Below, piece after piece: positions 1 through 61,322 of a stretch of DNA of 61,322 nucleotides. The notes beneath the pieces were generated by a model that was given only the letters and a program-made list of their open reading frames with translations, searched no databases and was not told the origin of the DNA. Origin of the DNA: Saprospiraceae bacterium (GTDB taxonomy: Bacteria > Bacteroidota > Bacteroidia > Chitinophagales > Saprospiraceae); NCBI GenBank assembly GCA_027488855.1, contig JAIYAV010000079.1, positions 1 to 61,322 of the forward strand, read 5' to 3'. Position numbers and translations under genes: made by a program. The first letter of the stretch is position 1; each line of letters begins with the position of its first letter.

Positions 1-54
1 ACTAACAAATCGCCTCAAGTCTATTTTTTTATCAGTCGTTTTCAACTACCACAT

Positions 55-987
55 ATGCTCAATCGCCGCACCTTCCTCCACCAATCCGCCCTGCTCAGCA
101 TGGCCGCACCCTTTTTATCCAAAATGACGTTTGCACCCGCAGCACCCCTAGAAGTCCACGTCTTCTCCAAGCACCTCCAATTTCTCAATTACACCGAAAT
201 GGCCGCTGCCGCTGCCGACCTTGGTTTCAGTGGCATCGACCTCACCGTTCGCCCCGGAGGGCATGTAGAACCCGCCACAGTAGCCCAACAATTGCCCCGA
301 GCCGTTGAAGCCATTCGCCAAAAAGGGCTATTGTCTACACTCATGGTGACAGCGATCAACCATTTGCGCGATCCCCTCAACCAAACGGTGCTGGAAACCG
401 CAGCCCAGCAAGGCATCCAGCACTATCGACTAGGCTGGTATCAGTACCCTGATCAGTCGCCTCTTCCTGAAGCCCTGGAAAAGATGCAAAAAGATATGCA
501 GGCCCTGGCTAAATTGAACAAAAAACTGGGCTTAAAAGGGTCTTATCAAAACCACTCTGGCCTTTACGTAGGCGCATCAATTTGGGAGATTTGGGAATTG
601 TTGGAACATACAGCACCTGACTTCATGGGTTGCCAGTACGACATCCGCCACGCCTGGGTGGAAGGCGGGCAATCCTGGCAAACCGGACTCCGCCTCATCC
701 ATTCCCGCATCAATACCCTGGCCATCAAAGATTTTGTGTGGGAAAAAACAGCCAAAGGCTGGCAAGTCACCAATGTGCCCATCGGAACCGGGATGGTGAA
801 TTTTAAAACCTATTTCGGTTTACTCAAAAAGTACAACATTCAGGTACCCGTTTCCTTGCACTTTGAGTACGACCTGGGCGGGGCAGAGCACGGCAATAAA
901 GGCTTGGATGAAGCTACAAAACGGAAAGTATATGCTGCCATGCGCCAGGATCTGGAGCGAGTGCAGCAATTGTGGATGGAGGCATAA
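55..987 (+). CDS. Secreted sugar phosphate isomerase/epimerase-fold protein
   Basis: A 310-aa protein of the xylose-isomerase-like TIM barrel (AP endonuclease 2) superfamily. The N-terminus carries a twin-arginine-type signal (NRRTFL, then a hydrophobic stretch to about residue 27), so the folded protein is probably exported. Barrel signatures seen are LGFSGIDLTVRPGGHV near residue 55, the metal-ligand-like YQNHSG near 165, the QYDIRHA strand near 200, and IKDFVW near 226. The length suits the family. Tat-exported members are common in Bacteroidota and are usually tied to sugar or sugar-acid metabolism, but substrate cannot be told from sequence. It stands alone: the following gap is filled with short palindromes and the next gene is on the other strand. 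Confidence 0.8.
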   Translation: MLNRRTFLHQSALLSMAAPFLSKMTFAPAAPLEVHVFSKHLQFLNYTEMAAAAADLGFSGIDLTVRPGGHVEPATVAQQLPRAVEAIRQKGLLSTLMVTAINHLRDPLNQTVLETAAQQGIQHYRLGWYQYPDQSPLPEALEKMQKDMQALAKLNKKLGLKGSYQNHSGLYVGASIWEIWELLEHTAPDFMGCQYDIRHAWVEGGQSWQTGLRLIHSRINTLAIKDFVWEKTAKGWQVTNVPIGTGMVNFKTYFGLLKKYNIQVPVSLHFEYDLGGAEHGNKGLDEATKRKVYAAMRQDLERVQQLWMEA

Positions 988-1027
988 TTTGATAAATTCA
1001 CGTAAATTTTGAATTAACTGCGCAAAA

Positions 1028-1206
1028 TGTGCGACTTCTACGAAGTCGTGAAATCTTAACTACTACCTTTTTCTACCTTTTTCTACAAATGTGTGACCTC
1101 TCCGAGGTCATCAGATCGACTTCGTAGAAGTCGCACATTTGTAGAAGTCGTACATTTGTAGAAAATGTTGCAAATGAGTTTTTCACGACTTCGTAGAAGT
1201 CGCACA
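1028..1206. repeat. Cluster of short palindromic repeats
   Basis: The 20-mer GACTTCGTAGAAGTCGCACA occurs exactly at 1118-1137 and 1187-1206 and as its exact reverse complement at 1028-1047. Its core GACTTCGTAGAAGTC is itself a near-palindrome. Related pieces (GTAGAAGTCGTACATTTG, GACCTCTCCGAGGTC) lie between. The cluster separates the 3' end of the isomerase-like gene from the 3' end of the helicase gene, so it may form transcript-end hairpins. No open frame in it resembles a protein. Confidence 0.75.
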
Positions 1207-1250
1207 TTATCCATTGTCAAGGCAATTAATTCAAAATTCACGTAAAACAC

Positions 1251-2582
1251 CTAATCTTTCTTCTTCCGGTTCTCCCACTGCTTCCCGTACTTCTTCTTCA
1301 TTTCCGCCTGATAATCCCGCTTCACGTTCACCTTTTTGTTCTTATCCAATTTTTCATGAAAAGCGGGTCCAACATTTTTCTTCTGGGTGATTTTCACCTG
1401 AATCGTTTTCATGTTGATTTGTGGTTGCTCTTCGAGTAGCAGTTGTTCGGATAGCACCAAATCTTCGGGTAGCGGCAACTCAGGAATGCTAAAATTCATC
1501 AATTCCTCCGTGGCAGCCAGCAACTCCATTTCTTTGGGGGTAACGAAGGAGATCGAAATGCCTTTTTTATCCACCCGGCCGGTGCGGCCAATGCGGTGAA
1601 TGTAATTTTCAGGAGTATCGGGCATGTCAAAATTGAATACGTGGCTCACTTCCGACACATCGAGGCCGCGGGCAATTACGTCGGTGGCGATCAGTACCCG
1701 GCACTCGCCTGCTTGAAAGGCGTTGACTGCGGCAAAACGCGCAGGTTGCGATTTGTTGGAGTGAATGACTTGCACCTTCAGGCTCCATTCCCCGTTCAGG
1801 AATTCAAAAATGCGGTCAGCCAGGCTTTTTGTGGAGGTAAAAACCAGGACTTTATTCATCTCCGGGTTGTTGAGCAGCAGCAATCGGAGCAGGTTCAACT
1901 TGCTGAAAAAGTTGGGCACCGAGTACCGACTCTGGTCGATGTTGCTCAGCGGTGTGCCCATGGGCGCGGCTTCGATGCGCACCAATTCCGGAAAATAATC
2001 CTCAATCACAGCATTGACCTCTTCAGTGAGGGTCGCCGAAAACAGCAGGTTTTGGCGGCGATCAGGCAGTGCGTCAAAGATGTTTTTGAGTTGGGCGCGG
2101 AAGCCCAGGTTCAACATCTCGTCAAATTCGTCAATGACCAGTTTCTTGATACTCTGGCCTTTAAAAGCGCCGAGCAGTAGCAAGTCGTTCAAGCGGCCGG
2201 GAGTACCTACCAACACATCCGCGCCTTCCATCACCTGGGCAGCCTGGGGTTTGAGGTTCACACCCCCGTATACACCCACGGCCACGAGGCTCATGTATTT
2301 GCTCAGTTTTTCGATTTGTTCCACCACTTGCACCACCAACTCGCGGGTCGGCACAATGATCAGCAGTTGGGGTGTTTTTTTCTTGGCAAATTGGTATAGT
2401 CGCAGGCAGGGCAGCAGGTAAGCAAAGGTTTTACCTGTACCTGTTTGCGCCAAACCACATACATCTTTGCCCGCCATAATGACGGAAAAAGCCTTGGCCT
2501 GAATGGTGGTGGGCGTGCTCAAACCCAGGTCTTCCAGTGCATTCAGGAGTGGTTTGTTAAGATTTAAATCATTAAAAGTCAT
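1251..2582 (-). CDS. DEAD-box ATP-dependent RNA helicase (DEFD variant)
   Basis: A superfamily 2 RNA helicase acting on structured RNA in the cytoplasm. Starting at the ATG at 2582 gives a 443-aa protein beginning MTFNDLNLNK, the usual Q-motif start; an upstream in-frame ATG at 2663 would add 27 unconserved residues. Motifs in order are the Q motif (TPTTIQAKA), Walker A AQTGTGKT, PTREL, TPGRL, motif II, SAT in LLFSATL, and HRIGRTGR near residue 340. Motif II reads DEFD in place of DEAD. The C-terminus is a short basic tail rich in Lys, typical of Bacteroidota RhlE/CshA-like helicases. The gene is transcribed away from the beta-lactamase-fold gene. Confidence 0.92.
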   Translation of the reverse strand: MTFNDLNLNKPLLNALEDLGLSTPTTIQAKAFSVIMAGKDVCGLAQTGTGKTFAYLLPCLRLYQFAKKKTPQLLIIVPTRELVVQVVEQIEKLSKYMSLVAVGVYGGVNLKPQAAQVMEGADVLVGTPGRLNDLLLLGAFKGQSIKKLVIDEFDEMLNLGFRAQLKNIFDALPDRRQNLLFSATLTEEVNAVIEDYFPELVRIEAAPMGTPLSNIDQSRYSVPNFFSKLNLLRLLLLNNPEMNKVLVFTSTKSLADRIFEFLNGEWSLKVQVIHSNKSQPARFAAVNAFQAGECRVLIATDVIARGLDVSEVSHVFNFDMPDTPENYIHRIGRTGRVDKKGISISFVTPKEMELLAATEELMNFSIPELPLPEDLVLSEQLLLEEQPQINMKTIQVKITQKKNVGPAFHEKLDKNKKVNVKRDYQAEMKKKYGKQWENRKKKD

Positions 2583-2668
2583 AAGCCTGCGGTAATTTGG
2601 CCGCAAAGGTAGGCTTAAACGGGGATTCTTTTTTAGAAAAGTTGAGAAGAATTGAGTGCGCATAATTT

Positions 2669-2763
2669 CTAAGGTGTCCTTAGGTGCCTTAGGTGGTTCA
2701 AATTGAATGGCCCTTCGGGCCGGTTTATTAGTGAACCACCTTAGACACCTTAGAACACCTTAG
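2669..2763. repeat. Long palindrome, AGGTG/CACCT family copy 1
   Basis: Two 32-bp arms (2669-2700 and 2732-2763) are near-perfect reverse complements built from iterations of CTTAGGTG. They surround a loop with its own GGCCCTTCGGGCC hairpin at 2709-2721. A second copy with the same inner hairpin lies at 11628-11724. Here the element sits between two divergent genes (helicase and beta-lactamase-fold fusion), so it is unlikely to act only as a terminator. The remaining 2764-2902 stretch holds no gene I can see. Confidence 0.85.
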
Positions 2764-2902
2764 GGAAAATGCACCAAAGATGCTTTATGGTAGAAAAATT
2801 GTATCATTTGTGCTTAAATCAACACTTCCCTGAATGTGGTGCACTACATTTTCGCCGCATTTTTATATTTTTCCCACCCAATCGCATCACCAAACCTACA
2901 CC

Positions 2903-5245
2903 ATGAGAGCTACCATACTGTTCCTCCTCCTCAGCGTCAATCTTTTTGCCCAAAAACCCGCTACCCTACCCCGCAGCACGCCCGAAGCGGAAGGCGTTTC
3001 CTCCCAGGGCATCATCAATTTTTTGGAAGCCGCTAAAGCCAGCAAACACGAGTTTCATAGCTTTATGATCCTGCGCCACGGCAAGGTCATCGCCGAGGGT
3101 TGGTGGAATCCCTATCGCCCGGATCTCAAACACACCATGTATTCGGTCAGCAAAAGTTTTACCGCCACCGCTGTCGGTTTTGCAGTATCCGAAAAGCTCC
3201 TGAGCGTCAACGATAAAGTCATCTCTTTTTTCCCCGACGATTTACCCGCCAATGTCAGTCCCAATCTGGCTGAACTGCGCATCAAAGACCTGCTCAGCAT
3301 GAGTGTAGGCCACGATAAAGACCCCACCGGGCCACTAGTCGGAGAAAAAAACTGGGTGGAGGCTTTCCTACAAATCCCAGTACCGCACAAACCCGGCACC
3401 AAGTTTGTCTACAATTCGGTAGCCACCTTTATGCTCTCCGCCATTGTGCAAAAAGTGACCAAACAAAAAATCCTCGATTACCTCCAGCCCCGTTTGTTCA
3501 CTCCGCTGGGCATTCAGGGCATCGATTGGGAAGTCAATCCACAGGGGATCAACGTAGGTGGTTGGGGCTTGCGGCTCAAAACCGAAGACATGGCCAAATT
3601 TGGTCAGTTGTTTTTGCAAAAAGGCGTATGGCAGGGCAAACAAATCCTGCCCGCCGCTTGGGTTGAAGAAGCCAGCACCATGAAAATCATGCAAAACCCC
3701 GATGCACCCGCCGAGCAAATGAAATCCAGCGACTGGCTGCAAGGCTATTGCTACCAAATGTGGCGCAGTCGGCACAACTCCTACCGGGGCGACGGTGCCA
3801 ACGGCCAATACATCCTCGTGTTGCCGGAGCAGGATGCGGTGATCATCGCTACCGCCGAAGCACCCGATATGCAGGGCGAAATCAACCTGATTTGGGAACA
3901 CCTGCTGCCCGCTTTTAAGCCTAAAAAACTGCCTGCTGAACCCAAGGTACGGGCTGCCTTGGGGGCTAAAATTGCGGGCTTGTACCTGCCTTTGCCGCCC
4001 AAAAGCCCCATTTCGGCTACTCAAGCCAGTTTGAATGGCAAAAACTACGGCGTGTTTACGGGCAACAAAAACCTGCAACAGGTCAGTTTTGATTTTGTCG
4101 ACAAAATTGCCTACCTGAATCTACAAACCGATACTGCCCTGCACCGCATCGCCTTTGGATTTGGGCAATGGATCGAAGGTACCACCACCAAACTCGGCCC
4201 TTATCTCGTAGCAGGAGCACAATCCAATCGCGTGGGCATTGGCCCTTACAAAGTCGCAGGTGCCTACGTTTGGAAAGACGATAAAACGATTGAACTCACC
4301 CTGCGCTACATCGAAAGTCCCCATACCGAAACGATTGTGTGCAGCTTGGATGGCGATTACTTGAGTCTGGATTTCCAAAGTATTTTCAACCGCAACAACA
4401 ACCAACGCCCCATTGCTAAAGCGGTACTGGCCCCAAAAACGAGCAACCCAGCTCGCCTGATTGTGCGCGGCGACGACATGGGTTATTCACACTCTGGCAA
4501 CGAGGCGCTGATCAAGTGTTACCGCGAAGGCATCCAAACTTCGATTGAGGTGATTGTGCCTTCTCCCTGGTTTCCGGAAGCAGTGAAAATGCTGGCACAA
4601 AACCCGGGAACCGACGTTGGCCTGCATTTTGCGATCACCAGCGAGTGGGACAACATCAAGTGGCGGCCCCTCACGGATGCCCCCAGTCTGCGCAATACCG
4701 ATGGGTATTTTTACCCGATGATATATCCCAATGCCTATTACCCAAACCAGTCGGTGATGACCAATGCCTGGAAAATTGAGGACATTGAAAAGGAACTTCG
4801 GGCGCAGATTGAAATGGCAAAAAAATACATTCCCAACCTGAGCCACATTTCTGGGCACATGAACAGCACGGGTTTTGACCACGCCGTAAAGGCCATGGCC
4901 CGCCGGGTAGCTGCCGAGTACAAGCTGCCCACGGTGGATGTGGACGCCATGCAGGATCACCAAATCAGCTACACGGGTTTTGAGTTCGGCAAAAAAACGA
5001 CTGAGCAACGCATCCAGGGCTTCATCGACATGTTGGACAAACTGGAAGCGGGCAAAACTTACGTCTACGTGGAACACCCCGGCCTCGACAACGATGAATT
5101 GCGGGCCATTCACCACATTGGGTATGAAGATGTGGCGCAGGGTCGACAGGATGTAACCACCATTTTTACCAGTGAAAAGGTGAAGGAGGCGTTGGTGAAA
5201 AAGGGGATAAAATTGGTGAGTTATCGGGAGGCGTTGAAACGGTAA
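2903..5245 (+). CDS. Serine beta-lactamase-fold hydrolase fused to YdjC/ChbG-type deacetylase
   Basis: A 780-aa secreted two-enzyme fusion. The ATG at 2903 begins a clean signal peptide (MRATILFLLLSVNLFAQ). Residues about 20-355 are a class C beta-lactamase/esterase domain with the catalytic SxxK (SVSK, near 85) and YNS (near 170). A roughly 130-residue beta-rich linker domain of the kind often found after such hydrolases follows. From about residue 525 a ChbG/HpnK (YdjC) carbohydrate deacetylase domain starts at RGDDMGYSHSGNEA, with metal ligands DD and later GLHFAITSEW and HISGHMN. Family knowledge says YdjC proteins remove acetyl groups from oligosaccharides; the fusion suggests sequential de-esterification or deacylation of one substrate outside the cytoplasm (inference). 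It appears monocistronic. Confidence 0.88.
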   Translation: MRATILFLLLSVNLFAQKPATLPRSTPEAEGVSSQGIINFLEAAKASKHEFHSFMILRHGKVIAEGWWNPYRPDLKHTMYSVSKSFTATAVGFAVSEKLLSVNDKVISFFPDDLPANVSPNLAELRIKDLLSMSVGHDKDPTGPLVGEKNWVEAFLQIPVPHKPGTKFVYNSVATFMLSAIVQKVTKQKILDYLQPRLFTPLGIQGIDWEVNPQGINVGGWGLRLKTEDMAKFGQLFLQKGVWQGKQILPAAWVEEASTMKIMQNPDAPAEQMKSSDWLQGYCYQMWRSRHNSYRGDGANGQYILVLPEQDAVIIATAEAPDMQGEINLIWEHLLPAFKPKKLPAEPKVRAALGAKIAGLYLPLPPKSPISATQASLNGKNYGVFTGNKNLQQVSFDFVDKIAYLNLQTDTALHRIAFGFGQWIEGTTTKLGPYLVAGAQSNRVGIGPYKVAGAYVWKDDKTIELTLRYIESPHTETIVCSLDGDYLSLDFQSIFNRNNNQRPIAKAVLAPKTSNPARLIVRGDDMGYSHSGNEALIKCYREGIQTSIEVIVPSPWFPEAVKMLAQNPGTDVGLHFAITSEWDNIKWRPLTDAPSLRNTDGYFYPMIYPNAYYPNQSVMTNAWKIEDIEKELRAQIEMAKKYIPNLSHISGHMNSTGFDHAVKAMARRVAAEYKLPTVDVDAMQDHQISYTGFEFGKKTTEQRIQGFIDMLDKLEAGKTYVYVEHPGLDNDELRAIHHIGYEDVAQGRQDVTTIFTSEKVKEALVKKGIKLVSYREALKR

Positions 5246-5275
5246 AACACGGGTTTTGGCTGTGTCAAGGTTTTA

Positions 5276-5475
5276 TTTCACCACGACGTCACGACGAACA
5301 CGACGTTTTGCGCTTCGCGCTATTGCGCCTTCGGCGTTGAGCGGCATTAATTAGGAGAACGGATGACACGGATAAAAGCGGATTAGAACGGATAAATTGT
5401 TGGTTACCTATCATTTATCCGTTCTAATCCGCTTTTATCCGCGTCATCCGTTTTCCTATTGTTGTCGCTTTCAGC
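5276..5475. repeat. Long palindrome, GGATAAAAGCGGATT family copy A
   Basis: Arms at 5354-5397 and 5413-5456 (44 bp, a few mismatches) are inverted copies containing CGGATAAAAGCGGATTAGAA. The left flank (5278-5320) carries ACGACGAACACGACG and TTTTGCGCTTCGCGC, the same words found in the ends of copy C at 10741-11026. Copy B lies at 6330-6530. This accounts for most of the 336-bp gap after the fusion gene; small open frames across it are by-products of the repeat. Confidence 0.85.
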
Positions 5476-5581
5476 TTTAAAGGGGGACTTGAGTTTGCTG
5501 CGTTGAGCGGACCTAAATAAACCTTCAGGGGAACTTTTGTGCCTTTTTTTTGCTTGACAGGATTTACAACCTAAACCTAAA

Positions 5582-6316
5582 ATGGACTCAATCCCTTTTA
5601 CCGACCCCGTACTATTTCTAGAGTTTTTTGTCCGGGAAGTCACTTATTTCGGAAGCGACCAGTCTGCAAAATTCCCGGCTGGAACGCTGTTTTATCAAGG
5701 TGAAAGTCAGGCACGCAGTGGGCAGCTCCCCAGTTTCCGAGAAGACGCTTTTTGGGAAAAACCCCAAACCATTCTCCCCCGAGAAAAGAGTTTTGGATTC
5801 GTGGACGGCCAACCCAGTTTATTGGCTTCCCAAAAGGGATACTTCTTGGATTGGATCGAAAAAAATCCCCTCGACGCCCTGCTTTGCATCGGACGCGAAG
5901 CCTGGATGGAGGATCAATGGATCCGGGAAAACGATCGGGAAGCTTTTTCTGTTTTGCACCCAGGGATCAGCCGCTTTACCGACATTGTCAATCATGCCCC
6001 CTTCCGGTTCAATGTTTGGGAACAGGATGAGGCAGGAAGTTTGCTGACCAGTTTTCCAGGCTCAGAAGTGCGGCAAACCCTGGAAGTGGGCAACACCTAT
6101 TTGTTCCTCTGCCGTCAGGAGGAATACAAGGATCAAGGGTACCTGGTGAATCCCAATCGCAACCTTGTTTTGTTTGTGAAAAATCATGGGTTGCATCGGG
6201 CGATCAGGTTGGTTTCAAAGGCAGAGTTTGAGGGGTATGATGTGGCTAATTTGTGCACCGAACCCTACAAATTAAGGGATCACCGGAAAAGCAGGTTTAA
6301 ATATTTGTTGGGGTAA
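5582..6316 (+). CDS. Hypothetical protein, 244 aa
   Basis: I do not recognise this family. The protein is soluble-looking, with no signal peptide or membrane segment, rich in aromatic residues (FLEFFVREVTYF near the N-terminus, KNHGLHRAIRLV near the C-terminus). The ATG at 5582 follows the palindromic repeat directly and the stop precedes the next copy of that same repeat, so the gene is bracketed by two related palindromes. An overlapping frame on the same strand is shorter and has unnatural composition. Codon use resembles its neighbours. Confidence 0.6.
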   Translation: MDSIPFTDPVLFLEFFVREVTYFGSDQSAKFPAGTLFYQGESQARSGQLPSFREDAFWEKPQTILPREKSFGFVDGQPSLLASQKGYFLDWIEKNPLDALLCIGREAWMEDQWIRENDREAFSVLHPGISRFTDIVNHAPFRFNVWEQDEAGSLLTSFPGSEVRQTLEVGNTYLFLCRQEEYKDQGYLVNPNRNLVLFVKNHGLHRAIRLVSKAEFEGYDVANLCTEPYKLRDHRKSRFKYLLG

Positions 6317-6329
6317 GGAAACGGGAGGA

Positions 6330-6530
6330 TGTTTAGCGCCTCGCCTTCGGCGAAGAGCGGCATTAATGGGAGAACGGATGACGCGGATAAAAGCGGATTA
6401 GAACGGATAAATTTGTGCTTGCCCGAAATATGATCCGTTCTAATCCGCTTTTATCCGCGTCATCTGTTCTCCTATTGTTGTCGCTTTTAGCAAAAAGAGG
6501 CGAAGCCTCAACAGCGCGAAACGTATAAAA
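6330..6530. repeat. Long palindrome, GGATAAAAGCGGATT family copy B
   Basis: Arms at 6369-6408 and 6433-6472 (40 bp, one mismatch) are inverted repeats with the CGGATAAAAGCGGATTAGAA core. Outer parts CGCCTTCGGCG on the left and AAAAGAGGCGAAGCCTCAA on the right match the right half of copy C. The rest of the gap, 6531-6636, contains nothing I can identify. Confidence 0.85.
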
Positions 6531-6636
6531 CATTGTGATCCTCATCTATGCTTATCCATTAGCTGAAGCTACGGGCAATTCATGTCCTCCGCTTCCAATA
6601 AACAAAAATGTCCAGTAGCAGTACCATATTCACGAC

Positions 6637-7371
6637 ATGAACCATAACATCAGCACCTATCGCTCCCTGTTGCACCTGGTGGCTTTGGACAAAACCGACC
6701 ATGAACTCAAAGCCATCGGCGAACTTTTTTTAAGTGCGATGCGGGACTGGCCATCGGATGAACGTTTGAATATTCCAGAGTCCATCGCTGTGTTTAAACT
6801 CAATTTTGGCGACCCGCTTACGGTGGAAAATACCGCGCGTTACCATGGACGTGGGACTGACTGGACCTGGAAAGGGGAAGCGGGAGTCTCCTTGTCCCAA
6901 ATGATGGAACACGCCCTAAAACACTTCGGCCTGACTGATTTTGACGCCATCATCGAGCTGCTGCTGAGCCATTATGCCCGGCAATTCCTGCTCAGCGGCA
7001 CCCGAAAGCCTCTCCGAAGCAGGGGCTATACCTACTTCCAGGTCTCAGATGGGGCCTTGAGCGAGGCGGATCAGGTGCATTGGCAAAACACCATGGCCAG
7101 CTATGGCTTGGACACTCAAGACAATACCTGGAGCATCGAAATGCCCTTGAGTATGAACCTTGGTCAGTACCAATTGATCAAAAATTGCATCAATCGACTG
7201 GCACCACTGAAAGTCCAATTGATGGAGGCCAAAGCGGCTTTTCCGGATTTACAATATGAGGTAAATCTGGTACTTTGGACCAAAGAAGAGAATTTCCGCC
7301 TCGACCAGGCCCAAATTCAGTGGCTGAGCGAGCTGGGGGCGGGACTGGATGCTGAGGTGTTTCCGATGTAA
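6637..7371 (+). CDS. Hypothetical protein, possibly DUF4279-like, 244 aa
   Basis: A soluble 244-aa protein without signal peptide. Its ending, LDQAQIQWLSELGAGLDAEV, has the pattern seen at the end of DUF4279-type proteins (a strand followed by LaeLGadLDidiY); this is a weak similarity judged by eye. The first half mentions SIAVFKLNFGDPLT and a WTWKGEAG segment and may form a separate alpha/beta region. It lies upstream of the tRNA-Arg gene and is not obviously in an operon with the previous unknown gene. Confidence 0.6.
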   Translation: MNHNISTYRSLLHLVALDKTDHELKAIGELFLSAMRDWPSDERLNIPESIAVFKLNFGDPLTVENTARYHGRGTDWTWKGEAGVSLSQMMEHALKHFGLTDFDAIIELLLSHYARQFLLSGTRKPLRSRGYTYFQVSDGALSEADQVHWQNTMASYGLDTQDNTWSIEMPLSMNLGQYQLIKNCINRLAPLKVQLMEAKAAFPDLQYEVNLVLWTKEENFRLDQAQIQWLSELGAGLDAEVFPM

Positions 7372-7443
7372 GGGAATGCTTTTTGAAAAAATCTTATCTT
7401 GGGATTTGAAGTATTTTCTACTTTTGCCTGGGTGCGTTAGAAT

Positions 7444-7515
7444 GGTCTCATAGTTCAACGGATAGAATAGGAGTTTCCTAAACTCTAGATACAGGTTCGA
7501 TTCCTGTTGGGACCA
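7444..7515 (+). tRNA. tRNA-Arg (anticodon CCT)
   Basis: A complete cloverleaf can be folded. The acceptor stem pairs GGTCTCA with TGGGACC, the D stem GTTC with GAAT, the anticodon stem GGAGT with ACTCT around the loop TTCCTAA, and the T stem ACAGG with CCTGT around TTCGATT. The anticodon CCT reads AGG. The discriminator base is A at 7515 and CCA is not encoded. Total length is 72 nt with a four-base variable region. Confidence 0.93.
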
Positions 7516-7633
7516 CTTTCTGATTTGAATAGATCTTAGTTTTATTGGTTCGCAGGTAGACCATCACATTTACTTGGGCAATGTTTATATTATCTCCATA
7601 ACCAATGCGTTTATTATTGGTCACCCATCAAAC

Positions 7634-7972
7634 CTACACAAACCTCTCCCGATAAGCCTCAATAATACGTACCGCCTCAGCCTCACTCTGCCCTTCTGCT
7701 TGTAGATAAGCGCGCAGCATTTCCACTAGCCTTTCGGGGCTGACATCTACCAGTAGGGCTATTTTCTCCAGGGAAAACTCTTGGAGTGCCCAGAGTTTGT
7801 GAACGAACACTTGTTTTTCCAGTTCGATACCCTGTTCGATACCCTTTTCAATGCCTTCTTCGATACCCTTCAAAAAAAGGCCGTCAGTTTCGATGTCATA
7901 GTGAATCGTCATGGCTTCCACTTCGGTTTTTACGATGAGTTCCATTTTTCTTAAACGTGATAAAATTAACAA
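7634..7972 (-). pseudogene. 5'-truncated Rpn/PD-(D/E)XK transposase-like protein, C-terminal part
   Basis: The 112-aa frame matches the C-terminal region of Rpn-family proteins: a short LILSRLRKME helix, the stretch HYDIETDGLFLKGIEEGIEK, an imperfect GIE(E/K/Q) repeat coiled region, and a helix-turn-helix-like tail (FSLEKIALLVDVSPERLVEML). Full-length relatives are about 250-320 aa with an N-terminal nuclease domain, which is missing. Reading upstream the frame continues only four residues (SKQL) before a TAG. The upstream DNA at 8085-8263 is a long palindrome rather than nuclease code. I therefore regard it as a decayed remnant, though a short expressed protein starting at an internal ATG cannot be excluded. 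Confidence 0.65.
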
Positions 7973-8084
7973 TTGTTTTTGACTATTTGTCGCAATGGTA
8001 AACCTGTGATGTGATGAAAAAGCGCATAATGAAGCAGGTTTCGCTCAGGCATAAAAAGCTGGACGCGCGGTAGGCTCCAAAGCC

Positions 8085-8263
8085 TGCGACCGTCGAGCTT
8101 GACGCCGCAGACGTCAGCAAAAGACCCACGAGCGCCCACGTAGTAGCTAGTAAAATGTCAAACATAAACGAAATCCCCCGCCAAGCCTAACACCCTACTC
8201 GCCACTCCGTGGGCGCTCGTCGATCCCAAAATGCTCGCTGCGCGAGCGGGCTCGACGGTCGCA
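8085..8263. repeat. Nested palindrome between Rpn remnant and FG-GAP gene
   Basis: Two pairs of arms nest symmetrically: TGCGACCGTCGAGC at 8085-8098 with its exact complement at 8250-8263, and ACGAGCGCCCACG at 8128-8140 with its exact complement at 8208-8220. The GC-rich element lies where the 5' part of the Rpn-type gene should be. The remaining gap to 8461 shows no gene. Confidence 0.8.
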
Positions 8264-8461
8264 GATACCTAAATCCTACGCTTAGCCGAGCAGCTCTCCA
8301 AAACCTTTCCCAAGCGCCTCTTTAAGCTCCCCCCACCCCCACCTATTAAACTTTTTTTTAATTTCCCTTCCCCTCCCACCCTCTTTGGCATCACTTTTGT
8401 AAACGCTAAAGCAACTTCCAACGTTATCAGGAAGGAATACCGTTCAAAACAACATAGAAAG

Positions 8462-10693
8462 ATGAAGAGGATCAAGTTTTGCCTGACCTGGGTAGGGTTG
8501 CTGCTGGTGCACGCCGCCTTTGCCCAAACCTTTACCCCCCTGACCATTGAAGTAGAAACCGAAACGGGTTTACTCAGCAATCCCTGGGGCGGTGGGCTCA
8601 ACTGTCCGCAGCTGTCCGAAGCCGATCTCAACCGGGATGGGCTCAACGATTTGTACCTCTTTGACCGCACTGCCCACCTGCATTTGGCTTACCGGCGCCA
8701 AGGCAACCAATACATTTTTGCGCCCGAGCTGGTGCAAAACTTCCCGGAACTGACCGAATGGAGCATGCTGCGCGATTACAATGGCGATGGCATCAGCGAC
8801 ATCATTGCCTATTCCGACATTCCCGGTATTGATGGCCTCACGGCTTATACCGGATTCTGGCAAGACAACAAACTCGCCTTCAAACGATACCCCTTCAAAG
8901 GCCCCTTCAACTTGGCTTTTTTCCCGCTCAAATCCGGCGGCAAAGCCCAGGTGTACATCACCCGCATCGACATCCCCTCCATCGAAGATGTGGATTGTGA
9001 CTCCGATCTGGACATCCTGACGTTTAACATTTCGGGGGGCTACATTGAGTTTTACCAAAACCAGTCGGTTGAAAAAGGGTATGGCCGCGATAGTATGATT
9101 TTCGCCCTACAAACCAGTTGCTGGGGTGGCATTTACGAAGATGGCCTCAGCGCCAACATGAATCTGGCTGCCGCGCCTGGGCAATGTTTCCAAAGCAACG
9201 GCACTTCAGTCGATTTTCGCCACGCGGGTTCTACCCTCACCACCACCGATGTGGACAACGACGGCGACGTAGACCTTTTTGTAGGCGACGTTTCTTTCAA
9301 CAACATCAACCTGCTGACCAATGGCGGCACTTGCAAACAAGCCTGGTTCAACAAACAAGATCCCCGCTTCCCGGGCAACGATAAAGGGGTAGACCTACCC
9401 ATTTTTCCCGCCGTATACATGGTGGATGTGAATGCCGATGGCAAAAAAGAAGTGCTGGTGGCCCCCAATGAGAACAACGGCTCGGAAGACGTCAATGTAC
9501 TGTGGCTGTATGAAAACGGCGGCGCTAGCAAAAGTCCCGAGTTCAAATTCAAACAAGACAATTTTTTGGTCAAAGACATGATCGATCTGGGCACGGGTGC
9601 CTACCCTACCTTTGTGGATTACAATGCCGATGGTTTGATGGATTTGGTGGTGGGCAATGGCGCACGGTTTTTGCCACAGGGGCAACGCTCCATCGGCCTT
9701 CATTTGTTTCAGAATGTGGGGACTACCCAAAAGCCCAAGTATCGCCTGGTGGATCGCGATTGGCTGGGCATGAACCAATACAACCGGGAAAATTTTGCCC
9801 TAGCCCCTACTTTTGGCGACATGGATGGTGATCAGGATTTGGACGTCATTGTGGGCGCAGAATTTGGTCAATTGTACTACGCCGAAAACACCGCTGGCCC
9901 TGGCAAAGTCATGAAATTTGGGCTGTGGCAGGCCAAATACATGGGCATCGACATTGGCCAGGGTGCCATCCCTCAAATTGTAGATGTCAACGGCGACAAA
10001 CTCCCCGACATCGTACTGGGCAACCGCCGGGGCAATGTCAGTTATTTTCAAAATACAGGCACGGTGCAAAAAGCCGCATTTGCCGCACTGGACAATGCCG
10101 CGCCCAATATCCAGCGCCTGGGCAAAGTGGATGGTACGGCTGAGGGCAATTTTATTGGCTACAGTGCACCCTTGTTTTTCCGCCAAAATCAAAGTCTACG
10201 CCTGCTCCTGGGCACCGAACACGGCGAACTGCGCCTGTACGACAACATCGACAACAACCTCGCGGGCACCTTCAACATGAGTGACAACAAGTTGGGCGGC
10301 ATGCGCCTGGGTGGCCGCACCAAAGCCGACCTAGCCGACATCAACGGCGATGGTTTTTTGGACATGGTGGTGGGCAACGCCCGGGGGGGATTGAGCTTGT
10401 ACAGCACCACTTTTCGCAGCAGCCAAACGACAGCGGTACGGGAGCCATTGGCCAATCGGGCACTGAATTTGGTGCCAAATCCGGCTAGTGATTGGGTTTC
10501 GATTCCTGGTTTGAGTGATGAAGAGGGCATCCTGACCGTTTTTGACATGGCCGGGCGGCAGCTGATGCAGCAAAACATCAATCGTTATAGCAATGAAATT
10601 CAAATCCGGGATTGGACGCCGGGGGTGTATGTGTTCAGATTGAGCACGGAAGGAAAGGTATTTAGTGGGAAGTTGGTGAAGCGCGGGGAATAA
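8462..10693 (+). CDS. FG-GAP/VCBS-repeat protein with type IX sorting domain
   Basis: A 743-aa secreted protein. A signal peptide ending AAFAQ (about residue 21) is followed by a probable seven-bladed FG-GAP/VCBS beta-propeller. Calcium-binding-like DxDxDGxxD loops recur, for example DLNRDGLNDLYL, DYNGDGISDI, DVDNDGDVDLFV, DVNADGKKEVLV, DYNADGLMDLVV, DMDGDQDLDVIV, DVNGDKLPDIVL and DINGDGFLDMVV. The last 80 residues are a T9SS type A sorting domain (LVPNPASDWVSI, FDMAGRQL, WTPGVYVFRL, KLVK), so it is exported by type IX secretion and anchored or released at the surface. The biological role of the propeller (adhesion or scaffold) is unknown. Monocistronic. Confidence 0.92.
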   Translation: MKRIKFCLTWVGLLLVHAAFAQTFTPLTIEVETETGLLSNPWGGGLNCPQLSEADLNRDGLNDLYLFDRTAHLHLAYRRQGNQYIFAPELVQNFPELTEWSMLRDYNGDGISDIIAYSDIPGIDGLTAYTGFWQDNKLAFKRYPFKGPFNLAFFPLKSGGKAQVYITRIDIPSIEDVDCDSDLDILTFNISGGYIEFYQNQSVEKGYGRDSMIFALQTSCWGGIYEDGLSANMNLAAAPGQCFQSNGTSVDFRHAGSTLTTTDVDNDGDVDLFVGDVSFNNINLLTNGGTCKQAWFNKQDPRFPGNDKGVDLPIFPAVYMVDVNADGKKEVLVAPNENNGSEDVNVLWLYENGGASKSPEFKFKQDNFLVKDMIDLGTGAYPTFVDYNADGLMDLVVGNGARFLPQGQRSIGLHLFQNVGTTQKPKYRLVDRDWLGMNQYNRENFALAPTFGDMDGDQDLDVIVGAEFGQLYYAENTAGPGKVMKFGLWQAKYMGIDIGQGAIPQIVDVNGDKLPDIVLGNRRGNVSYFQNTGTVQKAAFAALDNAAPNIQRLGKVDGTAEGNFIGYSAPLFFRQNQSLRLLLGTEHGELRLYDNIDNNLAGTFNMSDNKLGGMRLGGRTKADLADINGDGFLDMVVGNARGGLSLYSTTFRSSQTTAVREPLANRALNLVPNPASDWVSIPGLSDEEGILTVFDMAGRQLMQQNINRYSNEIQIRDWTPGVYVFRLSTEGKVFSGKLVKRGE

Positions 10694-10740
10694 ATCACCG
10701 AACACATCGAAAGATGGATTTTGGCTACGCCAAAATGTTT

Positions 10741-11026
10741 ATTCACCACGACGACACGACGAACACGACGTTTTGCGCTTCGCGCTTTTACGCCTGCGGC
10801 GTGGAGCGACAGGATGGCAAAACGGATGAAACGGACAAAACGGATAAAAACGGATTTTTATTCCGCCTGCGGCGGATAAAGACGAGCCGAAGGCAAGTCA
10901 AAGTCCGTTCCCATCCGTTTAGTCCGTTTCATCCGTTTTGCCATCCTGCCGCTTTTAGCCAAAAGAGGCGAAGCCTCAAAAGCGCGAAGCGCAAAACGTC
11001 GTGTTCGTCGTGTCGTCGTGGTGAAT
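10741..11026. repeat. Long palindrome, copy C: 49-bp perfect terminal arms
   Basis: The outer arms 10741-10789 and 10978-11026 are exact reverse complements over 49 bp (beginning ATTCACCACGACGACACGAC). Further imperfect pairing continues inward (10807-10850 with 10900-10955, words AAAACGGATGAAACGGAC and GTCCGTTTCATCCGTTTTG). The roughly 286-bp hairpin fills the gap between the convergent FG-GAP gene and the next minus-strand gene. It shares its ends and the GAGGCGAAGCCTCA word with copies A and B. An open frame running through it is repeat-derived. Confidence 0.9.
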
Positions 11027-11061
11027 TAAAATGCAGCGAAGCTGCGCAACAGCCATTTGAA

Positions 11062-11580
11062 TCAAGCTAGGTTTCCTTGTCCCACAGCTATCGTACTCAA
11101 ACTCAACTGCCCGTCTACCAATTCCACCACCAAGCTAAACTGCTTCAAATCGAGCAACAACCACTCCAATTGACTACCCGGCGCCTCAGGTGCCTGACCC
11201 GCTTCCTCACTTGCACCCAAATTGGCCGTCATCGTCATCAAGGTATTCCTGCTCAAAGTCAAATCCACTGAACCCAGCTTCATTTTTCCACCACCCGCCA
11301 TTGCGGATGCGCCCGAACTCGGAAACAGTGGTATGAGCACAATGGACAATACCTGCGCATTGGCATCAAAAACGACGTTGAATTGGGCTTGCGCGGGATC
11401 CAAAAGGGTGGTGCGCACCAATAAATCGGGTGCCAAAGGATCCACCGAAGCAATGTTTAAATCCGCCCCTTGCAGGCTGATGAGCAGGCTGGAACTCAGG
11501 TCAAAAGATTGAACCTGTCCCTGTTCATCCATCAGGAACAACTTGCCCGTAGCGGGCTCAAGGATAATATGGTTTTTCAT
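11062..11580 (-). CDS. Hypothetical protein, 172 aa
   Basis: No family recognised. The protein begins MKNHIILEPATGKLFLMDEQ and is predicted to be mostly beta strands with hydrophobic alternation (LLVRTTLLDPAQAQFNVVF, LSIVLIPLF), a glycine/alanine linker (SGASAMAGGGK) and an acidic proline-rich segment. No signal peptide or membrane segment is evident. It sits between two long palindromes of different families and faces the FG-GAP gene convergently. Confidence 0.55.
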   Translation of the reverse strand: MKNHIILEPATGKLFLMDEQGQVQSFDLSSSLLISLQGADLNIASVDPLAPDLLVRTTLLDPAQAQFNVVFDANAQVLSIVLIPLFPSSGASAMAGGGKMKLGSVDLTLSRNTLMTMTANLGASEEAGQAPEAPGSQLEWLLLDLKQFSLVVELVDGQLSLSTIAVGQGNLA

Positions 11581-11627
11581 GTTTAGGTGTTTTAGTGATA
11601 CTTGTTAGCGCCGTAGGCGTTTGATCT

Positions 11628-11724
11628 CTAAGGTGTTCTAAGGTGTCTAAGGTGGTTCAAAATTATATGGCCCTTCGGGCCTTTTTTGTTTTGAACCACC
11701 TTAGGCACCTTAGAGCACCTTAGG
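11628..11724. repeat. Long palindrome, AGGTG/CACCT family copy 2
   Basis: Arms 11628-11662 and 11689-11724 are inverted repeats built of CTAAGGTG units. The loop has GGCCCTTCGGGCC at 11669-11681 followed by six T residues on the plus strand. It matches the element at 2669-2763, including the flanking words ATGC..GATGCT on the right. Located between two minus-strand genes, it could form a strong 3' hairpin for the arginine decarboxylase transcript, but the T run is on the wrong side for a classical terminator of that gene. Confidence 0.85.
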
Positions 11725-11763
11725 AATGCATCTTCGATGCTAGAAGTGAAGGTATAAACGTAG

Positions 11764-13170
11764 TTAGTAACCCAATATTTCCAACATTGCTTCAGAAGTT
11801 TGTTCGGCCTGGTACAAACGATCCACGATGTTTCCCTGTGGGTCTTTGTAAATGAGGATGTGTTTGGGTGAGGGAATCAGGCAATGTTTGATGCCGCCGT
11901 AACCGCTGATTTGGTCCTGGTATGCGCCTGTATGGAAAAACCCTAGGAACAAACGTTCGGGATCACCATTTTCAAAAGTAGGCAGGTACACCTGAGCTTG
12001 ATTGACCTCCGCGTTGTAATAATCTGAATTGTCGCAACTCAGGCCGCCGATGTTCACCCGCTGGTATTCGTTGTACCACTTGTTGATGGGTAGCAAAATG
12101 AAACGTTCACCGATGCCCCAAACATCAGGTAGGGTAGTCATCAGGGAATTGTCGATCATGTACCAGCGCTCCGCATCGTTTTGTTGCTTTTGGTTCAAGA
12201 CCGAAAAAAGCGTCGCCCCGCTCTCCCCTACCGTGTATTTGCCAAACTCGGTGAAAAGGTCTGGTTCGGGCACCTGTTCTTTCTGACAAGCCTGAAGAAT
12301 GGTTTTGACAATCTCCTTGATCATGTATTTGTAGTCGAACTCAAAACCCAGGGAGTTGCGAATGGGCATGCCCCCACCGATGTTCAGGATTTCCAGGTCT
12401 TCGGATTCGCGGCGCAAATTGGCGTACAAGCGCACTGCTTTGCGCAATTCACCCCAATAATACAAGCTATCTTTGACGCCAGTATCGACAAAAAAGTGCA
12501 GCAAGGTGAGTTTAAACTTGGGATTGTCTTTGATTTTTTCTCTAAAAAAAGGCATCACATCCGAGTTGCGGATGCCCAGGCGAGAGGTATAAAACTCAAA
12601 ATTGGGTTCTTCTTCCGTAGCTACCCGAATGCCTATTTTGCACTGCCCGGTTAAATGCTGGTCGTAATATTCAATCTCATCAATGTTGTCACAAACCGGG
12701 ATCACGTTTTCAAACCCGTCCTGGATCAAATCGATGATGCGTTGTTTGTAGTGATCGGGTTTGAAACCATTGCATACGATGGTGATGTTTTTGTCGATCA
12801 GGCCCTTTTTGTACAACTTGCGGATCAGGTCGATGTCAAAGGCCGAGGAAGTTTCCAATTGCACCTCGTGTTTGATGGCTTCCTCCAGGATGTAGCTAAA
12901 GTGGTTGCTTTTGGTACAATAGCAGTACTGGTACTTGCCCTTGTAATTGAGCGACTTCATGGCCCGGGTAAACAAATTGCGCGCCTTTTTGATTTGGGCA
13001 CCAATTTTGGGTAAATAGGTCAGTTTCAGTGGAGTGCCGTATTTTTCAATGAGGTACATCAGAGGTACACCATTGAACACCAAATAACCATTGACATCGA
13101 TGTCAAACCCTTCTTGTGGAAAATAAAAGGTTTGGTCGATCAGGTCGAAGTATCTGTTGGTTCCGTTCAC
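11764..13170 (-). CDS. speA: Arginine decarboxylase, alanine-racemase-fold (biosynthetic type)
   Basis: A 468-aa PLP enzyme of fold type III, as used by Bacteroidota to make agmatine from arginine for polyamine synthesis. The PLP lysine lies in YCYCTKSNHF near residue 86. The glycine loop is NIGGGMPI near 267, the phosphate-binding segment TEFGKYTVG near 311, and the second-subunit catalytic Cys-Asp motif is in LSCDNSDYYNAE near 380. It is shorter than the 630-aa enterobacterial SpeA, which matches the Bacteroidota form. A related decarboxylase of this fold (carboxynorspermidine or diaminopimelate decarboxylase) is the alternative. The next gene diverges from it across about 117 bp. Confidence 0.8.
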   Translation of the reverse strand: MNGTNRYFDLIDQTFYFPQEGFDIDVNGYLVFNGVPLMYLIEKYGTPLKLTYLPKIGAQIKKARNLFTRAMKSLNYKGKYQYCYCTKSNHFSYILEEAIKHEVQLETSSAFDIDLIRKLYKKGLIDKNITIVCNGFKPDHYKQRIIDLIQDGFENVIPVCDNIDEIEYYDQHLTGQCKIGIRVATEEEPNFEFYTSRLGIRNSDVMPFFREKIKDNPKFKLTLLHFFVDTGVKDSLYYWGELRKAVRLYANLRRESEDLEILNIGGGMPIRNSLGFEFDYKYMIKEIVKTILQACQKEQVPEPDLFTEFGKYTVGESGATLFSVLNQKQQNDAERWYMIDNSLMTTLPDVWGIGERFILLPINKWYNEYQRVNIGGLSCDNSDYYNAEVNQAQVYLPTFENGDPERLFLGFFHTGAYQDQISGYGGIKHCLIPSPKHILIYKDPQGNIVDRLYQAEQTSEAMLEILGY

Positions 13171-13287
13171 TTTAGCCAGAGATTTTTAATGGTTGATCAA
13201 ACAAGCTCAAAAAGCGTTGCAAAGCTAATACTTGCACCCATTAATTGTTGTGAAATCGTGTAAATTGTGGCGCTAAAAAAAGACACC

Positions 13288-13755
13288 ATGCAGCAAATCG
13301 ATGCCCTCAACCAAGTGGCAGAATTCCACCGTACCTTCCACCACCCCATCGAAGCCCAACCCATCATCCCCGCCGAAGCGCGCTGCCGCCTGCGGGTAGC
13401 CCTGCTGGAAGAAGAAGTTGCCGAGCTAAAAACGGCCATCGCCAAAGGTGATCTGGTCGAAATTGCCGATGCCCTCTGCGACATCCAATACGTACTCAGT
13501 GGGGCTGTACTGGAGTTTGGCATGGGCGAAAAATTCCGCGAACTCTTCGATGAAGTGCAGCGCTCCAACATGAGTAAGGTGTGCAAAACGCTGGGTGAAG
13601 CCCAGGCTACTGCCGCTTATTACCAGCAGGAACGCGGTGTGGAGAGTTACATCCGGGAGGTGCCGCCTTACTTCCTCGTCTATCGCAAGGATGACGATAA
13701 GACTTTAAAATCAATCAATTATTCTCCAGCAAATTTGGAGAAGATTCTTTTATAG
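13288..13755 (+). CDS. MazG-superfamily nucleotide pyrophosphohydrolase
   Basis: A 155-aa all-alpha NTP pyrophosphohydrolase. I use the ATG at 13288; a GTG at 13267 would add seven residues. The Mg-binding signature is ALLEEEVAELKTAI followed by EIADALCDIQYVLSG, that is ExxE and ExxD on adjacent helices. The N-terminal FHRTFHHPIEAQP segment is typical of the subfamily that hydrolyses non-canonical nucleoside triphosphates. The C-terminal part (YYQQERGVESYIREVP, YFLVYRKDD) is the family's tail. The last 18 bases of the gene are duplicated at 13897-13916 downstream of an inserted palindrome, so the gene's 3' end was the insertion target. Confidence 0.82.
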   Translation: MQQIDALNQVAEFHRTFHHPIEAQPIIPAEARCRLRVALLEEEVAELKTAIAKGDLVEIADALCDIQYVLSGAVLEFGMGEKFRELFDEVQRSNMSKVCKTLGEAQATAAYYQQERGVESYIREVPPYFLVYRKDDDKTLKSINYSPANLEKILL

Positions 13756-13916
13756 GGATTCCAGCTAGCTGGTACAAGTCTCCAGACTTGTACCAACATT
13801 TTCGCGTCTCTGACGCACGAGCAACGCAAAAATATTGAGCGAATACACGTCAGAGACGTGTTGATAATGGTACAAGTCTGGAGACTTGTACCAGCTGAGA
13901 AGATTCTTTTATAAGG
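13738..13916. mobile_element. MITE-like palindromic insertion with 20-bp flanking direct repeat
   Basis: GAGAAGATTCTTTTATAGGG at 13738-13757 recurs as GAGAAGATTCTTTTATAAGG at 13897-13916 (19 of 20 identical). Between them lies about 139 bp whose ends are each a 24-bp self-complementary block (13771-13794 and 13869-13892, beginning GGTACAAGTCT). The two blocks are also inverted to one another. Internal CGTCTCTGACG and CGTCAGAGACG words pair too. The layout is that of a small non-autonomous insertion with a target-site duplication. Confidence 0.75.
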
Positions 13917-13938
13917 TTGCAAACTATAAACCTGATTT

Positions 13939-15450
13939 ATGAAAAAACAATCACTCATTTTCCTCCTCCTAGGCTTTAGCCTGTACCTCGGTGCCCAAAA
14001 AGCGCCCGAATTTGCCATTGCCCAATCCGATGTAGAAATTCCCCTGCGTTTTTTGGCTGCGGATGAATTGGGCGGGCGCCGGACCGGCTCCGCGGGCAAC
14101 TTGATTGCAGCACGCTACATCGCCGAGCATCTTCGGACTTACGGCTATTCCATGGCTCCGGGGCTAAACTCTTACTTTCAGCCCATTGGTTTTCAAGCCA
14201 ATACACCGCCAGCTTCCGCCAGCTTGATGATTGGCAAAACCGAATACAAGTTCATGGAAGACTTCATCGTGATGACGGGTGATGCCACCAAGCTCAGCAA
14301 GTTGGACGTTGTATTTGCAGGCAATGGCTGGATCGATGAAAAAACCGGGCAAGACGATTACAAAGGCAAGGATGTCAAAGGTAAACTGGTCATTGTATTG
14401 CCTGGCGCACCGAATGAAACATCGCCACAAGCCGTTTTTCGGGCCATGGCGAAAAAACGCGACTGGGCTTACGAGCGCGGCGCAGCGGGTCTGATCGAGC
14501 TGTACCGCTTGTCTTTCCCCTGGAATTTTTTCACCAGCTATTTTGGCAAAGAAAGCCTGGGTGTAGCCCCCAAGGAAGGCCCCAAGGCCTCCAGTAAAAT
14601 GTTTTATGGCTGGTTGAAAGAAAAAAATACGGTCAGCGACATCAAAGACCTCCAGGGAGGCAAAAAGTTCAAGGCCAACTTGAGCAGCTCCGGGTTTATG
14701 CGGCGCATGGTGCCCAGCCAAAACGTGGTGGGTGTACTCGAAGGCAGCGACCCACAACTCAAAGACGAATACCTGATCGTCAGTGCGCACTACGACCACG
14801 TAGGCATTGGCAAAGAAGGGGGTGGCGCTTATTCCAAAGAAGACAGCATCTTCAACGGAGCCCGCGACAACGCCATGGGTACCGTGGCCCTGCTCACCGC
14901 CGCCAAAGCGCTGGCGCTGCAAAAACCCAAACGCTCGGTGATCATGCTGGCGGTAACGGGTGAGGAGTTGGGCCTATTGGGCAGTCAATATTACGCCGAC
15001 AACCCACTGATCCCCCTCAACAAGTGTATTTTCAACCTCAATACCGATGGGGCTGGCTACAACAGCACCGAGCACATTTCCATCATTGGTTGGAGCCGCA
15101 CAGGCACGGATGCACTGATTGAGCAAGCGGCCAACAGCGTAGGTTTGAAGGTTTTTCCAGAACCAGCCCCCGAACAAAACCTCTTCGATCGCTCCGACAA
15201 CGTGTCCTTTGCAGTAAAAGGGGTGCCCGCGCTGGATTTCAGCCCTGGTCTTACCAAGTTTGACGACGTCATCGCCAAGTATTACCACCAGGTAGCCGAC
15301 CAAGCCGAATCGATCGACCTGCCTTATTTCCTCAAGTACTGCCAGTCCTTTTCTCATCTGGCTCGCCTCATCGCCGACAATGCCCAGCGGCCACAGTGGA
15401 AGGCGGGCGATAAGTATGAGAAGGCAGGGATGGAATTGTATAAAAAGTAA
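13939..15450 (+). CDS. Secreted M28 family zinc aminopeptidase
   Basis: A 503-aa metallopeptidase with a signal peptide ending LYLGAQ (about residue 20). A PA-type insert occupies roughly residues 95-240 (the DVVFAGNGW and DYKGKDVKGKLVIV strands). The co-catalytic zinc ligands of M28 are visible: His/Asp in SAHYDHVG near 282, Asp in GARDNAMGT near 308, Glu-Glu in TGEELGLLGS near 340, Asp in LNTDGAG near 368 and His in KYYHQVAD near 450. It probably removes N-terminal residues from peptides in the periplasm or outside. It starts 22 bp after the MITE-like element, so its promoter may lie within or have been altered by that element. Confidence 0.92.
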   Translation: MKKQSLIFLLLGFSLYLGAQKAPEFAIAQSDVEIPLRFLAADELGGRRTGSAGNLIAARYIAEHLRTYGYSMAPGLNSYFQPIGFQANTPPASASLMIGKTEYKFMEDFIVMTGDATKLSKLDVVFAGNGWIDEKTGQDDYKGKDVKGKLVIVLPGAPNETSPQAVFRAMAKKRDWAYERGAAGLIELYRLSFPWNFFTSYFGKESLGVAPKEGPKASSKMFYGWLKEKNTVSDIKDLQGGKKFKANLSSSGFMRRMVPSQNVVGVLEGSDPQLKDEYLIVSAHYDHVGIGKEGGGAYSKEDSIFNGARDNAMGTVALLTAAKALALQKPKRSVIMLAVTGEELGLLGSQYYADNPLIPLNKCIFNLNTDGAGYNSTEHISIIGWSRTGTDALIEQAANSVGLKVFPEPAPEQNLFDRSDNVSFAVKGVPALDFSPGLTKFDDVIAKYYHQVADQAESIDLPYFLKYCQSFSHLARLIADNAQRPQWKAGDKYEKAGMELYKK

Positions 15451-15451
15451 T

Positions 15452-15562
15452 AAAGTTGAAGAGTTGAAGGGTTGAAAAGAAGTTTTTAAGTTTATAAGAC
15501 CAATCGTCTTTCAAACTATCAAACCTTTCAACTTCTTTTCAACCTTTCAACTCTTCAACTTT
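15452..15562. repeat. TTGAA-rich inverted repeat in the M28-EamA gap
   Basis: The left arm 15452-15485 (AAAGTTGAAGAGTTGAAGGG...) pairs with the right arm 15529-15562, made of the complementary CAACTCTTCAACTTT words. The arms hold a 7-8-bp iteration (GTTGAAGA/GTTGAAGG). It occupies nearly the whole gap between two co-directional genes and could insulate them as a transcript-end hairpin. Confidence 0.75.
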
Positions 15563-15571
15563 TCAACTAAA

Positions 15572-16426
15572 ATGAAAAACCAACACACCCTCGGCATCCT
15601 GGCCGTACTCATCGGGGCCACCGTTTGGAGCACTGGCGGGTTGTGCATCAAATTGCTGCCTTACGATCCGTACACCATCCTGTTTTACCGCTCGATTTTT
15701 GCCGCGCTGACCTTTTTGGCCTTCTTCCGGCAACGGGCGCTGACCTTGACTCCGATCATTGGTGCCGTTGGTTTGCAATACGCTGGGTTGGCGATTTGTT
15801 TTGTGGTCGCCACCAAAACCACCACGGCCGCTAATGCTGTTTTGCTGCAATACACCGCGCCGATCTACGTGTTTTTACTCGAACCCATCTTATTCAAATT
15901 CAAACTGACCCGGCTGAACATCATTACCGTGGTGGTCTGTTTTGTGGGAATGTTGCTCTTTTTTGCGGAAGATTTGGGGGGGGGAAATCTAAAAGGAAAT
16001 CTGATTGCGCTTCTATCTGGCGTCCTACTGGCCGCCATGATGATTACCCAGCGCTTCAACCGAATCGAGCATTACGATGCAGGTCTGTTTTGGGGCAACC
16101 TCTTCATTGCGCTGATTTGTTTGCCTTGGTTTTTGCAATCGGCTACGCCTACGCTGGAGCATTGGACTTTGTTTTTCATTCTGGGGGTCATTCAAATCGG
16201 GGTAGGTTACATGTTGTTCAACTACGGGCTCAAACGCACCCTGGCTATCGAGAGTGTGCTACTGGCCATGATGGAACCGATTTTGAATCCCGTTTGGGTT
16301 TTTATTGGGTATGGGGAAAAACCGGGGATGTGGACCATTGTAGGTGGCCTGGTGATTTTGAGCATGCTGGCAGTGCAGGTGATTGTGGGGGAAAAAGGAC
16401 GGCAAAAACCGGAAGTTCAACTTTAA
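15572..16426 (+). CDS. EamA/DMT family inner-membrane exporter
   Basis: A 284-aa drug/metabolite transporter with ten hydrophobic segments arranged as two EamA repeats (about residues 8-138 and 150-277). Typical features are the first-helix IGATVWSTGGLCIK, the GLQYAGLAICFVVATKTTTAANAVLLQYTAPIYV end of repeat one, and IESVLLAMMEPILNPVWVFI in repeat two. Substrate cannot be predicted; family members export amino acids, nucleotides or metabolites. No partner gene is obvious. Confidence 0.88.
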   Translation: MKNQHTLGILAVLIGATVWSTGGLCIKLLPYDPYTILFYRSIFAALTFLAFFRQRALTLTPIIGAVGLQYAGLAICFVVATKTTTAANAVLLQYTAPIYVFLLEPILFKFKLTRLNIITVVVCFVGMLLFFAEDLGGGNLKGNLIALLSGVLLAAMMITQRFNRIEHYDAGLFWGNLFIALICLPWFLQSATPTLEHWTLFFILGVIQIGVGYMLFNYGLKRTLAIESVLLAMMEPILNPVWVFIGYGEKPGMWTIVGGLVILSMLAVQVIVGEKGRQKPEVQL

Positions 16427-16476
16427 AAACCTACATTTAGAGCCTGTTTACCTAACATCAAATCTGCTTACTTACC

Positions 16477-17346
16477 ATGTTCAAACAACTCTTGCTTTCC
16501 ATTTGCTGCGCCAGTTTCAGCCTAGCCATTCATGCTGCGAAGGTTGACACCGTTGAAATCACCAGCAGTTTTTTGCAGCGCAAAGTCAAAATCGCGGTGG
16601 TCACCCCAAAAGGTTACCAAAGTGGTCAAGCTACTTACCCAACCATGTATTTGTTGCACGGGGGCAATGGCAAATTCAGCGATTGGTTGATGGCTCCACC
16701 CGACAAAAACCTGGTGCACCGCATTGCTGACGAGTACAACCTCATCATTGTACTGCCTGAAGGTGGTACTGGGGGTTATTACCTGGATAGCCCGATCAAT
16801 CCAGCCAGCCATTACGAAAGTTTCATCACCAAAGAAGTCATCGCCAAGGTGGATGGCACTTACCGCAGCATCAAGGAAAAAACTGGTCGGGTCATTTGTG
16901 GCCTGAGCATGGGTGGGCACGGTGCCTTGTACCTCGCCACCCGCAACCCTCAGCTCTTTTGTGCCGCAGGCAGCATGAGTGGTGCTCTGGACATCAATAC
17001 CGACCAATGGGATGTCACCCCAGAGCGCCGCAAAGCCATTGCCGACCGCCAGATCAACGTTTGGCCGCCTAAAGCAGAAAACCCGGCTTTTTACTACAAC
17101 AATTCTGTAGTGAACATGGCTGAAAAAATGAAGACCAACGGCCTGCCTATCAAATTCGATTGTGGCGTAGATGACTTCCTGATCGCACCCAACCGCGAAT
17201 TGCACCGCCGCCTCTTGTACAACAAAACCCCACACGAATACACCGAGCGCCCCGGTGCCCATACCTGGGAGTATTGGCAAAATGCACTGCCGGATCATGT
17301 AGCATTTTTTCAGAAGGTATGGAAAGGCAACGGAACTTTGAAATAA
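16477..17346 (+). CDS. Secreted esterase, alpha/beta hydrolase (esterase D / feruloyl-esterase-like)
   Basis: A 289-aa PF00756-type serine esterase. The signal peptide runs to about residue 20 (SLAIHA). The oxyanion strand is MYLLHGGNG near 52, the nucleophile Ser lies in CGLSMGGHGA near 146, the acid is probably Asp in DCGVDDFL near 230, and the catalytic His is in RPGAHTWEYW near 263. Substrates in this family range from S-formylglutathione to acylated sugars and feruloyl polysaccharides; the export signal favours an ester on an extracellular polymer or oligosaccharide (inference). Confidence 0.88.
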   Translation: MFKQLLLSICCASFSLAIHAAKVDTVEITSSFLQRKVKIAVVTPKGYQSGQATYPTMYLLHGGNGKFSDWLMAPPDKNLVHRIADEYNLIIVLPEGGTGGYYLDSPINPASHYESFITKEVIAKVDGTYRSIKEKTGRVICGLSMGGHGALYLATRNPQLFCAAGSMSGALDINTDQWDVTPERRKAIADRQINVWPPKAENPAFYYNNSVVNMAEKMKTNGLPIKFDCGVDDFLIAPNRELHRRLLYNKTPHEYTERPGAHTWEYWQNALPDHVAFFQKVWKGNGTLK

Positions 17347-17439
17347 AATGTCTGTAGGGTTGAGATGATTTAGCACGCCAGCCTAAGTACTATTGGAGCG
17401 GAGTTGCAACGCCAAGAAGAAGCATAAGCTTAGATGGAA

Positions 17440-17599
17440 CGACCAGCGGCATAGCCGCGAAACGTCATTAGCTCAAGGAACTAAGCACATAACTTTAAGG
17501 TGCGTAGCACCGAAACATAGCCGGGTTTCGGTGCTACGCACCTTAAAAACGTTGCGCCACCTGAATGCTATCGACGTTTCGCGGCTATGCCGCTGGTCG
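17440..17599. repeat. Doubly nested perfect palindrome
   Basis: The outer arms 17440-17466 and 17573-17599 are exact 27-bp reverse complements (CGACCAGCGGCATAGCCGCG...). The inner arms 17495-17516 and 17525-17546 are exact 22-bp complements (TTAAGGTGCGTAGCACCGAA...) around an 8-base loop. Each arm also contains a small palindrome (GCGGCATAGCCGC, GGTGCGTAGCACC). It fills the 334-bp gap before the ABC1 kinase gene. Confidence 0.88.
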
Positions 17600-17680
17600 T
17601 AAGTGTAGCATCCGTGCTTTATAGTGACTTTGCTCGAAATCTTTGTTGAAAAATAATTGTTCCAACTCTAAAGCGCTTCC

Positions 17681-19357
17681 ATGTCCTCTCGAAAAGTCCT
17701 CACCGGCGGCCAACGTTTCCGCAAAGCCTACCGCACTGCACTGCAGGTCATGCTGAGTTATGCGGGTTTGTTGCTGGGCAAACGGTTGTTTGGGCAGCGC
17801 TATTACGACCTGCGCATTGAAAAGCTGCACGTCCGCAACGCCGAGCGGGTCAAACGAGCCATTCTTGAGCTCGATGGGCTGTTCATCAAAATTGGGCAGA
17901 TGTTGTCTATCCTCAGCAATTTTTTGCCGGAGACTTTTCAAAAACCGCTGGAAGAATTGCAGGACAAAATCCCCGCCCGTCCCTACGAGCAGGTACGTGA
18001 GCGCGTGCGCAGCGAGCTGGGCAAATACCCCGAAGACTTATTTACCCGCTTTGACTTAGAGCCACTGGCGGCTGCGTCCATTGGCCAAGCCCACCGCGCC
18101 CAATTGCCTAACGGAACCGAAGTAGTCGTCAAAGTCCAGCACATGGGCATCGAAGCCACTGCTCGCATCGACCTGGAAATCATCCGCCGATTGATTCAAG
18201 TCAGCGCCTGGTTTTACAACATCCAGGGTATGGATTATGTGTACACCCAGGTCAAATTGATGATTGAGGAAGAATTGGATTTTAGAAAAGAGGCGTCGTC
18301 TATGGAAAAAATCCGGCTCAATTTGTTGGACGAAGTGGGCTTGAACATTCCCCTGATTCACCCCACTTATTCCGCCACCAGGGTCATGACCAGCACCTGG
18401 CACGATGGGGTCAAAATTTCCAATCTGGAGCAAATCGACGCCTGGAAACTGGATCGCCGGGCCCTGGCCAGCACCTTATTGCGGGCTTACAGCAAAATGG
18501 TACTCAAGGATGGTTTTTACCACGCCGATCCCCACCCCGGGAATATTTTGGTGCAAAAAGACGGCACTCTGGTACTACTCGACTTTGGTGCTACCGGACA
18601 ACTCAGCCCCGCCCTGAAAGAAGGCATCCCCAAACTGATCGAATCCGCCGTAAAAAACGACACTCAGGGCATCATCGAAGCGATCCGCCTGATGGGCTTC
18701 CTAGCCGATGGGCGCGAGGCGGAACAAATGGCCGAAAAAATGGTCGCCGCCATGCGCAACTTCCTACAAAATGAAGTCAAACTGGAAGGTTTGAACTTCA
18801 AAGACATCCAGGTCAATCCCTTCAACAACAGCATGGTCGCCCTGATTCAGGACATCGGCATTAGCGGCATCACTGGGACGGTGACGGTACCCAAAGACTG
18901 GATTTTACTCAATCGTGCCTTGACCTTGCTGTTGGGCATTTGCAATACCCTGGATCCCAAACTCAATCCATTGGAAGTAGTTCGGCCCTATGCCACGGAG
19001 TTGGTAAAAGACCAGCAAGGGGGCTGGTTTGGTTTTGTCCGCAACCTACTGCAAGGCACCTTGGTCAATCTGCTGGCCCTGCCCGATGAGCTGCGCAAAA
19101 CCTTACAAAAAGCGAACAAAGGGCAATTGGAGGTGCGTACGCCGGATATTCGGGATGGCGCAAAGTTGTTGTATTTAGCGGCCCGGCAGTGGTTGATGGC
19201 CTTGTTGACCTTGGCAGCAGTGGTGTTGGCGCAGTGGCTTTTGAAGATTGGCGAGCCAAATTCGGCTCGCTGGGCTTATGGGGCGGCGGCGCTGTTTGCA
19301 TGGCTGTTTGTGGGTGCTTGGCGGAAGGGGGGGAAGATTTTTCGCAATATGAACTAA
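17681..19357 (+). CDS. ABC1/AarF/UbiB-type atypical kinase
   Basis: A 558-aa UbiB-family atypical protein kinase-like ATPase, associated in other organisms with quinone or lipid metabolism. The diagnostic KxGQ motif (FIKIGQMLS) is near residue 68, the Ala-rich nucleotide loop AAASIGQAHRA near 129, VVVKVQ near 147, the catalytic segment DGFYHADPHPGNIL near 274 and LLDFGATG near 297. Two hydrophobic C-terminal helices (LMALLTLAAVVLAQWLL and WAYGAAALFAWLFVGAW) anchor it to the inner membrane, as usual for the family. No quinone biosynthesis gene is nearby. Confidence 0.92.
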   Translation: MSSRKVLTGGQRFRKAYRTALQVMLSYAGLLLGKRLFGQRYYDLRIEKLHVRNAERVKRAILELDGLFIKIGQMLSILSNFLPETFQKPLEELQDKIPARPYEQVRERVRSELGKYPEDLFTRFDLEPLAAASIGQAHRAQLPNGTEVVVKVQHMGIEATARIDLEIIRRLIQVSAWFYNIQGMDYVYTQVKLMIEEELDFRKEASSMEKIRLNLLDEVGLNIPLIHPTYSATRVMTSTWHDGVKISNLEQIDAWKLDRRALASTLLRAYSKMVLKDGFYHADPHPGNILVQKDGTLVLLDFGATGQLSPALKEGIPKLIESAVKNDTQGIIEAIRLMGFLADGREAEQMAEKMVAAMRNFLQNEVKLEGLNFKDIQVNPFNNSMVALIQDIGISGITGTVTVPKDWILLNRALTLLLGICNTLDPKLNPLEVVRPYATELVKDQQGGWFGFVRNLLQGTLVNLLALPDELRKTLQKANKGQLEVRTPDIRDGAKLLYLAARQWLMALLTLAAVVLAQWLLKIGEPNSARWAYGAAALFAWLFVGAWRKGGKIFRNMN

Positions 19358-19417
19358 GTGGCTACAGTATGGATGCTGCTGTCGTTTTTGTAGTACAATA
19401 GGGTACAGCAGCAGCAC

Positions 19418-19619
19418 TTAAAAGGAATAAATGAGATTAAAACCTACCTGACCACTGCGGATGCTCTGTTCGCCAACCCCATTGATGGTGCCGCTCCTCG
19501 AAGAGCTTTCAAATTCAGCTTCGATGCTGAGGGCGGATTTGTTGAAAGGGTTCGCTTGCGAATCCGGCTCAAATTTTCTGGTTGGATGCAAGGATGCAAG
19601 GATGCTTTGTGTTCATTGT
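19418..19619 (-). pseudogene. 3' remnant of an outer-membrane beta-barrel protein
   Basis: On the minus strand a frame of about 65 residues ends with GTINGVGEQSIRSGQVGFNL followed by IYSF and a stop at 19418-19420. Alternating hydrophobic residues and a terminal Phe are typical of the last strand of an outer-membrane barrel. Upstream the frame is closed by a TGA near 19617, within a stretch of direct repeats of CATCCTTG, just behind the end of the LacI gene. No start or N-terminal part remains. I read it as the decayed tail of a deleted gene; the parent family is not identified. Confidence 0.5.
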
Positions 19620-19626
19620 TCGAAAC

Positions 19627-20778
19627 CTACGACTTCCCCCGCAAAGACGAGTCCCTTGCGATCAAGCGGGTTGCCAGCATCCGTTTCTCCACCTTAGGAC
19701 GCTCCATCTGTTCCAGCAACAAACGAGCCGACTCCTCCCCAATTTTCCATACTGGCTGTTCTACAGTGGTCAATGATGGCTCAATGATGGCTGAAATTGG
19801 ATCATTGCTGAAACCCACAATACCCAAATCCTGAGGAATTTTGATGCCGCGTTGCTTGGCAATGAGCATGATTTCAATGGCGCAAGGGTCGTTGACAGCA
19901 AAAATAGCATCAGGAGGCTGGGGCATATCCAGCAATTGCCGCGTACAAATCCGAGCATGCTCCTCCGTCAAATCGTGGTAAACGATCAAATCCTGATCCA
20001 GGGGCAACTGGTGTTTTTGCAAGGCATCAATATACCCCTGCAAACGTAGTCGACTGACCTGCAAGGTGACCGGGCCCGCCAGGTGCGCAATGCGCCGATA
20101 TCCCTGTTCAATCAGGTGTTCCACCGCTTGAAGAGCCCCTGAATAGTCGTCAATGATCACTTGTGGTGTGTCCAGTTCGGGGCAAACGCGGTTGAAAAAC
20201 ACCAGTGGTACTTCCTTCTGCATGACCGCCCGGAAATGGTCAAAATTTTCGGTTTTGGCGGTGATGGATACCAGAAGTCCATCTACGCGGCTGCGCAAAA
20301 GTGCTTTTACGTTGGCCACTTCGGTTTCATACGACTCATCAGACTGGCAGATCATCACATTGTAGCCCGCCTTAGAAAGCACCTCTTGAGCGCCCATGAT
20401 GAAGGTGGGAAAAAAGTAATGCCGAAACTCGGGCACCAGGATACCCACAATATTGGTGCGGCGTTTCAACAGGGCATTGGCCAAAGGGTTGGGCTGATAA
20501 TCCAGTTGCTGTGCCAAATCCAAAATCATTTTGCGGGTTGCTTCATGGATGTCGGCATGCCCACGCAAGGCGCGCGATACTGTTGATTTGGAAATACCCA
20601 ATTGATTGGCAATGTCCATGATGGTCACTTCGTGGTGGCGGCGGGTTTCTGTAGGAGTGGATGCCTCGGTGATGGTAAAATGAAAATCACAGGACTTGCA
20701 GTAGTAGCGCTGCTTACCACGCATGATCCCCGACTTTTGGATGAACTCAACCTGGTTACACTTTTTACATTTGATCAT
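19627..20778 (-). CDS. LacI-family regulator with N-terminal zinc ribbon
   Basis: A 383-aa transcription factor. Residues 51-73 are a classic LacI helix-turn-helix and hinge start (VTIMDIANQLGISKSTVSRA), followed by the periplasmic-binding-protein-like effector domain (NIVGILVPEF, DGLLVSITA, AIFAVNDPCAIEIM, LGIVGFSNDP). Unusually about 50 residues precede the HTH and form a four-cysteine zinc ribbon: C4, C7, C27 and C30 (IKCKKCNQ ... RYYCKSCDFHFT). This resembles the N-terminus of IS1-type InsA or transposase zinc ribbons. All four cysteines are intact in one uninterrupted frame, so the fusion is probably real. It diverges from the four-gene glycoside operon at 21034 and is its likely sugar-responsive repressor or activator. 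Confidence 0.9.
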   Translation of the reverse strand: MIKCKKCNQVEFIQKSGIMRGKQRYYCKSCDFHFTITEASTPTETRRHHEVTIMDIANQLGISKSTVSRALRGHADIHEATRKMILDLAQQLDYQPNPLANALLKRRTNIVGILVPEFRHYFFPTFIMGAQEVLSKAGYNVMICQSDESYETEVANVKALLRSRVDGLLVSITAKTENFDHFRAVMQKEVPLVFFNRVCPELDTPQVIIDDYSGALQAVEHLIEQGYRRIAHLAGPVTLQVSRLRLQGYIDALQKHQLPLDQDLIVYHDLTEEHARICTRQLLDMPQPPDAIFAVNDPCAIEIMLIAKQRGIKIPQDLGIVGFSNDPISAIIEPSLTTVEQPVWKIGEESARLLLEQMERPKVEKRMLATRLIARDSSLRGKS

Positions 20779-20816
20779 ACCATTAGACTATTCATCAATA
20801 AAAGAAAGAATGTACG

Positions 20817-20837
20817 GAGAATCAGCAAAATATTCTC
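20817..20837. promoter_or_regulatory. Candidate operator-like inverted repeat
   Basis: GAGAAT at 20817-20822 and ATTCTC at 20832-20837 form an interrupted dyad just upstream of the LacI-type gene, within its divergent intergenic region. LacI sites are usually near-palindromic with a central CG, which this lacks, so it is only a candidate. No better dyad was seen in 20779-21033. Confidence 0.2.
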
Positions 20838-21033
20838 ATTAAATATTGCTATCGCTACCCGTTTCGAGAAGCTTCCCGATAGTTTTCGTGTAGTGCTCCG
20901 CCGTAGACACCATTGATTGTTTTGAAACTAGCTTTAATTTCGATCAAAAAAATGGCATTTCCGAAAGACAATGCTTCATCGGGGCTTTTTTTCTTGATTA
21001 CGTCTATTGAAAAACCCAAACAAAGAATCACTC

Positions 21034-23544
21034 ATGAAATACCTCTTTTTTTGCCTGCTTTTGATTGGAGTATTGCTGGAATCTGTTGCCCAACCAACAC
21101 AGGTCTTGAGCATGGCCAACCAGCATTTGCGGCTTCGTTGGGAAAAAACTGGAGCAGGTTGGCAACTCAAAACCATTGCGGTTAAAAAAGGCCAGATTTG
21201 GGTCAATCTAGAGCAGCCCTCCGGAGAACATACTATATTGTACAGTGCCGAAAAACCTCAATCCAAATCCGATTCCACCTTCAAAAGCATTACTGGGAAC
21301 AAATTCCCCGAAGATATCTATCACTATCAAACCAAATCATGGGACGAAAGTACCAATCCTGTCTCGCTGAACACTGCGGGTACGGCCATCCATTTTTATG
21401 CAGGCAAAGGAACACAAATTGCTCCCAACCACTTGCGTTTTGAACAAGAAACCGAGGTTGGCATCATTACTTCCGAATGGAATTTTGACCCTAAATTTCC
21501 CAATGACATCCTCGTCAAACAGACCCTCATGGTAAAAAAAGCAGGCTTTTTTTCCATTGCCAGCCCTACGCTGGCTATCGTTAACGAAAGCAATTTGGCC
21601 TGGGCTACCGTTCCCGGATACTTTCAGGGAAATTACATTCAACCCAATTTTGCGCTAGCTTACGCCTACGGGCACGGGATTCCTGCGCTGCCTGTAGTGT
21701 ACCGCGAGCGCTCGGCGAGTACCCTCTGCCCGCTGATCAGTACCAAAAATGGCTTGACCCTGGCAGTGATTGCCGACCCCACTTTATGCCGCGACCCCTG
21801 GGCCAAAGACAAAAATACCCATCAGGACTGGTTCATTGGCCTTTCGCATAAAAACCGCAAAGCGCAACTATCACCCACTCTTTACCATCCGGTATTGGGC
21901 GAGCCACAGTCTGCCCTGCAAGAGGGAGCAGCAGTAAGCCATACTGCTCGTTACAACCTCAGCGGAGGAGACTGGTTCAAGGCGATCAATCATGCAGCGT
22001 ATGACGTGTACCAACTCAAAGCGGGTTTGGCCTTGCGGCAAAGTCAACAGTCATTGACCAGCCGCATCCAGCAGATGCACCATTATTTGACCGATCCAAA
22101 AACCTCGCTCTGGAACATTGAAGAATTTCAGGGTTTAAAAATTGGCGCACAATCTTATCTGGGTGGAGTAGTGGGCTCTAATAAAGACGCCATGAAAAAC
22201 TCGGATTACGGTGCGGTATGGATGCTGGCCAAAGCGACGCAGGACACCTTGTTGACCAAAAAAGTGTTGCCTTACGCCCTCAATTTCAAGTTTGTGCAAC
22301 AAATCACTGAAGACGGCTTTTTTAAGGGATCACTCGCCGGACAGTATTACCTGGCCAAGAAGAAAAAATTTGTGGAGGAATGGGGCGAAGTCGTCGAACC
22401 CATCGCCGTGACTTACTACACCATGCTCGACATGGGGAACATCCTGCTTTTTGACCCCAACAATCAGCCGCTCAAAGAGCGCCTTCGTGCTGGTGCCGAA
22501 TGGCTGCTGAAAAACCAAAAGCCCGATGGCAGTTGGGCGGTGGCTTACGACCGCAACAACGAAGTAGAACTGTACCGCGATGTTCAAGATTTGCGTGCTA
22601 CTTTTTACGGACTGGTGGTCGCCTACCGCATTTTGAAGGATCCGAAATACCTGGCCGCGGCTCAAAAAGGGGCAGATTGGTTGCTGCAAGCCGCTGTGGC
22701 CAAAGGCAGTTATTTAGGGGTATGTGGGGATGCGCGTTACGTCCCCGATTTTGCCACAGCCCAAACTGCTCAAGCTTTTTTAGACTTGTTCGACATCACC
22801 CAACAGGTAAAATATAAGTCTGCGGCGATTAGTGCAGCAAAGTTTTATACCACTTCCATTTATACACATCCCATTCCCACGACTGTCCCTAAAATGGTCA
22901 ATGGTATAGAACGTGCTGATTGGGAAATTGCCCAGGCCGGGCTCAGTTTTGAGCACGGTGGGATTTTTGGTTCCTCCAATACCCAAGGGCCGATTCAGTT
23001 GTGCAGCCATGCGGGCTTGTTCATTCGGATGTACGGGCTGACCAAAGAGCCTATTTTTGTTGATCTGGCGCGGGCAGGGGCTTGGGGCCGCCATGCTTTT
23101 GTGGATGCCAAAACGAGTGTCGCCTCTTATTACTGGAATGCCATGACCCGTGGTGCCGGACCTTATCCCCACCACGCCTGGTGGCAAATTGGCTGGTTGA
23201 CCGATTACCTCATGGCAGAGGCAGAATTGCGCTCGAATGGCCAAGTAAAATTCCCACGAGGATTTGTGACGCCCAAGGTTGGCCCTCACCAAACCTATGG
23301 TTTTGCCCCTGGTACCATCAATGGACAAAAAGCCCAGCTAATCATTGATGAAAATCTGGTCAAAGTGGATCATCCTGCCATTGACTACATTTTGGCGACT
23401 ACCGAAAAAAAGGACAAAATTTTTGTGATCTTGCTCAACAATCGGGCACAGGCAACGGATTTCAACATCAGCATCAAGGGTGCGGCGGCCAAAAGCAAAC
23501 AATTACCCGCACTGGGTTTTGAAATTTTGACCATTGCGCAATAA
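21034..23544 (+). CDS. Secreted alpha/alpha-toroid protein, putative glycoside hydrolase or lyase
   Basis: An 836-aa secreted protein. The ATG at 21034 starts a signal peptide ending VLLESVAQ; a TTG nine codons upstream is less likely. The first 330 residues are beta-rich with Trp-containing strands. About residues 350-730 form repeated helical hairpins typical of six-hairpin (alpha/alpha) barrels (DYGAVWMLAKAT, GAEWLLKNQKPDGSWAVAYD, YLAAAQKGADWLLQAAVAKG, HHAWWQIGWLTDYLMAEAEL), and a short beta domain ends the protein. This is the layout of several glycoside hydrolase and polysaccharide lyase families, but I cannot assign one. It is first in the operon, 36 bp before the symporter gene, so it probably acts on the substrate before uptake. 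Confidence 0.75.
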   Translation: MKYLFFCLLLIGVLLESVAQPTQVLSMANQHLRLRWEKTGAGWQLKTIAVKKGQIWVNLEQPSGEHTILYSAEKPQSKSDSTFKSITGNKFPEDIYHYQTKSWDESTNPVSLNTAGTAIHFYAGKGTQIAPNHLRFEQETEVGIITSEWNFDPKFPNDILVKQTLMVKKAGFFSIASPTLAIVNESNLAWATVPGYFQGNYIQPNFALAYAYGHGIPALPVVYRERSASTLCPLISTKNGLTLAVIADPTLCRDPWAKDKNTHQDWFIGLSHKNRKAQLSPTLYHPVLGEPQSALQEGAAVSHTARYNLSGGDWFKAINHAAYDVYQLKAGLALRQSQQSLTSRIQQMHHYLTDPKTSLWNIEEFQGLKIGAQSYLGGVVGSNKDAMKNSDYGAVWMLAKATQDTLLTKKVLPYALNFKFVQQITEDGFFKGSLAGQYYLAKKKKFVEEWGEVVEPIAVTYYTMLDMGNILLFDPNNQPLKERLRAGAEWLLKNQKPDGSWAVAYDRNNEVELYRDVQDLRATFYGLVVAYRILKDPKYLAAAQKGADWLLQAAVAKGSYLGVCGDARYVPDFATAQTAQAFLDLFDITQQVKYKSAAISAAKFYTTSIYTHPIPTTVPKMVNGIERADWEIAQAGLSFEHGGIFGSSNTQGPIQLCSHAGLFIRMYGLTKEPIFVDLARAGAWGRHAFVDAKTSVASYYWNAMTRGAGPYPHHAWWQIGWLTDYLMAEAELRSNGQVKFPRGFVTPKVGPHQTYGFAPGTINGQKAQLIIDENLVKVDHPAIDYILATTEKKDKIFVILLNNRAQATDFNISIKGAAAKSKQLPALGFEILTIAQ

Positions 23545-23579
23545 CCCACATCATTTATAAACAAACAAAATACCTGCTT

Positions 23580-25289
23580 TTGAACGCCTACATCGATACC
23601 GCCATCATTTTTATTTTTTCAGCCTTTGTGCTGGGCATCGGGATGCTTTTTGCCCGTACTGGCCGTAACCTCAAATCATTTTTTGCCGGAGGGGAAGCAG
23701 TGCCTTGGTTCATCGGCGGACTGTCTTTGTTCATGTCTTTTTTTTCTGCGGGTACTTTTGTGGCCTGGGGCTCCATTGCTTACAAATACGGCTGGGTGGC
23801 AGTTACCATTCAGTGGACGATGTGTTTGGGCGCTTTGGTGACGGGTTTGTTCTTGTCGCCCCGTTGGCGGGCCACGGGCAACCTCACGGCGGCCGAGTTC
23901 ATTCGCGAGCGATTGGGGGAAAATGTGCAAAAATTTTACATCGGGATATTTACATTGGTATCGGTTTTCATCAAAGGTTCAGTATTGTATCCCGTAGCCA
24001 AACTGGTGAGTGTATCGCTGGGTTATCCCCTGTTTGAATCCACTATCGTGCTGGGCTTGTTCATGATTTCCTACACGGCTGTAGGTGGATTGTGGGCGGT
24101 GATGGTGACCGATATTCTGCAATTTGTAATTCTGACGGCGGCGGTATTTATTTTGCTGCCTCTTTCGCTGAACCAGGTAGGTGGATTTACCAACTTTACC
24201 CAGCAGGTTCCCGACGATTTTTTCAAGCTCCTCAACGGGGAATACACCCTCGGTTTTGTATTGGCTTTTGTGTTGTACCACATCGCCTACATCGGAGGCA
24301 ACTGGACGTTTGTACAGCGCTACACCAGTGTCGACAGCCCCCAATCCGCCCGTAAAGTGGCCTTTCTTTTTGCGGGATTGTACCTGATCAGCCCCATGAT
24401 CTGGATGTTGCCGCCGATGATTTATCGGGCCATCAATCCGGATTTGACGGGGCTGGATACCGAAAACGCCTACTTGTTGATTTGCCAAAAAGTATTGCCG
24501 CCGGGCCTGTTGGGGCTGATGCTTACAGGCATGTATTTCTCCACTTCGGCCAGTGCGAACACCACCTTGAACGTGGTTTCGGCGGTATTCACCAACGACA
24601 TTTACAAAGGTTTTATCAAGTCGGATGCATCTGACAAGCAACTGATTCGGGTCGCTCGGCTGTCTTCCTGGGGCTTCGGGTTGGGCATGATTGGCATTGC
24701 ATTGATGGTGCCTGCGGCTGGGGGAATAGTAGAAGTGGTGCTGAGTATTTCGGCCATTTCGGGTGGTCCGTTGTTGGCACCGCCACTCTGGGCGCTGTTT
24801 TCCAAAAGACTCAATGGCAAAACCACTTTTTGGATTACGCTGATTGGCCTTTCGGTCAACCTATTTTTCAAAATTCTGTCGCCAATGTTACTTGATTTCA
24901 AGTTGAGTCGGGCGCTGGAAACGATCATTGGAATTGGCCTGCCCTTGCTGCTGTTGTTGGCCTACGAGCTTTACGCCCGCTCCAAAAACCTGATTGCAAT
25001 CGAATACTTGCGGTACTGTGATTCCAAAGCCCAGCGCACTGCTGATGCCCTTGAAGCCAACCCTGCTGAAGCGCTGGAGATCAAAAAGCAAAACCGCTAC
25101 GGCATGCAGGTGATCGCTGGCGCACTGGTTTTTGTGGCTCTGATCCTGCTGATATTGAGTTTTTTGACCAGTTCGGGAGGGCTGGTGACCCGGATCATTT
25201 CGATGGTGATTTTGCTGGGGGCAATCATTCCCTGGCGGGCAGCGCGGAAGATTCAAATTGAAAAAACCACTCATGAACCTACGCTTTAA
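23580..25289 (+). CDS. Sodium:solute symporter (SSS family)
   Basis: A 569-aa inner-membrane transporter with about 13-14 hydrophobic helices. The first helix begins directly at the TTG start (23580; MNAYIDTAIIFIFSAFVLGI when initiated with Met); the next ATG would cut this helix, so TTG is chosen. SSS features are SFFAGGEAVPWFIGGLSLFM near residue 35, SYTAVGGLWAVMVTDILQF near 160 and TSASANTTLNVVSAV near 320, which resembles the sodium-site helix. It lies between a secreted carbohydrate-active protein and a GH2 glycosidase, so the cargo is probably a sugar, glycoside or sugar acid. Its end is 10 bp before the GH2 start used here. Confidence 0.9.
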   Translation: MNAYIDTAIIFIFSAFVLGIGMLFARTGRNLKSFFAGGEAVPWFIGGLSLFMSFFSAGTFVAWGSIAYKYGWVAVTIQWTMCLGALVTGLFLSPRWRATGNLTAAEFIRERLGENVQKFYIGIFTLVSVFIKGSVLYPVAKLVSVSLGYPLFESTIVLGLFMISYTAVGGLWAVMVTDILQFVILTAAVFILLPLSLNQVGGFTNFTQQVPDDFFKLLNGEYTLGFVLAFVLYHIAYIGGNWTFVQRYTSVDSPQSARKVAFLFAGLYLISPMIWMLPPMIYRAINPDLTGLDTENAYLLICQKVLPPGLLGLMLTGMYFSTSASANTTLNVVSAVFTNDIYKGFIKSDASDKQLIRVARLSSWGFGLGMIGIALMVPAAGGIVEVVLSISAISGGPLLAPPLWALFSKRLNGKTTFWITLIGLSVNLFFKILSPMLLDFKLSRALETIIGIGLPLLLLLAYELYARSKNLIAIEYLRYCDSKAQRTADALEANPAEALEIKKQNRYGMQVIAGALVFVALILLILSFLTSSGGLVTRIISMVILLGAIIPWRAARKIQIEKTTHEPTL

Positions 25290-25299
25290 CCCAAATACC

Positions 25300-27309
25300 A
25301 TGCGCCTGATTGTTTTCTTTTTATTGCTATCCATCACCAGTTTTGCCCAATTCACGCTGCGGCAACCCGACGCGATTCCACTACATGGTCAATGGGCCTT
25401 TGCACTGGATGCCCGCGATATAGGTGAAGCGCGGGGTTGGTACCAGGAGGCTTTTGCTACCAATGGTTGGGATCAGGTCACGGTGCCCCACTGTTTTTCG
25501 GTAGACCCACGGTATCAGTTTTACACTGGAACGGTTTGGTACCGGAAGAGTTTCCTTTGGCAACCCCAGGCTGGCAAGCGCATATTGCTGCATTTTGACG
25601 CAGCGTATTACTCGACCACCATTTGGCTCAACAACCAAAAAGTAGGTAACCATGAAGGGGGATATACGCCGTTTCATTTTGATGTGACCAACCTGCTCAA
25701 GGCGGGCGATAACTTTTTGTCGATATCCATCAACAATGATACTTGGCAAACGGGCTCCATTCCGGGAGCCAAAGACAACGGCAATCCCAACGACCCCTTC
25801 ATGGGCTGGATGAACTACGGGGGCCTCAATCGTCCGGTTTATTTGACCGTCGAACCGGAGGTATACCTGGAAAATTTGAAGGTAGAAACTACCCCCGATT
25901 TGGCCAAAGGCACCGCCCTGGTACGGGTGAAAGCAAGGGTACGCAACGCCTCATCCCAAAGCAGTTTAGCTAAAATCAATCCACTGATTACCTTCGAAAA
26001 TCAGCAACTCAAGTTGATTTGGAAAACCAATCCAAGCACCATTCTTGCTGGCCAAACCGCAATCGTAGAAGCTGAAACCAGCCTAAAAACCACTGAAGTC
26101 AAACTTTGGAATCTGGACGAACCCAATTTGTACCAACTCAAAGTGGGCTTGGGCGCAGACACCTTGGCCAGTTCATTCGGCATCCGCAAACTGGAAATCC
26201 AAAATGCCCAACTCTTACTCAACGGTGTGCCTATCCGTGTTGGCGGCGGCAACCGCGTGGTGGATTATCCCGGGCAGGGTGCCCTGGAGCCTGACTGGCT
26301 GTTGGAAAAAGATTTTCGCCTGATGAAAGAAGCGGGGATGGAGTTTCAACGCCTGACCCATTACCCGCCCAGCGAAAGTTTTTATGATTTGGCCGATCGC
26401 TACGGCATGTTGATCATTGCCGAGCCAGGCAACTGGCAACTCACGCCCCGACAAATGGACAACGATACGTTCCGCCGCAAGTTTCAACAGCAATTCCGCG
26501 AAATGATGGAGCGCGACTGGAATCATCCCAGCGTAATCGCCTACAGCGTGGGCAATGAATACCTGTCGGAAACACCCGCTGGGCAGCGCTGGACCAAAGA
26601 CATGATCGCCTATGGTCGTGGCCTTGATGCTACCCGACTGTACACTTTTGCGAGCATGCGCCTCAATATTTTGCCCCAAAAACCGGAAGACGAGGCCAGC
26701 CAATACTGCGACTTTATCTGTACCAACACCTATGGCGGACACGCAAAAGTGCTGGATCATATCCACAAATTGTATCCCGACAAACCCATCCTGATCAGCG
26801 AATGGGGTATCCGCGCTGACAATGCCGCCGGTGAAGCCGGACAAGTAACGCACCTGGAAAGTGTCATGCCGGAAATCCGCAAACGCCCCTATGTGGTGGG
26901 CGCAGCCTGGTGGACGTACAACGATTACCAAAGCCGTTATGTGGGTACCAACCCCAATGGTTACCGCCCCTGGGGTATGGTTGGCCCCGATCGCAGCCCA
27001 CGCCAATTGTATGCAGCCCATCGCCGCGAAATGGCGCCTTTTACCCTCGAAAAAATAAGCTTCCAGTTGGGGGGACAAGGGATGCATGAATTGCTGGTAC
27101 GTATAAATGCCCGCAACGATTTCCCGGCTTATCCGCTAAAAGGTTATACCCTCAAAACCAAAGATGCCAATGTAAAAATCCCCAATTTGCAGCCCGGACA
27201 AAGCGCAGAAATGAAAATTCCGGTACGTGGTTTTGACAAAAACCTCAAACTGGAAGTCTGGAAACCGACGGGCTTCTCAGTACTGAACGAAACCTTTGAA
27301 TTAAAGTAA
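25300..27309 (+). CDS. Secreted GH2-family glycoside hydrolase (beta-galactosidase/glucuronidase type)
   Basis: A 669-aa retaining glycosidase. The ATG at 25300 opens the signal peptide MRLIVFFLLLSITSFAQ; an in-frame ATG at 25273 would lengthen the n-region and overlap the symporter gene. Order of domains is a jelly-roll sugar-binding domain (about 35-180, with VTVPHCFSVDP and FDAAYYSTTIWLNNQKVG), an immunoglobulin-like domain, then the TIM barrel. The acid/base Glu lies in SVGNEYLSE near residue 420 and the nucleophile Glu in ILISEWGIRAD near 501. The substrate is a beta-linked galactoside, glucuronide or mannoside; the sequence does not decide. Confidence 0.9.
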   Translation: MRLIVFFLLLSITSFAQFTLRQPDAIPLHGQWAFALDARDIGEARGWYQEAFATNGWDQVTVPHCFSVDPRYQFYTGTVWYRKSFLWQPQAGKRILLHFDAAYYSTTIWLNNQKVGNHEGGYTPFHFDVTNLLKAGDNFLSISINNDTWQTGSIPGAKDNGNPNDPFMGWMNYGGLNRPVYLTVEPEVYLENLKVETTPDLAKGTALVRVKARVRNASSQSSLAKINPLITFENQQLKLIWKTNPSTILAGQTAIVEAETSLKTTEVKLWNLDEPNLYQLKVGLGADTLASSFGIRKLEIQNAQLLLNGVPIRVGGGNRVVDYPGQGALEPDWLLEKDFRLMKEAGMEFQRLTHYPPSESFYDLADRYGMLIIAEPGNWQLTPRQMDNDTFRRKFQQQFREMMERDWNHPSVIAYSVGNEYLSETPAGQRWTKDMIAYGRGLDATRLYTFASMRLNILPQKPEDEASQYCDFICTNTYGGHAKVLDHIHKLYPDKPILISEWGIRADNAAGEAGQVTHLESVMPEIRKRPYVVGAAWWTYNDYQSRYVGTNPNGYRPWGMVGPDRSPRQLYAAHRREMAPFTLEKISFQLGGQGMHELLVRINARNDFPAYPLKGYTLKTKDANVKIPNLQPGQSAEMKIPVRGFDKNLKLEVWKPTGFSVLNETFELK

Positions 27310-27327
27310 TTTTCGATACTTGAAATC

Positions 27328-29643
27328 ATGATAAAAGCTACAGCTAGCGACAAAAGAAATCCCAAAAACATCGCCCTCAATGGTGATTTGGTGGTAGTTG
27401 GTGGTGGATTGGCGGGTCTGTGCGGTGCCATCACTGCCGCTCGGGCGGGCATCAAGGTAATTCTCATTACTGACCGACCCGTTTTAGGCGGCAACTCCTC
27501 CAGCGAGGTGCGCCTTTGGGTATTGGGTGCTACCTCACACATGGGCAACAACAACCGCTGGGCCCGTGAAGGTGGGGTGATTGATGAATTATTGGTAGAA
27601 AACATGTACCGCAACCCCGATAGCAACCCGCTCATTTTTGATACCATCCTGTTGGAAAAAGTGGTGAGCGAGCCCAACATCACCCTGCTGCTGAATACCG
27701 CAGTGTATGATTTGGAAAAATCTGACCCCGATACCATCTCCAAGGTCTACGCCTTTTGTTCGCAAAACTCCACTCGCTACGAACTGATCGCGCCACTTTT
27801 CTGTGATGCTTCCGGCGATGGAATTGTGGGCTTTTTGGCTGGTGCCGCGTTTCGTATGGGTGCGGAGGCGCAAGAAGAGTTCGGGGAAAAATTTGCGCCC
27901 TCCCAGGCTTACGGCGAATTATTGGGGCATAGTCTTTATTTTTATTCCAAAGATGTGGGCAAACCCATCTCTTTTGTTGCGCCCAGTTTTGCGCACGACG
28001 TGGCCCAAAAAGTGCCCAAGTTTCGCTCGTTCAATACCCAGGAATTTGGTTGCCGTCTTTGGTGGATCGAATACGGAGGACGCTTGGACACGGTACACGA
28101 CACCGAAACCATCAAGTGGGAACTGTGGAAAGTGGTATACGGCGTATGGAATTACATTAAAAACTCCGGAAATTTTCCTGATGCCGCCAACCTGACCCTC
28201 GAATGGGTAGGTCACATCCCCGGCAAGCGCGAAAGCCGCCGTTTTGAAGGCGATTACATGCTCATCCAGCAAGACATCGTCGAACAACGCGCACATTACG
28301 ACGACGTAGCCTTTGGTGGTTGGTCGATCGATCTTCACCCCGCCGATGGCGTTTTTTCCGAAAAAGAATTGTCCAGCTGCAATCAGTGGCACAGCAAAGG
28401 GATCTACGGGATTCCGTACCGGTGTTATTATTCCAAAAACATCAGCAATCTGTTCCTAGCCGGACGCATCATCTCGGCCAGTCACGTCGCCTTTGCTTCT
28501 TCCCGTGTGATGGCTACCAGTGCCCACGGCGGACAGGTAGTGGGTATAGCCGCCAAATTGTGTACCGAATTTGGCTTACTGCCGCGCGATTTGGCCGATC
28601 CGGCGCGCATTTCATCCTTGCAGCAAGCCTTGCTCAAAACTGGGCAACACATTCCTAATTTGTCTTTACTCGATCCCGAAGACCTGGTGCAAAGCGCACA
28701 TATTTCAGCAAGCAGTGAGCTGGCATTGGTCGAGCTGTTGCCCACTGCTGAGCCTCAGGCAATGAATTTTGCGCTGGCGCAAATGATTCCGCTACAGTTT
28801 GGGCCAGGCCTGCAACCCCTTGAGGTCATTATTCATCCACATGCCGAAGCAGCTACCGAATTGGAAGTTGAACTGCGTGTGTCGAGCAAGATAGACAACC
28901 ACACCCCAGACTTAATACTGAATAAACAAGTCATCGCCCTACAAGCAGGCCGCAATTGTGTACCCCTGACTTTTCCCCTGGCCAATCATCCCTTGAGTAC
29001 CGATAATACCGTTCAGACCTACGCTTTTATTACTGTGCACAAAAATCCACTGGTAAAATTACCATTTTCCGATCAACGGATTACAGGTATTGTTTCGGTG
29101 TTTAACGCCATCAACAAAGCAGTTTCCAATTACGGCAAACAGGAACCACTGGAAGACATAGGGGTGGAGACTTTTGAATTTTGGTGCCCCCAACGTCGGC
29201 CAGCGGGCAAAAACCTGGCCTTGACATTCAAGACGCCCATCCAGACTTTCCAAGCCAAGAACATTCGCAACGGGGTGCAACGGCCCACGAATCAGCCCAA
29301 CGCCTGGGTAGCCGATCCGCAGGATGCTAAGCCCACCTTGCATTTGGAATGGCCTGAGCCACAAAACATCCAACACATCGTGCTGCATTTTGATACCGAT
29401 TTTGACCATCCGATGGAAACGGTGCTGATGGCACATCCCGAAAATGAAATGCCCTTTTGCATCAAAAACCTGCGAATCTGGAATGATCGAGATGAATTGG
29501 TGGCAGAAATTGTAGGCAATCACCAGAGTCAGCGGAACATCCGTTTTGAGCGAGCAATGGTGACGAAGTTGTTGCGAATAGAGGTGGAGCATCCTGCGGA
29601 GGCGGTTCCTGCGGGGTTGTTGGAGGTTCGGTGTTATGGGTAG
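27328..29643 (+). CDS. FAD-dependent oxidoreductase (FAD_oxidored, PF12831-like)
   Basis: A 771-aa flavoprotein without signal peptide. The dinucleotide-binding fingerprint GDLVVVGGGLAGLCGAITAA is at about residues 19-38, followed by GGNSSSEVRLW and the FAD-contacting DASGDGIVGFLAGAAFR near 160. NLFLAGRIISASHVAFASSR near 370 is the second FAD motif. The last 150 residues look like a discoidin/galactose-binding-type beta sandwich (LHLEWPEPQNIQHIVLHFDT). Members are common in Bacteroidota carbohydrate loci and are poorly characterised. Being 18 bp after GH2, it may oxidise the sugar or aglycone released by that enzyme (inference). Confidence 0.85.
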   Translation: MIKATASDKRNPKNIALNGDLVVVGGGLAGLCGAITAARAGIKVILITDRPVLGGNSSSEVRLWVLGATSHMGNNNRWAREGGVIDELLVENMYRNPDSNPLIFDTILLEKVVSEPNITLLLNTAVYDLEKSDPDTISKVYAFCSQNSTRYELIAPLFCDASGDGIVGFLAGAAFRMGAEAQEEFGEKFAPSQAYGELLGHSLYFYSKDVGKPISFVAPSFAHDVAQKVPKFRSFNTQEFGCRLWWIEYGGRLDTVHDTETIKWELWKVVYGVWNYIKNSGNFPDAANLTLEWVGHIPGKRESRRFEGDYMLIQQDIVEQRAHYDDVAFGGWSIDLHPADGVFSEKELSSCNQWHSKGIYGIPYRCYYSKNISNLFLAGRIISASHVAFASSRVMATSAHGGQVVGIAAKLCTEFGLLPRDLADPARISSLQQALLKTGQHIPNLSLLDPEDLVQSAHISASSELALVELLPTAEPQAMNFALAQMIPLQFGPGLQPLEVIIHPHAEAATELEVELRVSSKIDNHTPDLILNKQVIALQAGRNCVPLTFPLANHPLSTDNTVQTYAFITVHKNPLVKLPFSDQRITGIVSVFNAINKAVSNYGKQEPLEDIGVETFEFWCPQRRPAGKNLALTFKTPIQTFQAKNIRNGVQRPTNQPNAWVADPQDAKPTLHLEWPEPQNIQHIVLHFDTDFDHPMETVLMAHPENEMPFCIKNLRIWNDRDELVAEIVGNHQSQRNIRFERAMVTKLLRIEVEHPAEAVPAGLLEVRCYG

Positions 29644-29648
29644 TAATC

Positions 29649-29703
29649 ACTAAGAACAGAAACGAAATAAAGGTACTTTTTGACTGGGCTTTTTTTTGAT
29701 TTT
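29649..29703. repeat. Dispersed 55-bp repeat, copy 1
   Basis: The stretch from CACTAAGAACAG to TTTTTTTGATTTTG is strongly similar to 61265-61322 at the window's right end. Shared words are ACTAAG(G)AACAG, AAATAAAG, TGACTG(G/A)GCT and TTTTTTGATTT. Here it follows the operon's stop codon directly. It may be an element end or a terminator-associated repeat. Confidence 0.6.
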
Positions 29704-29724
29704 GCCCCGTTACCCATTGGTTGC

Positions 29725-29838
29725 TTAGTTCACCATGCGCTCTCTCAACGCATTGATCTGGGTTAAGTGCGTGGGGAATAAAGCGTTGAAGTGAGCGAAT
29801 CTCCCTTCTATTTTATTTCCGCCCCCTAGGTAAGATAA
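29725..29838 (-). pseudogene. Possible short 3' gene remnant
   Basis: A minus-strand frame of 37 codons ends in FPTHLTQINALRERMVN and a stop at 29725-29727. It is closed upstream by a TAA at 29839-29841 and has no suitable start. Its amino-acid composition is protein-like, but I recognise no family and chance is not excluded. The rest of the gap between the oxidoreductase and pirin genes shows only the dispersed repeat and the promoter-like box. Confidence 0.2.
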
Positions 29839-29887
29839 TTACCGTTTTTTCCGACATTTATACCATTCCATCTCTCTTTTATCAAAA

Positions 29888-29895
29888 TACTTTTG
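29888..29895 (+). promoter_or_regulatory. Bacteroidota-type -7 promoter box
   Basis: TACTTTTG matches the TAnnTTTG consensus of the major Bacteroidota sigma factor. It lies about 85-90 bp before the pirin ATG at 29980, and supports that ATG against an earlier in-frame start at 29893 that would overlap the box. No clear -33 TTTG was seen at the expected distance. Confidence 0.4.
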
Positions 29896-29979
29896 TGGCA
29901 TGATGAAGGTGTTCTGGGGCACAAGGAGCACTTATTTTTTTCGCCCTATAGTATTTACAACCAATCAAAGTTTCCAAAA

Positions 29980-30819
29980 ATGAATAAAAAAATCACCAGT
30001 TCGCATCAGGCTCACAAGAGTAGAAGTATGGGCCCGAGTGTGCGACAGGTTATTCCGAGTGCTATTGAGCACGTTGACCCTTTCGTTTTTTTGGACCACT
30101 TTGGGCCAATGGAAAAGAAACCTGGTGGACAAGGCATGCCACCGCACCCACACGCAGGTATTGCGACCATTACCTATCTATTTGAAGGAAGCAATCGTCA
30201 TCAGGATAGCTATGGACACGATGCAATGGTTTATGCTGGCGATATTGCTTGGATGCAAGCAGGAAAAGGCATTGTTCATGCAGAAGGTATGAATGAAAAT
30301 AGAACGGAATCGGAAATAGTACATGGTTTGCAGTTTTGGATTTCACTACCGGCTAAAGACAAGTTCATCGAACCTGATTTTTTTCATCACCCTTCCGCAG
30401 ATTTGCCCACGTTTAGAATAGATGGTGCGACCATAAAAGTACTTTGTGGGGAATTGAATGGATATAAATCTCCGATTAACAGCCTTTCTCCAGCCTTCAT
30501 ATTTGAGGTCAAATTGCCCGCAAATGAAACCATTGAAATCCCTCTAAAAACTGGGGATACATTGGGTTTGTATCTGGTAGCCGGCTCTATAAATGCGGAT
30601 GAAAAAGCACTTCTGCCTAACTCAATGACTTCATTTGACAAGGAGGGAGACGCATTAAGTTTGTCTGCGAACCAGGATAGCCATTTTATTTTATTTGGAG
30701 GAACTCCACTTAACGAACCCATAATAGGGTATGCTTCTTATGTGATGAATAGCGAAGAACAAATTCATCAGGTAATGCAAGACTACAAAATGGGAAAAAT
30801 GGGGCAAGTAAATTTTTAA
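29980..30819 (+). CDS. Pirin family protein
   Basis: A 279-aa double-cupin protein. The N-terminal cupin holds the metal-ligand segment PPHPHAGIATITYL near residue 48 and GKGIVHAEGM near 94, giving the His-His-His-Glu set. The start at 29980 (MNKKITSSHQAHKSRS) is the family's usual beginning. Pirins serve as quercetinases, redox sensors or stress proteins. The gene is 21 bp before the old-yellow-enzyme gene and likely co-transcribed. The pair is visibly more AT-rich than the operon to the left, suggesting a different origin. Confidence 0.88.
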   Translation: MNKKITSSHQAHKSRSMGPSVRQVIPSAIEHVDPFVFLDHFGPMEKKPGGQGMPPHPHAGIATITYLFEGSNRHQDSYGHDAMVYAGDIAWMQAGKGIVHAEGMNENRTESEIVHGLQFWISLPAKDKFIEPDFFHHPSADLPTFRIDGATIKVLCGELNGYKSPINSLSPAFIFEVKLPANETIEIPLKTGDTLGLYLVAGSINADEKALLPNSMTSFDKEGDALSLSANQDSHFILFGGTPLNEPIIGYASYVMNSEEQIHQVMQDYKMGKMGQVNF

Positions 30820-30840
30820 CCACCTAACTAGGATAAAAGA

Positions 30841-31920
30841 ATGAGACTTTTGCAAGCAACCAAAGTTGGTAACTTAAGCTTACAAAACAGTATGGCAATG
30901 GCTCCTATGACAAGAAGTAGAGCCGACCATAATGGCAACGTAAATGACTTAACCGTAACATATTACACCCAGCGAGCAAGTGCAGGCTTGATCATTAGCG
31001 AAGCCATAAATATCTCGGAGCAAGCATTAGGAAGCCCTTTTACACCAGGTATTTATACCGCAGAACAGATTGACGCTTGGAAAAAGGTGACCAAAGCAGT
31101 GCACGAAACGGGTGGACTTATCTATGCCCAATTATGGCATACTGGTCGGGTAGGTCATTCCATTGACAAAAATGGTGTTTTGCCCGTTGCCCCTTCTGCC
31201 ATTGCAATTCAAGGACAACAGCACTTCACTTCACAAGGCCCTAAGCAATATGAAACCCCTAGAGCGTTAGAAACTGCCGAAATAAAACAAATAGTACAAG
31301 ATTATAAACAGGCAGCAGCAAATGCTATTGAAGCAGGTTTTGATGGGGTTGAATTACACGCAGCTTTTGGGTATTTGCCCAATCAGTTTTTGGTTGAAAG
31401 TGCCAATCATCGCTCAGACGAGTACGGTGGGAGTATCGAAAACCGTTGTCGTTTTGTATCAGAAATCATGCAAGAAATGGTTGATGCCATTGGTGAAAAT
31501 AAAGTTGCCATAAAATTATCACCAAGTATCCCCTTCAACGCTATCATTGACAGCAACCCAACTGCACTCTATACGCATCTCATCGCTCAATTGGATAAAA
31601 TGCCACTTGCTTACATTCATCTGATGAACCCTATGTTCCCAATCGACAATTTGCCGCAATACCCCAAAGATGTAATCGGAACTTTTGGCACTTTGACTCG
31701 GCATTTGGTTATGGCAAATGGTGGTTATTCAAAGAACACTGGCGAACAAGAATTGGAAAAAGGGATTGCTAAAATGATATCTTTTGGTGCTTTGTTTTTA
31801 GCAAATCCGGATTTGCCTAAACGTTTTGAACTCAATTCGGCACTAAATCACCCTGACCGTGCTACCATGTATGGTGGTGGAGAAAAAGGATATACTGATT
31901 ATCCATTTCTGGGTGAATGA
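30841..31920 (+). CDS. Old yellow enzyme family NADH:flavin oxidoreductase (alkene reductase)
   Basis: A 359-aa FMN-binding TIM barrel (NemA/OYE class) reducing activated C=C bonds such as enals, maleimides or nitro-compounds. FMN-binding features are NSMAMAPMTRSRAD near residue 17, AQLWHTGR near 97 and MANGGYS near 297. The substrate-binding segment reads ELHAAFGYLPNQFL near 175. In most members the fourth residue after the leading His is Asn or His; here it is Phe, so one of the two hydrogen-bond donors to the substrate carbonyl seems missing. With pirin it forms a probable electrophile-stress operon facing an AraC regulator. Confidence 0.9.
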   Translation: MRLLQATKVGNLSLQNSMAMAPMTRSRADHNGNVNDLTVTYYTQRASAGLIISEAINISEQALGSPFTPGIYTAEQIDAWKKVTKAVHETGGLIYAQLWHTGRVGHSIDKNGVLPVAPSAIAIQGQQHFTSQGPKQYETPRALETAEIKQIVQDYKQAAANAIEAGFDGVELHAAFGYLPNQFLVESANHRSDEYGGSIENRCRFVSEIMQEMVDAIGENKVAIKLSPSIPFNAIIDSNPTALYTHLIAQLDKMPLAYIHLMNPMFPIDNLPQYPKDVIGTFGTLTRHLVMANGGYSKNTGEQELEKGIAKMISFGALFLANPDLPKRFELNSALNHPDRATMYGGGEKGYTDYPFLGE

Positions 31921-31956
31921 GGCACTCTCGGCAACGTACTGCGTCCATTTCATGGA

Positions 31957-31994
31957 GGGTAATTCAAATTGTCGCAAGACAATTTGAATTACCC
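31957..31994. terminator. Strong hairpin between convergent genes
   Basis: A perfect 17-bp stem (GGGTAATTCAAATTGTC and its complement) closes on the tetraloop GCAA, a GNRA loop. It lies exactly between the stop codons of the oxidoreductase and the convergent AraC gene. No long T run follows on either strand, so it is a probable bidirectional transcript-end structure rather than a textbook intrinsic terminator. Confidence 0.65.
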
Positions 31995-31995
31995 C

Positions 31996-32883
31996 CTAAA
32001 ACTTGTCGGAATTTTTGAATTCAAGTGGCGTTACCTGAAAATGTTTTTTAAAAACTTTATTGAAGTACGAAGGGTCACCAAAATTAAGCTTATAAGCGAC
32101 TTCATTAACCGTCAGGTTGGAGTACAACAGCATTTTTTTGGCTTCTTGCATAAAAATATTGGCAATGTATTCAGAAGTGGTTTGGCCAGTTGTTTGCTTT
32201 ACAATTTCGTTTAAATGTTTTGAACTGATCGAAAGCTTATCTGCCAGAAACACTATTGATTTTCTTTCCGGCAGATACTGAAGGACCAGTTTCTCCAAAT
32301 CTGCTGTAACCGCAAATTTTCTATTGGGCTGCTTTAGATGCTCTTCATTTTTTGAGAAGTATCGATTCGCTAAACTTAGCAGTACCAGTAAGTAGCCTTT
32401 GATTACATTCAAATACTCTTCCTCTTTTTTATAGAATTCGATATTGATGTTCCGAAAAAGTGCTTCAATTGTTGATTCTTTCTCTGGCACTTTGGGTCTA
32501 TCCCTTGCGTTAAGCTTAAAGAAAGGATACTGCTTGTCAATGGTATTGGCGGAGTCCTGGTTTAGAAACTCTGGCATAAAAAAAATAACGTATCCATTCG
32601 AGATGTGCTCTACTTCAAAAGATATGATTTGGCCCGGTGCGGTTGCAAGAAGTGTGTTTTTCCCATATTCATAGAAATTTTCATTAATTGATATTTTACC
32701 TTTACCACTCTCTATAAAGACTAAGCCGTAGAATCCCGTTCTATGGGGTTCTCGGTATATTTTCCTGGCATGGTCTATTTTACGAATCTGGTGCACATGC
32801 AGCAATTCGGTTGTTTTAGCATTTAAGCTGCTAGCATTTTTAAACAATATACTTTCGATGCTTTTGTAATTTTTAATACCCAT
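31996..32883 (-). CDS. AraC family transcriptional regulator
   Basis: A 295-aa regulator. The C-terminal 100 residues contain the two AraC helix-turn-helix units: SIVFLADKLSISSKHLNEIV and LTVNEVAYKLNFGDPSYFNK, ending FKKHFQVTPLEFK. The N-terminal half is a cupin-like ligand domain (GFYGLVFIESGKGKISINEN, TLLATAPGQIISFEVE). It is convergent with the pirin/old-yellow-enzyme pair, a frequent arrangement for regulators of such reductases; it may respond to the same electrophile (inference). Confidence 0.88.
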   Translation of the reverse strand: MGIKNYKSIESILFKNASSLNAKTTELLHVHQIRKIDHARKIYREPHRTGFYGLVFIESGKGKISINENFYEYGKNTLLATAPGQIISFEVEHISNGYVIFFMPEFLNQDSANTIDKQYPFFKLNARDRPKVPEKESTIEALFRNINIEFYKKEEEYLNVIKGYLLVLLSLANRYFSKNEEHLKQPNRKFAVTADLEKLVLQYLPERKSIVFLADKLSISSKHLNEIVKQTTGQTTSEYIANIFMQEAKKMLLYSNLTVNEVAYKLNFGDPSYFNKVFKKHFQVTPLEFKNSDKF

Positions 32884-32946
32884 ATTTTGAAGTTGAAGCT
32901 CATCGTGTGTGAATTTTGCAATTCCTCTCCCGATTTCAATAAATGC

Positions 32947-34395
32947 CTACTTTTTCAATCCAGGCAAATCCGATTCCACAACGATTTCACCTTTTCCTGG
33001 AACAATTCGCGCTGAAAATTGCTTACTCAAAGCTACATTCCCAAAGGTCTTGAGCAGCACTTCTTTTCCCTCTTCTGTATTGACCAGCAGATCCATGGGG
33101 CCTGGGTGGCCAAAATTACAGCCGTAGATGAGGAGATTGGTTTTGAGGTAATCCGTCATGGCCTTATTGCTGAGGAAATGAATGCGGTTGTTGCGGATGC
33201 TGCAATTGCTGAGCGTAACCACGTCTACCGGAGTGGCAATGGAGAGGAACGAAATGGGTTGATCGTGTAGCACCCGCACATTGTCGAACACCAATTGCTG
33301 CTGGAGTGGAATCGCTGCACCGGGATAGTAGGAGCGGCTGTACTTGTCGTTGTCGAAATGAATCGAAAGGCCAATGCGGGGTTTTTCGAGGAAGATGTTG
33401 CGAAAAATGACATTGCGCACCCCGGCGGTGTAAGTGACGTCATTTTGCACCACGCCCCAATTGATACCGTCCAGCACCATACTGCCTTTTTCGTGGCTGG
33501 GCTGGGTAGTTGATTTGTAGAGGGTGCCATCGGGTTTGGCCTGTACCCGGTACAAACGGCCATTGGATACCACTGCATCCGATTGTTGCACCTCCATGCC
33601 GGGCTTCCAATCGATCCAGGCACCCGCCAGGATGCGGCAGAAGTAGCCAGTGGTGTTTTCCGCGTTCAGGTCGTGGCAATTTTCGATGACCCCGTTTTCG
33701 ATCCAGCCCAGTTCGGGGTTGCCCGTTGAGTAATCATGGGCATTCAGGGCGATGGCATCGTCGAAGGTTTGGAATACGCCATTGCGGATGGTGAAGCGTT
33801 TGCCCCGCCCCAAGTGTACGCCGTCCTTTTGTCCTTTGATGATCACATCGTCGACGATGAGGTCTTCAAAGGTGCAGACATGGATGCCGTATTGCGCTTT
33901 ACCCAGGTCAAGGCAACGGAAGCGTTCAATTTTCAGGTCTTTCACGTAGAAAAAAGCTAGTTGGCCGTGTAATCCGTATGCTTCTACAAACTTGCGGACG
34001 TCCATGCCATTCACAATGATGTGCAAGCCTTCCACGGTGATGTTTTGGTCGTAGGTTTTGGTCTTTGCACCTTTGTTGATGAGTACGTGAGAGAAATCAC
34101 CCTGCTCGTTTACTTTTTTGATTGAAACCCCGTTGCCAAATTGGAGACTGGTATTGCTGCCGATGTAAACGGTACCCGCCAAGTTGTAAGTGCCCGGTTC
34201 ACTCACCTGGATGGTACCTCCTTGGTCTACGGCTTTTTGCAGGGCCTGCATGTTTTCGATCCCAGTGGCGCTGGGGGAAAAACCAAAATTGGCGGCGTTG
34301 GTGAAGCCGACAGTAGTGTGGCTTTGATTGACCTGCGCTAATGCACTGGAAATAAAGACCCCAAAGAAAAAGAAAAGCAGTATTGGTAATTTCAT
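32947..34395 (-). CDS. Secreted parallel beta-helix protein, GH28-like
   Basis: A 482-aa protein with a signal peptide ending SSALAQ (about residue 21) and a right-handed parallel beta-helix. Segments such as YGIHVCTFEDLIVDDVIIKG, KDGVHLGRGKRFTIRNGVF and FDDAIALNAHD recall GH28 polygalacturonase repeats, including a DD pair. The canonical GHG and RIK active-site elements are not visible, so activity on pectin is doubtful. Its ATG at 34395 directly abuts a pyruvyl-transferase gene fragment and the end of a MITE-like repeat. It is the last gene of the minus-strand polysaccharide locus. Confidence 0.75.
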   Translation of the reverse strand: MKLPILLFFFFGVFISSALAQVNQSHTTVGFTNAANFGFSPSATGIENMQALQKAVDQGGTIQVSEPGTYNLAGTVYIGSNTSLQFGNGVSIKKVNEQGDFSHVLINKGAKTKTYDQNITVEGLHIIVNGMDVRKFVEAYGLHGQLAFFYVKDLKIERFRCLDLGKAQYGIHVCTFEDLIVDDVIIKGQKDGVHLGRGKRFTIRNGVFQTFDDAIALNAHDYSTGNPELGWIENGVIENCHDLNAENTTGYFCRILAGAWIDWKPGMEVQQSDAVVSNGRLYRVQAKPDGTLYKSTTQPSHEKGSMVLDGINWGVVQNDVTYTAGVRNVIFRNIFLEKPRIGLSIHFDNDKYSRSYYPGAAIPLQQQLVFDNVRVLHDQPISFLSIATPVDVVTLSNCSIRNNRIHFLSNKAMTDYLKTNLLIYGCNFGHPGPMDLLVNTEEGKEVLLKTFGNVALSKQFSARIVPGKGEIVVESDLPGLKK

Positions 34396-34396
34396 C

Positions 34397-34437
34397 TGTA
34401 TATCGGTACTTTGGAATGAAGCACATGAATTTGCCTT
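34397..34437 (-). pseudogene. Internal fragment of a pyruvyl transferase gene
   Basis: The 41 bp encode GKFMCFIPKYRYT, 12 of 13 residues identical to GKFMCVIPKYRYT inside the complete gene at 36825-38072. The DNA is 34 of 41 identical to about 37397-37440. The fragment touches CCTTAGTAGTGGGGCAAAA (34434-34452) on its upstream side, which is the end of the MITE-like repeat seen at 38106 and 61272. A second member of that gene family must once have stood here. Confidence 0.7.
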
Positions 34438-34496
34438 AGTAGTGGGGCAAAATTCAGCAGTGAATGTACTTCCAGCTCCTAGTGGTTTCCATAATC

Positions 34497-36353
34497 TTAT
34501 TTTCCAGCCATCCCCAGCCAGCTCGACCGAATCAGCAGGTTTTTGGGTTCGGGTTTTTCGGCAGGTTCAATCCGAATGACAAATTCCGTCTCTTCCCGTA
34601 TATCGGCCTGGAGGGTGATCTCTTTTTCTTCAGTCTCCGAAATTTTTCGTTTGACCACAAACGTCACCGTGTCTCCCAATTGAGTACTCGCCGCATATGC
34701 ATCAAAACAAGCCTGATAAGTAGTAAAGTCAAAAGTTTGACCATTCATGGAAACAAAGGTATCCCCTACCCTAAAATTTAGCCGCTTGCCTAGGTTAGTG
34801 ATTTCATCCAAAGATTGGATTCGTAAGGTTTTTCGATCAGCACCTAAGGCCATGCCAAAGGAAATCTGCTGCTGTGCCACTTTGGTTTCCGCTTTGGGGT
34901 TGTAGTTGATGCCCAATGCGGCAAAAGTTTCGGCCAGCGGTAATGGTTCACCATTTTCGACATACTTGCTAAAAAAGGTGCGTACTTCGGGATAGGTCAA
35001 GGCCGTAATTTTATCAAAAAGCTCGGCATCCGCGAATGATTTTTGCGGACCATAAGTTTTGGACAAATCTTTCATCAATTCCCGGGTGCCATATTTGCCA
35101 TTGGAGCGTTGAAGGAGGAGAACATCCAGGCACAGGCCAATCAGCGCGCCTTTTTCATACACGTTTTGGTATTGCGATTTGTACTTGTCCAAGGCCCCCA
35201 ACGAAAGTGCGGTAAACGCCAAGGAGTCGTTGAACATGCTGGTGGAGTTTTTGATCTTTTGAGCCTGCCTGTCCAGATAGGTTGGCAAATCAATCATCCC
35301 TGCTCGGAGTTGGGAATGATGCGCAGCATACTCAGTAAGTCCTTCGTAGAGCCACAAGTGTTTCGACATCTTGGTATCGATGTAATCAAAATTCCCAATC
35401 TCTTCGCTGTGGATGTTCAAGGGTGTGATGATGTGTAAAAACTCGTGGGCCGCAATGTCTCTAAAAATGCTCGACTGCTCTGATGCGGGTAAACTGGACG
35501 GCAAAAAAGTAAAACAGGATTGGGCGTGTTCCAGGGCACCGAAGCGAGTCAGGTTCTTTTTATCCGAGAGATGCACCAGAAATGCATACTTTTTGACGGG
35601 TAGTTTCCCTCCCAGGTAACTTTTATGGGCTTCCAACACGGGTCTGATGTCTTTTAGTAATGCTTTGGCGGTATTTTTTTTGCCCTGCCAATACACCGAA
35701 ATCAAAACGGAGGTATTGCCAACTTTTAGCCAGGCGGTATCCGGCTCGCAATACAGCATTGGCGCATCGGCGAGAACGTGGTAGTTTTTGGTCTCAAAAA
35801 CATCGGTTTCCGGCGTGCTCTGTTTGGATGCACTCAAGGAGCTGGAGCCATAAAAACCCAGGGGTTTGCTGATGCTTACTTTGTAAGGCCGATTTTCGAG
35901 GTGCTGCAAGTAGCCAACGAACCCAAAGGTATTGAGCACAAAGAAGGAATCTGGCTGAATGTTGGTACCGCTGGGTTCAAAGATGTTTTCTTTGATCTCG
36001 GGCGAGTCCCAGGAATCGTTTACTTCATAACTGACCTTGAAGAGTTTGGTCGCGTCTTTGATCATCCAGGTATTGACATCGGGATGCTCCGCAACCAAAA
36101 GATTTCCGGCCCGATCCATTGCTTTAAAATTGCTCACATATGCACCATAATTGTGAATGGCATAAGTACCGGGCACAATTTTGGGCAAGTGAAAGGCAAT
36201 CTCCGATGTAGAGACCCGGGGCGTTTGCACGGTCACACTAACCCGATCGTTGTTGACCTTCCGAAGGTCGATCGAAACCTGGTACGCGTTTTGAGCGCTG
36301 GCATTTACCAGAAGAATAGCTACAAAAACAATAGAACTGAAAAATTGTCTCAT
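34497..36353 (-). CDS. Secreted M61 family peptidase with C-terminal PDZ domain
   Basis: A 618-aa glycyl-aminopeptidase-like zinc protease. A signal peptide ends NASAQ (about residue 20). An N-terminal M61 beta domain (VSIDLRKVNNDRVSVTVQTP) precedes the catalytic domain with HExxH (AAHEFLHIITPLN, near residue 303) and the downstream Glu ligand in LYEGLTEYAAHH near 335. A PDZ-like domain (LNFRVGDTFVSMNGQTFDF) is near 515. Its length agrees with the family. A protease within a polysaccharide locus could trim glycoproteins or surface proteins, but linkage to the locus is only positional. Confidence 0.9.
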   Translation of the reverse strand: MRQFFSSIVFVAILLVNASAQNAYQVSIDLRKVNNDRVSVTVQTPRVSTSEIAFHLPKIVPGTYAIHNYGAYVSNFKAMDRAGNLLVAEHPDVNTWMIKDATKLFKVSYEVNDSWDSPEIKENIFEPSGTNIQPDSFFVLNTFGFVGYLQHLENRPYKVSISKPLGFYGSSSLSASKQSTPETDVFETKNYHVLADAPMLYCEPDTAWLKVGNTSVLISVYWQGKKNTAKALLKDIRPVLEAHKSYLGGKLPVKKYAFLVHLSDKKNLTRFGALEHAQSCFTFLPSSLPASEQSSIFRDIAAHEFLHIITPLNIHSEEIGNFDYIDTKMSKHLWLYEGLTEYAAHHSQLRAGMIDLPTYLDRQAQKIKNSTSMFNDSLAFTALSLGALDKYKSQYQNVYEKGALIGLCLDVLLLQRSNGKYGTRELMKDLSKTYGPQKSFADAELFDKITALTYPEVRTFFSKYVENGEPLPLAETFAALGINYNPKAETKVAQQQISFGMALGADRKTLRIQSLDEITNLGKRLNFRVGDTFVSMNGQTFDFTTYQACFDAYAASTQLGDTVTFVVKRKISETEEKEITLQADIREETEFVIRIEPAEKPEPKNLLIRSSWLGMAGK

Positions 36354-36404
36354 GGTTTAAAAAAATTTATGCAGTAAAAGGCCAGAATCAAATCCTGTGG
36401 ATTG

Positions 36405-36880
36405 TCAATAGATTAATGGCTATGGATTTACCAAAAAAGAACCGCCCATCATGGGCGATTCCTGCAATAGAACACTGTAATACGTAATCAAATGTAAACA
36501 ATTTTGACTCCCAAAAAATGATGCTAGAAGGATTCTTTAACAGTCGGGTATCCTTTTCTTTTTAATCAAATTAAGACTGGTATTCAGCAACGATTCATTC
36601 ACACTAAACAACCAGAAAGTGGTTTGTTCGCCTTCCCATCACAAGGAGTTCCTGGTAAACTGGATCATCTTGGATCCTGTTTACGATACAAATATGGAAC
36701 GCTCACCGCAAAAGACCAATCGATTTTACACGAATGCAGCAATGGAGTGATGAACGCAGGGCAGGATAGTCACGCCTCCCATTGATTCCTTAAATCAGGA
36801 AATTTGGGCTATGACATTCGTCATTCACAATTCCCTTTTCAAAACAGCCATGGTTTCTTTTTGCTTTTTTACAACAACCT
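36405..36880. repeat. Segmental duplication, copy 1
   Basis: About 0.46 kb here is repeated at 52210-52673 in the same orientation at roughly 90 percent identity by eye. It starts with the hairpin CGCCCATCATGGGCG (36449-36463), runs through the gap between the M61 and pyruvyl-transferase genes, and ends inside the last 18 codons of the latter. Copy 1 carries a 26-bp stretch around 36764-36789 missing from copy 2. The 471-bp gap has no other gene; a reading frame seen in copy 2 is interrupted here by in-frame stops. Confidence 0.88.
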
Positions 36881-38072
36881 TACGTGCTTGCAATGCCTTG
36901 CGCTTAGCGGCTTGAGGATCTTTGGCTATGGCCAAAACAGCGGGCACGATCCCTTCAATTTCTTTCTCTACATCCAAATCAAACAGCCAATCCCCTAAGC
37001 CGATGTCTCGCCACATGATGCCTTTGCTGGTCTGCTGCTTGAAGCGGCAAACGATGGCCGGGATACCATTGCCGATGCACATAATCGGCGAGTGTTGTTC
37101 ATTGCCAAATAAACCTGCGGAGAGTTTATAGGTACTGATCGCTTCATCCGTGAGCCAGTAGCGGTCTCGCCAAACCACTTTTTGCTTTACTTCGGTAGGC
37201 AAAGGATCATACAACATTTCCTTCCCAATCGCCACCTGGGTTTCATCTTCAGGAACGATCAATATTTTCAAATCCGTTTGTGTTACCACCGCAATAATGG
37301 CCTCCCGAAGGGCGCGGTGGTCGTGCTCTTTCATGGCCTGATTGGTGGCATCTTTTTCGACATCCAAAGGCCTGTTTTTACTCGGGATGAGCCAGTAGGG
37401 TGTGTACCTGTACTTTGGAATAACACACATGAATTTACCTTCCTGCAGATTGTTCGCGGCTAAAAAAGCTCTGGCCGGGGCCTCATTAAAAGTGTCAACG
37501 GCAAAAGCTCCATCGGGGCCAAATTCCATTATTTTGCTTTTCACCCCCACGCTTTGGGCATATTCAAGGGAATAGGAATCTCGAAAAAACACGAACTCGG
37601 CATTGGTCAATAGGTCATTGACTTTGGATGATTGATTGACATCATTGTAGGTAATCCCGTACACCCCATAAGGTTTGCCCGTTTCATTTTTCCATTTTGC
37701 GACATCAGTGTCGGCCACTAAATAGGGCCCAGAACCATGCAGTAAATAATCGCATTCTTGAAATGCCCGCTTAAGGGCGGTCTGATCGGCAGCAGTAATG
37801 ATTTCAAGGCTGGGGAAGCGTTTCAACAGCATTTCTTTCACTCCATTTCCGACATCCCCTGCCCAAAGTTTTACCTCCACATCTGGCAAATATTTTTCCA
37901 ATAGGTGAAGTACGCCGGGAGTATGGCCGATGTCGCCGATGTTGACCGTTTGCCAGGATGAGCGGAGAAGAATCCTTTTTTTTACTCCAGTCTGGGCTTT
38001 AATGGTATTGGCAACGCTCATCAGCACGACGGCAAGACCTAGCTTAGATTTCAAAAAATCTCTTCTGTTCAT
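36825..38072 (-). CDS. Polysaccharide pyruvyl transferase family protein with Tat signal
   Basis: A 415-aa member of the PS_pyruv_trans family (CsaB-like fold). It begins with a twin-arginine signal (MNRRDFLKSKLGLAVVLMSV), so it is probably exported, unlike the usual cytoplasmic pyruvyl transferases. Family features are NIGDIGHTPGVLHLLEKYLP near residue 44, YLLHGSGPYL near 109, GVYGITYND near 137 and the late GNEQHSPIMCIGNGIPAI segment near 330. Acting outside the cytoplasm with phosphoenolpyruvate is hard to imagine, so the substrate may differ. Fragments of sister genes occur at 34397-34437 and 52604-52673. Confidence 0.82.
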   Translation of the reverse strand: MNRRDFLKSKLGLAVVLMSVANTIKAQTGVKKRILLRSSWQTVNIGDIGHTPGVLHLLEKYLPDVEVKLWAGDVGNGVKEMLLKRFPSLEIITAADQTALKRAFQECDYLLHGSGPYLVADTDVAKWKNETGKPYGVYGITYNDVNQSSKVNDLLTNAEFVFFRDSYSLEYAQSVGVKSKIMEFGPDGAFAVDTFNEAPARAFLAANNLQEGKFMCVIPKYRYTPYWLIPSKNRPLDVEKDATNQAMKEHDHRALREAIIAVVTQTDLKILIVPEDETQVAIGKEMLYDPLPTEVKQKVVWRDRYWLTDEAISTYKLSAGLFGNEQHSPIMCIGNGIPAIVCRFKQQTSKGIMWRDIGLGDWLFDLDVEKEIEGIVPAVLAIAKDPQAAKRKALQARKVVVKKQKETMAVLKREL

Positions 38073-38105
38073 TATTTGAAAAATTAAAGTACAATCAAAA
38101 AATGG

Positions 38106-38175
38106 CCTTAGTAGTGGGGCAAAAATAAGTGATCATTTTTTTACCGCCCCTTAAAAACGATCACCCTGCCCCAAA
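38106..38175. mobile_element. MITE-like hairpin with 35-bp shared end
   Basis: Bases 38106-38140 (CCTTAGTAGTGGGGCAAAAA...) are identical over 35 bp, in reverse complement, to 61238-61272. They pair imperfectly with 38155-38172 (AAAACGATCACCCTGCCCC) to form a hairpin. The element lies about 30 bp upstream of the pyruvyl-transferase gene start, downstream of the 2116-aa protein gene. Confidence 0.7.
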
Positions 38176-38231
38176 GAGTACTCCTCCTCAGGACAGGGTG
38201 CTAGATGTATTTGACTGAGGGCTCAGTGAAC

Positions 38232-41200
38232 CTATCTTGAAATCAATACTTTCTTGGTCAATTGATGGTTATCTACCACCAACCTTAAAAAGTATGGTCC
38301 ATTACTTAGAGTATTCAATTGGCTGATTACCTGTTTCGTTCGTTCCTTGCCACCTTCGTACAAGCGACTCACTTCTCTGCCTTGAAGATCATATAGGCTT
38401 AAAAGTACTTGGTTACATGGTAAGGTTCCGGGCACGCTAAACTTTACAGCCAGCTCATTGTCTGTAATTGGGTTCGATAATACATCTAAAATTAGCTTTT
38501 CAACATCATTCACCTCTGCTGATAAGCTTAAATTACTTATGACTGTAGGCTCTACTCCGTAAATCAATTGACCTTGATAATAAACGGTAATTTGGTTGTT
38601 CAAGACCATTCCAGTCGTCAATAAAAATGAGTAATCATCTGATTGATTGAAGTTGGACCAATCTGACTTCGATATTCTATACTGAATATTACCTGTACTA
38701 CTCAAGGGATAAAAGATTCCTAAATTTGGAGTAAACCCTACCTCAAGATAGGTGTTGGCTCCAACTTTTACTGGATTCAAACTCGTAAAGCTTACACTAA
38801 CATTATTATTGCCTAACTTGGCATAGTCTAACCAATAGTTAAGGTTTGAAGCCCCTTCTTTGGTAAACCAATAGCGTACCTTTAAGTCTTTGTACAGCAA
38901 GGGGGTATTCCCTTCATTATTGAGCTTTAAAAAAGTACTAATCGTATTGCTGTTTACATGATTCTGCCTGTTCTCGTAATAGGCTTTCACCGTTAATTGA
39001 CTCGGTACTGTTGATGGCTCGGTACCCCAAATTAATGAACCATTGCGATACAAGGTAATCTTGTCACTGTATGATAAGACATTACCTGTATTGCTATAAG
39101 AATAATCGTCAAGCTCATTCAATGGTGACCAATCTACATTGGCAAATCTTGACTGGATAATCCCTGAATTACTACCAGAAGCTAAATTACCTGCACTGCC
39201 ATCAAAACTGTATTCTACATAACCCAATGAACCACTGCGGGCTTGGGGCAAGATTACATATTTCAGCTTTACTTTACTATTCCCCAATTGTGCATAGTCT
39301 ATCCACGTATTGATGCCTGTATAGTTTTCTGCCGTAAACCAGTAACGCAAACTTAGCTCACTATAAGGTACTGAACTTAATCCCTCATTATGAATCGCCA
39401 GAAAAGGCTTGATCATATTGTTATTGACTTGGACATCGCCATTTTGATACTTTACTTTCAAAGCGGCATTCACTGTCCCTGATACAGCTACTTTGCTGAT
39501 ACTGGCAACAGTCCCTGCTTGGTGTATAATATCTCCACTGTAATTGCCAAGATTCGCGCCTGTCAAACGTACATAAATCGTTGTATTAACTACATTCCCA
39601 TTTGTTTGAGTGAGGCTTAGACTACTGGCAAAACCTGTTGTTGAGTTGGTACTTATTTCAAAACCTGCTGGTGCTTGTATCTGTATATCACCTATCAAGT
39701 TAGAGCCACTCAAGGTATATGACTTGCTTGTCGATGCCGTTCCTAAGAAGGTAGTTTGATTGTGTAGGTTTCCGCTGGTTATGCTGATGGTTTCTGGTAG
39801 CACTACAACTTGTACGGAGTCCTTAAAGAAGCCATCTGTTGTTAGTACTTGTATTTGTGCAATACCTCCTGCATGAGCAGTTACTAAACCATTAGCATCT
39901 ACACTGGCTACACTTGGATTGCTACTTGACCATGTAACTCCTTGAATACAAGCATTCGCTGGAGCTATCGTTGCCGTTAACTGTGAAGTGGCATTGATGT
40001 TGAGACTCACCGTTGGAGTATTGAGAGTGATGCCCGTCACTGGCTGACTAACAGTAAAAATATTCAAAGACGCACTCAAATTTTGTGCCCCATTATTGTA
40101 TGACAATGTAAAGTTTCCATTATCATCAGCAGAACAAGTTGTTGCAATATCAGCAATAATAGCTCCAGAAGGATTAATTTTCAGATTGCTTAACGTTATC
40201 CCATTATTAGAAGCTATTGCAGTAGAAGTAATTGTGCTACTCCCCAATGTTGGAGGTACGGGAGTTAATGTTGCAATGGTTGTATTTACGGTTTGTCCTT
40301 TTGGTATATTAATTCCACTAACAGGAATCAGTGCAGATACAACGTTTTGAACTACTACACCTCGAAGTGTAACCAAAGGTAAACCAATGGATGTATTTGT
40401 CGGTTGGTTAAAGTAATACACTCGGAATCGTACATTTGAACCACTGGGTACGCTAAAATCTGAGAAATTCCAAGTTCTTGTTGCTATGGGTGAGTAACCC
40501 GTAGCGGTACCAAAAGCGGTACCAGAGCAACTTACAGCAGTTGGAGTCAAATTTACTCCATTGTCAATATAATTAACTCCATCTAAAGAATATGCTATTC
40601 TAGCTAATCCAGTAAAGGCTGCTCCACTAGCAATCCTAAGTTTTACATCTATTGAGGTTAAATTTAATGTAAATCCAGTGGCTGGACGAACTACAAATTC
40701 TGCAAATGTTGTCAATGAAGAATTATAAGTTGTTGCAGGCTGAATCACATTAGTTGCAGGACTCACAAAACATCCACTGGTCGTATTGTTAAAAGTAGTT
40801 GGTGTTTGCAAAACAACATTTGTAGCTGTTGTATGGGTATATGAAGCTTGCCCGGTAGTATTATTAGGATTTGAATTAGCTAAAGCATTATAAATAATAA
40901 TATCAGGGTAAGAAAACTCGCTTACAATTACTTCATTAGAGTAAGCAAAATTCGTTGCTTCAAAAAAACGTCTTACTCGATAAGTATAAGGAAACCCAAA
41001 GGTGATATTAGGATCTGAAAAAGTCAGAACGTTAGCATTTGTAACCGCAATTTCGGTAAAACTCCCATTTACATTTTTACGTTCTACTTTAAAACCACTA
41101 GAAGGTGTACCTGTATCTACCCAAGTGAGTAAAATGGAATTATCGGTCTGTCTAACGGCTTGTAAAATAGGCGGATTTGCAGTTGTCGTAGCACTAAGTT

Positions 41201-44200
41201 CTCTTGAATATCCTTCAGCCCCATCGCTATTAATCGCAAGTACACGATAAATATATTGTTGAGAAGCACTTAATCCAGTATTTATGTAGGTAGTGGTTCC
41301 TGCTGGTAGTGTTGCTATTGGTAGATAATAGCCTCCAGGACGTTTTCTTTCAACAATAAACCCAGTTTCGTTTGAAGCGTTATCTTGCCAACTGAATGAA
41401 ATTGAAGTACTACTAACATCAGTTGTACCAAGGTTTGTTACAGATAATGGTATATCGCTGCTTCGTGGACTAAAAATTAAAGTAACGAATGGTACATGCC
41501 CATCTAAATCTTCTTTATCAAATAACATCCGAAAATCGGTTGTTGGCTCGGTAACATTGATTCTTAAAAAAGCCCATTGCCCCCCCGTAGCACCGTTGGC
41601 ATATTGATTGTTGAAGTAACTCCGAAGATTTCCTCTTCCATTGGCTGTTGGAAACACATTTGCAGGGGCAGGAAGTAATTCTCCATTTAGCCATGGAGTA
41701 TCAATTGCTGTTGCGCTTGCGTGGTTTGCTCCTGCACGAGTTAAATCTCCATCATAGTAATCGGCCAATTCTGGATTTCCTGATGCACGGTATGGCAATC
41801 CCCATAGTTCAACGGTTACAGGCCCTAAAACCTCATTACGAACGTTGAAGTCTGCACCTGTGATTGTTTGACCTGCGGCTGGAGTTGGTAACTGGAATGA
41901 ATATACACCTGCACCGCACCTATTATCAGCAGTTCTTCCAGCAAGGATTGCGGTGGTAATTGTACCGAATAAAACGCTTTTTATGCCAAAATCGTAAATT
42001 AATTGTCGAGATGAGTTATCAATTGTCAGATTATAAATTTGTCCCCCTACTTGAGTAGTAAATTCTTGGCTTGACGACCAAGCTGAACTGCTTACACTAC
42101 AAACACTTTTTACTTGAAACTCGTAGTTTGTTGAGGGTGTGAGCGATGCAATAAACAAGTTGGTTTCAGTCACTCCATTCACATCAGTCCAAGAAGTTTC
42201 AGTAGTTTTTTTATACCGGATATCATATTTACCTGCAACCCTGAAAGCATCCCAAGTAAGAACCACACTCGACCCAAGTAACTCTTTAGTGCTTAAATTA
42301 CTCGGAGGAGTACATTCAGCTTCTACCAGAGTTGTGAACGTTTGAGAAGCAGACCAGCCTCCTTCTAAACCATAGCAACTTGACCTAACTTGCCATTCAT
42401 AATTCGAGAATTTCAATAAATTTTGCAAATTTGCATTTGTTTGGTTTAAATTATGTAGCGTTTTCCAAGTGTTTGTTCCAATAACTCTATACCTGACATC
42501 ATAATTTAGCGTACCAGCTACTGCCTCCCAAGATAAACCTACAGTTATCTCACTAATGTTGGTTGTATTCAGTGTTGTTGGAGAAGAACAAAGCGTAGCA
42601 GGAACACATGGACTATCATCAATTTTAAACAACACTACCGAACGAAAAGGCTGGATTGTAACGCTACCACAATAAGCATTATTTTTGGCATCCACAAATC
42701 GACCTGTCGGTATATTAACAACTAGGTCATTGTCGGTATCATTGTAATAAAATTTAATGTTGTCGTCAGCAACTACTGTTGTTGAATAAGTTATCATGCT
42801 TGGTATTGTACCTGAAACCTGAGCAATTCTTGATTCCCACTCATAGGGAGTCTTCCTTCCGCCTCTATAGATACTGCCTACCCTATGGGCATCAATAATC
42901 ATTTGTCCTTGTGGAAAATATGGATTCACCACATAGTTATCTTTAAAATTACCGATTAGGCTATAATCAATAGAAGGTGACCTTATGTCTATTACTTTAT
43001 GATTTGGGTCTTTTTGGTTAGTAACCAAAATATTATCACTTACTTCGATGGGACCTTGTGCTGGGTTGTTGTTGTTAATCCCCATTTCACTTTCTCCACA
43101 TGAAAAAGAAGTATTAGCAAGAAATTTATTCCCTGTTCTTGAATTATTTAAAAACAAGCCACATCCCTGAGCAAATGCGACAGTATTATTTCGTACTGTT
43201 ACATTCGTTGAATTATTATCTACATAAATTCCTTGAGCACGTATATTAAAATAAGGAGCTCCTTTGTGGTCAGCTATGGCATTCAAGACTATGTTTTCCT
43301 CAATGATTGTCCCTTCATTATTGTTAATATTAAAATTGGTATAAATGCCCGCCAAATCATCACCGAATAACAAACATTTGTCAATAAAGTTTCGCTTAAT
43401 TAGATTTTGACCTGCCGAAACAATAGCTCCATATCCAATGTTTTCAAACCTATTATTTAATACTTGCGAACCGCCTGCATCTATATTTAGACCAACACCT
43501 GTTCTGGCTCTTAGGTACGCTTCGTCACCAATATCTGACAGTTGATTTCTTTGAATTAACATGCCCGAACTTGTACTTTTGGTATTAATGCCATTGAGCG
43601 TAACATTCTGGATCTTAGAATCTTCCAAGGTTCCACCAGTGACGGTTTCATAGTAAATACCCCCACCGCCAGATTCTGATACTTCACAATTACGTATAAT
43701 CGTAGAATTAGAACTCTGTACCGAAATGCCCAACAAATTAGCATCTTTGATTTTAATATTTTCAATAACAACATTGTTTGCACTACTTATGACGAGTACT
43801 GTATCCGTTTTAGAATAAGAAATGTTACTTGTATTAGGGTTTGTTGAGGATTGCAGAAAAATTTTCCCCGTTGATTGTGCATAGGCCCACTCTCCCTCTT
43901 GATCAATGGCTTTCAAATCATTACAAAAGAAATATCCAAATCCATCATACAAATTAATAATATCGGGGTCACTAAGCCAAGTAATGGTGCTAGCATTATG
44001 TGTTGCTACACGAGTTCGAATAAGTCTGTAAGTCTCCCCTCTAACCACAATTTCCGAACCCGCCCAGTTTGGAGTTCCGGTTAGTTGATTATCGGTAATT
44101 TGGGTTAGGCCAGATTTTGATTCAAAATTCAAATATCCATTATTAACATCTTTATTTGGGTAACGACTAAGGGGTTGAATGCTTCCCGCTTTAAATAGTC

Positions 44201-44582
44201 GATTGATTCTGTTGGGTTTGTTAGCGCCAAAAGTAGTTTCCCATATATTACCATTTGAAACTACCCAGCTTGTTTGAATATTTTCATTACCGGATAGAGT
44301 AGGCTTTTCACCTATTCCGTAAGCACCAATTATTAGACCCTCTTTTGTGACACGAAGTTGCCCAAAAAAAACATCTCCTCTTTTAAACAAAATTTTATCC
44401 CCTGAAACAAAGCTACTCATCATAGCATTCACTTTGGATAGGCTTTGCCAAGCAGCGGACTCGGTTATTCCTGAGGATAAATCATCACCACTCGCAGAAA
44501 CATAATATGTGCTTTGAGCTATTGTTTTGTGCGAAACAACAATCACACAACAGAAAAAAAATATATGAAATATTGACTTCAT
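38232..44582 (-). CDS. Giant multidomain parallel beta-helix / FN3 / CBM3 protein with T9SS domain
   Basis: A 2116-aa surface enzyme or adhesin. Order: signal peptide to about residue 22; right-handed beta-helix to about 640 (SESGGGGIYYETVTGGTLED and many INN...I repeats); two FN3 domains (about 655-840); a 190-residue beta domain I do not recognise (about 845-1040, DNRCGAGVYSF, VELWGLPY); two more FN3 domains to about 1225; BIG2-like domain about 1510-1595 (VTWSSSNPSVASVDANGLV). An Ig-like region follows, then two tandem CBM3 modules about 1705-1860 and 1862-2012 (LRYWFTAEN, VRYWFTKEG, WIDYAQLGN, WLDYAKLGN). A T9SS sorting domain closes it (LQGREVSRLYEGG ... KKVLISR). CBM3 family members bind cellulose or chitin. 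Its N-terminal 300 residues are paralogous to the 920-aa protein at 58320. It lies 196 bp after SusD; nothing else is seen in that gap. Confidence 0.9.
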   Translation of the reverse strand: MKSIFHIFFFCCVIVVSHKTIAQSTYYVSASGDDLSSGITESAAWQSLSKVNAMMSSFVSGDKILFKRGDVFFGQLRVTKEGLIIGAYGIGEKPTLSGNENIQTSWVVSNGNIWETTFGANKPNRINRLFKAGSIQPLSRYPNKDVNNGYLNFESKSGLTQITDNQLTGTPNWAGSEIVVRGETYRLIRTRVATHNASTITWLSDPDIINLYDGFGYFFCNDLKAIDQEGEWAYAQSTGKIFLQSSTNPNTSNISYSKTDTVLVISSANNVVIENIKIKDANLLGISVQSSNSTIIRNCEVSESGGGGIYYETVTGGTLEDSKIQNVTLNGINTKSTSSGMLIQRNQLSDIGDEAYLRARTGVGLNIDAGGSQVLNNRFENIGYGAIVSAGQNLIKRNFIDKCLLFGDDLAGIYTNFNINNNEGTIIEENIVLNAIADHKGAPYFNIRAQGIYVDNNSTNVTVRNNTVAFAQGCGLFLNNSRTGNKFLANTSFSCGESEMGINNNNPAQGPIEVSDNILVTNQKDPNHKVIDIRSPSIDYSLIGNFKDNYVVNPYFPQGQMIIDAHRVGSIYRGGRKTPYEWESRIAQVSGTIPSMITYSTTVVADDNIKFYYNDTDNDLVVNIPTGRFVDAKNNAYCGSVTIQPFRSVVLFKIDDSPCVPATLCSSPTTLNTTNISEITVGLSWEAVAGTLNYDVRYRVIGTNTWKTLHNLNQTNANLQNLLKFSNYEWQVRSSCYGLEGGWSASQTFTTLVEAECTPPSNLSTKELLGSSVVLTWDAFRVAGKYDIRYKKTTETSWTDVNGVTETNLFIASLTPSTNYEFQVKSVCSVSSSAWSSSQEFTTQVGGQIYNLTIDNSSRQLIYDFGIKSVLFGTITTAILAGRTADNRCGAGVYSFQLPTPAAGQTITGADFNVRNEVLGPVTVELWGLPYRASGNPELADYYDGDLTRAGANHASATAIDTPWLNGELLPAPANVFPTANGRGNLRSYFNNQYANGATGGQWAFLRINVTEPTTDFRMLFDKEDLDGHVPFVTLIFSPRSSDIPLSVTNLGTTDVSSTSISFSWQDNASNETGFIVERKRPGGYYLPIATLPAGTTTYINTGLSASQQYIYRVLAINSDGAEGYSRELSATTTANPPILQAVRQTDNSILLTWVDTGTPSSGFKVERKNVNGSFTEIAVTNANVLTFSDPNITFGFPYTYRVRRFFEATNFAYSNEVIVSEFSYPDIIIYNALANSNPNNTTGQASYTHTTATNVVLQTPTTFNNTTSGCFVSPATNVIQPATTYNSSLTTFAEFVVRPATGFTLNLTSIDVKLRIASGAAFTGLARIAYSLDGVNYIDNGVNLTPTAVSCSGTAFGTATGYSPIATRTWNFSDFSVPSGSNVRFRVYYFNQPTNTSIGLPLVTLRGVVVQNVVSALIPVSGINIPKGQTVNTTIATLTPVPPTLGSSTITSTAIASNNGITLSNLKINPSGAIIADIATTCSADDNGNFTLSYNNGAQNLSASLNIFTVSQPVTGITLNTPTVSLNINATSQLTATIAPANACIQGVTWSSSNPSVASVDANGLVTAHAGGIAQIQVLTTDGFFKDSVQVVVLPETISITSGNLHNQTTFLGTASTSKSYTLSGSNLIGDIQIQAPAGFEISTNSTTGFASSLSLTQTNGNVVNTTIYVRLTGANLGNYSGDIIHQAGTVASISKVAVSGTVNAALKVKYQNGDVQVNNNMIKPFLAIHNEGLSSVPYSELSLRYWFTAENYTGINTWIDYAQLGNSKVKLKYVILPQARSGSLGYVEYSFDGSAGNLASGSNSGIIQSRFANVDWSPLNELDDYSYSNTGNVLSYSDKITLYRNGSLIWGTEPSTVPSQLTVKAYYENRQNHVNSNTISTFLKLNNEGNTPLLYKDLKVRYWFTKEGASNLNYWLDYAKLGNNNVSVSFTSLNPVKVGANTYLEVGFTPNLGIFYPLSSTGNIQYRISKSDWSNFNQSDDYSFLLTTGMVLNNQITVYYQGQLIYGVEPTVISNLSLSAEVNDVEKLILDVLSNPITDNELAVKFSVPGTLPCNQVLLSLYDLQGREVSRLYEGGKERTKQVISQLNTLSNGPYFLRLVVDNHQLTKKVLISR

Positions 44583-44778
44583 GATCGTATTGTTTAGAAA
44601 TAGGTTGAGTGAATTATACTGCGCGCCACCTAGTTTTGGGCATAGAATTGTAATGACTCCACTAGGAAGTTTGTATAGGTTTGCTCAAAACTTGGCAGCG
44701 TACAGTATATAGTGTGGTTTGGTAATAATTACAATAGAAAAAAGTATCATGCGATACCATCAACTTATCACAATCGCC

Positions 44779-46476
44779 TTAATACCCAGGGTTCTGTTCA
44801 AATTTTGCCCCGGTATTGGCATCAATGACCTTTTGTGGTATTGGCCAGAACTTATTGTGGTCTTTGATGGTCTTGCCCGAAGAGGGCCCATTGGGTACCG
44901 ACGGCGCAGAGTTATAGGTTCTAACCCGGTCTACCAGCCGTCCCATGCGGATGAGGGTGCGCAGTCTAGGTTCTTCCACTAAAAGTTCACGCGACCTTTC
45001 GTCCAAGATAAAATTCTCGGTAACGTCTGAATTTTGGATGTTTTTGGCTTTCGCTCTTGTCCTGATTACATTGATGTCTTTGGCGGCATTGGCTAAATCG
45101 CCTTTGCGGAAATAGGCCTCTGCTCTTAAAAGATAGGTTTCTGCTACTCTCATTCTGCTGAAATCTTTGGACGTATTTCCACTCAATACATCATTATTGA
45201 AGGGCGTTCCAAGGATTTTTGCAATCAGCGGATAATAAATTTGTAGCGTATCCAATTTGGTAGTCGTGAGCGAGCCATCATTTCTGGCGAGGTACAATGC
45301 CCCATCGGCCCCTTTTTTGGTGAGTACAGGCTTACCAAAGTAATCTTTATCCGCAGGATTGTTGTAATAAAATACCCGTTTGATGTTGTGTTTTGAGTTT
45401 CTCATGTCATCAGGATCAAACTTCCAAATGTCATATTTCACATAGTTGGTGGGGGAGTTGACTCCGATACCTCTACCCAGGCTGTCCGCAACTATATTCA
45501 AGACCCCATTAGGAGAGCGCAAGTTATGAGGCTGTGGTCCCCAATAACGAATGCTATTGTTTGCCGGAAAGCTACCAAAAGCTCCACCTGGCGTAAATGA
45601 CTCAAACTGCCAAGCCCACATCACTTCTTTATTGCCGGAGGATTTGTTGATTTGCCCTTGGGCAAAAATATCCGAGAATACATCACCCGGTTTAGTTGCT
45701 GCGGGGCCAAATCGAGCGGTCATGAGCTGATAGTCCCCGGCCTCTTTATTGATCACTTTACTTGCTGCACTGATTGATTTATCGTAAAGAGAGGCATCTT
45801 TTGTTTCCATGGCCAAGGATATGTACACCTCGCTCAACAGATGAAAAGCAGCAGCCCGTGGAATCCTCCCGTCTTTCACATCCAGGGGTAATAGCTCTGC
45901 GGCTTGTTCAAGGCCTTTTGCAGCAAAACTGAGCACTTCTGCTCTGGTGTTCCGCACAAAATCGAATTTTGGGGCAATCAAACGCGCATCAACGATGGGG
46001 ACGCCGCCATAGATATTGGCCAAAAAATTGTAGGTATAGGCCCTGAAAAACAAGGCTTGTCCCTTGATGTTGTTTCTTGCCTCGGTGGAGATTTTTAAAT
46101 CAGGATTGTCAATGTCATCGAGGATTAAATTTGCCCGTAGAATCATCTGCTTGTAGGCCCAATCCCAATAAACAATGGTTGCATCCAAATTTGAATTCAA
46201 GAGGCTGTAGTCCTTGTTGCCCCGAGAATCGTTTCGGCCCCATTGGGTTTGGTCCGTTCCAACGGTCATGTATTCAAAGTTATTCGATGCGATGATGTGT
46301 TCTTGTCTTGCTCCTTCATAGAGCGCTACTACGGCTGCATCATACCCTGCCTCATTGGTCAGCAGGTTTTCAGGGCTGAACCGATCCAGAGGAACTTCAT
46401 CTAAAAAGTCATTTCCGCAGGAAGTTGCGAAAAAGGTGAAGAAAGCACAGAACGCTAGTTTATTTAATATTTTCAT
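44779..46476 (-). CDS. SusD/RagB family outer-membrane lipoprotein
   Basis: A 565-aa SusD homologue. The lipobox ATSC (Cys near residue 20) after a hydrophobic signal marks it as a lipoprotein. The SusD core is recognisable: NEAGYDAAVVALYEGAR, IKGQALFFRAYTYNFLANIYG, the TPR helices with RVAETYLLRAEAYFRKGDLA near 430, INVIRTRAKAKN, and RELLVEEPRLRTLIRMGR near 500. It forms the lid over the SusC porter for glycan capture and is 12 bp behind susC. Confidence 0.95.
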   Translation of the reverse strand: MKILNKLAFCAFFTFFATSCGNDFLDEVPLDRFSPENLLTNEAGYDAAVVALYEGARQEHIIASNNFEYMTVGTDQTQWGRNDSRGNKDYSLLNSNLDATIVYWDWAYKQMILRANLILDDIDNPDLKISTEARNNIKGQALFFRAYTYNFLANIYGGVPIVDARLIAPKFDFVRNTRAEVLSFAAKGLEQAAELLPLDVKDGRIPRAAAFHLLSEVYISLAMETKDASLYDKSISAASKVINKEAGDYQLMTARFGPAATKPGDVFSDIFAQGQINKSSGNKEVMWAWQFESFTPGGAFGSFPANNSIRYWGPQPHNLRSPNGVLNIVADSLGRGIGVNSPTNYVKYDIWKFDPDDMRNSKHNIKRVFYYNNPADKDYFGKPVLTKKGADGALYLARNDGSLTTTKLDTLQIYYPLIAKILGTPFNNDVLSGNTSKDFSRMRVAETYLLRAEAYFRKGDLANAAKDINVIRTRAKAKNIQNSDVTENFILDERSRELLVEEPRLRTLIRMGRLVDRVRTYNSAPSVPNGPSSGKTIKDHNKFWPIPQKVIDANTGAKFEQNPGY

Positions 46477-46488
46477 GATTGCAGTGGA

Positions 46489-49400
46489 TTAAAAGGTTAA
46501 ATTGAGACCAGTAGTGAATGTTTTAAGTAGAGGGCCATTGCTGCCAGGGTCTCTGCCACCCGAGCCAAATTCTGGGTCCCAACCCTTCCAATCTGTCCAG
46601 GTGATCAGGTTTTTTCCACTGACATAAATTTGCAGCGTGTTGATCCGAATTTTATTCAATACTTTTTTGGGAAGATCATAAGCTACCGATACATCTTGCA
46701 GCCTTACAAAACTTCTATCCGAGTAAAAACCATATCCCAATGGGTTTCGGTAATCGATCCTTGCGGCGGTGTTGATCGGATTGGTGGGTGTCCAATAAGG
46801 AAGATCTAAAATGTTTGCCTGGTCGTAAAAATTCGTACCCGGGTTGAGCGATGACATCGAGCTATAGCCGCCTTGTCTGATGTTAAAAGTGGAGGAAAAG
46901 CTAAAACCTTTGTATCGAAAGATATTGGTAATGCCCAGGATAAAGTCAGCCTGACTATTGTTGAGTACAGTTCTATCATCCGGGGTTATTTTTCCATCTG
47001 GCGTGCCTGCTGGGCCGCTGATGTCTTTAAATCGGATATCACCAACCTTGGCGCCAGGTATTAAAGAAAGGTCATCTCCAGTTTGAAAAATTCCGTCAAA
47101 AACGTAGTCAAAGTTTGAACCAAGCGGGTGGCCTATAAACCAACCACTGGCAATATCGTCGTCCTCGATACCATCTTTATTCAGGTCTCTTCCGGTCAAT
47201 TTTACGATTTCATTCCTATTGAAAGAGAAAGCCACATTCGTATTCCAGGTAAAATCACCTTGCTTGATGTTGACGGTTTTTAGGTCGACTTCCAGTCCTT
47301 TATTGGCGGTTTCGCCAATATTCCTCAAAAAAGTTTCGAAACCATTGGAATTTGGAATCGTTTGGCTCAACAACAAATCAAAAGTTTTGGTATTGTAAAA
47401 ATTGACAGAAGCGGCAATTCGGCTGGAGAATAGCTCAAAATCCAGGCCCACATTAAAACTTTCGGAAGTTTCCCAGCCCAAATTGGGGTTGGCAAAAGAA
47501 GTTGGAAAAAGCCCAACCGCTGTACTGCCACCATCACCAAAAACATAATTGCTTTGCCCCACTTGGCTCAAAGAAGAATACTCACTCACGCCCCGATTGC
47601 CATTTCGGCCCCAGGATGCTCTCAATTTCAAGAAGTTGATGTTTTTAACATCCTTCAAAAAGCCTTCTTCCGTTATGTTCCAACTCAAAGCCATTGCGGG
47701 AAATACACCATGTTTTTTGCCTTCTCCAAAAGCTGAAAATCCATCTCGGCGGATACTTAGAGTGAGGAAATATTTGCTCGCATAGGAATACCCAAGCCTT
47801 GCCATGTTTGAGGTCTGGGTGTTTTTTGCAGCTCCTGCATCAATATTGAAGCTATTGCCAATTTCCAAGGCGTTGTACCCCAAGGCATCATTGAAGATGT
47901 TTTGGCTTGAAAGAGATGAGAATTGATTCCTCAATTCATAAATTCCATACAAGAGGGTTAAATCGATGCTATGAAATTCAGCAAATTTTTTTTGATACTT
48001 CAGGATGTTTTCTAAGGTGAAATTTTGGTTTTCACCATGGCGTTTTGAGCCTGAACCAAGACTATTGGTTGGCGCAAAAGTGGGGTTGTAGGTAAAAAGC
48101 TTTGAATCGGTCCGAGTATAGCCACCATTGATTTTATAGGAGAACCCATCCAATACATTCACTTCGGCATAAACGTTGGTAAAAAGCACATTGACCAATG
48201 AGTTTCGAGTATTTCGAATCGTTCCAAAAATTGGATTGCTTACCAAGCCAATGTCCATTGGCAAAACCCTTGGCGTAACCCCATCTTCCAGGTATAGACT
48301 TCCATAAGGACTCAAATAAGTGGTATGTAAAAGTGAAGCCCTGACACCCGAGTCATCTCTGGAAGAATACCCTGAATTGACACCAAGTTTGAGCCAGTCC
48401 GTAGCTTGCATGCCCAGATTTAAACGACTGGAAATTCGGTTAAAGTTGTCACCTCTTACGGGCGATTTGGCATTCATATAGGCACCTGAGAAGAAATAAT
48501 TGACTTTTTCTGCTTTGCCCGCTATGCTCAGTTCATAATTTGACATGGGTGCCGACTGCTTAATCTCCTCGAATGGATCGATTGTTTTTCCAGCAGCAAT
48601 ATTTTCTAATTCGATGGGTTGAAAAGGGACTGCCCCTCCGGCGGCTATTTCGGCATCTTTTCTTGCCGCGAGGTACTGTTCTGCGTTCATATAGTCCGGA
48701 ATATGCGCATAATCCGAAAACCCTTGGTAGGAATTGAATGAGAATTTGGGTTTCCCGGCCTTCCCTTTTTTGGTGGTAATCTCAATGACGCCATTGGCGG
48801 CCAATGAACCATAAATGGCGGTAGAACTGGCATCTTTCAAAATGTCGATGGTTTCTATGTCTCCTGGATTGATATCGGCCAGGCTTCCCCCGGCATAAAT
48901 GACCCCATCCAAAACAATAAGTGGAGCCGTACTAGCAGATATCGAGTTGATTCCTCTGATCCGGATTGTACCACTTTGACCGGGTCGACCATTGTCAATT
49001 ACTTGAACCCCTGCAGTTGTTCCTCTGAGGATTTGGGAAACATTGGTGTTGGGCTGTAATCGGGTATCTTCAACATTTACGCTGGCGACAGCTCCGGTAA
49101 GGTCTTTTTTCTTTTGCGTTCCATACCCTACCACCACCACTTCGTCCAAGGCCTTGGTATCCAATTTAAGCAAAACATCAATTTTGCTTTGGTTTAGAAT
49201 AGGGATTTCCTGCGTCAGGTACCCGATGTATGAAACAACCAGAGTTGTACCTCCATCAGGTATGGTCAAACTAAAGCTTCCATCAGCCCCGGTAGTTGTG
49301 CCGTTGGAGGTTCCCTTTATCAAAACCGTAACTCCGGGAAGCGCGACGCCACTTTCATCGCTTACATTTCCAGTTAATACCCGCAGCGAGGATTGGACGG

Positions 49401-49878
49401 CCTCAGGCAATTGCCTCAAGGTAGCGACTTGCTCTATTCGTTGGGTTCCAAACGCAGCACGTTCGATGCTCGGCAGGCTTTTTCCAGGTTCTGGTTCAGC
49501 GCTACTTCCTAGGTGTTTCTTTTTCTGATCATTTTTAATGACATAAGAAGTCCGATTGAACTTTTTGTATTTCAATCCCAGAGGATGCAAAAGCTTGTCG
49601 AGGTTTTGCTCCAGGCTTAAGTTCAGGTCAATCAGTTTGTGTGGGACAGCAATGCCCTCTACTGTTTTCAATTCAAACAAGATGTCAACCTGGTATTTTT
49701 GTTTGAGTTCGGCCAGTACTTCACTGAGTTGACGGCCTGTGGTTTGGCTATAATTGCTGCTGACAGCTTGCTTTTGCTGGGTACTGGCTAGCATTTGAGC
49801 ATGTCCAGCAGGCAATCCAAACAGCATAAGAATGACCAGGAGCCTCAATACCGAGGCCCTAAGTAATGGTTGCTTCAT
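46489..49878 (-). CDS. SusC/RagA TonB-dependent porter with STN signalling domain
   Basis: A 1129-aa outer-membrane transducer. After the signal peptide (about 28 residues) an STN domain occupies about 45-115 (LSEVLAELKQKYQVDILFEL, LDKLLHPLGLKYKKF), the part that talks to the FecR-type anti-sigma factor. A carboxypeptidase-regulatory-like domain is at about 165-245 (GTSNGTTTGADGSFSLTIPD), then DEVVVVGYGTQKKKDLTGAV, the plug (VLDGVIYAGGSLADINPGDI) and the barrel, ending TTGLNLTF with the terminal Phe. The barrel imports oligosaccharides with SusD. The STN domain and the two regulatory genes immediately upstream form a substrate-responsive trans-envelope circuit. Confidence 0.96.
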   Translation of the reverse strand: MKQPLLRASVLRLLVILMLFGLPAGHAQMLASTQQKQAVSSNYSQTTGRQLSEVLAELKQKYQVDILFELKTVEGIAVPHKLIDLNLSLEQNLDKLLHPLGLKYKKFNRTSYVIKNDQKKKHLGSSAEPEPGKSLPSIERAAFGTQRIEQVATLRQLPEAVQSSLRVLTGNVSDESGVALPGVTVLIKGTSNGTTTGADGSFSLTIPDGGTTLVVSYIGYLTQEIPILNQSKIDVLLKLDTKALDEVVVVGYGTQKKKDLTGAVASVNVEDTRLQPNTNVSQILRGTTAGVQVIDNGRPGQSGTIRIRGINSISASTAPLIVLDGVIYAGGSLADINPGDIETIDILKDASSTAIYGSLAANGVIEITTKKGKAGKPKFSFNSYQGFSDYAHIPDYMNAEQYLAARKDAEIAAGGAVPFQPIELENIAAGKTIDPFEEIKQSAPMSNYELSIAGKAEKVNYFFSGAYMNAKSPVRGDNFNRISSRLNLGMQATDWLKLGVNSGYSSRDDSGVRASLLHTTYLSPYGSLYLEDGVTPRVLPMDIGLVSNPIFGTIRNTRNSLVNVLFTNVYAEVNVLDGFSYKINGGYTRTDSKLFTYNPTFAPTNSLGSGSKRHGENQNFTLENILKYQKKFAEFHSIDLTLLYGIYELRNQFSSLSSQNIFNDALGYNALEIGNSFNIDAGAAKNTQTSNMARLGYSYASKYFLTLSIRRDGFSAFGEGKKHGVFPAMALSWNITEEGFLKDVKNINFLKLRASWGRNGNRGVSEYSSLSQVGQSNYVFGDGGSTAVGLFPTSFANPNLGWETSESFNVGLDFELFSSRIAASVNFYNTKTFDLLLSQTIPNSNGFETFLRNIGETANKGLEVDLKTVNIKQGDFTWNTNVAFSFNRNEIVKLTGRDLNKDGIEDDDIASGWFIGHPLGSNFDYVFDGIFQTGDDLSLIPGAKVGDIRFKDISGPAGTPDGKITPDDRTVLNNSQADFILGITNIFRYKGFSFSSTFNIRQGGYSSMSSLNPGTNFYDQANILDLPYWTPTNPINTAARIDYRNPLGYGFYSDRSFVRLQDVSVAYDLPKKVLNKIRINTLQIYVSGKNLITWTDWKGWDPEFGSGGRDPGSNGPLLKTFTTGLNLTF

Positions 49879-49911
49879 GATCTGATGCTTGTAAAAGTGA
49901 GTGAAAAAGTA

Positions 49912-50958
49912 TTATGGTTCGATCAAATGGATTTGCTTCCCTTCTTGATGGACTTGAATGTCCAGCAATTCGGATATGGCCTGTAAAAATTCATCTACGT
50001 TTTCGGCGCGAAAAGACCCCATGAGCTTGCGTTGCATTAGGGCAGAATCGATGGATACATTCAGACCATAGGTTTCGTGCAGCAACAAAGCCAGTTCGGT
50101 TAAAGGCGTTTCCTGAAAAGTGAACCGTTTTTCCTTCCAGGAAGAGAAGTTTAGGGGTTCGGCAAGCGTCTGGTGTGACAATTGATTTTTTTCATCAAAA
50201 GCGACGACATCTCCGGGTTTCATCACCAGCGTTTGTTGGATTTGCGCTTTTTGGTAGTTGATTTTGACTTTCCCTTTGTCCAGAACGATTTTCCCTCCAC
50301 GCTGGCGGGCGAAAACCGAAAATTCGGTGCCCAATACCACCACTTCAAAATTCCTGTGGGTTTTGACCACAAATTTCTGGTTGCTGGGTTGGTGGGTTAC
50401 CGCAAAAAAAGCTTCCCCTTGTAAAACAACTTCACGGTTGTATTGACCAAAACCCCAACGGGGTACTTGCAAGGTCGAGTTGGCATTCAAGGTGACTTTA
50501 GTGCCTTCATTGAGTACAAAAGACTTGACCTCGCCATAGTTGGTTTGAAAACGCTGATGCGTCAGCTCCGTGCGAAAAAACCACAAAGCCACACTCAGCA
50601 AAATCAGGATACTCGCAGCCGAAGCCCAATAGGGATTCAATCGCCGGGAAGAAATCTGGGGTTCAGCTATTGTGGTTTGAGTAGTAGATATGGTTTCAGC
50701 GGGATGATGGTGCAAAAATTCAAGGTACCTTTGGATCAGGACATCACTTTGAGGCACATATTCAGGATTGTTGTTTTCCCATTCCTCCAACCATTGGTAG
50801 TACAATTCCTCATTGGCCTCCACATGTAGCCAGCGATCGATTTGCTTGCGTTGCAAGGGGGTCGTTCGATTGGCAAAGTGCTCAAATATTAATGCTTTAG
50901 TGATCTCAGCTTCCATACTTGGTGTTTTACTGTTTTGAGAGACTACATTTTCAAACAA
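49912..50958 (-). CDS. FecR-family anti-sigma factor
   Basis: A 348-aa inner-membrane regulator. The cytoplasmic N-terminus binds the sigma factor (RKQIDRWLHVEANEELYYQW). A single membrane helix follows near residues 102-120 (WASAASILILLSVALWFF), then the periplasmic FecR domain (YGEVKSFVLNEGTKVTLNAN, FVVKTHRNFEVVVLGTEFSV) and a C-terminal DUF4974-like STN-like domain (PLTELALLLHETYGLNVSID, LQAISELLDIQVHQ). The ATG at 50958 follows the sigma stop by 8 bp; an in-frame ATG at 50916 would begin MEAEITKALIF and is equally plausible. Confidence 0.93.
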   Translation of the reverse strand: MFENVVSQNSKTPSMEAEITKALIFEHFANRTTPLQRKQIDRWLHVEANEELYYQWLEEWENNNPEYVPQSDVLIQRYLEFLHHHPAETISTTQTTIAEPQISSRRLNPYWASAASILILLSVALWFFRTELTHQRFQTNYGEVKSFVLNEGTKVTLNANSTLQVPRWGFGQYNREVVLQGEAFFAVTHQPSNQKFVVKTHRNFEVVVLGTEFSVFARQRGGKIVLDKGKVKINYQKAQIQQTLVMKPGDVVAFDEKNQLSHQTLAEPLNFSSWKEKRFTFQETPLTELALLLHETYGLNVSIDSALMQRKLMGSFRAENVDEFLQAISELLDIQVHQEGKQIHLIEP

Positions 50959-50966
50959 TCACCTTA

Positions 50967-51665
50967 TTAGCCCAGCCAATTTTTTAAATACAAAATCGAC
51001 AAGCCAAAGAGCATGATGAGGTAGTCCTTCAAACCTTTCCGAATCAAACTCAGCGCTTTGACCAGATGAACTTCTACCGTTTTAATGGAGAGTCCCATTT
51101 CATCGGCAATTTCCTGATAGCGTTTGCCTTCAAATCGGCTTTTGAGAAAAACCTTTCGGCATTGTGGCGGTAGGGCTTCTACCAACACCTTCAAGCGGTG
51201 GGAGGTTTCTTCGTACTGTGTAATGTAATCGGGACGCAGGTCGTTCGGACTTTCCAGGCTAAAGGCGGCTTCTAAACTAATGGATGACTGGAATTCCAAG
51301 CGGAGATAAGTATAAGCGGTATTGCGCACACTTCTGAAAAGATAAAACCGAAAAGAAGTTGTCACGCCGGTATAGGCTTGGGTTCGCCAGAATTTACAAA
51401 AAACTTCACTGACGATGTCTTCTGCAAGCTCTTTGGAATACACAAAGCGAATGGCATGACTGCACAAAGCACGGTGATAACGCCGAAACAACAATTCACA
51501 CCCCCGCTCTGGACTTATTTTGAATGCCTGCCGGATGAGCGACTCATCGTTGGCATTGGCCTCCTGCACACTTTGGTCTGCTGGTAAATTTTCGTCTTCC
51601 GAAAGCAATCGCAATTTTGCTTTGGAGGTCTGGTTGGCAGCGTCTCTAGGTAATTTTGCTTGCAT
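50967..51665 (-). CDS. ECF-type RNA polymerase sigma-70 factor
   Basis: A 232-aa extracytoplasmic-function sigma factor of the Bacteroidota SusCD-regulating kind. Region 2 is LFRRYHRALCSHAIRFVYSK and EDIVSEVFCKFW (about residues 60-95); region 4 is LPPQCRKVFLKSRFEGKRYQ and EIADEMGLSIKTVEVHLVKA (about 165-210). The C-terminus ends in a hydrophobic stretch (YLIMLFGLSILYLKNWLG), a feature of some members. It is first in the sigma/anti-sigma/SusC/SusD operon and should direct polymerase to the locus once FecR is relieved. Confidence 0.95.
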   Translation of the reverse strand: MQAKLPRDAANQTSKAKLRLLSEDENLPADQSVQEANANDESLIRQAFKISPERGCELLFRRYHRALCSHAIRFVYSKELAEDIVSEVFCKFWRTQAYTGVTTSFRFYLFRSVRNTAYTYLRLEFQSSISLEAAFSLESPNDLRPDYITQYEETSHRLKVLVEALPPQCRKVFLKSRFEGKRYQEIADEMGLSIKTVEVHLVKALSLIRKGLKDYLIMLFGLSILYLKNWLG

Positions 51666-51673
51666 TTGACCCG

Positions 51674-51747
51674 TAAATTTTGGACTGATGTGAGGTTTTG
51701 GTCTACCTAACCAAAATTTAATCTTTCAAGACTACAGTTTTGACAAA
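51674..51747 (-). promoter_or_regulatory. Candidate promoter with 10-bp dyad upstream of the sigma gene
   Basis: On the minus strand TAAATTTTG (51712-51720) resembles the TAnnTTTG box with one extra base, and TTTG at 51744-51747 could be the -33 element, though the 23-bp spacing is long. TAAATTTTGG at 51674-51683 and CCAAAATTTA at 51711-51720 form an exact inverted repeat spanning the predicted transcription start, a possible operator. Confidence 0.35.
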
Positions 51748-51775
51748 TCCCCTTAGTCAAAAATCGATATTTATT

Positions 51776-52035
51776 TTAATAATATATGGTATGGTTATCA
51801 CATAGTTTACCCTTAAAGGTGCCAGAGGTCAAATAGGGCAGCAACAAATTGGAATTCCCGGCCAAGCTGATCGGTTCAACATTCCCAGCTTCGTCTACCT
51901 CATAAGGTTTTTGCCCCCAGGAAAGGATGCAAATACCCGACACCCAAATGCAGCGGTCCGGTATATAGCCCAGAAGGCGAAGTAAATCGAAATCCCAACT
52001 GGGTATTGAGGAACACACCTCGTATTTTTTTCAAT
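51776..52035 (-). pseudogene. Frameshifted fragment of an outer-membrane beta-barrel protein
   Basis: Two adjacent minus-strand frames together read as one protein: GVFLNTQLGFRFTSPSGLYT and GPLHLGVGYLHPFLGAK in the first, then PYEVDEAGNVEPISLAGNSN in the next. The joint is at an A run near 51915, so a one-base frameshift separates them. The strand-turn pattern with Gly-Tyr and aromatic residues is that of uncharacterised Bacteroidota outer-membrane barrels. Start and end are missing. It occupies part of the 1.08-kb gap between the sigma gene and the 823-aa protein. Confidence 0.5.
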
Positions 52036-52209
52036 ACTAAAGATAGTGGCTGACGCCCTTTTCAAACTTTATTTTTAGACATGCTCTAAAAATGTCCTTG
52101 CCAGCGCATTTTAGTGTATGTTTGGAATACCTTGAAATAGTTCTAACCCATAAATATTGGGGGTTTGATAACCTGACTTGTAGTCTTTCTTCATGATTTT
52201 TTCGGCAAT

Positions 52210-52673
52210 AGCGATCAGTGATGAATAGCGATGGATTTGCCAAAAAGGAATCGCCCATCACGGGCGATTCCTTCAATAGAACACTGTAATACGTAATCGA
52301 ATCTAAACAATTTTGACTCCCAAAAAACGATGCTAGAAAGATTCTTTAACAGTCGGGTATCCTTTTCTTTTTAATCAAATTAAGCCTGGTATTCAGCAAC
52401 GATTCATTCACACCAAACAACCAGAAAGTGGTTTGTTCGCCTTCCCATCGTAAGGGGTTCCTGGTAAACTTGATCATCTTAGGATCCGGTTTGTGCAACA
52501 AATATGGAACTCTTACCTTAGAAGATCAATCGATTTTACACGAGCGCAGCAATGCAGTGATGAGCGCAGGGCAACTCCTTAAATTAGAAAATTTGGGATA
52601 AGACCTTCGTTATTCACAATTGCCTTTTCAAAACAGCCCTGGTTTCCTTTTGATTTATTACAACAAATTCCCA
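52210..52673. repeat. Segmental duplication, copy 2
   Basis: This copy is in the same orientation as 36405-36880. The match begins near GATGGATTTGCCAAAAAGG, includes the CGCCCATCACGGGCG hairpin, and ends with 52604-52673, which corresponds to the 3' end of the pyruvyl-transferase gene (minus-strand TTTGAAAAGGCAATTGTG...). The rest of that gene is absent: beyond 52673 comes unrelated DNA leading to the 823-aa gene. A minus-strand frame of 43 codons at 52346-52477 (MIKFTRNPLRWEGEQTTFWL...) is open in this copy but broken by a TGA in copy 1; I do not call it a gene. From 52036 to 52209 nothing is recognised. Confidence 0.88.
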
Positions 52674-52742
52674 GTTTGAGCCCAACGAATCATTCGTTAA
52701 TCTTCATCCATATCTTGAATTTACTTTTCATGTTTCCAAAAT

Positions 52743-55214
52743 TTATAAATATGTAAAAATTGCCGTGGCTTTGCAGTCTGTATCTGGTACCAAACGAACC
52801 CAATGAGAAGAGAAGCCATCCGGAAATTGATAGGTAATCGTTTTACCTGTGGGCACTTCAATCGTTTTGTAGTGGTAAAAATCGCCATTTGCCAAAAAAT
52901 CAAGTTCGATTCTAAATTTTACAGTAGTTTTTGCATCATGGCTAAATTCAGCAACTTTTTTATCATAACCCGTCATTAAATAGGGGTCACTGTAAGTATT
53001 GGCCAAGACTTCACTGTTTTTCCACGGACCACCTTTGCCAACAGGTTTGCCGAGTTTCCATAAGTCGTCAATCTCGCCAAACCATAAGCCATGAGTTTGA
53101 TTAGCCGCCTTGAAAATATGACCATCAGGTTGGGAATCTGGCGAAATTCCACCCAATACCAACAGTCCACTCCATGTGCAAAAATCTTTGATGTTGAGCG
53201 AATGTGAGGCTACGGGTTTCATCCTGACATAATCAGGTGTACTGCTTTGGATATCATTTTTCCAACTCGCCACTCTAGGGACTTCAAAAAAAGTACCGTG
53301 TATATTGGCAAGAAACCGTTCTTGAACACACTCTCTTACGGTACGAATGTTATTGGTTTTACTAAATTCTTCTGCACCTTTGGGCAAACGATAAATAACT
53401 CCAGCATTTTTCACAATAACAGAAGCGTCATCTACCATCATTTCAGGAACAATACTATGGGTCGTTTTTAACTCTGAAATGCTGGTTTTATCTTCATTTT
53501 TAGGGATAAACATAAGCGTCGAATCCACTTCATAATAAGCCTCATTGCCTTGCTCATCAATGGATAGGTATTGTAAATTACGAGTAGGGAAACCTTGACG
53601 AATGATAGTAGTAGACGAATTGTTTTGTTTTTTTATAGTTTCAAGACCTTTGAATATTTCATACTCTTTGACATCAAAAATTCTATTTGAATAGGCATGA
53701 AAATAAGCAGTGGCTTTTATGTCTTTGTCACTGACTAAACGTATCCATTCGGATTTGAATTGACCCGGAAAATTTCGAGTTAAATATTGCCCGGCGTTTA
53801 ATTTGATGGATTCTACGGTTTTCCACTGATTATTACCGTTTTCATCCACTTCAATTTTAATCGTGGCAATTGGTGCTCCAGTCTGGTAAAGGTGTAAAGT
53901 CCGATTTTGAAAACTGTTGATGCTGAGGGGGTCACTCGGTTTGTTCGCAGCTACATAATCCTCTCGCCATACGCCTCCCCAACCGATAAGTGGCCCCTTG
54001 CGATTTAGCCTTTCCAATGAGGTAAAAATCAGGTTAGAGTTGGGCTGTCCGGGAACGTACTTCAGAATGCCATGCCAACTTGTTTCCTGGCTTGACAATA
54101 CAAGCTGATTATCCCAAACCGTGTAATCGGTTACGGTGCGAAGCATGGTATTCAACGGTTTTAGACCTGCCGAATTTTTATGCGAGAATGTAGCTGGAAA
54201 ATCAAAAAAACCGCCATTCATAAACATTAGATATTTCGAAGGTAGTATTTCTCTGATGCGTGGCCATTCTGTGTTTGAACCGTTCCGTCCTTCCAGCGTA
54301 TAGGTTGGTTTAAGGAAGCGATAATTTTGCCATTTCCCGGCATCTCTTACCGTTAAAAGCAGCGAACTTTTGTCCCACCCTGTAGCCCAAATAGGCTCAT
54401 CTTTGGTTTTTGCACCTGTTAGTCCGCCTGGACCCGTAACTTCTACATATTGATGACGAGCAATTAATTTCCAAGACTTCCCGTCCCACTCAGTGAGCGA
54501 ACCCCATACTTGTGGGCCTTTGGGTTTTGGACTTAAAAAAAGGCTATCTGCTTTGATTTCAATTTTTGCTATACCGAATGGGTCTGCATAATTCACGTTC
54601 CAATAGGGCGTGGGTGCAGACTCTTCACCATTGTTCGACATAACGAACACACCTTGACTCGTGTAAGCCCCTTTTGCATGCCAAGCCACTGCAGATTTCT
54701 TAAACAGTATTTTAGATTGTAGGGTATGAACATCCACCTCAAAGATGGCTCCTTCCTGAGTTAGATATAGAACTTTGTTTTCAGGGTCTGCCAAATGTCG
54801 GGTTACAGCGGTAAGCCTTCCTGACAGTTCTTTGCGAGGTACAACCCGCACTTTTCCTGTTCTATCAATAAAATAGCACCCAATGATCAGTTGGCCTGAC
54901 TCCTTGTGAATCATACGACAGGCGTGAGTGCCGCCTACACTTTCGGGGCGAACCTCATGTTGATAGTTCTCATCAATCGAATGTAGTTTATCTTTTCCTT
55001 CGAACAGGTCATGTGAAGTATAAGATAAATACCAGAGTTTACCTGCCCAAGGCACCAATGCCCCAATACCACATTCAGCCTGCGGTTTTGGGCTGTTAGG
55101 GGAAGAATTAAATGCCGCAAAAGCTGGATAGACACCCGAAATTTCGATCGGCTTTTGTTGGGCAAGAGCGAAATTGATGGTAAGCAGCAAACTGATAAAA
55201 ATTAACTTTTTCAT
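52743..55214 (-). CDS. Secreted protein of unknown family with two repeated C-terminal-type beta domains
   Basis: An 823-aa protein with signal peptide MKKLIFISLLLTINFALAQ. Residues about 20-400 look like a beta-propeller: LWYLSYTSHDLFEG, KVLYLTQEGAIFEVDVHTL, LTEWDGKSWKLIARHQYVEV, YTVWDNQLVLSSQE. A beta-sandwich-like module of about 90 residues occurs twice, near 435-520 (LTRNFPGQFKSEWIRLVSDK then IKATAYFHAY) and at the end (ITYQFPDGFSSHWVRLVPDT then CKATAIFTYL), each closing a propeller-like part. So the protein seems to be an internal duplication of propeller plus module. I recognise no characterised family. It lies between a SusCD regulatory unit and a beta-helix gene, so a glycan-related role is plausible. 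Confidence 0.7.
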   Translation of the reverse strand: MKKLIFISLLLTINFALAQQKPIEISGVYPAFAAFNSSPNSPKPQAECGIGALVPWAGKLWYLSYTSHDLFEGKDKLHSIDENYQHEVRPESVGGTHACRMIHKESGQLIIGCYFIDRTGKVRVVPRKELSGRLTAVTRHLADPENKVLYLTQEGAIFEVDVHTLQSKILFKKSAVAWHAKGAYTSQGVFVMSNNGEESAPTPYWNVNYADPFGIAKIEIKADSLFLSPKPKGPQVWGSLTEWDGKSWKLIARHQYVEVTGPGGLTGAKTKDEPIWATGWDKSSLLLTVRDAGKWQNYRFLKPTYTLEGRNGSNTEWPRIREILPSKYLMFMNGGFFDFPATFSHKNSAGLKPLNTMLRTVTDYTVWDNQLVLSSQETSWHGILKYVPGQPNSNLIFTSLERLNRKGPLIGWGGVWREDYVAANKPSDPLSINSFQNRTLHLYQTGAPIATIKIEVDENGNNQWKTVESIKLNAGQYLTRNFPGQFKSEWIRLVSDKDIKATAYFHAYSNRIFDVKEYEIFKGLETIKKQNNSSTTIIRQGFPTRNLQYLSIDEQGNEAYYEVDSTLMFIPKNEDKTSISELKTTHSIVPEMMVDDASVIVKNAGVIYRLPKGAEEFSKTNNIRTVRECVQERFLANIHGTFFEVPRVASWKNDIQSSTPDYVRMKPVASHSLNIKDFCTWSGLLVLGGISPDSQPDGHIFKAANQTHGLWFGEIDDLWKLGKPVGKGGPWKNSEVLANTYSDPYLMTGYDKKVAEFSHDAKTTVKFRIELDFLANGDFYHYKTIEVPTGKTITYQFPDGFSSHWVRLVPDTDCKATAIFTYL

Positions 55215-55220
55215 TGTTGG

Positions 55221-55280
55221 CTAAAGGATTGAATTATCAATTTCTCCCCATTCCGTTTTTGCTTCTGCATACATCAGTAA
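55221..55280 (-). pseudogene. SusD C-terminal fragment
   Basis: Nineteen codons plus stop read LLMYAEAKTEWGEIDNSIL, the highly characteristic SusD helix (LLMYAEAKxExGxID) that normally precedes the INxVRxRAG motif. It starts exactly at the edge of the hairpin at 55281. No other part of a SusD gene remains, so a second SusCD-type unit was probably destroyed here. Confidence 0.65.
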
Positions 55281-55325
55281 GCCCTGTATCCGAAGGCTTG
55301 GCCGCCAAGCTTTCGGATACAGGGC
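55281..55325. repeat. 21-bp-arm hairpin at the SusD fragment boundary
   Basis: GCCCTGTATCCGAAGGCTTG and the following base pair with 55305-55325 with one mismatch, leaving a 3-base loop (CCG). It marks the junction between the SusD fragment and unidentified DNA running to the IS91-type remnant. Hairpins near a junction like this occur at the ends of IS91-type elements, but no terminal sequence was confirmed. Confidence 0.6.
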
Positions 55326-55488
55326 AGTTGGACGAAGCCGCCGAGTATGCACAATCTTATGGGCAATGAATAAATCCGGTAGTCCTCGCATCGGAGCAGC
55401 CAATTGCGCTACACCGAATGGCGACTCCAATTGTGAGTCAAGATAAACAGCTTAGACTACAAATTCAAGCGTGTTTTTTGGGATATGG

Positions 55489-55593
55489 TCAAAAAAATAT
55501 CGGCTTACGCTGTTCCAGGCTGAGGGACTGACGGCGTGGATAGTCATCGCCCAGTCGATTGAATATATCGGCGAGTTGCCAGGGCGGGCACAT
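55489..55593 (-). mobile_element. IS91-family transposase N-terminal remnant
   Basis: The 34-codon frame encodes PPWQLADIFNRLGDDYPRRQ and SLSLEQRKPIFF, then a TGA. The shifted frame continues with FDHIPKNTLEF. IS91-type transposases open with a segment of the form (Y/W)ELADIFRxYGxxYRxxHxLxxxQxKVMxDIxxCRT, which this resembles closely. The zinc-binding and catalytic parts are lost. With the hairpin and SusD fragment it fills the 425-bp gap between the 823-aa and 852-aa protein genes; 55326-55488 shows nothing else recognisable. Confidence 0.5.
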
Positions 55594-55639
55594 AGCTCAG
55601 GCCTTGTACCCTGATGAGTAAGAAAAGTGGCAGGTTTCA

Positions 55640-58198
55640 TCAGTTTGTTAGCCTAAATGATTCTAATTTAATGGGCACAGCTCCCGTTGTTCTATAGATG
55701 AAGTACAAATCATGTGTACCTGTTATACTTCTACTATCAATTGGAATAATATTTTCCTTTATCGAACTACTTGTATTGGTTGGATACATGAGTCCCAATA
55801 GTTCACCAGTTAGGCTATCTAAGCGGATTTCAAGAACCGATTCGTTTGTGGAAAGACTTATCCCTTCTTTGTATTTTTCAAAAAATATAGAGTGAAAATG
55901 GCCAATCTCTTTATCCTCACCACCTTTAAACAGAAAAAATACATCATGCACACCGTTCAACTCTTTTGGTAGCGCATTTTTTACTTCTACAAATGGATAA
56001 AGACCATCGCTCGTTTTGACTGAACCAGCATAAGGTAGTGGAACGGTATGAACAGTTTTGCTGTTAAGGCTATCCAATTTTATATCAATCCATTTATTTT
56101 TAGCATTGTCACTCGCAAATAGAAATCGCAACTGTTGATAGCCAGTCCCTAAATCTAATTTTTTGAACTTGATAAAATGACCGTCAACAACGCCTTTAAT
56201 TCGGCTGTGTTTGTCTGTAATTTTATTAGAAGACCGCTCAATATCCTCTTTATTATTGCCTACATTGTAGTAAGTGTAGCCTTTGGTTGGATTTACAACC
56301 TTGTTACCCAAACCCTTAGCTAGCCACTTATTGATTTGGGCGTCATCCAGCGAAAACCGCAAAACCAATGATTTAACAGAACTATCGAACGGGATTTTTT
56401 CCATTTTGCCTGTCGCACTTTCTGTCAGTATTTTATTCATTTCTTTTTTGTAAATGATTTTATTCTCCCACAAAGGAACATCAGGTTTGTTTAGGGTATT
56501 GTGGCCAAATTCAAAAGGCTTGTTGTCGGGAAAATCCGTGTTTTTTAATGTTTGGACAGAGCCTTCATAATTTTTTAAGTAGCGGTTATTGGCTTCCCAT
56601 GTTACATTCACTGCCGGGGCGTTGAACAAGTAAGGAATATCGACTGTTCCCGGCTTTGACCAAATCAAGTTGTGATGATTCACTAAATTTTGTGTGTTGT
56701 TGTCCCAATACACCAGGCCAAGTTTCCATTTGTACTTTATGACCATGATGTCATAGCAGTCATGCACCGCATTGTACGAAAACTCGGTTGGCTTACCATA
56801 AGCTCCTACATTTACCGAAAAAGAGCTCAACAACCCACCATCTCTGGCTTGAATCATTCCGTTATAAATATGATTATGGGTAATTAATGACCCTCCTAAC
56901 GCAATAGGGTTACCTGTTTTTGATTCTTTGTCTCCCGCAAACCATAAACAGAATCGCCCTGTATTGCTTATCGTGTTATAGGAGATAATGTGATTGCCCG
57001 AATACAATTCATTAGTCCCTCTAATAAAAATACCCGATGAATACGAACCTGCATAGCCAGTTTCATTGATGTTATTATTGTGAATCGTGTGTGAATGCCC
57101 AAAAAGATACATACCTGCACCAGCACTGAAACTGATTTCTGAATTCAGAATACCATTGTGCTCACCGCTGATGTACAAGCCTTTTTCGGGCTTTTCTGAG
57201 GCAGCTCCCCCTAGTCCACCACCACCGTCGGTGACGATGGTATAATGGCTTATGTAGCTCATTTTTGAGGCATCGATGGTACAGTAGGACGCATTGTGCA
57301 TCAGTACTGATGCCGCTTTGATGTCAATGCCCTTGACTGTAATATGGCTTTGGTTAGAAAAATCAAAAGCAATTTGCCTTCTTTTAAATTCTGTTGCCTT
57401 TTCAGGGTTTGTACCCAACGGAGGTATGAATATTAGTTTTGTACCATCAAGTATCCATTCGTTGGGTACATCTAAGGCGGCCTTAACCCCTACCAGCATA
57501 CCTCTTCCTTCTTCTACTTTAACTGTTCTCATTGGGTAAAACCACCAGTTTTTTGTTTTTTCCGACAATGCTAATGTTGAAGAGTCGGATTGGGTAACGA
57601 TTGCGGTTTGGGCAGACCAACCAGAATTATGAAAACCATAATAAATGGCTCCTTTCCAAGCATTTTTTGGGAATGTTTTTATGGATTCGCTCACTAAATG
57701 GTCTGCATCGAGTAAGCTAAAATGGGTGAATGTAGGCTGTAACTTGCTCAATCCACCAACCGGTAATTCGAGTGATTGAGCGGGTACATTAGGGAAGCGG
57801 GCTTCAATCATTACCTCATTGTCGCAAAACAATTGGTTTTTACCTAATCCCATAGTCCAATCTACTCTTGTTTGCCAGGTTCCATCATCATTCTTTTTCC
57901 AACCTGTAACCAAGTCTAAACCAGATACAACCACTTTTTGCCCTTGATAGTTGGTTATCAATAGAGGTTGCTCAAGTTCACCAGATTGAGAAAAAGTAAC
58001 CGTTTCACGATATATGCCTTCCATGACATAGCATTTATCACCTGCTTGCATTCTATCAACGGCATATTGTATGGTACGGAAAGGTTTTTTAGCTTCTGTA
58101 CCCGAATTCTTGTTTGAACCCGAGACCGAGACATAATAGTCCGTGGCAAAGGAATTTAGGGGGATAAAAAGCAGACAAAGAAGAATGTTCTTATTCAT
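55640..58198 (-). CDS. Secreted parallel beta-helix protein with CBM6-like C-terminus
   Basis: An 852-aa protein with a signal peptide ending NSFA (about residue 18). The N-terminal beta-helix opens with YYVSVSGSNKNSGTEAKKPF and RTIQYAVDRMQAGDKCYVME, typical of right-handed helix enzymes (DUF1565/PL6-like entry), and runs to about residue 560 (SYCTIDASKMSYISHYTIVT, NGILNSEISFSAGAGMYLFG). About 600-852 hold two CBM6-like beta-sandwich halves (YQQLRFLFASDNAKNKWIDI, NGVHDVFFLFKGG; THDLYFIYRTTGAVPIKLES). A polysaccharide lyase or glycosidase role on an acidic or branched glycan is likely but substrate is not predictable. Confidence 0.82.
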   Translation of the reverse strand: MNKNILLCLLFIPLNSFATDYYVSVSGSNKNSGTEAKKPFRTIQYAVDRMQAGDKCYVMEGIYRETVTFSQSGELEQPLLITNYQGQKVVVSGLDLVTGWKKNDDGTWQTRVDWTMGLGKNQLFCDNEVMIEARFPNVPAQSLELPVGGLSKLQPTFTHFSLLDADHLVSESIKTFPKNAWKGAIYYGFHNSGWSAQTAIVTQSDSSTLALSEKTKNWWFYPMRTVKVEEGRGMLVGVKAALDVPNEWILDGTKLIFIPPLGTNPEKATEFKRRQIAFDFSNQSHITVKGIDIKAASVLMHNASYCTIDASKMSYISHYTIVTDGGGGLGGAASEKPEKGLYISGEHNGILNSEISFSAGAGMYLFGHSHTIHNNNINETGYAGSYSSGIFIRGTNELYSGNHIISYNTISNTGRFCLWFAGDKESKTGNPIALGGSLITHNHIYNGMIQARDGGLLSSFSVNVGAYGKPTEFSYNAVHDCYDIMVIKYKWKLGLVYWDNNTQNLVNHHNLIWSKPGTVDIPYLFNAPAVNVTWEANNRYLKNYEGSVQTLKNTDFPDNKPFEFGHNTLNKPDVPLWENKIIYKKEMNKILTESATGKMEKIPFDSSVKSLVLRFSLDDAQINKWLAKGLGNKVVNPTKGYTYYNVGNNKEDIERSSNKITDKHSRIKGVVDGHFIKFKKLDLGTGYQQLRFLFASDNAKNKWIDIKLDSLNSKTVHTVPLPYAGSVKTSDGLYPFVEVKNALPKELNGVHDVFFLFKGGEDKEIGHFHSIFFEKYKEGISLSTNESVLEIRLDSLTGELLGLMYPTNTSSSIKENIIPIDSRSITGTHDLYFIYRTTGAVPIKLESFRLTN

Positions 58199-58319
58199 GT
58201 CGATATCAATTTAAACCGTTTGGGGTACTTTTTTAGCGATTCAGCGGGGTCTTTCGCTACAGGTATTGGTTTAGAGCTGTTGGCCCCGCCATAAACCACC
58301 GTTCATTTATGTTCCTTCA

Positions 58320-61082
58320 TCACTTTACCAATAATTTGGAAGCCAAGCCGTATCCCTCTGTTGTCCATGCTTTTACGACATAGGCTCCGGGGGAAAACCG
58401 GCTTTGATGGAGCTTAAAAATTGCTTCAGTTCCTTTAATCGAGCGACCTTCTTGCTGATGTATCAATCGCCCAGTAAAGTCATAAACGGCCAGATGAATT
58501 TCCTCCGTAGTTGGATATCCTGTCAGCTTAATTGACAATTCATCTCCTTGGTGAAAAGGATTCGGATAAACGCTCAATGTTGATTTTGGTACGATGCGAT
58601 TCGGATCATCGGTGTGGGTAGTTGTTAACAAACTCAATAAAACAACAGATGAAAAAGGAGGAATAACGATTGTATTTCCAGCGAAAAAAGTGACACCGCG
58701 AGCAGTGATATAGTTTTGATCGGCTGTAATGAATCTATTTTCACTGGTGGTGTTGAATTCAAACCGAACTCGATTATCGGGATTTACCAGGGCCACTTCA
58801 TACAACTCAATATTGTCCAGCAATACCGTACCGTCTTCTGGGTCGATGTTAACAAATAAACTTGGTTTTTCTTGTGTCATGGTGGCACGGATGGATAATT
58901 CAATGTCTTTGCGTTCGGTTCTGCTGGACACCGTATAGCTTTTTGAGCCAAATGGATAAGGGGCGATATTTTGAATAAAAAAGGTATTCAACAACCCTTC
59001 TTTGGAGGTTTTTACACTCATTTTTAGCACATAATCTTTCCCATTGGTAATTGCAGGTAGCAAAGTCTGAATACGAGAAGGCACTTTACCGTTGCTTGAG
59101 ACCTTAAATGATAAACACCCGCCATCCAGTTGGTCAGGAACCCATTCTAAACTAGAGGTATTGCCCACAGGATCCCATTTGCTCCAGGTATTGGTGTTCA
59201 TTGAAAAAAAACTGTTCGTGATCAAATTCGGAGAAAGCGTTTTCTCGATTAAGGAAAAATTGCGGGGAGCGCGCTTGGCGTTTTTGTCGTAGCCACTAAA
59301 AGATCGCCACTCATCCAAGTTAAACGACAGCGATTTTTGAGTCACTAAAGGGTTGTAAATGTACCTGATGTATCCTTCTTTTAGGAAAGGATTACAATAA
59401 ATGTTATTATCCATAATGCCCAGTCTAGCCAGGGTTGTGGTATCCCTGGTTTGAAATGTCAGTAGGGTTTTAGTGGCGTCCAAGCTACTGGAAGCCAGTA
59501 TGTTGTTTTGAATATCACAATCTACTACAGGAAAAGTTGGTGCGAGGTTGTCGTGCGTAATTTTCAAGGCAAAGGAACAACCAAAAACAGTATTATTTTT
59601 GACAGAGCACTTCCGTGCATTGTGGACATAGATTCCATTATTGCTACAATAAGCCACGGTATTGCCTTTGACTTCAACATTGGGGGATCGATCATCGATA
59701 TAAATCCCTTCTACGGGCGGACGCGGGTTATTGTTGGTTCCTGCCGATGCACCAATTCCATAAAGCACTAAGTTATTGGTCACTTTCCGATTGTCGGGTT
59801 CGGTTTTTCCATCGCTCCAAGTGTAGATTCCTCCTCCATCATCAATGGTGAGACAAAAATAGCGGATTACATTTTCATTAATCAGCACATTGCTTCCCCC
59901 AAAACGAATGGGGATATAACCCGTAGAATCAATCGTGTTTCGCTCAACAGTAGTTCCAGCACCCGCAAGAATAGCCATTCCCATTTGGCCGCTTTGCGCC
60001 ATTCCAGGAACGCAACCGGTAGCACGGATGGTATTGCCTTTAATCAGGCATTGATCTCCGCTAGCAACAATGCCGTTGTTTTGCGTTTGTTGAAATTCAT
60101 TATTGAGGATGGCGTTTCCAATGCCGTTTTTCCCGCCGGGGATCATGGTTATGGCATTGATGCCTGAGCCCCAGAAATTGCAGTTTTGAATGGTTAGGTT
60201 ATTGACCTGAAAAGCGTATATGGCATTTATTTTAGCTCCTCGCAAGTCAAAGCCATCGATTATTAAGTTTTCTTGATTGTTGATGCTGATGTATTGCTCC
60301 ACAAAAGCAAGTTTGACGTCCAAATCTTTGGGATTTTTCTGGGTATACAAAAAAATTGAGTTTTCAAAAATGCACCATTCCCCTTCCCTATCCAGCGTCA
60401 GCGGATGGTTTTGAAAAAAGTACCCAAAATTATCGGTGATTTCATAGGTCGCATCTTTTTGAAGTTCAATTGTTGTATTGACATGTTTTGCAACCAATCT
60501 TCTCTCCAACGTCCAATGCTTGGTTCGAATTACAGCCTCTGCGCCTGCCCAATTGGGTTTAGCGGGCAGATTATTATCCACAAATTCTTTTTTAGAGCCG
60601 ACGGGATGAGCAGATACTTTTAAATAGCCACCATCTTCTGCATCCGCATTAGGGTATCGGCCATATGCTTGTAATCGATCGTTAATCATCAACGCAGTAG
60701 GTGAGCTATTAAAGGTGGCGTTACTCGTCTGCCAGGTATTGTTATCAATGAATCGCCAACTTTTTAGGTCTAAACGGCCATCAAGTATAGGTTTTTTTCC
60801 CTCGCCATAGCCGCCAAAAAAAATGGGTTTGTCTTTGGTGCCCGAAACTTTAATCACTATCAAACCCGAAAAGACATCACCCCGTTTAAATAAAACGTTA
60901 TCCCCTGGCTTTAGGATACCCATAATGGCATTCAATTTATCAATAGACTGCCAGGGTGTATTGGGACTTTGGGCCTGTTCGGCTGTACGTGAATCAACTC
61001 CATTAGTAGTAGAAAAATAGTATGTAGCAGCTTGCATTGATATTTGCATGAATAGCAATGCCCCCAAGATGATCTTTTTCAT
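58320..61082 (-). CDS. Secreted parallel beta-helix protein with type IX sorting domain
   Basis: A 920-aa protein. The signal peptide ends SMQAA (about residue 19). The beta-helix covers about 25-560 (TPWQSIDKLNAIMGILKPGD, VLFKRGDVFSGLIVIK, CSNNGIYVHNARKCSVKNNT). A carbohydrate-binding-like beta-sandwich follows at about 600-730 (NLITNSFFSMNTNTWSKWD, GTVLLDNIELYEV), and the protein ends in a T9SS domain (LSVYPNPFHQGDELSI, VYDFTGRLIHQQ, FSPGAYVVKAWT). Its first 300 residues are clearly paralogous to the 2116-aa protein (shared WQS, LFKRGDVF, PNWAG, EGEW). It is the most upstream gene seen of the minus-strand locus. Confidence 0.88.
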   Translation of the reverse strand: MKKIILGALLFMQISMQAATYYFSTTNGVDSRTAEQAQSPNTPWQSIDKLNAIMGILKPGDNVLFKRGDVFSGLIVIKVSGTKDKPIFFGGYGEGKKPILDGRLDLKSWRFIDNNTWQTSNATFNSSPTALMINDRLQAYGRYPNADAEDGGYLKVSAHPVGSKKEFVDNNLPAKPNWAGAEAVIRTKHWTLERRLVAKHVNTTIELQKDATYEITDNFGYFFQNHPLTLDREGEWCIFENSIFLYTQKNPKDLDVKLAFVEQYISINNQENLIIDGFDLRGAKINAIYAFQVNNLTIQNCNFWGSGINAITMIPGGKNGIGNAILNNEFQQTQNNGIVASGDQCLIKGNTIRATGCVPGMAQSGQMGMAILAGAGTTVERNTIDSTGYIPIRFGGSNVLINENVIRYFCLTIDDGGGIYTWSDGKTEPDNRKVTNNLVLYGIGASAGTNNNPRPPVEGIYIDDRSPNVEVKGNTVAYCSNNGIYVHNARKCSVKNNTVFGCSFALKITHDNLAPTFPVVDCDIQNNILASSSLDATKTLLTFQTRDTTTLARLGIMDNNIYCNPFLKEGYIRYIYNPLVTQKSLSFNLDEWRSFSGYDKNAKRAPRNFSLIEKTLSPNLITNSFFSMNTNTWSKWDPVGNTSSLEWVPDQLDGGCLSFKVSSNGKVPSRIQTLLPAITNGKDYVLKMSVKTSKEGLLNTFFIQNIAPYPFGSKSYTVSSRTERKDIELSIRATMTQEKPSLFVNIDPEDGTVLLDNIELYEVALVNPDNRVRFEFNTTSENRFITADQNYITARGVTFFAGNTIVIPPFSSVVLLSLLTTTHTDDPNRIVPKSTLSVYPNPFHQGDELSIKLTGYPTTEEIHLAVYDFTGRLIHQQEGRSIKGTEAIFKLHQSRFSPGAYVVKAWTTEGYGLASKLLVK

Positions 61083-61142
61083 GCTCTAGATTTGATAAAG
61101 TTACTTAAACAACGGCATCAATTTTATCACGCACACAATCCA

Positions 61143-61272
61143 CTAAGGGGCAATAAAAAAATAAGTGATCATTTTGCCAGGGGATTAGATAAGTAAACGT
61201 TTCATTTAAAGTGCCTTATCTAATCCTCTGGCTCAGGAAAAATGATCACTTATTTTTGCCCCACTACTAAGG
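61143..61272. mobile_element. MITE-like hairpin element with 35-bp end
   Basis: The left part 61143-61192 (CTAAGGGGCAATAAAAAAAT..., ATTAGATAAG) and right part 61216-61272 are imperfect inverted repeats. The last 35 bp (61238-61272) equal the complement of 38106-38140 exactly. It lies about 60 bp upstream of the 920-aa protein gene, so it may influence that gene's promoter region. Confidence 0.75.
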
Positions 61273-61322
61273 AACAGGAATGAAATAAAGTAAACAAGTT
61301 GACTGAGCTATTTTTTGATTTG
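61265..61322. repeat. Dispersed 55-bp repeat, copy 2 (cut by window end)
   Basis: From ACTAAGGAACAGGAATGAAA onward the sequence parallels 29649-29703 with several substitutions and a small insertion. It abuts and slightly overlaps the MITE-like element. The window ends inside it. Confidence 0.55.

Follow-up and report, generated by a model that had tools for sequence, protein, structure and literature searches.

A 383-residue protein encoded in the analysed stretch of Saprospiraceae DNA (61,322 nucleotides, here called the window) is a LacI/GalR regulator with a transposase-type zinc ribbon ahead of its helix-turn-helix (HTH). Upstream of the genes for such proteins there is often an operator-like element, and the outer bases of this element, (C)TA, are associated with the presence of the ribbon. 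Sequence comparisons suggest that the protein is probably a regulator of SusCD-type loci in which a ribbon of the IS1/IS1595 type extends the recognition of the operator.

The regulator gene is found at 19627..20778 on the minus strand and starts with an ATG. Pfam places the LacI HTH (PF00356) at residues 52-97 with 47.9 bits (gathering cut-off 27), and the ligand domain is matched by PF13377 (residues 219-378, 122.4 bits) and PF00532 (residues 110-358, 101.6 bits). The predicted model of the whole protein resembles the structures of RbsR (9ny8), CcpA (3oqo), PurR (2pue) and LacI (1efa). A hinge helix is predicted at 98-102 with low confidence, as residues 99-105 have a pLDDT below 50 in the AlphaFold model. 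The HTH of LacI proteins normally stands within the first few residues, which is a usual and not a defining feature. In the window protein it begins only at residue 51-52, behind a zinc ribbon (residues 1-37 with C4, C7, C27 and C30; 20668..20778, minus strand) and a variable linker (residues 38-50; 20629..20667, minus strand). The HTH segment itself, delimited by PF00356 and sequence comparison, comprises residues 51-97 (20488..20628, minus strand) with the recognition helix SKSTVSRAL. An earlier note on this DNA had described 50 residues with a CxxC...CxxC ribbon in front of the HTH, and the open reading frame, the four cysteines and the PF00356 match from residue 52 agree with that description. 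The limits of the ribbon are given by NF050000 matches, conservation and predicted strands (13-19, 22-27 and 32-35, forming a three-stranded block with pLDDT 86-89), and those of the linker by codon changes and a pLDDT below 50 at 39-48. The remainder of the 383 residues is LacI, a DDE catalytic domain is absent and the window protein is not a transposase.

When the N-terminus and the whole protein were searched separately, as the note had proposed, NF050000 and an IS1 model were obtained for the ribbon and LacI families for the remainder. The N-terminal 51 residues alone match NF050000 (IS1_IS1595_Zn) with 26.4-26.6 bits, just below the curated cut-off of 28, and also the IS1 transposase model NF033558. 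Both models are matched at E<=0.001 by all 34 aligned ribbons (best NF050000 E 1.3e-9), which bears out the suggestion that the ribbon is like that of IS1-type InsA or transposases; Pfam InsA (PF03811) is matched at the same level by 7 of the 34. From this likeness we infer that the ribbon may have come from a transposase, the direction of the domain capture at which the note had hinted. When the ribbon sequence was compared with solved structures, no match was better than E 0.055, and a fold search with the ribbon model gave no match below E 0.67, the top one being a plant Dof domain on DNA; these two results are given no weight.

A protein search of the same genome rendered 8 matches. One other of these, L002 (44% identical), has the ribbon, and a ribbon profile finds only the window protein and L002 in this genome at E<=1e-5. 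Four other genomes of the genus were searched: the ribbon is present in orthologues from two of them (G001 and G004, 93% and 83% identical), and G002 and G003 gave no match covering it. When the genome collection was scanned with a profile of ribbon and HTH, 56 loci were obtained; the match spans both domains in 32 (L055-L086), and those inspected among the others were transposase-like or partial in look. In an even sample of 395 Bacteroidota genomes, the own genome included, six had a match at E<=1e-15 that begins at the first or second position of the profile. Judged by these sequences, the ribbon-LacIs are an old and widespread Bacteroidota subfamily present across several groups and not the result of a local event. 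A recent capture in this strain was ruled out by the same spread. The contig of one locus, L082, bears the label Williamsia (Actinomycetota) and is probably a mislabelled MAG: it has a susC-like gene, and the LacI tree places L082 with Chitinophagaceae.

The candidate operator in the window is a 34-bp element found by pattern match, CTATCGGGAAGCTTCTCGAAACGGGTAGCGATAG (20849..20882, minus strand), 70 bp from the ATG of the regulator and 151 bp from that of the divergent gene. A pattern match of this kind occurred in none of 100 shuffles of the window. The element can be read as a pair of LacI dyads whose centres are separated by 12 bp, CTAyCGggAAC-GnTnCCGnAAAC-GnTnCCGrTAG. The outer CTA of the left half-site (20880..20882, minus strand) and the outer TAG of the right half-site, which is CTA on the other strand (20849..20851, minus strand), are the proposed ribbon contacts on the basis of the flank comparisons described below. 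LacI half-sites usually have 8-10 bp; the half-site CTAyCGggAAC has 11 bp and recurs upstream of many ribbon-LacI genes. A promoter and terminator scan rendered nothing above shuffles.

Among the upstream regions read for 35 ribbon genes, some of which are near-copies, 24 match CTAYYR-22 bp-YRRTAG, and in 22 the match holds for the strict form CTAYCG-22-CGRTAG, where the chance expectation for the element pattern is 0.025 regions. A scan of gaps from 10 to 39 gave 22 bp in 22 of the 35 regions, a gap of 10 in one and all other gaps in none, and a spacing artefact was ruled out because only the gap of 22 is enriched. Some ribbon genes have other arrangements: L002 and L084 have wider dyads with centres 22 and 21 bp apart, and L076 has a single 22-bp dyad bordered by CTA and TAG. 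Double dyads with 12-bp spacing are also seen with the ribbon-less LacI genes L003, L007, L013, L014, L016, L029, L031 and L154. Two dimers might be accommodated on such overlapping dyads by alternative registers or by a special tetramer.

The element is not confined to the regulator gene. In one Runella genome (L125/L126), where the regulator is about 19 kb from the orthologous susC, the full element is found about 155 bp before susC and not before the regulator (L057), which is preceded only by the half-like GTTCCCGATAG. A second copy in G001, about 11 kb from the first, lies about 190 bp upstream of a FAD-oxidoreductase gene. Between the ribbon-LacI and this second copy (L124:5973-14535), G001 has TOTE-type conflict genes, encoding a reverse transcriptase with HisKin-conflict, a helicase with TBP-TOTE, and S1CSD-TOTE domains. 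In the own genome the strict pattern, which weaker sites would escape, has 4 exact matches, three of them unlike the element, and hence no second convincing copy; a reversed-pattern control gave 3 matches.

The relation between the outer bases and the ribbon was analysed in a comparison set of 94 distinct LacI proteins, 42 with and 52 without the ribbon. A core matrix was made from 12 ribbon sites; it scores the inner 26 positions and ignores the 4 outermost bp on either side, and it was run on the 94 upstream regions with a threshold above the 98th percentile of 940 shuffles. Cores above the threshold were found in 34 of the 42 ribbon genes and 21 of the 52 ribbon-less genes, and one and six of these cores, respectively, are in the range of the shuffles. 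CTA was present at 59 of 68 ends with the ribbon compared with none of 42 without it, although many of the sampled proteins are close relatives and the ends are not independent counts. For cores above the best shuffle (15.46) the figures are 33 versus 15 genes and 59/66 versus 0/30 ends. The information at positions -11 to -8 is 1.47, 1.44, 1.74 and 1.03 bits with the ribbon and 0.41, 0.49, 0.21 and 0.10 bits without it, calculated from 21 ribbon and 11 ribbon-less hand-chosen sites after exclusion of near-copies and weak sites. The ribbon-less sites L003, L013, L014, L029 and L158 have CTA one base further in at the left end. The matrix found no core upstream of the remaining 8 of the 42 ribbon genes, among them L002, L084 and L076 with the other dyad arrangements given above; a half-like site was seen by eye at two more, L033 (the same gene as L057) and L083, and no operator-like site was seen upstream of the ribbon genes L069, L080 and L081.

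A later sample was fetched using a profile without the ribbon; at E<=1e-140 this profile matched 79 of the 150 genomes searched in the G253 family and 23 of the 294 in the G1019 family. From the G253 family 60 of 62 new places were taken, the other two being already in the collection, and after removal of 12 already-seen proteins there were 77 new ones, 39 with and 38 without the ribbon. Sites were located with the core matrix for ribbon genes, and for ribbon-less genes with a second end-blind score or otherwise the matrix; they were found in 36 of the 38 ribbon-less genes, one of them (L241) doubtful. TA was present at 76 of 78 ends with the ribbon versus 12 of 72 without, and CTA at 49 of 78 versus 0 of 72. 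Position -11 varies, the ribbon ends being CTA (49), ATA (16) or GTA (11), with two of the 78 lacking TA, and the 12 ribbon-less TA ends are all TTA. The idea that the CTA flank is a by-product of the first regular expression was excluded by the end-blind matrix together with these later sequences.

The inner bases follow another part of the protein. KSTVSRAL and inner GGGAA occur together in most genes that have this helix, with or without the ribbon, the exceptions among ribbon genes being L066, L070 and L076. The inner bases are different in ribbon genes whose helix is FSTVSKAL (L002/L084), NSTVSRAL (L079) or ATTVSRAL (L085), yet each of these genes retains CTA at one or both outer ends. 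Because the helix tracks the inner bases and the outer TA tracks the ribbon, the inner bases may be assigned to the HTH and the outer ones to the ribbon.

The history of the ribbon was examined in a midpoint-rooted tree built on the part of the protein behind the ribbon, and in a second tree that was larger, quicker to make and had an outgroup. All 42 ribbon proteins fall in one clade (support 100/96), together with 12 that lack the ribbon. Eleven ribbon-less proteins form a 13-row subclade together with Fibrisoma, nested in the ribbon clade, and the outgroup tree agrees. Operators of the nested ribbon-less clade have no CTA, and their dyad centres are separated by 19-22 bp, compared with 12 bp when the ribbon is present. 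The ribbon thus appears to have a function, because the operator flanks have also changed in the clade that lacks it. According to the earlier note, close homologues lacking the ribbon while the upstream codons drift freely would speak against a working ribbon; a nested clade without it does exist, and this counter-evidence thus occurs in part, but the changed operator flanks of that clade speak for a function.

Fibrisoma (L063, L064) has the ribbon but sits among ribbon-less relatives in the tree. Its ligand domain is 88% identical to that of the ribbon-less L219, the HTH and hinge are closest to those of the ribbon-bearing Siphonobacter L061 (81%), and its operator is of the ribbon type with 12-bp spacing, flanked by ATA or ACA at one end and by TAG at the opposite one. 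It looks like a natural chimera that has a ribbon-type DNA-binding end together with a ribbon-type operator. Fibrisoma alone cannot separate the effect of the ribbon from that of the HTH, because the HTH came with the ribbon. The tree offers few independent contrasts, two on well-supported branches and three on all; the flank changed in the same way in 1.7 of 2 contrasts on average and never in the opposite way (sign test p 0.5). With two contrasts this test of correlated evolution was underpowered. Its scan rendered three ribbon rows without CTA, of which L047 and L058 are wrong sites when judged by the core-matrix scan and L185 is a true exception. That the ribbon is a separable add-on, reading three extra bp per half-site and exchanged or lost with the matching operator flanks, as Fibrisoma and the nested ribbon-less clade would illustrate, is a proposal to which we give an even chance.

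Another explanation is that the outer CTA is read by the HTH and hinge, and that the ribbon serves in dimer or tetramer assembly on the double dyad or in contact with RNA polymerase. Most ribbon-less relatives also deviate from the ribbon proteins in residues of the HTH loop and the hinge, and these residues co-vary with ribbon loss, as does the wider spacing in the nested clade, in a tree where the contrasts are few. Part of the flank effect may belong to the HTH and hinge because the differences in loop, hinge and spacing follow the loss of the ribbon. Against this, L038 lacks both ribbon and CTA although it has a KSTVSRAL-type helix and a 12-bp double dyad, and other ribbon-less LacIs with 12-bp spacing also lack CTA at that place. 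L038 argues for the ribbon reading CTA, with a tree place that is unsure owing to a long branch. Conversely, L079, L085, L034 and L002, which have the ribbon with other helices or loops, keep the outer TA, and the single dyad of L076 is still flanked by CTA and TAG. Reading of CTA by the HTH and hinge is therefore considered rather unlikely.

The ribbon itself is strongly conserved. CxxC-x19-CxxC is found in all 42 distinct ribbon-LacIs collected, a count to be read with the fact that the class was defined beforehand by the four-position cysteine pattern, and the last cysteine is 18-29 residues from the start of the HTH. Across the 34 aligned ribbons C4, C7, G17, Q23, R24, C27, C30 and F34 are invariant and M1, R20, K22, Y25 and K28 nearly so. 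The four cysteines would be expected to bind zinc. Metal sites in regulators can be sensory, and the presence of the cysteines in all 42 proteins would suit a sensor of zinc or redox state through which repression is modulated. However, a sensor leaves the operator association unexplained, R20, K22, Q23, R24 and K28 are conserved as well and the neighbours are sugar-uptake genes, which makes this role quite improbable.

In three species pairs, 8 of 10, 11 of 13 and 12 of 15 differing ribbon codons are silent, whereas 6 of 10, 6 of 8 and 7 of 10 differing codons in the 13-codon linker change the amino acid. The ribbon is thus translated and conserved, because its codon differences are mostly silent while the linker drifts. 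The idea of a vestigial ribbon or a wrongly called start, with a working protein from Met54, would suit the usual start of LacI proteins just before the HTH and the one clade without a ribbon, but it is hardly credible given the purifying selection on the ribbon codons beside a drifting linker, the near-invariant basic residues and a methionine at the equivalent place in 8 of 42 ribbon proteins; a start at Met54, which the earlier note had named as possible counter-evidence, is unlikely, and a mis-called start was ruled out by the codon pattern and the methionine count.

The presumed target operon is divergent from the regulator. Its first gene (836 amino acids; 21034..23544, plus strand) has no Pfam family at E<=1e-4 and a weak LanC-like similarity; copies that are 73-79% identical are found in L056 and L128, and in L056 the gene is also divergent to the regulator. 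Pfam identifies the genes that follow as a sodium:solute symporter (PF00474; 23580..25289, plus strand), a glycoside hydrolase of family 2 (25303..27309, plus strand) and a FAD-dependent oxidoreductase (PF12831; 27328..29643, plus strand). The glycoside operon had been suggested as the target, which is plausible with a 34-bp candidate operator between the two genes. Of the 32 loci L055-L086, 29 have a susC-like gene divergent to the regulator; the three without one are L056, L080 and L081. Of these genes, 24 are 48-83% identical to the G001 susC and five (L057, L078, L083, L084 and L085) 28-34%; Pfam searches on examples found a TonB plug domain in one susC-like gene and SusD domains in two. 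In the window there is no susC beside the regulator, and the closest susC match of the own genome reaches 43%. The orthologous susC seems to be lost or unassembled in this genome, which consists of 422 contigs. The second ribbon-LacI of the genome (L002/L127, G000:C173) is divergent from another susCD pair, and its operator is of the type CTAyTGACAAC with dyad centres 22 bp apart.

In the proposed mechanism, the DNA-binding end would consist of the zinc ribbon and the LacI HTH in tandem, joined by a flexible linker. The HTH would read the inner bases of each half-site (CGGGAA beside the dyad centre in the window) and the ribbon the next bases outward, (C)TA at -11 to -9, which would make the half-site 11 bp long. 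The protein would repress the divergent operon, and perhaps itself, until a sugar binds to the ligand domain. The target operon would be susCD in most of the relatives examined, and the 836-residue gene, the symporter, the GH2 and the FAD-oxidoreductase in the own genome. The earlier idea of two DNA-contacting modules in one protein fits the operator-flank data, from which we infer the contact between ribbon and DNA.

LacI regulators and IS1-type ribbons are already known, and what appears to be new is their stable combination with a matching longer operator. No description of a LacI zinc-ribbon fusion or its regulons was found among the titles and abstract openings of the open-licence literature. 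LacI proteins are textbook repressors and a standard chassis for engineered switches. If the proposal is true, it provides a natural example of a repressor whose operator is lengthened by one module with a predicted base code, and it would show a transposase-type DNA-binding module at work in a host regulator. The ribbon-less relatives and the natural chimera are ready-made controls with which the evolution of operator length and specificity can be tested.

Compared with known systems, the protein is similar to the LacI/GalR family (RbsR, CcpA, PurR, LacI) in having an HTH, a hinge and a ligand domain like periplasmic binding proteins. It differs from them in the stretch of 50 residues, zinc ribbon included, that precedes the HTH and in the 11-bp half-site, as well as in the double dyad 12 bp apart, though this is also found with some ribbon-less LacI genes here. 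The NrdR repressor differs in having an ATP-cone sensor and not a LacI ligand domain and HTH, and the fold match of the ribbon model to NrdR (9fvr) was non-significant (E 1.1). The short open reading frames L198 (G170:C1:1242871-1242978) and L199 (G194:C12:363380-363487), of 161 and 178 codons, have the same ribbon type followed by an apparent HTH and no ligand domain. By eye their HTH is transposase-like and there is no room for a DDE domain; they are possibly domesticated regulators. According to PMC12428005, which cites Ohta 2004, specific binding of IS1 InsA to the terminal repeats needs both its zinc finger and its HTH, and by this example zinc modules of this sort can read DNA. The IS1/IS1595 transposases (InsA/InsAB') share with the window protein the ribbon type, as the model matches of the 34 ribbons indicate, and, according to the same paper, a DNA-binding end that combines a zinc motif with an HTH. 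Unlike them, the window protein has an HTH of the LacI type and no DDE domain, and its proposed target is a promoter operator and not a terminal repeat.
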